From a virus: a stretch of DNA of 21,432 nucleotides. Where the stretch lies: positions 1-21,432 of the IMG/VR virus record IMGVR_UViG_3300046756_000053. The stretch is one strand, 5' to 3'. The notes under the pieces were generated by a model, which ran no database searches, was not told the origin of the DNA, and worked only from the letters and a program-made list of their open reading frames with translations. How positions within the stretch are numbered: the stretch's first letter is position 1; every line of letters starts with the position of its first letter. Below are positions 1 to 21,432 of this stretch, piece after piece. Made by a program: the position numbers and the translations under genes.

Positions 1-86
1 TCTCCAGATTCGTCACCCCACGCAGGAACTAATACTTCTCGCGTTTTTGCTTCTCGTCTGTTGCGTAACTCTTTAGCTAATCCCAT
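1..86 (-). CDS. Probable tail assembly chaperone, N-terminal part (runs off the left edge)
   Basis: Only the first 28 codons are present, starting MGLAKELRNRREAK and followed by a segment ending in PAWGDESG. The ATG at 86 has a strong AGGGGG ribosome binding site 8 bases upstream, just after the tail tube gene stop. A short basic, helical N-terminus directly downstream of the major tail protein is where siphophages encode the chaperone that coats the tape measure protein during tail assembly. The assignment rests mainly on position and on a resemblance of the N-terminus to such proteins. Any frameshifted extension would lie outside the window. It could instead be another tail protein. Confidence 0.55.
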   Translation of the reverse strand, partial: MGLAKELRNRREAKTREVLVPAWGDESG

Positions 87-102
87 GGTTTATTCCCCCT
101 AA

Positions 103-504
103 TTACGCTTGCGCTTCAGTTATCGCACCACTGCACTGAATAGTGAAACTAGCTTCAACCATTCCGTCAAATGCACCAGAAATGTTACGAGAAGTAACAA
201 TGCCGCCACCTGAAAAGTAAGTTTCGCCTGTGCCAGTGCCAGTAGGATAGATTTCAAAGTCAATGTCAGCACGTTCATCTAAGATTAACTGCTGTGCATC
301 TGCTTCATCCCAATAGCACTCAATGCTAACGGTGTTAGTTGAAAGACCCTGCTTGTAGGTTCGCGCAGTATCTCCGATTACAGAATCTTCAATAGTGTCT
401 GCTGAACCTTCAAACGTGAAAGAACGTACTTCGCCAACCACGGCAACAGTCGTGCCTGAGACTTGTACTTTAACTACTCCAGATGCGCCTGTTTTAGTCG
501 CCAT
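103..504 (-). CDS. Major tail tube protein
   Basis: This 133-residue protein fits the small tail tube subunit of siphophages, which stacks as hexameric rings around the tape measure protein. The N-terminus (MATKTGASGVVKV) leads into a beta-rich body with alternating Val, Ser and Thr segments, a Gly-rich loop near residues 85-100 (GTGTGETYFSGGG) and a final strand ending in IQCSGAI, as expected for the tube-protein beta sandwich. It lies between the tail terminator gene upstream and the presumed tail chaperone downstream, the standard order. The family assignment comes from fold-like pattern, size and context; no catalytic motif is expected. Confidence 0.82.
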   Translation of the reverse strand: MATKTGASGVVKVQVSGTTVAVVGEVRSFTFEGSADTIEDSVIGDTARTYKQGLSTNTVSIECYWDEADAQQLILDERADIDFEIYPTGTGTGETYFSGGGIVTSRNISGAFDGMVEASFTIQCSGAITEAQA

Positions 505-525
505 GATTAATACCTCAAATTAAAG

Positions 526-960
526 TTAAATATTCCCGCGAGTGTACTGATACAACACGCGAATTGTAATAATGACCCCGCCAATGGGATCAATAGAACC
601 TTCATCCACCTCAACATTGATAACCTGAGTATCTAGGGCATTACCACCGCGATACCGATCAACATCAAGTGCTTCTTCAACGACCTCTATGATTCTGTTT
701 CTGGCTGTGTCTATTAGAGAGCCTTTAACATAGCATATGAGATCATAATTAATTGTCGCCATCCTTTGCGTGACAGAACCGCCAATCGTACTATCGTTTC
801 TATCCTCACCCGCACTACGAACCAATATAGCGGGGTATTGGGCATTTGATAATTTGGTAAAGTCAAATGGCTCACGAGTTACATAGCTGACTTCTTTGTT
901 CGGAACAACATCCCGCAAAGTATCAACAATGTTATCAGCTATCTTTTCTCTTACACTCAT
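526..960 (-). CDS. Tail terminator / tail completion protein
   Basis: A 144-residue protein beginning MSVREKIADNIVDTLRDVV, an amphipathic N-terminal helix followed by alternating strands. This layout is typical of tail terminator proteins (lambda gpU-like), which cap the tail tube and join it to the head. The middle has a Tyr/Ile-rich strand region (INYDLICYVKG), then a helix with an acidic face, and the protein ends in strand ITIRVLYQYTR. It overlaps the upstream connector gene by four bases and lies directly before the tail tube gene. There is no diagnostic motif; the call is mostly size, pattern and order. A neck or head-tail joining protein is the main alternative. Confidence 0.62.
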   Translation of the reverse strand: MSVREKIADNIVDTLRDVVPNKEVSYVTREPFDFTKLSNAQYPAILVRSAGEDRNDSTIGGSVTQRMATINYDLICYVKGSLIDTARNRIIEVVEEALDVDRYRGGNALDTQVINVEVDEGSIDPIGGVIITIRVLYQYTRGNI

Positions 961-1376
961 TTAACTGCCTTAAAGAATATCTTACTAAGCTGTCTTTGTT
1001 CCTGCCTAGAAAAACCAAAAAACGGCCTAGTCTTTTCATTCATAGCCGCTTTCTTAGATTCAGTTGCCCTAGTAAAAAATATAACCGCCTTTTCGCTGTC
1101 AGCCCTAGAAGTAATAGACGACATCATTTGGCTAGTAAATTCAAGATCGGGCAATACGCCTCTACCTTTACTTCTTCTAAAAGCCGCATAATCTGAACTA
1201 TATGGCTTAAATTTACCCTTATAACCAATTCCTTTTGATGTGCGCTCTTGTATTATATTGATACCACGTTGCGCTGTAATAGATAGTGCTTTCTTTATAC
1301 TGCCAGACACTTCCTTTCCATGCTTTTTAATCTGCATAGAAACCTTGTTAGCGTTTGACGTAATAGATAACTTCAT
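957..1376 (-). CDS. HK97 gp10-like neck / tail completion protein
   Basis: A basic 139-residue protein. The long N-terminal helices (roughly residues 8-45) are followed by a Gly/Lys-rich loop and a C-terminal RPFFGFSRQEQRQL helix. The RPFFGF signature before a terminal helix is characteristic of the HK97 gp10 / phage virion morphogenesis family, whose members help attach the tail to the filled head. Four-base overlaps on both sides couple it to the head-completion and tail-terminator genes. The family call rests on this C-terminal signature, length and location; the exact role in this phage is inferred. Confidence 0.68.
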   Translation of the reverse strand: MKLSITSNANKVSMQIKKHGKEVSGSIKKALSITAQRGINIIQERTSKGIGYKGKFKPYSSDYAAFRRSKGRGVLPDLEFTSQMMSSITSRADSEKAVIFFTRATESKKAAMNEKTRPFFGFSRQEQRQLSKIFFKAVK

Positions 1377-1783
1377 CTATCTAGCCACTGGCCTACAGGT
1401 TGCTTTTCCTTATCGGTCACAGTGCCATCGCCATCAGCATCATATTCAATGCCATCGCTCAATACCGCTTCAAGTTCTTCACCGTATCGGGCTTTATAAA
1501 AGTCGATCATATTGCCGAACCTATCACCATCAACCCAGTTAGTAAGTTGCGGTAGCGCATAACGCCACAGCACTAGGTACGATGAAGCCATAGTAAACTG
1601 CGTTCCAGTTAGCTTGCTTGCATCCATTTCGCCAGATAAACCCTTGCGCGGCCACCACTTAATGCGTAACTCACGCTCGATGTCAGCCTTGGCCTTTGGG
1701 TGTTCTAGAACAAATGACTCTATACCCAGACTTAGGATGTCAGGGACTAGCTTCATTAAATCGGAATCATTGCTGTACGACAT
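1373..1783 (-). CDS. Head completion / head-tail adaptor protein with an EF-hand-like loop
   Basis: A 136-residue, mostly helical protein in the adaptor position between capsid and tail genes. Its segments with WRYALPQLTNW and a helix around FYKARYGEELEAVL fit small helical connector proteins that sit under the portal. Residues 115-126 read DADGDGTVTDKE, a canonical calcium loop with Asp at positions 1, 3 and 5, Gly at 6 and Glu at 12. I chose the ATG at 1783, which overlaps the preceding stop (TAATG); a GTG at 1789 is also possible because an AAGG motif lies upstream of both. Sequence pattern alone does not name a specific connector family. Confidence 0.6.
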   Translation of the reverse strand: MSYSNDSDLMKLVPDILSLGIESFVLEHPKAKADIERELRIKWWPRKGLSGEMDASKLTGTQFTMASSYLVLWRYALPQLTNWVDGDRFGNMIDFYKARYGEELEAVLSDGIEYDADGDGTVTDKEKQPVGQWLDR

Positions 1784-2058
1784 TACCACTTCACCTTATC
1801 AGCCCAGTATGCTCCAGACATTTTACCTTTAGCTATATTCTTAGCGTGACGCGCTTTAAATGATTTGCGTTTAGCTTTATCAGCTTCGCTTTCACCCTTG
1901 CGCGGAGGCTTCGTGTCTGCGCCTTTTTGACCAAACCTAATTAGCTTGATCTTGTCGCCTTCTTTCGCTAGTACAGCATGGCTTTTAGTTCCATGCTTGG
2001 GGGTGCGCTTGGGCTTGTTGTAACCCGCAAACCTTTCACCGCGATACGTTATAGCCAT
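1783..2058 (-). CDS. Small basic conserved phage protein of unknown function
   Basis: A 91-residue, very basic protein rich in Lys and Arg, beginning MAITYRGERFAGYNKPKRTP. It ends in a conserved-looking stretch (FKARHAKNIAKGKM followed by SGAYWADKVKW) that I recall from many phage structural regions, though no function is established to my knowledge. The start is the ATG at 2058, preceded by GAGG at proper spacing; a longer reading frame to 2097 would run through the terminator hairpin behind the capsid gene. Lying between the capsid and adaptor genes, it may be a minor virion or DNA-contacting protein. That role is inference only. Confidence 0.6.
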   Translation of the reverse strand: MAITYRGERFAGYNKPKRTPKHGTKSHAVLAKEGDKIKLIRFGQKGADTKPPRKGESEADKAKRKSFKARHAKNIAKGKMSGAYWADKVKW

Positions 2059-2070
2059 ATATACCTCAAG

Positions 2071-2095
2071 TAAAAGCCCCCTCCGAAAAGGGGGC
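2071..2095 (-). terminator. Rho-independent terminator or attenuator behind the capsid gene
   Basis: On the minus strand, GCCCCC and GGGGGC arms (2076-2081 and 2090-2095) enclose an 8-base loop and are followed by four T residues. It lies just after the major capsid stop. It probably lowers transcription of the connector and tail genes relative to capsid; the short T-run suggests partial readthrough. Confidence 0.7.
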
Positions 2096-2102
2096 AATAC
2101 AC

Positions 2103-2936
2103 TTAGATAGTAGCGTCAGCAGTAATCTTGACACCAAAATCATCATCCAACTCAGCAACACCATATACAGCAGTGGCGTTGAGTTCCCAAGCGCGTAGTG
2201 ACTCGTCACGCTGAGGAGCAAGGTTGAAGTCACGCTTAACAGCAATAGCCAATGCTTCAGGGGCAAATACAGCCGCTACAGCATCGCCGTTACCGTCAAC
2301 AGAGATATTCGCAGACTCATAGATATCGATACCTGCAATAGTACCAACATAACCATTACGCATTGCTTCGTTCTGCAAGTCGCCACCATTTGGATTAGCA
2401 AAGGTGTTAGTTAGGTTAGCTTTCAACTGGTAAGCTTGGAACGGATGAACAACAGCCGCCATGCTTCCGGTTACTTTGTTAGAACGCAGAGTTGCGGCCG
2501 CTTTAAACAAGTCAGCAACAGTGATCTCTTGTCCTGCCGCACCTAATGCGCCAGAGAAACCTGCGAACAAAGCAAGCAAGTCAGTATCCATCTTAGTAGC
2601 AATAGCGTTACCAAGCAGAGTACCCATTGCTTCAGCAGGGGAATCAGCACCGTAAGTCGCCATGTCAGTAAGCAATACCTGTGCGCCAACCTCACCGATA
2701 GTTACTTCAACTTTAGAAGTAGATACGGTAGTTGAACTAAGATCAGTACCTTCAGCAACGTCAGCGGCTGAGATAGCAGGGTACTTAGGAATCTGAATAG
2801 TCTTTCCTGCTTGGTTCTGAATGTTGTACTGAGTAACCAGACCCATCATTAGGGACTGTTCTTCAGCAGTGAATCGCGCTTGTGCGATGATGTTGACAAA
2901 TAGATCGTCAAGAGTAGTAGAAGTTGTAGCGGCCAT
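2103..2936 (-). CDS. Major capsid protein (HK97 fold)
   Basis: At 277 residues this is the size of a major capsid protein that needs no protease or delta domain. The N-terminal helix (TTLDDLFVNIIAQARFTAEEQ) is followed by a strand with IQIPKYP and an E-loop-like region, then helix-rich peripheral segments (residues about 100-180). The C-terminal part has strands with GIDIYESANI, a CFAPEA-like VFAPEALAIAVKRDF strand and YGVAELDDDFGV, typical of HK97-fold coat proteins. It follows the scaffold gene and has a GAGG ribosome site 8 bases from its ATG. The fold call is confident; the exact coat family is not certain. Confidence 0.88.
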   Translation of the reverse strand: MAATTSTTLDDLFVNIIAQARFTAEEQSLMMGLVTQYNIQNQAGKTIQIPKYPAISAADVAEGTDLSSTTVSTSKVEVTIGEVGAQVLLTDMATYGADSPAEAMGTLLGNAIATKMDTDLLALFAGFSGALGAAGQEITVADLFKAAATLRSNKVTGSMAAVVHPFQAYQLKANLTNTFANPNGGDLQNEAMRNGYVGTIAGIDIYESANISVDGNGDAVAAVFAPEALAIAVKRDFNLAPQRDESLRAWELNATAVYGVAELDDDFGVKITADATI

Positions 2937-2979
2937 TATAGCATCCTCAAAAATATAAAATTAAAATGTGGTTAAGTGG

Positions 2980-3639
2980 TTACTTTTTCTTCATGGCGGC
3001 AAATGCTTCTTTACCACCTTGATCCCAGTTAGCAACCATATCTGCCACAGATTGAGGCTTCTGTGTTGAGCCACCAGTGTTACCCTGCGATCCTACGCCA
3101 CCTTGTGACGCTTTAACCATGTGCGGGTTTACTGTCAAGAACTCTGTTACCATTTCATTGACTGATAACAGATCACCGCTGTCATTGTAGCGTGGTGAAC
3201 CATTATCGTCTAGCACCTCGACATTGCCATTATCGGCTAGTCTAGTATTGCTTTTTAGCAACTGAGCTACCTGATTCGGATTTACAGCGTTATTGTTAGA
3301 TGCCGCACCAAGTATTGCCCCATCAACTAGGGTCTGTTGCAACTTCGTTTTATAACTCTGTATTTCCACATCTTTCTTTTCGACTGTTTTCTTCAAGATA
3401 GCATCAAACTCGCCTCGCTCTTTTTGTCGCTCAAGTTCTGCGGCTTCTTTTTGTGCCAACAATTCTTTCGCTTCATCAAGATCAATTCCTGATACCTTTT
3501 TATCGAACTTGCGTTGCTCTCTTGCAACTCTATCCGCGACAATGCGATCAAGTTCTTCTTGCGTAAACGTCTTACCTACCTGTGTTTCTACTGCCGCAGT
3601 TTCAGTCTCTGCTTCTGTTTCCATGATTTCGTCGCTCAT
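2980..3639 (-). CDS. Capsid scaffolding protein
   Basis: A 219-residue, highly charged protein placed directly before the major capsid gene. The acidic N-terminus leads into KTFTQEELDRIVADRVAREQ, the signature of phage scaffold proteins (DUF4355-like), and then a long predicted coiled coil to about residue 105 (AKELLAQKEAAELERQKE). A short globular part follows, then a Gly/Gln-rich linker and a helical basic C-terminus ending AMKKK, likely the coat-binding end. Scaffolds assemble inside the procapsid and exit before packaging. No protease motif is visible. The ATG at 3639 has AGAGG upstream. Confidence 0.83.
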   Translation of the reverse strand: MSDEIMETEAETETAAVETQVGKTFTQEELDRIVADRVAREQRKFDKKVSGIDLDEAKELLAQKEAAELERQKERGEFDAILKKTVEKKDVEIQSYKTKLQQTLVDGAILGAASNNNAVNPNQVAQLLKSNTRLADNGNVEVLDDNGSPRYNDSGDLLSVNEMVTEFLTVNPHMVKASQGGVGSQGNTGGSTQKPQSVADMVANWDQGGKEAFAAMKKK

Positions 3640-3690
3640 GTTACGAACCTCTAAAAGAGTATTGGTGAATTAGGATTGTAGCATAAATGA

Positions 3691-3771
3691 TTATTTTTTA
3701 ACCATCTTCTTTTTTTTCTTCTTTTTCGGTCTGCCGACCTTTGAACCGTATGTACCTTTACCTTGTGGCAT
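3691..3771 (-). CDS. Tiny Lys-rich phage protein (26 residues)
   Basis: A 26-residue frame beginning MPQGKGTYGSKVGRP, then seven Lys residues and MVKK. The ATG at 3771 is preceded by GAGGAA at 6-base spacing, and the stop of the MuF gene lies just three bases upstream. Peptides of the form MP-GKGTYG-GRP-poly-Lys occur in the head module of other phages, as far as I recall, without a known role. The charge suggests contact with nucleic acid or with the acidic scaffold next door. A run of eight A residues in the Lys codons could favour slippage. Confidence is high that it is translated, low on function. Confidence 0.68.
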   Translation of the reverse strand: MPQGKGTYGSKVGRPKKKKKKKMVKK

Positions 3772-3774
3772 AAT

Positions 3775-4527
3775 TTATTCCTCGTCAAATACTGGTCTGA
3801 ATCTGTGCTTACAGTTGTAACCACCTCGTACTATGAAAGGATCACCGGAGGCTTTACCCGCCCAATCACCCGCCCAAAGTTTTTCAATGCGCTCTGTAGT
3901 CATAACCTCGCCTTCATGTTCTCTACAGAACGGGCGTGACGTTTCGATAAGCCTGCCTACATACTTCCATTTAGTCGCACCCGCTTCCTTGCCTATTGCT
4001 ACATTAATGGATGCATCAAACTGCATCAGTGAATCGTGCATTTGTTGAGTGGCATATCTCGCCATACTGCCACCCGCAACTTCTTTGATTGTCTTTACGC
4101 TTTCCGAGAATGCTCTGCCAGTTAAGGTATTCTGATATACCTCTTTAGAGATTACATCAATATACTCGTTACCTATATCTTCAAATCCTTGAAAAGTTAG
4201 GTTCTGCAACTGCATGATAACCTTGGGATCAACCTCAGTAAACGCTCCATACGTTGCTAACATGGTTGAGGCTGATGCCGCGACAGATGGGTATTCCCTT
4301 ATAATTTCATCCACAGCGGTTAAATATTCTTCCTCAACCAATCTGCGTATTTCTGTTCTTGCCGCTATAGCCCACTCTAGGTCAAACAACTCACCATCCT
4401 TCAGTGGCGCGGTTGCCATCAAGTCAGCGATACGATCCTCAAGCGTAACTAAGGCATCGCCAAGCCGCTTTTGATGTAGAGCAACTAATTTGGCTAAGTC
4501 CTCACCATGCTCTATGTCTGTAGGCAT
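3775..4527 (-). CDS. Minor capsid protein, phage head morphogenesis (MuF/SPP1 gp7-like)
   Basis: A 250-residue protein directly downstream of the portal gene, as for Mu gpF and SPP1 gp7. The N-terminal two-thirds is helical. The C-terminal domain carries the family pattern: WKYVGRLIETSRPFC, then H-EG near residue 200, then GGYNCKHRFRPV close to the end, with conserved Cys and His residues. Such proteins bind the portal, enter the capsid in a few copies and help DNA exit or head assembly. The gene overlaps the portal stop by one base, so the two are probably co-translated. Confidence 0.82.
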   Translation of the reverse strand: MPTDIEHGEDLAKLVALHQKRLGDALVTLEDRIADLMATAPLKDGELFDLEWAIAARTEIRRLVEEEYLTAVDEIIREYPSVAASASTMLATYGAFTEVDPKVIMQLQNLTFQGFEDIGNEYIDVISKEVYQNTLTGRAFSESVKTIKEVAGGSMARYATQQMHDSLMQFDASINVAIGKEAGATKWKYVGRLIETSRPFCREHEGEVMTTERIEKLWAGDWAGKASGDPFIVRGGYNCKHRFRPVFDEE

Positions 4528-5912
4528 TATTCAGCCTCACCTTCCGGTACTTCAAAGTTACCTAGTCGCTGTGGCGTTGCTTCAATCTCTGCGTGTGCCT
4601 TTGCAAGTTCTTCATCATCAAGAATTAGATCGCTAATCTTTTTATCTATTTCCATATTCAAGGTTGCAGACTTAACGCCAGTTGCTCGCATCTGCTGTAG
4701 GAACTGAAGTTCTTTATCGTAATCACGCAGATCAAACGCATCAGGATAGTAGATTTCTATATCGTTGGTTATATCTTGCCAATCACAAAACAAGCCCCAC
4801 AGCTGTTCTTCTGCTAATTCCAGTAGGTCAGCCTTTTCCGATAGCTTGGCATTCAGCATTTGAAACTCTGTTTGCATCGCCACGCCAGACATTGTTAATG
4901 CCTCAGTGCCGCGAACAGCACCCATGTGGCTCATGCGGTTAATAGCCTGTATTTTGTCTTGTATCGATGCACGTACAGCATCAAGGTTCTGGCCGCTAGG
5001 TTGCAACTGGAACGGCTTTAGCTGTGCATCCATGTCGTCAGGCATATTAATAATTGAACCTGCCCCTGCGGTAGCGTCAGTGCCGAATGATTTAACCAGT
5101 GTCGGATGGTTGCTAATGCGGATTAACTGCTCAATTTCTGATAGTTCTTGATATATAGCTCTCTGCATATATGACGCATCAGATATGTCACTGACACCAA
5201 TGCCGCGAACTACTGAGCGATTGGCAGGTAGGAATACAGCAGGGATTCTACCTAATACGTTATCGTCTGTTTCTATTAGCTTGTCTAGGTCATTAGTAGA
5301 CTTCCACAGCTCAACCCTATCCTTATACCAGACGCGATAAAACGATTCTGTGGTTGTTTGGTCTACGCGAATCACTGACTCTCTAACCTTCAGATAGTCT
5401 AGTTCAAACCTACCGCTTGCCGTTCTTTCGTAGTTCCAGTCAAGTACGTTTTCGGGGGTGAACATAGTGACATAAGGGCGAATGTCTTGCTCTAATTCTT
5501 CTGCCTTAGTGCCTACGTTGGACTTTGGCTTATCCATCATTATCCAAACATGACCGTAAACGCTAGACCAAATCTGGCATTCACGCATAAACGCATTAAA
5601 GCTACGCCCATCTAAATCAGCATCATGAAGAAAAGGATCAAGCGATACGTTATTTTGTAAGCTGTTGTAGGCTCTAGTTGGCGGTACTCGCCATAGGAAA
5701 CTGCTGTAAATGTGGACAATGTTTTTACAGTGATTGTCCATTGGAGTCAGATCAATCCTGCGATCATAATCTTCTTTAGTCTCGCTGATATAGCGTGTTA
5801 GGTATTGCCCATCTTGATATGCCTGACCGCCCATGTAAGAGCGTACATAGAACTCCCACTTGGCTTCATTAGAATCATATTCGGGGTGCGTTGTGTCTGT
5901 ATTCAATCTCAT
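4527..5912 (-). CDS. Portal protein (DUF4055-like)
   Basis: A 461-residue portal subunit, forming the dodecameric ring at the packaging vertex. The N-terminus (residues about 10-60) has the WEFYVRSYMGGQAYQDGQYLTRYISE pattern in pieces typical of DUF4055 portals. A basic-hydrophobic core follows, then a helical C-terminal region (SEKADLLELAEEQLW) likely forming the stem and wing. I use the ATG at 5912, which overlaps the terminase stop (TGATG) and has AGGTGG 5 bases upstream; a GTG at 5921 would lack spacing. It sits between the terminase and MuF genes in canonical order. Confidence 0.88.
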   Translation of the reverse strand: MRLNTDTTHPEYDSNEAKWEFYVRSYMGGQAYQDGQYLTRYISETKEDYDRRIDLTPMDNHCKNIVHIYSSFLWRVPPTRAYNSLQNNVSLDPFLHDADLDGRSFNAFMRECQIWSSVYGHVWIMMDKPKSNVGTKAEELEQDIRPYVTMFTPENVLDWNYERTASGRFELDYLKVRESVIRVDQTTTESFYRVWYKDRVELWKSTNDLDKLIETDDNVLGRIPAVFLPANRSVVRGIGVSDISDASYMQRAIYQELSEIEQLIRISNHPTLVKSFGTDATAGAGSIINMPDDMDAQLKPFQLQPSGQNLDAVRASIQDKIQAINRMSHMGAVRGTEALTMSGVAMQTEFQMLNAKLSEKADLLELAEEQLWGLFCDWQDITNDIEIYYPDAFDLRDYDKELQFLQQMRATGVKSATLNMEIDKKISDLILDDEELAKAHAEIEATPQRLGNFEVPEGEAE

Positions 5913-7132
5913 CAAGTCCACCTAGTAGGTTGGGGTATGTCGTATTCGGTTCTAACAGGGAACAAGTATTCAACCAAGTAACCAAGGGCATCATTCATGT
6001 GATCGAAGCCATCTTTATTTGGTATGCTTGTACCCTCTTTGTATGTCTGCCTTTCCAGAGACTTAATCGTCTGCTTACATTTCGGGCTAATGTACAAATG
6101 CCGCTCACCATCTGCCGACAGTAAACGACTATTAACAGCATTAATTCGATCCCTGACTAATGCGTGTGACTTTTTGGCCTTAACGCTAAATCCTGCGTTT
6201 TGTAAGATCGACAAATCGGTACGACCGCCTGCGCTTGTTTTGCGCTGTCTTGATGCAGGGTCTGGATAAATGATGATATTACGGCTTGGATATCTATCTT
6301 TAATTTCCGCTACCATTTCATCAGTGTTAGACCCGTACATGACAATCTCGTCAACGGCATACAGCTTCCCGCCTTTTCGTAAACAGATTACGGCTGACAT
6401 GGGGTCTAAATTGAAATCCATCCCTATGTGCAGTGTACCATTATCGTCAGTCATATCAAAGACGCTATGCTCACGACTAAATGCGTAATAAATTAGCCCT
6501 GTGTAAGTTACAAATTCAGCGCAGTATTCCTGATTAAAAGTTCTTTGATCCAAATCTAATTTGGCTTGTTCTATCTCTGCTTGAGGAACATTGCCGCCTT
6601 CAAGGGTTGTATACTGAAATGACTGCCACCCCTCTAATCCATTTATGCCTGATGCCCACAAATCATAAAAGTGATTGCGCCCCTTTGGTGTACCTATAAA
6701 CAAGGCATGTCCTAATCTGTCACTTAAGCTTGGTCTAATTACTTCGTACCATGTCTCTGGCCGCATATCAGCAAACTCATCCAATACAACAAAATCCAAT
6801 GCCCTACCTCGTAGGTTGTTTGGCTTTTCTGCTCCCTTTAGTGATATTGATGACCCATTTATTAAGCGGACATTAAGTGCCGACTCGTTTGTTTTTGCTA
6901 TATATTCAAACGGCAAGCAGTCCATCAGCATATCCCATGCGATTTCTTTTGCCGCGCCATAGGTAGGGGCAACATACCAGACGTTTTTGTTTTTGCCGAG
7001 TGTAGCAAATCTAAGTATTTCGCCAGTTGATAAGAATGTTTTACCAAACCTACGCCCTGCAACTACAGAGCGGAATCTAGCATTCGAGCAAAATATATTA
7101 CTCTGAGGTAGTGTCAGTCGCACGAGGATCAA
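5912..7132 (-). CDS. terL: Terminase large subunit
   Basis: The packaging motor of about 406 residues. A Walker A motif AGRRFGKT lies at residues 25-32, a Walker B VVLDEF at 115-120 and a coupling motif around IGTPKGRN at 146-153. The RNase H-like nuclease domain has DFNLDP at 239-244, YPDPAS near 290 and a final FDHMNDAL Asp motif, so both ATPase and nuclease look intact. There is no ATG near the start: TTG at 7132 or GTG at 7123 must be used. Either start overlaps terS by 26-35 bases. Adjacent terS and portal genes confirm the role. Confidence 0.93.
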   Translation of the reverse strand: MILVRLTLPQSNIFCSNARFRSVVAGRRFGKTFLSTGEILRFATLGKNKNVWYVAPTYGAAKEIAWDMLMDCLPFEYIAKTNESALNVRLINGSSISLKGAEKPNNLRGRALDFVVLDEFADMRPETWYEVIRPSLSDRLGHALFIGTPKGRNHFYDLWASGINGLEGWQSFQYTTLEGGNVPQAEIEQAKLDLDQRTFNQEYCAEFVTYTGLIYYAFSREHSVFDMTDDNGTLHIGMDFNLDPMSAVICLRKGGKLYAVDEIVMYGSNTDEMVAEIKDRYPSRNIIIYPDPASRQRKTSAGGRTDLSILQNAGFSVKAKKSHALVRDRINAVNSRLLSADGERHLYISPKCKQTIKSLERQTYKEGTSIPNKDGFDHMNDALGYLVEYLFPVRTEYDIPQPTRWT

Positions 7133-7466
7133 CCACTATATTGATTTGAGGGATTTCTTGCGGCTCAGACTCCTGCTCTTTCCAACCAGATTGCGTTTTA
7201 AGGTAGAAGATATTAGCCGTTACATTACCTTCCATAGCCATTTGTACAAGGTTCTGTGCCATTCTAGCAGTCTGTTTTGCGCGACCTTTTTTATAAGCCT
7301 CAAAAACCTCTGGCTGACGCTCCTCAACGGCTCGAAATGTGTTTTCGCTTATCCCGTAATAATCAGCTAATTGGCCTTTAGTTAAATAGGATGCCAACTG
7401 TTCAAGGTTAGCTATTTGATCTTGCTCGAATACAAACTGTGGTCGCCCACCTTTATCTTTATCCAT
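7098..7466 (-). CDS. terS: Terminase small subunit
   Basis: A 122-residue protein with an N-terminal KGGRPQFVF motif, a helix-turn-helix at roughly residues 28-55 (KGQLADYYGISENTFRAV) and the GNVTANIFYLKTQSGWKE signature near residues 80-98. All are typical of phage small terminase subunits, which recognise the packaging site and regulate the large subunit. The acidic tail overlaps the start of terL. Its ATG follows GAGG and overlaps the stop of the upstream sugar dehydrogenase gene (TAATG), so packaging is translationally coupled to the sugar cassette. Confidence 0.88.
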   Translation of the reverse strand: MDKDKGGRPQFVFEQDQIANLEQLASYLTKGQLADYYGISENTFRAVEERQPEVFEAYKKGRAKQTARMAQNLVQMAMEGNVTANIFYLKTQSGWKEQESEPQEIPQINIVVDPRATDTTSE

Positions 7467-8230
7467 TATTCGCCTCTGATCTGTTTGTTTATATCAATAG
7501 CACTCTGAAGCACTGTTAATGGATTGCCCATACCCTCTGCAAATCTAGCCAATGCGCTTGTATCTTTAGGAAAGCAAGCACCACCAAAACCATATTCACC
7601 ACCATTTGGCACATTTAAATGGCTGTTACCTATGCGTGGATCGGCACTAATTATATTGGTTAATTTGCTCCAATCATTACCTGTGTATTGCGTATACAGC
7701 CCATGCAACTCATTCATAAAGGATACTTTGGTAGCCAAAAAGCTATTAATTGCATATTTAACAAAGCAGGCTGTTTTAATATCCGTCATACATATTTCGC
7801 ACTCAGCAACTTTACTACTTTCATAGATTGTCATTGCCCTAAATACATCCACATCCTCACCGCCAAACACATGAAACTTAGGATTTAAGAATTCATGCTC
7901 TGCATTAGCCTGAGTTAAAAATTCTGGATTATATACCAAGCCTTTCTTACCTATAGGCAACCAAATAGGCGTAATCGTGGATTTAACTAATGTTAGCTGT
8001 CCCTCTGGTATTTGCTCCAATACACGCCGCACTATACTGCCATCAACACTACCATTTTCTCCCTGTGGTGTAGGTACGCATACAAATATAGCGTCAGGTT
8101 TAGCATTAACAACATCAGCAACTGTTATATCGTTAATTGCAGGATCACTTACTATCGTGTGATCGAATGCCTGTTTAACAGCATTACCAACGAATCCGCA
8201 CCCTATTATGCCAACTACGACTTTATGCAT
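7466..8230 (-). CDS. UDP-glucose/GDP-mannose dehydrogenase-like protein, short form
   Basis: A 254-residue member of the UDP-glucose 6-dehydrogenase superfamily, which oxidises the C6 alcohol of a nucleotide sugar to a uronic acid using NAD. The N-terminal Rossmann motif GIIGCGFVG is at residues 7-15, VCVPTP near 51 and a STITP strand near 90. The central domain has the VKYAINSFLATKVSFMNE helix with the catalytic Lys. The catalytic Cys is C219 in GGACFPKD. The protein ends 35 residues later, so the C-terminal nucleotide-sugar-binding domain of the usual 390-450-residue enzymes is absent. It overlaps the epimerase gene by 16 bases. Substrate and activity are unproven. Confidence 0.85.
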   Translation of the reverse strand: MHKVVVGIIGCGFVGNAVKQAFDHTIVSDPAINDITVADVVNAKPDAIFVCVPTPQGENGSVDGSIVRRVLEQIPEGQLTLVKSTITPIWLPIGKKGLVYNPEFLTQANAEHEFLNPKFHVFGGEDVDVFRAMTIYESSKVAECEICMTDIKTACFVKYAINSFLATKVSFMNELHGLYTQYTGNDWSKLTNIISADPRIGNSHLNVPNGGEYGFGGACFPKDTSALARFAEGMGNPLTVLQSAIDINKQIRGE

Positions 8231-9048
8231 TGTAATATATACTCCGGTAGGTAATTAACTGGCTTCCAACCAAGTTGTTTTGTTTTTTCTGTATTTAATG
8301 TTGCTTGTGTTCTATTCCCTGCCACATCAGGTATCAGCTTATAGTCCAAGCCGATCATTTCTGCAAGTTCGATTACAGAAAATGATTTATCTGCACCTAT
8401 TCCGTAGCCATCGCCACTGCCATTTTGCATTACACTGCATATACCACTAACAATATCATCAATATGCGTAAAGTTTCTTTGCTGTTTGCCAGTACCATAT
8501 ATGTTCACAGATTTTCCATCTTTATATGCTTTTAAAAACTTGGCAACTACTGTGGAATATACTCCAGTAGAGCATTCTCCATTTCCGTATGCATTGTAAA
8601 AGTACGTTATTGCGTACGGCATATTAAACATTGAGCAGTAACTTTGTACCATTTCAGTATTTAGTGCTTTGGCTATAGAGTATGGTGAATCAGCGTTTCC
8701 GTATTTTGTGCTTGATCCTGCATATATAAGCTTACTGTTATGTTGCCTACAGTATTCAAGTACGAATGGCAATGTAGAGGTAATATTGGTAAGTGCCTTT
8801 AGTGGCATATCATAGCTTTGCTGTACCCTGCTATATTCGCCAAGATGGACAACAACATCAGCCCTGTAATCACACAGATTGATCTGTGATACGCAATCGT
8901 CGATATAGGTTACGCCCGACAGTTTTGGCCTTTGCATTCCTGTGCTGTCATTGTCTAGTACAACCAACGAGTCTAGATTAGTGGTAACCAAGCTTTTCAC
9001 TAGGCTATGCCCTACAAAGCCGCGACCACCTGTAACAAGCACCTTCAT
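8215..9048 (-). CDS. NAD-dependent nucleotide-sugar epimerase/dehydratase (extended SDR)
   Basis: A 277-residue extended short-chain dehydrogenase/reductase. TGGRGFVG (residues 6-13) binds NAD; the active site shows Ser/Thr at 112-114 (GSSTKYG) and Y123-x3-K127 (YSIAK). An FTHIDDIVSGI segment near 193-203 is typical of the sugar-epimerase C-terminal domain, and GWKP lies near the end. HLGEYSRVQQS at 68-78 replaces the usual Ala-rich strand, as I recall from other phage-encoded epimerases. It probably interconverts UDP- or GDP-sugars at C4 for the neighbouring glycosyltransferase. Four-base overlap with that gene supports a joint pathway; the exact sugar is not readable. Confidence 0.85.
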   Translation of the reverse strand: MKVLVTGGRGFVGHSLVKSLVTTNLDSLVVLDNDSTGMQRPKLSGVTYIDDCVSQINLCDYRADVVVHLGEYSRVQQSYDMPLKALTNITSTLPFVLEYCRQHNSKLIYAGSSTKYGNADSPYSIAKALNTEMVQSYCSMFNMPYAITYFYNAYGNGECSTGVYSTVVAKFLKAYKDGKSVNIYGTGKQQRNFTHIDDIVSGICSVMQNGSGDGYGIGADKSFSVIELAEMIGLDYKLIPDVAGNRTQATLNTEKTKQLGWKPVNYLPEYILQCIKS

Positions 9049-9929
9049 GCTTTTGGCCTTTTTTTCATGCCGTAGTTATTAATCTTTTCATATTTGGCAT
9101 TATCCTTTTTAATCAATTTCCTATGTTTAAACACATCATAGTTAACGTGATGATGCGCCCTACCATATTTTTCCGAATGTACCGCAACGTCAGGATGTTC
9201 ATTAACTAGCATCTGTGACTTTTCCAGTGTGCCAGTTTTATATACTGTATCCGTATTGCCGCCCTTGATTGTCTGTGTTGCTAGCTTTTCCTGTAGAAAG
9301 GCAAAATACAATATCGTACACCATCCTGCTTTAAGCATATCCAACGATAAAATCGTATCCTCGTTATATCTGCCTCGCCACCTAAAGCTAACATCATTGC
9401 GTATTAGGTTGCAGGAATAAATTCTGGTGTTATGCAAAAAAGGTGGCCGTTTTGATCCTGCGGGAGCAAACATTGCATAGTGTGGACCACTCATAGCTAC
9501 GTTTTTATAGCGCAGTGCAAAATCTTCCATTGCTCGCCAAAATGCAGGGCTTTCGCATTTAATCTTTTCGTTCTTGTTTAATCGCCTAAAGGAACTTATA
9601 TTGTCATCCATAATCCAATGATGGCTATACCCTTCAGCTTTTGAATGCTCCCATATAAAGTTTCTTGCAGGACCACTACCAGTAGAGCGGGTTGTGCCGT
9701 AATTATCACAATACTCGTAGGTATCTTTAAACGACATATCCAGTTCTATAACATTTGTAAGCAGTTTATCCCTAGCAACAGCCTTTTTGTATAAAGCTAC
9801 CTCATGCGGCTCCACTACTATGTTATGCCTAACACCCATGCGCGTTAACGCCTTACTTGTAATCATGTACTCGTGTCGGCCAAGCGATGGTATATACAGC
9901 GGGAATTGCGGGTAATTGCTATTACTCAC
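9045..9929 (-). CDS. Glycosyltransferase of the TET-associated (TAGT) type
   Basis: A 294-residue GT-A-fold glycosyltransferase. The N-terminus LYIPSLGRHEYMITSKAL and IVVEP strand are followed by GPARNFIWEHS at 86-96 and HWIMDDNISSFRRLNKN at 104-120; D108-D109-N110 replaces the usual metal-binding DxD. RYNEDTILSLDML lies at 187-199. This order is what I recall for the TAGT family, described alongside TET/JBP dioxygenases in phages and proposed to glycosylate hydroxymethylated pyrimidines in DNA. It starts at a GTG overlapping the ParB-like stop by four bases. No TET gene is in the window. A glycosyltransferase acting on a protein or surface sugar remains possible. Confidence 0.8.
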   Translation of the reverse strand: MSNSNYPQFPLYIPSLGRHEYMITSKALTRMGVRHNIVVEPHEVALYKKAVARDKLLTNVIELDMSFKDTYEYCDNYGTTRSTGSGPARNFIWEHSKAEGYSHHWIMDDNISSFRRLNKNEKIKCESPAFWRAMEDFALRYKNVAMSGPHYAMFAPAGSKRPPFLHNTRIYSCNLIRNDVSFRWRGRYNEDTILSLDMLKAGWCTILYFAFLQEKLATQTIKGGNTDTVYKTGTLEKSQMLVNEHPDVAVHSEKYGRAHHHVNYDVFKHRKLIKKDNAKYEKINNYGMKKRPKA

Positions 9930-10546
9930 GAATAACGCTCTGCCTCATAGTCGTTGCGCTCCTTTTCAGGAAACCAAGTAGACTTTGTTTTGCCAGTATC
10001 AGACTGGCCTATAATGCTAAAAAATTCTGCCACATCATCTGGATTTTCAAAGTGGACAATTACTTTTCTAAATGATGTTGCATCTGGTTGATCAAACTCA
10101 GGCATACCTTCCCATTCAGCATCAGCATCCATCTGGCCTTCATCTACCTCCAAGTTTAGATTAAGTATTTCGCCTTCATCAAAACCAGTAAGTTCGACAT
10201 CAAAGTCTAGACTCTTTATTGTATCTAGTTCAATTTTCAGTAGCTCAAAATCCCACCCTGCATTTAATGCCAGTTTATTGTCAGCAATAATATATGCCTT
10301 TTTTTTGGCTTGACTCCACCCTTCAACACTCTGCGTAGGCACTTTATCCATACCCAGTAACTGCGCGGCCTGTAGCCTACCATGACCCGCTAATATGGTA
10401 TTTCCCTCATCAATAATAATAGGGTTGGTAAATCCAAATTCATTTATGCTTGCGGCCACTTGCTTAATCTGTGATTCGCTATGCGTTCTGGAATTATTAA
10501 TATACGGAATTAAATCTGCTGTATTTTTATATGTAATTTCTATCAT
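9926..10546 (-). CDS. ParB-fold (ParB/sulfiredoxin-like) protein
   Basis: A 206-residue protein whose first 95 residues are a ParB N-terminal domain: YINNSRTHSESQI at 15-27, INEFGFTNPIII at 34-45 and the GHGRLQAA box at 54-61, the nucleotide-binding part of the fold. A KKKAYIIADNKLAL helix follows. The canonical DNA-binding HTH of chromosomal ParB is not seen. Instead there is an acidic linker and a C-terminal FRKVIVHFENPDDVAEFF domain found in phage ParB-like proteins. Such proteins often sit beside DNA methylases or modification genes. Its ATG overlaps the stop of the small acidic gene. CTPase, nuclease or scaffolding roles are all possible. Confidence 0.83.
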   Translation of the reverse strand: MIEITYKNTADLIPYINNSRTHSESQIKQVAASINEFGFTNPIIIDEGNTILAGHGRLQAAQLLGMDKVPTQSVEGWSQAKKKAYIIADNKLALNAGWDFELLKIELDTIKSLDFDVELTGFDEGEILNLNLEVDEGQMDADAEWEGMPEFDQPDATSFRKVIVHFENPDDVAEFFSIIGQSDTGKTKSTWFPEKERNDYEAERYS

Positions 10547-10791
10547 TATACCTCTGTCCCAAATATTTCATCTGCTGTAAGCGTTGGTTCTTCTGGTACT
10601 TGCTCTGCAATACATTCCTCTACGGATTCATTTACAGATTGACACCAATCAGCTAACGCCTCGCGTATTGTGTGGCGTTGTACGTCTGTTTCTACAAGTG
10701 AATCCATGATGGCATCGAACTGTGCCAGATGATCTTCTAAATCAAAAATTAAGCATTCATCTATTAGCTGAGTAACTTTAATTGCATCCAT
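10546..10791 (-). CDS. Small acidic protein of unknown function
   Basis: An 81-residue, strongly acidic, mainly helical protein starting MDAIKVTQLIDECLIFDLEDH. I do not recognise the family. It is the first gene of the ParB/glycosyltransferase/sugar cassette; its stop overlaps the ParB-like start (TAATG), and a promoter lies just upstream. The ATG at 10791 has GGGG 6 bases upstream, preferred over a TTG at 10803. Its charge and position suggest a partner or regulator of the ParB-like protein, but nothing in the sequence proves this. Confidence 0.6.
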   Translation of the reverse strand: MDAIKVTQLIDECLIFDLEDHLAQFDAIMDSLVETDVQRHTIREALADWCQSVNESVEECIAEQVPEEPTLTADEIFGTEV

Positions 10792-10823
10792 AACATACCC
10801 CAAACGTAGGTGGATTAGGGTAT

Positions 10824-10852
10824 TGTATATGCTTTTTACACTAAAAGGTAAA
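10824..10852 (-). promoter_or_regulatory. Sigma70-like promoter for the sugar-modification and head operon
   Basis: On the minus strand, TTTACC (10847-10852) and TATACA (10824-10829) are separated by exactly 17 bases. It lies about 30 bases before the acidic-protein start and overlaps the end of a candidate 21-codon frame. It is the nearest promoter-like site upstream of the whole block from 10791 leftward. Confidence 0.5.
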
Positions 10853-10918
10853 TTATCTTAGATCGTCTACTGCTACTGCGGTGAGTGAGATTAGGGTGAA
10901 TATAATGATGTAAAGCAC
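10853..10918 (-). CDS. Candidate 21-residue membrane peptide
   Basis: A GTG at 10918 follows a perfect AGGAGG ribosome site at 5-base spacing. The frame reads VLYIIIFTLISLTAVAVDDLR and stops at 10853. Residues 2-17 form one short hydrophobic segment, so it would be a minimal single-span peptide. Its stop is next to the -35 box of the following operon. The evidence is only the unusually good ribosome site, with hydrophobic content; it could be a chance frame. Confidence 0.35.
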   Translation of the reverse strand: MLYIIIFTLISLTAVAVDDLR

Positions 10919-11051
10919 TGATGCCTCCTAGTTAGTTAGGGCGGCATTATAGATAGTTATGGATATAACAGGAAATGCTATAAATCTATGGAAGTTATGC
11001 TGATAGGTAATAGCCCGTTTCACGCTCCGTCAGTGGGCAAGTCTGCGTCAA

Positions 11052-11069
11052 AAGGTTAAGGGAAACCTT
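11052..11069 (-). terminator. Weak hairpin after the tail-anchored gene, possible terminator
   Basis: On the minus strand AAGGTT and AACCTT arms (11064-11069 and 11052-11057) enclose a 6-base loop, then two further T residues. It lies 15 bases past the stop at 11084. The short stem and T-run make termination doubtful. The rest of 10919-11083 holds no convincing gene, only a weak GCCC/GGGC hairpin near 11012-11037. Confidence 0.28.
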
Positions 11070-11083
11070 GGCGTTAGGGAAAA

Positions 11084-11248
11084 TCAAAAAACTATTATAG
11101 CCAATAATGTGACTACCGCAACTAACACAGCTTGACCATTGCTGATGGTAAAGGGCTTTTTATGCCAAGCCCTTACATCCTGTGCTTCATCAATTAATTT
11201 ATCAGCAAGCTTATGAGCTTCTCTGATTGCCTTTTCAATATCTGCCAT
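11084..11248 (-). CDS. Small C-terminally anchored membrane protein
   Basis: A 54-residue protein starting MADIEKAIREAHKLADKLIDEA at the ATG at 11248, where GAGGGC gives a good ribosome site that overlaps the previous stop; an earlier start at 11308 would extend through that gene. An amphipathic charged helix covers residues 1-30, and the last 20 residues (GQAVLVAVVTLLAIIVF) form a single membrane span with almost no periplasmic tail. I do not recognise the family. A tail-anchored inner-membrane peptide facing the cytoplasm could be a superinfection or holin-control factor, but that is only suggestion. Confidence 0.6.
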   Translation of the reverse strand: MADIEKAIREAHKLADKLIDEAQDVRAWHKKPFTISNGQAVLVAVVTLLAIIVF

Positions 11249-11249
11249 T

Positions 11250-11609
11250 TTACTGCCCTCTCTCGTAACCCGCAAAAGGTTCTGATCCAACATTATAAAC
11301 CCTGTCATACGATTCCTGTACCAGTTCGCGCAGGGTATTCTCTAAACTCAGGTATATATCACCACGCAGAATGCATGATATCTGAGTCTGCATTGAGTTC
11401 CAGTATAATTCTTCAAGAAACTCAGCCTGATTTATAATCACTGGCGGTAGGTAGTCATCCCACCAACTAGGCATATTTACAAGGAAATAATAACAGAACG
11501 CATCTTTGTGCGTATCAGTCAGGTCAATAATATCGCCTTCCCAACTTCTGTACTCTGGCGTTATACCTCTTACGATTTCATCAATTTTATCTTCAATTAC
11601 CCTTTTCAT
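11250..11609 (-). CDS. Hypothetical acidic protein
   Basis: A 119-residue acidic protein starting MKRVIEDKIDEIVRGITPEY. It is rich in Trp and Tyr (WWDDYLPP near the middle), with a predicted helical C-terminal half (LENTLRELVQESYDRVY). The start at 11609 is the second ATG in a MLM series; it is chosen because it overlaps the stop of the upstream 54-residue gene as TAATG. No known domain is recognisable. It lies in the run of small early-type genes between the two promoter repeats and the sugar cassette. Confidence 0.58.
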   Translation of the reverse strand: MKRVIEDKIDEIVRGITPEYRSWEGDIIDLTDTHKDAFCYYFLVNMPSWWDDYLPPVIINQAEFLEELYWNSMQTQISCILRGDIYLSLENTLRELVQESYDRVYNVGSEPFAGYERGQ

Positions 11610-11773
11610 TAGCATACCCCGTATTTGACACAATCAGTATATTCAATGTGTGAAGCTAGGCTCCACAGTAAAAACAACAGTATTGCCGCGACTGTTGCTT
11701 GGCGGCTTTCTGCGCGTTTTTTGCGTTTAAGTCTTGCGGCCTCTTGGCCGACTTTATAAGGATGGTTAATCAT
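11609..11773 (-). CDS. Small basic single-span membrane protein
   Basis: A 54-residue frame with a very basic N-terminus (RLKRKKRAESRQ at residues 14-25), then a hydrophobic span ATVAAILLFLLWSLA at 26-40 and a short tail with two Cys (C48 and C54). The positive-inside rule puts the N-terminus in the cytoplasm. AGGAGG lies 7 bases before the ATG at 11773, which overlaps the stop of the preceding gene (TAATG); its own stop overlaps the next start the same way. The coupling and ribosome site make it a real gene. Function is unknown; a lysis or host-interaction peptide is conceivable. Confidence 0.62.
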   Translation of the reverse strand: MINHPYKVGQEAARLKRKKRAESRQATVAAILLFLLWSLASHIEYTDCVKYGVC

Positions 11774-12024
11774 TACGCTACCTCCTGCTCAAGTTGCCAA
11801 TCGTAATAAGCAAGAGTGCCGTAAGCCGGTCTGCGAGTTTTAAATTCTTCTATCCACTCGTCTAGAGTTAAGAAGTTAAGACGGTATGCATCTACAGTTT
11901 GCAGATCAAGATAGCTCATGTCGGTATCATGCACCCAGTAAAAGTAGCCTTCGCCTTTAGCCAGCTCCCAACCAGATTCTATTTCTTGAACAGCTTTATT
12001 AATTCTTTTAATTGTTAATTTCAT
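11773..12024 (-). CDS. Hypothetical protein, 83 residues
   Basis: Starts MKLTIKRINKAVQEIESGWEL at 12024, with AAGG 8 bases upstream in the recurring GGCAATAAATATG leader also seen before 18577. It is acidic and rich in aromatic residues (YFYWVHDTD near 28-36 and AYYDWQLEQEV at the end). No family is recognised. It is the first gene after promoter 12057-12085, and its stop codon lies inside the coupling junction with the 54-residue membrane protein. An earlier start at 12066 would place coding sequence over the promoter and is rejected. Confidence 0.58.
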   Translation of the reverse strand: MKLTIKRINKAVQEIESGWELAKGEGYFYWVHDTDMSYLDLQTVDAYRLNFLTLDEWIEEFKTRRPAYGTLAYYDWQLEQEVA

Positions 12025-12056
12025 ATTTATTGCCTTTATTAATTGATTGAGGTTAC

Positions 12057-12085
12057 ATACTACCAAACATTACCATAAATGTAAA
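12057..12085 (-). promoter_or_regulatory. Sigma70-like promoter, repeated type (copy 1)
   Basis: On the minus strand TTTACA (12080-12085), a 17-base spacer containing TAATGTTTGG, then TAGTAT (12057-12062) followed by GTAACCTCAAT. The block from the spacer to GTAACCTCAAT recurs almost exactly at 12556-12584, so this is a repeated regulatory unit and not a chance match. Confidence 0.65.
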
Positions 12086-12106
12086 CAATTATTTAAACTA
12101 TTTTGC

Positions 12107-12130
12107 AAAAAAATGCCCTCCGTAGAGGGC
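12107..12130 (-). terminator. Rho-independent terminator
   Basis: Minus-strand arms GCCCTC and GAGGGC (12125-12130 and 12115-12120) with a TACG loop, then A and seven T residues. It ends the 12139-12525 gene and insulates it from the promoter just downstream at 12057-12085. Confidence 0.85.
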
Positions 12131-12138
12131 GGTTGATT

Positions 12139-12525
12139 TTAGAAACATGGATCTCGGTATGATTCTCTGCTACCGATGTAAGCACCACCATGGCCTTTAT
12201 TCCATCGCCCAGTCTTAGGGTTTTTGTAAACTGGTTTAAGCATTCCATCTACAATTCTAAATGTCGATTTTCTGCCATCTGGATCGCGTTGGTATTCATA
12301 TACCTCGTCACCATAACCAGTGCCACCTACAATAATAGATATATCCTCTTGCAAGGTTACATACTGATATTTACCTTGGGTGAATAGATCAGACACTGTT
12401 GCGGCATAGCGATCAGTCCAACCTGTAAGGGTTGCAGGATCTCCTACATTGATTTCAACATTCTCGTAAGAGTAACGAGACTGCATGTAATTAACCAGTG
12501 AACCTGTATTAATACCTAATTTCAT
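12139..12525 (-). CDS. Hypothetical protein, singly transcribed
   Basis: A 128-residue protein starting MKLGINTGSLVNYMQSRYSYENVEINVG. It is rich in Tyr, Gly and Thr with alternating polar and hydrophobic residues, suggesting a beta-rich fold; the C-terminal third is basic and Gly-rich (GRWNKGHGGAYIGSRESY). I do not recognise a family. It forms a one-gene transcription unit: a promoter at 12556-12584 and ribosome site AAGGAATC upstream, and a strong terminator directly after the stop. That separate control suggests a need for high or differently timed expression, as for the plus-strand gene at 19615-19848. Confidence 0.62.
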   Translation of the reverse strand: MKLGINTGSLVNYMQSRYSYENVEINVGDPATLTGWTDRYAATVSDLFTQGKYQYVTLQEDISIIVGGTGYGDEVYEYQRDPDGRKSTFRIVDGMLKPVYKNPKTGRWNKGHGGAYIGSRESYRDPCF

Positions 12526-12555
12526 AATGATTCCTTATTTATTTATTGAGGTTAC

Positions 12556-12584
12556 ATACTACCAAACATTAACAATAATGTATA
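12556..12584 (-). promoter_or_regulatory. Sigma70-like promoter, repeated type (copy 2)
   Basis: TATACA (12579-12584), a 17-base spacer ending TTAATGTTTGG and TAGTAT (12556-12561), followed by GTAACCTCAAT. It shares a perfect 25-base-class block with the copy at 12057-12085. It drives the single gene ending at 12139. Confidence 0.62.
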
Positions 12585-12594
12585 TTAACATTTT

Positions 12595-12620
12595 GTTATA
12601 AGGAATCGCCTGGTTATAAC
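12595..12620. repeat. Inverted repeat between ninG and the next promoter
   Basis: GTTATAA and TTATAAC arms of 7 bases (12595-12601 and 12614-12620) flank 12 bases, just past the ninG stop and upstream of the -35 box at 12579. It may be an operator or a weak ninG terminator; there is no T-run on the minus strand. Confidence 0.35.
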
Positions 12621-12635
12621 TTTCTAGTATATGTC

Positions 12636-13067
12636 TTAAGTTTCTCCTACGCGCCATTGCTCGTCTTTAATTTGTTCCTTTAAGTCTCTGGCAAACTGGA
12701 TTACTTCTTCCCTATCAAACTTTGGAGATGCCCTCCAAGCCAAACGTTCCATAGCCTTGACCCTGCGCTCCCCATAGGTATCAACCATGTACTGCCTGTA
12801 TTTTAAAACGTAATGAGCTTGTTTCATGCCCCACAGATTACAGCTAGGGCATTGTGGATGAATGTTTTCTTCAAATAGCTTAAATACGGTTCTACCTCTA
12901 GGGATAAAGTGGCCGCCCTGCATATTCTTATAGTGGTCTATTTTCCCGCAAGTAACGCACTGGCAATACCCGTTATCATCTGATGCCTTTAGCCTTACCA
13001 ATCTTTGAAGTAACTTTGCGGATTTCTCCACTTCCTGCGCTATGGTAGATTTCTTCTTCTTCGCCAC
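12636..13067 (-). CDS. ninG: NinG-like recombination endonuclease
   Basis: A 143-residue basic protein matching the lambda NinG (Rap) family, structure-specific nucleases that act on recombination junctions. Cys residues at 35, 37 and 40 and C73, C76 form a zinc-binding set. GGHFIPRG (51-58) and NIHPQCPSCNLW (68-79) form the HNH-like core. The N-terminus is Lys-rich (MAKKKKSTIA). The start is a GTG at 13067 with AAGGAG 6 bases upstream, lying inside the DUF3310 gene; the overlap is 92 bases. Together with NinB and the annealing and exonuclease genes it supplies phage recombination. Confidence 0.88.
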   Translation of the reverse strand: MAKKKKSTIAQEVEKSAKLLQRLVRLKASDDNGYCQCVTCGKIDHYKNMQGGHFIPRGRTVFKLFEENIHPQCPSCNLWGMKQAHYVLKYRQYMVDTYGERRVKAMERLAWRASPKFDREEVIQFARDLKEQIKDEQWRVGET

Positions 13068-13269
13068 TTATCTCTCCTTGAATTAAAAAGTCGCAATACT
13101 CTTTAATTTTGCGTAAATCTTCAACCCCACCCTTTTCTCGCCATCGGGTAATGTACTTGACTATATTACCTTCACAAAAAGGCAATTCGTTAGCCATTAT
13201 GTACTGTATCGGTTGAATTTTCTTGTTGGCGTAGTGATCGCCCCCTACTTGTTTCTGGTAAATTTCCAT
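12976..13269 (-). CDS. DUF3310 family protein
   Basis: A 97-residue protein whose residues 8-65 match DUF3310: VGGDHYANKKIQPIQYIMAN, FCEGNIVKYITRW and a Lys-Gly-Gly then EDLRKIKEYCDFL helix. Members are common in phages, where some are annotated as nucleotide-kinase-related, but no firm activity is known. The domain ends near residue 66; the remaining 30 residues (EEEEIYHSAGSGE onward) overlap the ninG reading frame and look like low-constraint read-through. It is coupled to the zinc ribbon gene upstream by TAATG. Confidence 0.83.
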   Translation of the reverse strand: MEIYQKQVGGDHYANKKIQPIQYIMANELPFCEGNIVKYITRWREKGGVEDLRKIKEYCDFLIQGEISGEEEEIYHSAGSGEIRKVTSKIGKAKGIR

Positions 13270-13448
13270 TAATGAACCTTTTTATTAGTGACAATAACTT
13301 CGTCAGGTTGATGAAGATCGCAAGTGTGACATAGGCCATAAGAATCCCCGTCATCAGAAACCCAATACTGCAAAGGGCTACCGCAATCATCACAATATAA
13401 GCGAACCAGTTTGATACCGTTTTTAGGGAATTTAACAACATTGCTCAT
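13269..13448 (-). CDS. Small zinc-ribbon protein (59 residues)
   Basis: A 59-residue frame starting MSNVVKFPKNGIKLVRLYC. Two knuckles, C19-D-D-C22 and C40-H-T-C43, are spaced 17 residues apart as in rubredoxin-like or zinc-ribbon folds, so a single zinc ion is likely bound. The ATG at 13448 overlaps the metallophosphoesterase stop by four bases and the stop overlaps the DUF3310 start as TAATG, with ribosome site AGGAA upstream. These junctions favour it over a longer hydrophobic frame on the same strand. It may bind nucleic acid or a partner in the recombination block; function is unknown. Confidence 0.75.
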   Translation of the reverse strand: MSNVVKFPKNGIKLVRLYCDDCGSPLQYWVSDDGDSYGLCHTCDLHQPDEVIVTNKKVH

Positions 13449-14614
13449 TTTCCTACCTTAATCTTAACTCGTGAATCTTCACCGCTATCTTTGTGGTAAA
13501 CAACAGCAGTCATAGAACGCTCTGCACCATAACCAGAATCTGAATGCCACTGGTCTGTACTTGTCAAACTTCCCCAGTGTTCAAAATGCATTGATCCAAC
13601 TTCTCTGGCGGTATGGTGATGTATATGCCCTAAATGGCAGTAGCGGTTTTTAGATTGGCTCCACTGGTCATCTAAATTCTTAATTACCGCTTGCAGAATT
13701 TGCTCATGCTTAATTCTATCACCATGATGAAAAACAAATAGGTTGTTATTCCACTGGTAATGTATAAATTTAGAATAATTAGGCAGTACTGTTACACGAT
13801 TTTCTTGGTTATAAAGAAGATCAATACAGCTAGATAAATGACAGGCCATGTCTGAATCGTGATTGCCCCGCACATTAATAATAACCACTTGCTTATGATG
13901 CTGTAGCATTTTATCAATTAGTATCTGGAATAAACGCCCTGCCAGTTTAAAAGTCTTTCCTATGCGGGTATCCACATCAACCCTAGTTCCCGCTGTCGTT
14001 TCGTTCTTGCTTGAATCAGCATGAAAAAAATCACCTACGTTAAGCAATACTCCGACTTCTGCATCACCGACTCTTTTAGCAAGCCTATCTGTAGAATCCA
14101 TTAATATTTGTGTGGCTATCTTTATATCCCAATCATCGTTATCCATTTTAGTTTCAGAATCAGCCAACATTCCGAAATGGTGATCGCCTATCATATACAT
14201 AGCTAGATAGTCAGAATTTACCTTTGCAGGGGCTTTTGCAGACTTTTTAAATCCTTTTAGCTCGTCAGTCAGCCCTTCAACTACAGCCTCTACTTTTGCT
14301 CGTATATCGCGCTTTTCTGGCTCTTGGATAACCCACTGTAGGGCGACTGAGCCATCATCTTTATATGCGGTGGATATTCGCTTTGCTTCAAACCCTTCTG
14401 CGGTCTGATGTACTAAATCTCTGTGTGGTGATACGCCTTGACTTGCGGCCTTCTTTTCTAGCCTAGCAAGCATTTTGTCAACAACTCGCCTACCGCAACC
14501 TAGATATTTGGCCGCTTTGTTAGCTGATCCTTCTCTAATAACAGCATCTAATACTTCGTGATGCCTATTTGTAGTTGCAAATTCCTTTAATACTCTAGGA
14601 TCAATCTTATCCAT
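13445..14614 (-). CDS. Calcineurin-like metallophosphoesterase with N-terminal HTH-like region
   Basis: A 389-residue protein with a full set of two-metal phosphoesterase motifs: GDHH (143-146), GDFFH (194-198), GNHD (250-253), HHGD (296-299) and GHIHHH (329-334). Residues about 25-50 (GSANKAAKYLGCGRRVVDKML) resemble a helix-turn-helix, followed by a linker rich in charged residues to about 130. Phage members are often called SbcD-like nucleases or phosphatases. The fused DNA-binding-like region suggests a nuclease, but this is inference. It sits between NinB and the zinc ribbon in the recombination and replication block. The start is one base from the NinB stop. Confidence 0.85.
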   Translation of the reverse strand: MDKIDPRVLKEFATTNRHHEVLDAVIREGSANKAAKYLGCGRRVVDKMLARLEKKAASQGVSPHRDLVHQTAEGFEAKRISTAYKDDGSVALQWVIQEPEKRDIRAKVEAVVEGLTDELKGFKKSAKAPAKVNSDYLAMYMIGDHHFGMLADSETKMDNDDWDIKIATQILMDSTDRLAKRVGDAEVGVLLNVGDFFHADSSKNETTAGTRVDVDTRIGKTFKLAGRLFQILIDKMLQHHKQVVIINVRGNHDSDMACHLSSCIDLLYNQENRVTVLPNYSKFIHYQWNNNLFVFHHGDRIKHEQILQAVIKNLDDQWSQSKNRYCHLGHIHHHTAREVGSMHFEHWGSLTSTDQWHSDSGYGAERSMTAVVYHKDSGEDSRVKIKVGK

Positions 14615-15043
14615 TTACTGCTCCTGTTGGTTTTGTAACCTCGCGTACTCAGACTCATGTGGAACTTTTAGCAATATATCGTGATCTCGCGCCCAATGAT
14701 ACACGTTATCCATAAAGTGTACCATTTCGCCTTTGGTTAGCTTTGCTGTTGATTTTATCTGGCCTTCAATCAATGTATTTCCAACCTGCACATCATAAGT
14801 ACCTAAAAACCTTTGTTTAAGCATAAGCTTTATATTATCTTTGGTCGCGGTTGGGATTTTTTTAATAAATGCTTTTGATAGGTCATCACACCATTTATGA
14901 AACAGGGCGTTTTGGCTAAGTGATCTGCCATCGTCATACTTTTCTAGCTTGATACAAAGCGGGACAGTGTAGTCCCACTCTTGTATTCTTTTCATTAAGA
15001 AAGGTAAGGCCGATTCACCATCTTTTTGATTATTAATTTTCAC
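14615..15043 (-). CDS. ninB: NinB/Orf-like recombination mediator
   Basis: About 142 residues. The segment DGRSLSQNALFHKWCDDLSKAF is the hallmark of the phage NinB (lambda Orf) family, which binds SSB and single-stranded DNA and can replace host RecFOR in loading recombinase. The second half has a helix pattern with KLTKGEMVHFMDNVYHWARDH. I place the start at GTG 15043 because AGGGGA sits just upstream; a TTG at 15061 overlapping the previous stop is possible but lacks a ribosome site. Its presence with NinG, an exonuclease and annealing protein makes a recombination role likely. Confidence 0.75.
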   Translation of the reverse strand: MKINNQKDGESALPFLMKRIQEWDYTVPLCIKLEKYDDGRSLSQNALFHKWCDDLSKAFIKKIPTATKDNIKLMLKQRFLGTYDVQVGNTLIEGQIKSTAKLTKGEMVHFMDNVYHWARDHDILLKVPHESEYARLQNQQEQ

Positions 15044-15057
15044 GAAATCCCCTTGCG

Positions 15058-15396
15058 TCAAAATTTAACTTTCAACCATTTACCCATAATTTGCTCTGAC
15101 TTTGTTTCAAGTCGCGGTCTGTTTAAGACCTTTAACCTAGTTTCTTTGCAGTAGCCTTTTAGTAACTTTACCTTTTCGCTTGTAGCGGCAAAGTCAGCAA
15201 TCGGATACAAATGCCTTGCCTCGCAAAATTCTTCATGCCGCAACCTACCTTTCATGGTAGAAGGCACAATTCCGTTGCGTTCATCATTTTCAAAAGTCCA
15301 ATCACTATATTGCCTGTAGCTGTAACTTTCGCCATCTTTAAAATACGGGTGATCGCCTTTAAATGGAACAAGGGCGGGATGATATTTACTAGCCAT
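15058..15396 (-). CDS. Hypothetical basic protein, possibly DNA-binding
   Basis: A 112-residue basic protein starting MASKYHPALVPFKGDHPYF. Residues 28-52 (RQYSDWTFENDERNGIVPSTM then KGRLRH) look like an atypical helix-turn-helix, and the C-terminus is Lys-rich (KSEQIMGKWLKVKF). I do not recognise a named family. The ATG at 15396 has GGAGG 8 bases upstream and overlaps the stop of the replication-like gene by 8 bases. By location between replication and recombination genes it may act on DNA, but this is not proven. Confidence 0.58.
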   Translation of the reverse strand: MASKYHPALVPFKGDHPYFKDGESYSYRQYSDWTFENDERNGIVPSTMKGRLRHEEFCEARHLYPIADFAATSEKVKLLKGYCKETRLKVLNRPRLETKSEQIMGKWLKVKF

Positions 15397-15766
15397 TGAT
15401 TAAGCCTCCATCATAATAGAATCCGCGCTTCTGAATATAATACTGCTTCATCATTTCGTAATCTTCACCATCTAACCATGATATGTCGGTCATTTGCATT
15501 TCTATGGATTTATTACGGATGGATGTGTTTAACGATTTAGCCTTTGCCTGCGGTGAACCGCCCTTATCCTGTGCTCTGGCTAACCACGAATTAACAAATC
15601 GCTTTATACCCTTGGCGGTTTTGCGCCTAGTTGGATTTGCATCACACCATGATTCCATTGCGGCCAATTCTTGATGGACATTAATGGCAGGGTATGCTCG
15701 TTGCCATGCAATGATGTCAGAATCCTCTGGTTGCCAATCCTTTTTTTCTTTGCCTGCTAATAACAT
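15389..15766 (-). CDS. Replication protein / helicase-loader-like C-terminal module
   Basis: A 125-residue protein. Residues 13-80 follow the pattern seen at the C-terminus of many phage replication initiators: WQPEDSDIIAWQRAYPAINV, then HQELAAMESWCDANP and RRKTAKGIKRFVNSWLARAQ. That module is associated with recruiting replicative helicase. Here it stands alone, without an origin-binding N-terminal domain; the gene upstream may supply one. The ATG at 15766 directly follows the previous stop. The rest is polar with two aromatic clusters at the end. I consider the replication assignment moderately secure. Confidence 0.65.
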   Translation of the reverse strand: MLLAGKEKKDWQPEDSDIIAWQRAYPAINVHQELAAMESWCDANPTRRKTAKGIKRFVNSWLARAQDKGGSPQAKAKSLNTSIRNKSIEMQMTDISWLDGEDYEMMKQYYIQKRGFYYDGGLING

Positions 15767-16108
15767 TTAGTTCACCATTGATGGAGTTGCATCCATCCCA
15801 GTGGCAGGCATTGCCGCGCTTTTTTGTATTCTTGTTCTAAAAAACCCTTCATGCTCTGGATACATCTTCATAAACCTGCGAGCATAAAATGCTCTAAAGT
15901 TATTTCCAATTTTAAATGCAGTAATGCCATCAGCACCAACATTAGATAAATCCCAACGAATACGTTCAAATATTGCATTAACAGAGTAGTTACGGTATCC
16001 CTTAGATATTCTATCAAAGCTATATTCACAAAACTTTTCCCAAACCTCTGGGTGTTTTTTGTCATATACCTGAGCCTGTTCTTTCATTTCCTGAAGTCTT
16101 GTTTTCAT
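15767..16108 (-). CDS. Conserved phage protein of unknown function, replication region
   Basis: A 113-residue protein beginning MKTRLQEMKEQAQVYDKKHPEVWEKF. Its core HPEVWEKFCEYSFDRISKGY, SVNAIFERIRW, NNFRAFYARRFMKMYPEHEGFF is a pattern I recall from many phages where it is left unnamed. It is the first gene after the regulatory island; AGGAG lies before its ATG inside an 11-base repeat that recurs at 16697-16707. Position before the helicase-loader-like gene suggests a replication function, perhaps initiation. Nothing catalytic is visible. The family is real, the role unknown. Confidence 0.65.
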   Translation of the reverse strand: MKTRLQEMKEQAQVYDKKHPEVWEKFCEYSFDRISKGYRNYSVNAIFERIRWDLSNVGADGITAFKIGNNFRAFYARRFMKMYPEHEGFFRTRIQKSAAMPATGMDATPSMVN

Positions 16109-16114
16109 TTGAGT

Positions 16115-16125
16115 CTCCTATGGTT
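16115..16125. repeat. 11-base direct repeat, left copy (CTCCTATGGTT)
   Basis: A perfect copy of CTCCTATGGTT that recurs at 16697-16707. The two copies bracket the HTH gene, the structured region and the operator. The minus-strand reading contains the AGGAG ribosome site of the 16108 gene. Confidence 0.55.
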
Positions 16126-16199
16126 CGGCAAGCCTCACCTAATAATTAATAAATTTAATGTATAAACATTGTTTAATTTTTAAAAGATGATTTAACCCT

Positions 16200-16220
16200 T
16201 TTACTATACATTATAGTAAA
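16200..16220. promoter_or_regulatory. Operator-like perfect palindrome
   Basis: Nine-base arms TTTACTATA (16200-16208) and TATAGTAAA (16212-16220) flank a CAT centre. This symmetry and size fit a dimer site for a Cro/CI-type repressor such as the one at 16435-16644. TATAAT-like sequences inside the arms mean binding could block a promoter in either direction. Confidence 0.6.
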
Positions 16221-16253
16221 TTCACGATCAAAGGGCTAAAGCAACTCTGCGGT

Positions 16254-16395
16254 TAATTTGTATTCGTATCGGATATCCAACCTATCCATTGATAACAACC
16301 GAGTTATCTTTGGGGCTATGTACTGGAGGGTCAACCACGCTCTGACGTTTAATTTAAGGGTTCCGTCAGCCTCTAGCCCGAATACATGGTAATTA
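16254..16395. ncRNA. Possible multi-branched structured RNA (strand undecided)
   Basis: This region has no gene but dense complementarity. TGTATTCG (16259-16266) pairs with CGAATACA (16379-16386), with TAATT/AATTA further out. Inside are GGATA/TATCC (16271-16287), GATAAC/GTTATC (16291-16308) and a compound arm GGGCTA, GAGG, CTGACG pairing with the contiguous CGTCAG-CCTC-TAGCCC (16313-16379). The result is a four-way-junction-like fold. Base 16379 could pair in either of two stems. It could be a small RNA, or a leader element in the minus transcript ahead of the gene at 16108. Within 16109-16434 the other things I see are the palindrome at 16200 and the inverted repeat at 16402. Confidence 0.45.
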
Positions 16396-16401
16396 TTATC
16401 C

Positions 16402-16440
16402 AACTAGCAAAGCATTAACATGACTAATGTTTGGCTAGTT
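16402..16440. repeat. 16-base inverted repeat at the end of the HTH gene
   Basis: Arms at 16402-16417 and 16425-16440 match at 14 of 16 positions around a 7-base loop, and the right arm contains the HTH stop codon. Each arm carries a variant of TAATGTTTGG-TAGT, the sequence in the spacers of the repeated promoters. No T-run follows on either strand, so it may be an operator pair or RNA hairpin and not a simple terminator. Confidence 0.6.
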
Positions 16441-16644
16441 ATATTCATTTGTTATAAAGGATTCCGTTTTTATACCCAAACCTTTACAAATCACCTGAAT
16501 CGTATGCAATTTCATGTTTGCCTGATCCCTGTGTCTAATCATTTGTTGCGGTGATATACCTGTTTTGCGGCTTAATTCCGCAGAACTAACATTAAGCGCA
16601 ATCTGCAACTCTTTTAACCTTTTGCCTGTATGAATTAGTTCCAT
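16435..16644 (-). CDS. Cro/CI-type helix-turn-helix regulator
   Basis: A 69-residue protein with an XRE-type HTH: KRLKELQIALNVSSAELSRKTGISPQQMIRHR at residues 8-39 in continuous pattern, the recognition helix being about 30-39, followed by a short helical tail with VICKGLGI. The size fits a Cro-like dimer with no ligand domain. I use the ATG at 16644, with AGGAA 8-9 bases upstream, not a TTG at 16695 that has AGGAGG with no usable spacing. Likely targets are the palindrome at 16200-16220 and perhaps its flanking repeat. It separates the recombination genes from the replication genes. Confidence 0.72.
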   Translation of the reverse strand: MELIHTGKRLKELQIALNVSSAELSRKTGISPQQMIRHRDQANMKLHTIQVICKGLGIKTESFITNEYN

Positions 16645-16696
16645 CGTTATAGTTTCCTGTGTTATATTTACTTGGCGGGTTCCCCCGACTCGCAAC

Positions 16697-16707
16697 CTCC
16701 TATGGTT
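16697..16707. repeat. 11-base direct repeat, right copy (CTCCTATGGTT)
   Basis: Perfect match to 16115-16125. On the minus strand it includes AGGAGG that is not positioned for any start codon I can find, as if a ribosome site were left behind after a duplication or insertion. Confidence 0.5.
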
Positions 16708-16708
16708 T

Positions 16709-16731
16709 GCCCCCCGCGAGGGGGGCTTTTT
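16709..16731 (+). terminator. Strong rho-independent terminator on the plus strand
   Basis: GCCCCCC, a GCGA tetraloop and GGGGGGC, followed by five T residues on the plus strand. On the minus strand it is flanked by A residues, so it works as a terminator rightward only. No plus-strand gene ends here, so it must stop an untranslated rightward transcript or protect the recombination genes from antisense reading. Confidence 0.8.
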
Positions 16732-16734
16732 ACC

Positions 16735-16998
16735 CTAGAATGGTATGTCATCATCAAATTCATTAGCAGTTACTGCTTGCTTTGCCTGTTGGATTCCATC
16801 AGATTGAGCCTGTTCCTTAGGCGTAAAACTGGTAGACATATATTTATTGCCTTTTGCAGAGGTATTAACCCAAACGCTTACCCAGTAATCAACGCCACCA
16901 ACTCTGGCTTGCCCCTTATAATCAGGGTGATTCTCTGATTCCTTTTTGTCATTTTTAAAGATAGCACCGCTATTATCTTTCTGTTCATAATCACTCAT
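16735..16998 (-). CDS. Small DUF736-like protein with an SSB-type acidic tail
   Basis: An 87-residue protein. The N-terminal half (GAIFKNDKKESENHPDYKG followed by WVSVWVNTSAKGNKYMSTSF) resembles DUF736-type small beta proteins. The C-terminus ends EFDDDIPF, the acidic tail used by bacterial SSB to bind its partners. It is co-translated with the exonuclease through a four-base overlap. A single-stranded-DNA-binding role next to the annealing protein is likely but inferred; the fold is not clearly an OB fold from sequence alone. Confidence 0.68.
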   Translation of the reverse strand: MSDYEQKDNSGAIFKNDKKESENHPDYKGQARVGGVDYWVSVWVNTSAKGNKYMSTSFTPKEQAQSDGIQQAKQAVTANEFDDDIPF

Positions 16999-17594
16999 TT
17001 TAACAACTCCACTTGGTTTACAATTTCAGCCACAGCCCGTTGGACTTCGATGGCTAGTTTTGCGATATAATCATTATCGCGTTCAACCCGCACAAGAACG
17101 TGCGGCATTTCAGGATGGTAGGCAAAGAAATCCCACCAATCCCGCTTGGTTATCCACATACAACCTTGTATTTGTTGCCAGTATTTCTTGACACCGATCT
17201 GCGGGTTACGCAAGTAACTGACCATTGTTTTAGGGGCAGGGCATTTTATTTCCAAGCCTCCTTGATCCAATATAAGGCCATCGGGCGAACACCCAAATTC
17301 CCAACTGGTATCTAGAATAAAACCAGTTTCTATAACATCATTACCAGATATAAATTTGTAGGATTCCCTTGCCTCTGGCTCCAACTCAGTACCTCTTTGC
17401 ATCCATTCATTAACGTGATGCGGTTCGGATTTACCTGTTATACGTTCAGCAATTAACTCATCAATATACCCATCAGCAGAACTAGAAGGCTTACCAGTTT
17501 GTGTTATTAACTTGGAAAAGCTACTAGCAGATGGCTTACCCAGTCTAGCGGCAAGCCATTCCTCCGATCCCTGCTCATGGTCTAAGATAATCAT
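16995..17594 (-). CDS. YqaJ/lambda-exonuclease-type recombination nuclease
   Basis: A 199-residue member of the PD-(D/E)XK recombination exonuclease family. GSEEWLAARLGKPSAS at 9-24 is the family N-terminal motif. A Glu-rich helix has GTELEPEAR at 68-76, the catalytic Asp is in GCSPDGL (101-107, D105), and E115-I-K117 in GLEIKCP is the E-x-K motif. The following Gln (YWQQIQGCMW) is also typical. All key residues are intact. It would resect double-stranded ends to make single strands for the annealing protein encoded just upstream, with which it overlaps by four bases. Confidence 0.9.
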   Translation of the reverse strand: MIILDHEQGSEEWLAARLGKPSASSFSKLITQTGKPSSSADGYIDELIAERITGKSEPHHVNEWMQRGTELEPEARESYKFISGNDVIETGFILDTSWEFGCSPDGLILDQGGLEIKCPAPKTMVSYLRNPQIGVKKYWQQIQGCMWITKRDWWDFFAYHPEMPHVLVRVERDNDYIAKLAIEVQRAVAEIVNQVELLK

Positions 17595-18157
17595 CTTTTA
17601 GCCTTTAGCGCGGCAACAGCGCGGTCATAATGCGAGGCTAATATTTGATCAACAGACTTAACTTTTAACCATTCGCAAAACTTTTCCATATCAGATTCAG
17701 TTTCATCAAGAAGTTTCTTGATATTAATGATTTGGTCATCTGTAATAACCGCATTAGCAACTACAGGGTTAATATCCTCTCCTGCATATATGTAATGCCC
17801 TAATCCAAACATTGCAAAGCACTTAACCAAGCACCGCATCTTGCTAGAATTGATAGCAAATTTATCAGGGTTAGCTATCGCCTTGTTTCGGTGATCCATA
17901 ACAGGCAACCACATATGCCGCATCATTACCTGATCCTGTTCACTGCCCGTATGGATATGAACGACACAGCTAATTTCAACAGTGCCAGTATCCTCGCATT
18001 TATCAATCTCAAAAGAATAGTGCAGATCAGGATAATGCTCCATCATAGTGCCGTAAGCCCACGCCCACGACAGATATGATAGGTTGCCTTTTTTCTCTAT
18101 ATGCTGAGACACATCGATGGCAGATAAAGTTTGCCAGACTTGCTTAGATAAGCTCAT
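17591..18157 (-). CDS. DUF1071-type single-strand annealing recombinase
   Basis: A 188-residue protein matching the DUF1071/Sak3-like annealing family: KKGNLSYLSWAWAYGTM at 22-38, a mid-region beta sheet (HYSFEIDKCEDTGTVEISCVV), then MWLPVMDHRNKAI and the INSSKMRCLVKCFAMFGLGHYIYAGED segment at about 121-148. These proteins form rings that anneal complementary single strands. The partner exonuclease and the SSB-tailed protein follow directly. AGGAGG lies before the ATG at 18157 inside the upstream short gene. The C-terminus is helical. The subfamily name is from memory; the pairing with an exonuclease strengthens it. Confidence 0.8.
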   Translation of the reverse strand: MSLSKQVWQTLSAIDVSQHIEKKGNLSYLSWAWAYGTMMEHYPDLHYSFEIDKCEDTGTVEISCVVHIHTGSEQDQVMMRHMWLPVMDHRNKAIANPDKFAINSSKMRCLVKCFAMFGLGHYIYAGEDINPVVANAVITDDQIINIKKLLDETESDMEKFCEWLKVKSVDQILASHYDRAVAALKAKR

Positions 18158-18323
18158 TTAGACCTCCTAAAGTCAATTCACTTTTTGCTGTTTCACATTG
18201 CTCCTTTGCATACTGGTCAGCGTACCCCCAGTAATACTCTGGACTTTTTACATCCCTAACAGGGTGACCATGTATACAGTCGTATTCGCCCTGCTCGTAA
18301 TAACTTAAATCATTAATATTCAT
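18144..18323 (-). CDS. Small hypothetical protein (59 residues)
   Basis: A 59-residue frame starting MNINDLSYYEQGEYDCIHGH. It overlaps the preceding stop by four bases (ATGA), has GGGGGA upstream, and contains the ribosome site and first codons of the annealing protein at its end, so it is a coupled operon gene. The pattern Y-x2-G-x(n)-H-P then EYYWGYADQYAKEQ recalls small phage proteins likened to ribosome modulation factor, but similarity is weak. Two Cys (C16, C43) are present. Function unknown. Confidence 0.6.
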   Translation of the reverse strand: MNINDLSYYEQGEYDCIHGHPVRDVKSPEYYWGYADQYAKEQCETAKSELTLGGLNELI

Positions 18324-18577
18324 AGTTGTTCCCCCTCAAATATATCCATACAAATATTTTCCCAAAGTTCACCCCAATTTATGCCATCGAAATCAAGAAA
18401 ATCCCTAAGCATAAATGAGCATTTTGCAACCTCCTCGTCAATAATCTCCATTATAAATGCCTGTAGGTTATCAGGCGTTTCACAGCAATCTTCCTCAAGC
18501 ATATCTTTGATAAGATCACCGAACCATAAATTTACTAACCAAGTATTGCGATTAGTCCAACCATTACAATTTTCCAT
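18320..18577 (-). CDS. DUF7249-like small phage protein
   Basis: An 85-residue, strongly acidic protein beginning MENCNGWTNRNTWLVNLWFGD. The NGWTNRNTW-V-LW opening is the mark of a phage family I recall as DUF7249, with no known function. A helical body with many Glu and Cys residues follows. The start at 18577 follows GAGGCAATAAATATG; an earlier start at 18613 would lie across the promoter. It is the first gene of the recombination operon driven by the promoter at 18609-18637. Confidence 0.68.
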   Translation of the reverse strand: MENCNGWTNRNTWLVNLWFGDLIKDMLEEDCCETPDNLQAFIMEIIDEEVAKCSFMLRDFLDFDGINWGELWENICMDIFEGEQL

Positions 18578-18608
18578 ATTTATTGCCTCTTTTATCGAAT
18601 GAAATACC

Positions 18609-18637
18609 ATCATACATTACATTAACATTTTTGTAAA
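18609..18637 (-). promoter_or_regulatory. Sigma70-like promoter for the recombination operon
   Basis: TTTACA (18632-18637), a 17-base spacer containing TGTTAATGTAATG and TATGAT (18609-18614) on the minus strand. It is the same type as the copies at 12057 and 12556. It lies 32 bases before the first gene of the annealing/exonuclease operon. Confidence 0.65.
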
Positions 18638-18658
18638 TTACTTTATTGGTTAATCTGC

Positions 18659-18678
18659 AAAAAAGCCCCCGAAGGGGC
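18659..18678 (-). terminator. Rho-independent terminator
   Basis: Minus-strand GCCCC, TTCG loop and GGGGC, followed by a T-rich run (18659-18664). It ends the unit 19397-18700 just before the recombination promoter. Confidence 0.85.
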
Positions 18679-18699
18679 AAGGATTGCAGGGGAGATTTG

Positions 18700-19068
18700 T
18701 TAGCAAGTAGTGCCTAGTTCAAATTTATTGGTTTTGCCCATGTGATTTGTATGTTCAAACATCCACTTACCGCCAGTAAACTCTAATAAACAAGGTGACT
18801 CCCATTCTTCACATACCACCTTGTCATCATCCTGTACTGACCAATCTAAAATATATTCTGCCCAGTAGTCATCGCGCTGAGTGATGATTTCATCAAGGGT
18901 AGGAATACCGTTCTCTAGGATTCTTTTAATGCAAGCATCAGAAAGGTTTTCCATAACGTATGTATTACCGCCTTTGCACTTCCAGTATTGCGGACATTTG
19001 CCCTCACCTTCCCAAGTGTGCGCCCCGTAGTTTTCTTCTATCTGAGTATTGATTACTAATTTAGCCAT
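18700..19068 (-). CDS. Conserved hypothetical phage protein
   Basis: A 122-residue acidic protein starting MAKLVINTQIEENYGAHTW. The opening TQIEENYGAH and GKCPQYWKCKGG are motifs I recall from a widespread unnamed phage family. Five Cys are scattered (C25, C31 and others), but without a clear zinc pair. The C-terminal half is beta-rich (PCLLEFTGGKWMFEHTNHM). GGGGAA lies before the ATG at 19068. It shares a transcription unit with the gene at 19110. No function can be given. Confidence 0.65.
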   Translation of the reverse strand: MAKLVINTQIEENYGAHTWEGEGKCPQYWKCKGGNTYVMENLSDACIKRILENGIPTLDEIITQRDDYWAEYILDWSVQDDDKVVCEEWESPCLLEFTGGKWMFEHTNHMGKTNKFELGTTC

Positions 19069-19086
19069 TTTGATTTCCCCTTAATT

Positions 19087-19102
19087 GCCCCCCGAAGGGG
19101 GC
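19087..19102. terminator. GC hairpin between two small genes, without a T-run
   Basis: GCCCCC/GGGGGC arms with a short GAA-containing loop follow the stop at 19110. Neither strand has a T-run after it, so it may only attenuate or protect the transcript end before the next gene at 19068. Confidence 0.4.
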
Positions 19103-19109
19103 GGTTTAA

Positions 19110-19397
19110 TTATTTGCCTTTGTAGCCTAAGTATTGCATAGCCTGTTTAGGGCTTGATTCTGCCGATAATTCTAAATAATCTTCAACAGCAGTGGTTTTG
19201 CATAAAAAGTTAATCCAAGCTTTATAAGGCTTGTAGCCGTATTTGAATCTAGCGATAAAAGCAGGTTTTGGCTTACCAACCCAAGAGGGATGGCAGTCTG
19301 GGTGAACTTGATCCATAGTAGGCTGTCCTTCGTAGGTTCCCGCATACATCAGGTACATACCATCCCAAGTAAAATCTTCTTTATTAAATTTAGTCAT
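19110..19397 (-). CDS. Hypothetical protein, 95 residues
   Basis: Starts MTKFNKEDFTWDGMYLMYAGTYEGQ. It is rich in aromatic residues, with a basic middle (FIARFKYGYKPYKAWINFLC) and a helical end (SAESSPKQAMQYLGYKG). No family is recognised. AAGG lies upstream of the ATG in a leader like that of other small early-type genes here, after the promoter-like site at 19431-19459. It faces the plus-strand gene at 19615 across a divergent control region. Confidence 0.6.
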   Translation of the reverse strand: MTKFNKEDFTWDGMYLMYAGTYEGQPTMDQVHPDCHPSWVGKPKPAFIARFKYGYKPYKAWINFLCKTTAVEDYLELSAESSPKQAMQYLGYKGK

Positions 19398-19430
19398 AAC
19401 GTATTACCTTTATTTATTGAATGTAGGTAC

Positions 19431-19459
19431 ATTCTATAACCATTTATGTATAAAGTATA
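19431..19459 (-). promoter_or_regulatory. Weak sigma70-like promoter, divergent region
   Basis: TATACT (19454-19459), 17 bases and TAGAAT (19431-19436), followed by GTACC, resembling the repeated promoter type but with fewer matches. It points toward the gene ending at 19110. The rest of 19460-19525 is AT-rich with no gene. Confidence 0.45.
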
Positions 19460-19525
19460 CACTTTTGTTTATTATATTTTGTAATAAAGAATACAGTCTT
19501 TATAACATCCTGATATAACTAGGTA

Positions 19526-19554
19526 TATACATTTATGTTAATTTATGGTATAAT
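19526..19554 (+). promoter_or_regulatory. Strong sigma70-like promoter for the plus-strand gene
   Basis: TATACA (19526-19531), a 17-base spacer (with TGTTAATTTATGG) and a consensus TATAAT (19549-19554). It is the best match in the window and shares the spacer pattern of the minus-strand promoters. A CCATT/AATGG hairpin lies near the expected transcript start. Confidence 0.75.
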
Positions 19555-19614
19555 GGCTATGCCATTGAGGAAATGGTACGTTCTTTAAAAATCAATTAAC
19601 CAAAGGAAAACGCT

Positions 19615-19848
19615 ATGAATAATCATATTGTTGGAAATGTGTATTTCGTAATATCTGAACCATATCGACTTAACGGAAAGGTACTAACAAAACACGAAAG
19701 GACTCAACTACGCTCTGAATTACAGGATGCGGGGATGTTTCGAAAACGGTTCAAATCCAGAAAGGATGCAGAAAATGTTCTAATTGGAACGGCATTAAAT
19801 AGGGATATTTTTTCAGTTTGCGAAATGGCTGACCTAAATATTTTCTAA
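19615..19848 (+). CDS. Isolated plus-strand small protein of unknown function
   Basis: A 77-residue protein starting MNNHIVGNVYFVISEPYRLNG, basic in the middle (RTQLRSELQDAGMFRKRFKSRKDAENV) and ending in CEMADLNIF. I do not recognise it. It is the only plus-strand gene in the window and has a full unit of its own: the strongest promoter, AAAGGAA ribosome site and a UUCG-capped terminator. Such a unit is typical of an early gene or an acquired accessory gene (moron). It lies opposite the lysis and early-type genes. It could be a host-takeover or anti-defence protein, but there is no direct evidence. Confidence 0.75.
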   Translation: MNNHIVGNVYFVISEPYRLNGKVLTKHERTQLRSELQDAGMFRKRFKSRKDAENVLIGTALNRDIFSVCEMADLNIF

Positions 19849-19854
19849 ATCAAC

Positions 19855-19879
19855 AGCCCTACTTCGGTGGGGCTTTTTT
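19855..19879 (+). terminator. Rho-independent terminator with UUCG loop
   Basis: AGCCCTAC and GTGGGGCT (19855-19862, 19867-19874) form an 8-base stem with one G-U pair and a TTCG loop, then five T residues. It ends the plus-strand gene. The minus-strand endolysin operon converges on it. Confidence 0.87.
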
Positions 19880-19880
19880 A

Positions 19881-19896
19881 TGTTCCACGTAGAACC
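19881..19896. promoter_or_regulatory. parS-like palindrome
   Basis: TGTTCCACGTAGAACC matches 14 of 16 positions of TGTTCCACGTGGAACA, a form of the bacterial chromosomal parS site bound by ParB. It lies right after the terminator and touches the endolysin stop. The mismatch in the central CACGTG may weaken binding. The match may be incidental. Confidence 0.35.
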
Positions 19897-20291
19897 TAGT
19901 AAGACCAAATGGCAGGAGAAGGGAATCCATCTTCTTCAGTACAGTCATCCAAGTGGATAAATCTGCCGCCACCTTTCTGCTGTATGCCTATTCGCTTAAT
20001 ACCATGCTTCTGAGCCACCCTAATGATCTCTAAGGCCTTTTCTCCATTAGCCAATATATCCACAGCCTTACCTGTTGTATGCGCTCCTAGCTTGTTTTTA
20101 CGGGCTTCTATGGGGTGCTGTGGGCTTCTGTAAGCACTAGATAGGGCAAAACTAAATCCGCACTCCTCTCTGATAGCATTTAGCTTGGCTAAAAACAGTA
20201 GGTCAAAACCTTCCTCGCCAGTATGCTTGCACTTTAACTCTTTAGGCTTAAAGTAGTTTTTAGGTTCATCTTTCTTAGGTGATTTAGCCAT
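19896..20291 (-). CDS. Endolysin, M15-type peptidase
   Basis: A 131-residue peptidase of the M15 (D-Ala-D-Ala carboxypeptidase/L-Ala-D-Glu endopeptidase-like) family, cutting peptide links in peptidoglycan. The zinc ligands are H71 and D78 in HTTGKAVD and H113 in FIHLDD. SSAYRSPQHP at 51-60 is the usual substrate-side motif. There is no signal peptide or wall-binding domain, so it needs the adjacent holin to reach the wall. It overlaps the holin gene as TAATG. Confidence 0.87.
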   Translation of the reverse strand: MAKSPKKDEPKNYFKPKELKCKHTGEEGFDLLFLAKLNAIREECGFSFALSSAYRSPQHPIEARKNKLGAHTTGKAVDILANGEKALEIIRVAQKHGIKRIGIQQKGGGRFIHLDDCTEEDGFPSPAIWSY

Positions 20292-20695
20292 TAGTTTTCT
20301 CTCTGTACGCCTTTAACCTTTTCTACGCTACGCATTGCTCCTAACCCTAACATACCCATTAGAACGGGCATCATTTCTGCTGTTGGGATTAGTGGAACGG
20401 TAACGTCTGATCCTGCCAATTCTAGGATCATGTTGGTAATAGGTATTGTGATAAAGTTGCCCGCCATGCCCAGTACGCAGACCCAGCCGATTGCTGGCCG
20501 CCAGCCTGCCACAAATAAACTCTTGTGTGCCGCTTCAGCTTTATTAACTTCGATCTGACCCATGACACTTTCATGCGCTTGTTTTTCTGCTAATGTAGCA
20601 ATTTCATGCGCCAAAGCATTCTTTTGATCTTTATCTTCAATGAACTTATCTAAAAGCCCCGCGACAGGTTGCGCGAGTGTAGCCAGTAAACTCAT
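20291..20695 (-). CDS. Holin, three-helix type
   Basis: A 134-residue protein starting MSLLATLAQPVAGLLDKFIED. The N-terminal amphipathic part and coiled region (to about residue 55) precede membrane segments in WRPAIGWVCVLGMAGNFITIPI and the MMPVLMGMLGLGAM segment near the C-terminus. The AGWRPAIGW motif fits the three-transmembrane holin family. It would make lesions that release the M15 enzyme. I take the ATG at 20695, with AAAGG upstream and a four-base overlap with the XhlA-like stop. Holin function is predicted by context and topology. Confidence 0.78.
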   Translation of the reverse strand: MSLLATLAQPVAGLLDKFIEDKDQKNALAHEIATLAEKQAHESVMGQIEVNKAEAAHKSLFVAGWRPAIGWVCVLGMAGNFITIPITNMILELAGSDVTVPLIPTAEMMPVLMGMLGLGAMRSVEKVKGVQREN

Positions 20696-20898
20696 ATGAC
20701 ACCTTTCTCTATTAGGAATAATCCAATAATCAACGGGTAGATACCCCAAAGCATAAGTTCGGTTTTCTTAAAACGCTCACTGCCTTGATCCAGACGCTTT
20801 TCTATGCCTTGGCATCGCTCATCAATTACTTGCATTCTTACAGCGCATTCACGTTCATGCGCCTCTAGCTTCAAAAGGGCTTCCTTAACCGTTGCCAT
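20692..20898 (-). CDS. XhlA-like small membrane protein (lysis-associated)
   Basis: A 68-residue protein: a coiled-coil N-terminal part (LLKLEAHERECAVRMQVIDERCQGIEKRL in order) and one C-terminal span (MLWGIYPLIIGLFLI at 49-63). This matches the XhlA/hemolysin-type partners next to holins. AGGAG precedes the ATG. Its exact part in lysis, as antiholin, pinholin partner or spanin substitute, cannot be told. No separate Rz/Rz1 pair was found nearby. Confidence 0.65.
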   Translation of the reverse strand: MATVKEALLKLEAHERECAVRMQVIDERCQGIEKRLDQGSERFKKTELMLWGIYPLIIGLFLIEKGVI

Positions 20899-21370
20899 CT
20901 GACACTCCTAAAATAAATGAAAATACTTTGTATATAGCAAAACCTAATACAAGTATCCCTGATATTTGCACTGTATTCCAGAAAAACGCTTTTCGCTTGC
21001 GCTCCTGTAAGTAAATTGTTTTTTCCCTTTGCGCCTGTACAGACCGCCTTAACTCCACAAGTTCTTTATAGCCGTTCTCTCCAAACTGGAACATTAACAG
21101 TTCGCGTAATTCACGTTCCATCTGTTGAGTTTTCTTTTGACGGGCGTATATCTCCATCGCTTCTTCATTAACCGATTTACTGGCAATGATCTTTTTAAAT
21201 AGCGGGGGATTTTCTGCCTGACGCTTGTGTTCGGCTAGATCAGAAACAGCACCATAGAATCTGCCCACTTGTGTAAGCGTATCTTCTATTTCTCGACCTG
21301 CGGCAACCATTCTTTTGACTGTACCAAAAGCGTTAGCGGCAATTGATAATGCTGTTACTGGATCAATCAT
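20885..21370 (-). CDS. Conserved phage protein with coiled coil and C-terminal membrane span
   Basis: A 161-residue protein beginning MIDPVTALSIAANAFGTVKRMV, a helical start I recall from unnamed marine-phage proteins near lysis or tail genes. A charged coiled coil covers about 70-135 (ARQKKTQQMERELRELL and onward), followed by a single membrane helix FFWNTVQISGILVLGFAIYK near the end and a short tail. The ATG at 21370 has AAGG upstream; it overlaps the XhlA-like gene by 14 bases. It may be a spanin-like or virion membrane protein. Function is not established. Confidence 0.65.
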   Translation of the reverse strand: MIDPVTALSIAANAFGTVKRMVAAGREIEDTLTQVGRFYGAVSDLAEHKRQAENPPLFKKIIASKSVNEEAMEIYARQKKTQQMERELRELLMFQFGENGYKELVELRRSVQAQREKTIYLQERKRKAFFWNTVQISGILVLGFAIYKVFSFILGVSDGNG

Positions 21371-21378
21371 TTTAACCT

Positions 21379-21432
21379 TCAATCTATGGGCGTAATGCCA
21401 TAGTCACCTAAATTATAATCTTCTGGATAATC
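21379..21432 (-). CDS. C-terminal end of an upstream gene (runs off the right edge)
   Basis: An open frame enters at the right edge and reads DYPEDYNLGDYGITPID before a TGA at 21379. The next gene's ribosome site lies just after its stop. Only 17 residues are visible, acidic and rich in Tyr; they are too few to name. In transcription order it precedes the lysis cassette, so a tail protein is plausible. Confidence 0.5.
   Translation of the reverse strand, partial: DYPEDYNLGDYGITPID

Follow-up and report, generated by a model that had tools for sequence, protein, structure and literature searches.

Does the five-gene operon that leads into the terminase genes of this phage enable it to decorate its DNA with a sugar of its own making? 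We regard the operon, found in a window of 21,432 nt (the whole stretch of DNA that was analysed), as a candidate DNA-glycosylation cassette with a phage-made donor sugar, at a probability of roughly 0.55. A precedent for its glycosyltransferase exists in phages T2 and T6, where a TAGT-family enzyme puts glucose on glucosylated hmC in DNA, and 288 of 753 glycosyltransferase-carrying phage genomes encode TAGT homologues without alpha/beta glucosyltransferases, i.e. possible novel transferases (PMC13216743).

The locus gives the TAGT a candidate partner (a ParB-like protein), a shared domain that links the two, a likely class of donor and cultured phages suitable for testing. If this reading is true, a charged sugar would join the known phage DNA modifications, the question would arise of which base accepts a sugar without a known hydroxylase, and a role would be suggested for many ParB proteins encoded beside phage terminase and methyltransferase genes.

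Organization of the operon

ORF calls on the window place the coupled operon on the minus strand at 7466–10803, in the order acidic protein, ParB-like protein, TAGT, SDR epimerase homologue and UDP-glucose-dehydrogenase (UGD) homologue, followed by the terminase genes:

10546–10803, minus strand: small acidic protein, 85 aa, no family match
9926–10546, minus strand: ParB-like protein of 206 aa (phrog_620, E 8e-54), suggested to serve the TAGT as a targeting/adaptor subunit
9045–9929, minus strand: TAGT glycosyltransferase of 294 aa (PF20691, E 4.2e-42), for which a GT-A fold is predicted
8215–9048, minus strand: compact SDR nucleotide-sugar epimerase homologue, 277 aa (PF01370, E 2.6e-34)
7466–8230, minus strand: compact UGD homologue of 254 aa, made up of an NAD-binding and a central domain
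7098–7466, minus strand: terminase small subunit (TerS), translationally linked to the cassette (phrog_309, E 1.5e-14)
5912–7132, minus strand: terminase large subunit (TerL; Terminase_6N, E 8e-14; Terminase_6C, E 9e-11)

All five genes of the original prediction, which had described them as overlapping, were recovered, successive ORFs sharing 1, 4, 4 and 16 bp. The unit does run straight into packaging genes, as had been claimed: the dehydrogenase ORF shares 1 bp with the TerS ORF, and terminase, portal and capsid genes lie downstream. The acidic protein has alternative in-frame ATGs at 10797 and 10791, the latter being the start adopted earlier, and is weakly conserved among near relatives (identities of 91%, 36% and 25%).

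The TAGT glycosyltransferase and its ParB-like partner

The product of 9045–9929 scores 144.8 bits against PF20691, for a Pfam cut-off of 27.5, which establishes its membership of the TAGT family. The motifs that had been read from the sequence proved real, GxARN, DDN and NED all being invariant among 42 homologues. Two of them are positioned as follows:

9600–9608, minus strand: DDN motif, of DxD type, presumed metal/nucleotide-sugar site
9354–9365, minus strand: NEDT motif, of which NED is invariant

The AF2 model (pLDDT 91.4) predicts a GT-A fold with a conserved acidic motif. Its best PDB matches are glycan-acting GT-A enzymes, including GnTI and heparosan synthase, at moderate similarity (best TM ~0.48), a point against a DNA target.

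The protein encoded upstream comprises two domains:

10157–10546, minus strand: ParB N-terminal domain, ~aa 1–130, common to phage ParB–DNA methyltransferase fusions
9929–10132, minus strand: 'W.GMPEF...TKSxWFP' C-terminal domain, ~aa 139–206, TAGT-associated elsewhere

Its earlier assignment to the ParB fold is upheld by the PHROG ParB families, with a further match to phrog_498 (DNA methyltransferase; E 2e-49) and a Pfam ParB_N match slightly under the cut-off (E 1.9e-05; 25.0 vs 26.3 bits). Phage relatives are annotated mostly as DNA methyltransferases or as ParB-like (ParB_N_like_MT, methyltransferase-linked). In the structure model, the N-terminal domain is good and the C-terminal domain is of low confidence.

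The C-terminal domain occurs in three settings: it ends ParB proteins, it precedes the TAGT in fusion proteins (in POP12, Vibrio phages 1.076/1.124, Kuja, Aeh1 and Ah1), and it forms a stand-alone protein of 90–109 aa beside a TAGT, an arrangement seen in more than 20 contigs. The comparison of our ParB with POP12_148 gives an E-value of 3e-12. A classical plasmid or chromosome partition ParB was considered and is not favoured, the domain being TAGT-associated and no ParA appearing among the Pfam matches of the proteins of the window, itself a fragment.

Recurrence of the pair and exchange of partners

The same gene set recurs in very different phages, including operons with all four of ParB, TAGT, SDR and UGD. 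ParB lies upstream of the TAGT in 70 of 80 viral loci and, after dereplication at 90%, 5' of it in 41 of the 47 non-redundant viral contigs (four of the six exceptions are cut by a contig end), most of the supporting evidence consisting of gene association in redundant metagenomic contigs. The same order is found in about 16 of 21 loci from bacterial genomes of several phyla.

The enzyme next to ParB can differ. In Psychrobacter phage Y8A, ParB is followed by Mom (PF25680, E 1.8e-55) and in Moraxella phage Mcat8 by a C5-methylase (E 3.6e-58), both in the same slot before or near the terminase, and in other phages ParB proteins of this kind are fused to DNA methyltransferases. As read from the sequences, the cassette of T4-like contigs adjoins DNA polymerase, clamp, RecA or helicase genes, not the terminase. 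Microbacterium phage NoodlelyBoi has a ParB, a glycosyltransferase (phrog_842, E 1e-4) and a short UGD overlapping by 4 bp; profile comparison of our TAGT with this glycosyltransferase using hhalign was not significant.

This recurrence had been overlooked in the first reading of the locus, as had the TAGT-associated domain of ParB and the lack of a UDP-binding domain in the dehydrogenase.

The pairing with ParB, the shared C-terminal domain, the interchange with DNA methyltransferases and Mom, the link of the SDR subfamily to TAGT (detailed below) and the association with replication genes all argue for DNA as the target, on which the TAGT very probably acts. The proposal that a TAGT-type transferase uses phage sugar nucleotides on DNA has thus gained genomic support.

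Source of the donor sugar

Two catalytic features bear on the sugar genes:

8668–8682, minus strand: SDR catalytic YxxxK (YSIAK), its Y and K unchanged across 96 sequences
7574–7576, minus strand: dehydrogenase catalytic Cys (GGACFPKD), conserved in 124 of 125 aligned sequences

The dehydrogenase combines an N-terminal domain (PF03721, E 1.4e-08) with the central UDPG_MGDP_dh domain (PF00984, E 1.1e-21), and its catalytic T, E, K, N, C and D are kept in 124–125 of the 125 sequences. The C-terminal UDP-binding domain (PF03720) is absent from it, alignments to solved UGDs ending around residue 300 of 450; activity on UDP-glucose is therefore not assured, and the protein is classed from its sequence as a UGD homologue with putative activity.

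The SDR, 43.6% identical to that of Vibrio phage Kuja, displays the Rossmann SDR pattern of UDP-sugar 4-epimerases (GalE or UDP-GlcA 4-epimerase type), with SST, Y and K kept and no catalytic acid pair. At the position of the D-E pair of dTDP-glucose dehydratase it has S-T, and the catalytic Glu found in the STSEVYG motif of UDP-xylose synthases is likewise replaced; 95 of the 96 sequences carry Thr there, which disfavours both a UDP-xylose synthase and a dTDP-glucose 4,6-dehydratase as identities. The best matches among solved structures mix GalE, dehydratases and UXS. Across 78 viral loci of this SDR subfamily, a TAGT lies within 6 kb in 62, a UGD is present in 47, and ParB or its C-terminal domain in 45.

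Given a DNA target, the donor is probably an oxidised sugar, uronic or other, that the phage makes itself. Its synthesis would fall to the dehydrogenase and the SDR and would run most economically from UDP-glucose via UDP-glucuronate to UDP-galacturonate, yielding an acidic sugar. This uronic product (UDP-GlcA to UDP-GalA) is our leading guess, galacturonate in particular being a possibility at somewhat less than even odds. The uronic or epimerised sugar first proposed is plausible and is given here a more precise form. Most ParB–TAGT loci have neither SDR nor UGD, which suggests that the sugar step is accessory and variable.

Oxidation could instead follow transfer: the TAGT would use host UDP-glucose, the compact dehydrogenase would then oxidise C6 of the glucose already attached to DNA, and the SDR would act there too or be unrelated. 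Such tailoring would suit a dehydrogenase that lacks the UDP-binding domain yet keeps all its catalytic residues, as well as the rarity of both sugar genes at TAGT loci and the prevalence of compact UGD forms among the relatives found. We nevertheless judge it unlikely, as several related cassettes (Kuja, L173) encode full-length UGDs of 387–423 aa, that of Kuja with the UDP-binding domain, which suggests a soluble UDP-sugar substrate.

Less credible still is a donor of the pentose type known from RB69 and Thanatos phages, either xylose or arabinose, for which the SDR would decarboxylate UDP-glucuronate. Pentose-modified phage DNA has precedents (PMC12838424, PMC13390438), and UGD plus SDR make up the first half of the known UDP-xylose/UDP-arabinose route (PMC6024577), but the cassette has a single SDR, of a group with the near-universal Thr described above in place of the UDP-xylose synthase Glu.

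The acceptor

TET/JBP–TAGT systems were reportedly predicted by Iyer et al. in 2013, and the locus had been framed in their terms. That framing found no backing: the Tet_JBP model, which scored no positive control, has no match in the window (a fragment), in 43 related contigs or in 10 genomes with TAGT loci. Likewise, with controls that worked, no thymidylate-synthase (TS)-family hydroxymethylase was found in the window and the 43 related contigs, most of these records being incomplete, nor any TS-family gene in two large contigs with TAGT, 128 and 165 kb long. The window itself is accordingly, as first described, one in which no TET or hydroxymethyl-base synthesis gene was found. Kuja, henriette 12B8 and POP12 do encode a TS-family hydroxymethylase. 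Vibrio phages 1.076.O and 1.124.O, in which a TAGT was found with no UGD or SDR, and one 53 kb contig were scanned for protein families; the scan, which covered the first 25 of 34 families for one set and ORFs other than small and tail ones, revealed Dam and N6/N4 methyltransferases and no obvious hydroxyl-forming enzyme. A C5-methylase was rejected as the maker of the acceptor, being present in only 4 of 44 records.

The target of the glycosyltransferase might instead be a protein of phage or host, such as terminase, capsid or ParB. In its favour, many copies of the cassette are tied to terminase genes, the closest solved GT-A folds are glycan-acting, and neither the window nor its close relatives (incomplete, like most records) yielded a gene that would provide a hydroxylated base. 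A protein target is nonetheless improbable, since the ParB and its slot are common to C5-methylase, Mom and methyltransferase fusions, the T4-like contigs place the cassette with replication genes, and characterised TAGT-family enzymes modify DNA (PMC13216743). That the SDR and UGD serve the host surface (receptor change or exclusion), beside the TAGT by chance, is hardly believable, such genes being common in phages in other contexts but here tied to TAGT in most SDR-subfamily loci and in recurring four-gene operons.

Proposed mechanism and comparison with known systems

For the preferred reading, DNA glycosylation with a phage-made donor, we propose that the N-terminal domain of ParB would place the complex on phage DNA and its C-terminal domain would dock the TAGT, which would move the sugar onto bases of phage DNA that has just been synthesised and is about to be packaged. 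DNA modifications of this sort usually protect against host nucleases, and the sugar may perhaps act as armour against bacterial nucleases.

The T2/T6 beta-glucosyl-HMC-alpha-glucosyltransferase shares the PF20691 family and its motifs and glycosylates phage DNA (PMC13216743, PMC13390438); there, a second glucose is added to glucosyl-hmC arising from a TS-family hydroxymethylase and an alpha-glucosyltransferase, whereas our searches turned up no TS-family gene, and the linked genes are instead those for ParB, SDR and UGD. TET/JBP–TAGT systems have the transferase family in common with our locus and differ in the dioxygenase, not found here with a model lacking a positive control. SP-15 provides the precedent for a uronic sugar on DNA, its DNA carrying phosphoglucuronate on dihydroxypentyluracil and its UDP-glucose dehydrogenase being phage-encoded (PMC5977210). 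Our homologue is 33% identical to that enzyme, but the SP-15 UGD is longer, its glycosyltransferases are different ones, its hydroxymethyl-dUMP synthase belongs to the TS family, and the region read contains no ParB–TAGT pair. RB69-type arabinosylation and the pentose modification of Thanatos likewise rely on phage sugar-nucleotide genes supplying a DNA glycosyltransferase; the Mosigvirus route differs by a TS-family 5-hydroxy-dCMP synthase, and no UGD and SDR pair of the present type has been described for these phages.

Other systems resemble ours through ParB. The CmoX/CmoY carboxymethylcytosine system often has a ParBc protein nearby (PMC12783734), but its chemistry depends on a C5-methyltransferase homologue and an amide ligase instead of glycosylation. 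Phage ParB–DNA methyltransferase fusions and ParB–Mom pairs possess the same ParB N-terminal domain, the Mom pairs also occupying the same pre-terminase slot; their partner enzyme is a methyltransferase or Mom, and the C-terminal region of ParB differs.

A bolder reading, which we offer tentatively and with the odds against it, is that ParB and TAGT form a self-sufficient, widely traded module for post-replicative DNA glycosylation that requires neither TET/JBP nor a TS-type hydroxymethylase and whose sugar genes are exchangeable. ParB would then be a generic adaptor whose C-terminal domain selects the modifying enzyme, and the exchangeable genes, UGD and SDR here and GT32, cytidylyltransferase or SAM-methyltransferase genes elsewhere, would determine the sugar. 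The DNA of this phage would then bear a uronic sugar, probably galacturonate, on an acceptor of undescribed kind.

Gene content of the operon

The 21,432 bases of the window are a fragment of a tailed phage, whose other genes encode tail-tube, capsid, portal, terminase, NinG/NinB, a Sak-type annealing protein, a YqaJ nuclease, a holin and an M15 peptidase. The five genes singled out in the original prediction all lie on the minus strand, overlap one another and also overlap the terminase small subunit gene:

7466-10803, minus strand: the five genes, encoding an acidic protein, a ParB-like protein (ParB), a TET-associated glycosyltransferase (TAGT), a nucleotide-sugar epimerase homologue (SDR) and a UDP-glucose-dehydrogenase homologue (UGD)
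10157-10546, minus strand: ParB N-terminal domain
9929-10132, minus strand: ParB C-terminal domain, 'W.GMPEF...TKSxWFP'
7098-7466, minus strand: terminase small subunit (TerS)
5912-7132, minus strand: terminase large subunit (TerL)

The assignment of the glycosyltransferase to the TAGT family was borne out by profile search (PF20691, 144.8 bits versus a cut-off of 27.5), and the protein also matches phrog_842 of PHROGs. SDR and UGD score above their Pfam cut-offs, while ParB_N falls slightly under its own and has a strong PHROGs match (E 8e-54). The GxARN, DDN and NED positions of TAGT are invariant in an alignment of 42 homologues. Its AlphaFold2 model (mean pLDDT 91.4, pTM 0.90) matched GT-A enzymes among solved structures, namely GnTI and heparosan synthase, with moderate TM-scores, in line with the literature assignment of T6 TAGT to the GT-A enzymes (PMC13216743).

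Association of ParB with TAGT

Scanning IMG/VR for TAGT yielded 80 loci with 52-98% identity, of which 70 carry ParB upstream on the same strand. After dereplication at 90%, ParB precedes TAGT in 41 of 47 loci (35 directly adjacent, 6 separated from it by a single gene or a wider gap), and four of the six loci devoid of ParB are truncated by a contig end; a terminase-cluster gene lies at most 2.6 kb downstream in 26/47. Among 21 TAGT loci from bacterial genomes (Verrucomicrobia, Proteobacteria, Bacteroidota, Acidobacteria and others), some of them near-duplicates, ParB or its C-terminal domain is directly 5' of TAGT in about 16.

The most conserved positions of ParB are mostly found outside the ParB fold, in the last 65 residues, where all 37 proteins compared share W, M, P, F and P. 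This domain was seen in three arrangements: as the C-terminal part of ParB; fused to the N-terminus of TAGT, as in POP12 (BLAST E 3e-12), Vibrio phages 1.076.O and 1.124.O, Kuja, Aeh1, Ah1 and marine contigs; and as a stand-alone protein of 90-109 amino acids adjoining TAGT. Used alone as a single-sequence query against 50,697 phage records (E limit 0.01), it matched six, all at or beside TAGT. These sequence comparisons strongly suggest that the domain ties ParB functionally to TAGT.

Phage proteins with the ParB N-terminal domain mostly carry the annotation DNA methyltransferase or ParB-like (343 phage records, 60 sampled). Where ParB is a separate protein, its partner varies: a Mom protein in Psychrobacter phage Y8A (PF25680, E 1.8e-55; order NinB, Q, ParB, Mom, TerS, TerL), a C5 cytosine methylase in Moraxella phage Mcat8 (E 3.6e-58) and an ABC-ATPase/GNAT protein in Pasteurella phage Pmp13 and Pseudoalteromonas phage SL25. 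Since the partner changes beside a shared N-terminal domain and the C-terminal region varies with it, the simplest reading is that ParB would act as an adaptor, combining a common, putatively DNA-binding domain with a partner-specific tail. The ParB side of the cassette points to DNA.

The Y8A Mom-family gene (L092:4596-5249), between ParB and terminase, is annotated 'hypothetical protein'. The ABC-type ATPase-GNAT acetyltransferase fusions of Pmp13 and SL25 (L292:2328-3428 and L298:3010-4080), directly after ParB and before terminase, are candidates for an undescribed DNA acyl-modification enzyme.

Sugar genes and the predicted product

A profile scan with SDR returned 78 new locus records, not dereplicated and including a few close relatives of the window; within about 6 kb, TAGT is present in 62, UGD in 47 and ParB or its C-terminal domain in 45. 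The reciprocal UGD scan reached many other settings, with TAGT in 17/77, and UGD is therefore less specific than SDR. Both sugar genes appear to belong with TAGT. In T4-like contigs, the set adjoins genes judged from their sequences to encode DNA polymerase, sliding clamp, clamp loader, RecA or helicase, and L173 has a primase-like protein by PHROGs. Vibrio isolate Kuja has two TAGTs with the shared ParB C-terminal domain, and its UGD and SDR (43.6% identity) adjoin each other elsewhere in the genome. In the cultured Microbacterium phage NoodlelyBoi (NC_073372.1, L270:2738-4919), an operon with 4-bp overlaps encodes ParB, a TAGT-like glycosyltransferase whose phrog_842 match is weak (E 1.1e-4), and a compact UGD.

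The window dehydrogenase has just a Rossmann and a central domain; like its compact relatives, it lacks the C-terminal domain for UDP binding that the full-length Kuja protein has. Relatives are mostly 254-311 amino acids long, with a minority of 387-423, and almost every one of the 125 sequences aligned retains the catalytic Thr, Glu, Lys, Asn, Cys and Asp. SDR (277 amino acids) is shortened between its SST and YxxxK motifs. Because the alignment shows Ser-Ser-Thr-Lys in place of the acid-bearing dehydratase motif, a substitution checked across relatives, and given what is generally known of SDR sugar enzymes, we infer epimerase activity in preference to decarboxylase or dehydratase activity. 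The shortest route for the two enzymes would be UDP-Glc to UDP-GlcA to UDP-GalA.

Known systems include T2/T6 TAGT, which attaches glucose to glucosyl-hmC, the arabinosylation of 5-hydroxycytosine by RB69-type phages and the pentose on Thanatos DNA. SP-15 bears phosphoglucuronate on its DNA and encodes a UDP-glucose dehydrogenase (PMC5977210), and the CmoX system is accompanied by ParBc proteins of unknown function (PMC12783734). In the passages located in open-access papers using the term 'TET-associated glycosyltransferase', no mention was found of the ParB pairing or of a UGD/SDR cassette with TAGT; we judge this to be a known enzyme family within a ParB-linked, sugar-making operon of which we found no description. 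The proposal that TAGT glycosylates DNA with a phage-made sugar gained support from the ParB pairing, the shared domain and the DNA-modifying partners, and is well supported by association, short of proof; a uronic sugar is the leading guess.

Acceptor base

The TET partnership of the original prediction was not supported: Tet_JBP matched no searched record (window, relatives, genomes with TAGT loci), a weak negative as the model scored no positive control. No thymidylate-synthase-family gene turned up in the window, in 43 related contigs, in two Vibrio isolates (about 47.8 kb), in NoodlelyBoi or in 128- and 165-kb contigs with TAGT, SDR and UGD; Kuja, henriette 12B8, POP12 and another two contigs do have one. 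A C5-methylase occurs in 4/44 records. The acceptor may be a handle that comes from a phage enzyme not yet recognised, from the unsequenced part of this genome or from the host, or it may be a base bearing no modification.

Variant cassettes and minor observations

In more distant relatives of the window, the slot beside ParB-TAGT is filled by a GT32-like DXD glycosyltransferase, a cytidylyltransferase-like protein or a SAM methyltransferase, all candidates for sugar or base tailoring. The GT32-like enzyme (PF04488), between ParB and TAGT in L009, L012, L016, L028 and relatives, possibly performs a second sugar transfer. The cytidylyltransferase-like protein, small and recurrent in TAGT cassettes (PF01467 where tested), is found in L018, L055, L123, L149 and L173; the SAM-dependent methyltransferase lies between ParB and TAGT in L050 (4341-5189), L030, L032, L034 and L074. 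Tandem TAGT genes, in L078, L271 and Kuja (L089:5581-8269), suggest stepwise addition of two sugars.

UGD of the NoodlelyBoi type occurs in about 50 Microbacterium phage records. Phage C48C1 (L094:4985-6885) carries SDR and a compact UGD within its replication module, beside a DNA methyltransferase, with no TAGT match in the record. The small acidic protein of the window (10546-10803), encoded at the head of the operon, keeps this position only among close relatives and may act as a DNA mimic or resemble an antitoxin. Finally, a 77-amino-acid ORF (19615-19848, plus strand) lies amid minus-strand genes, with no obvious gene opposite.
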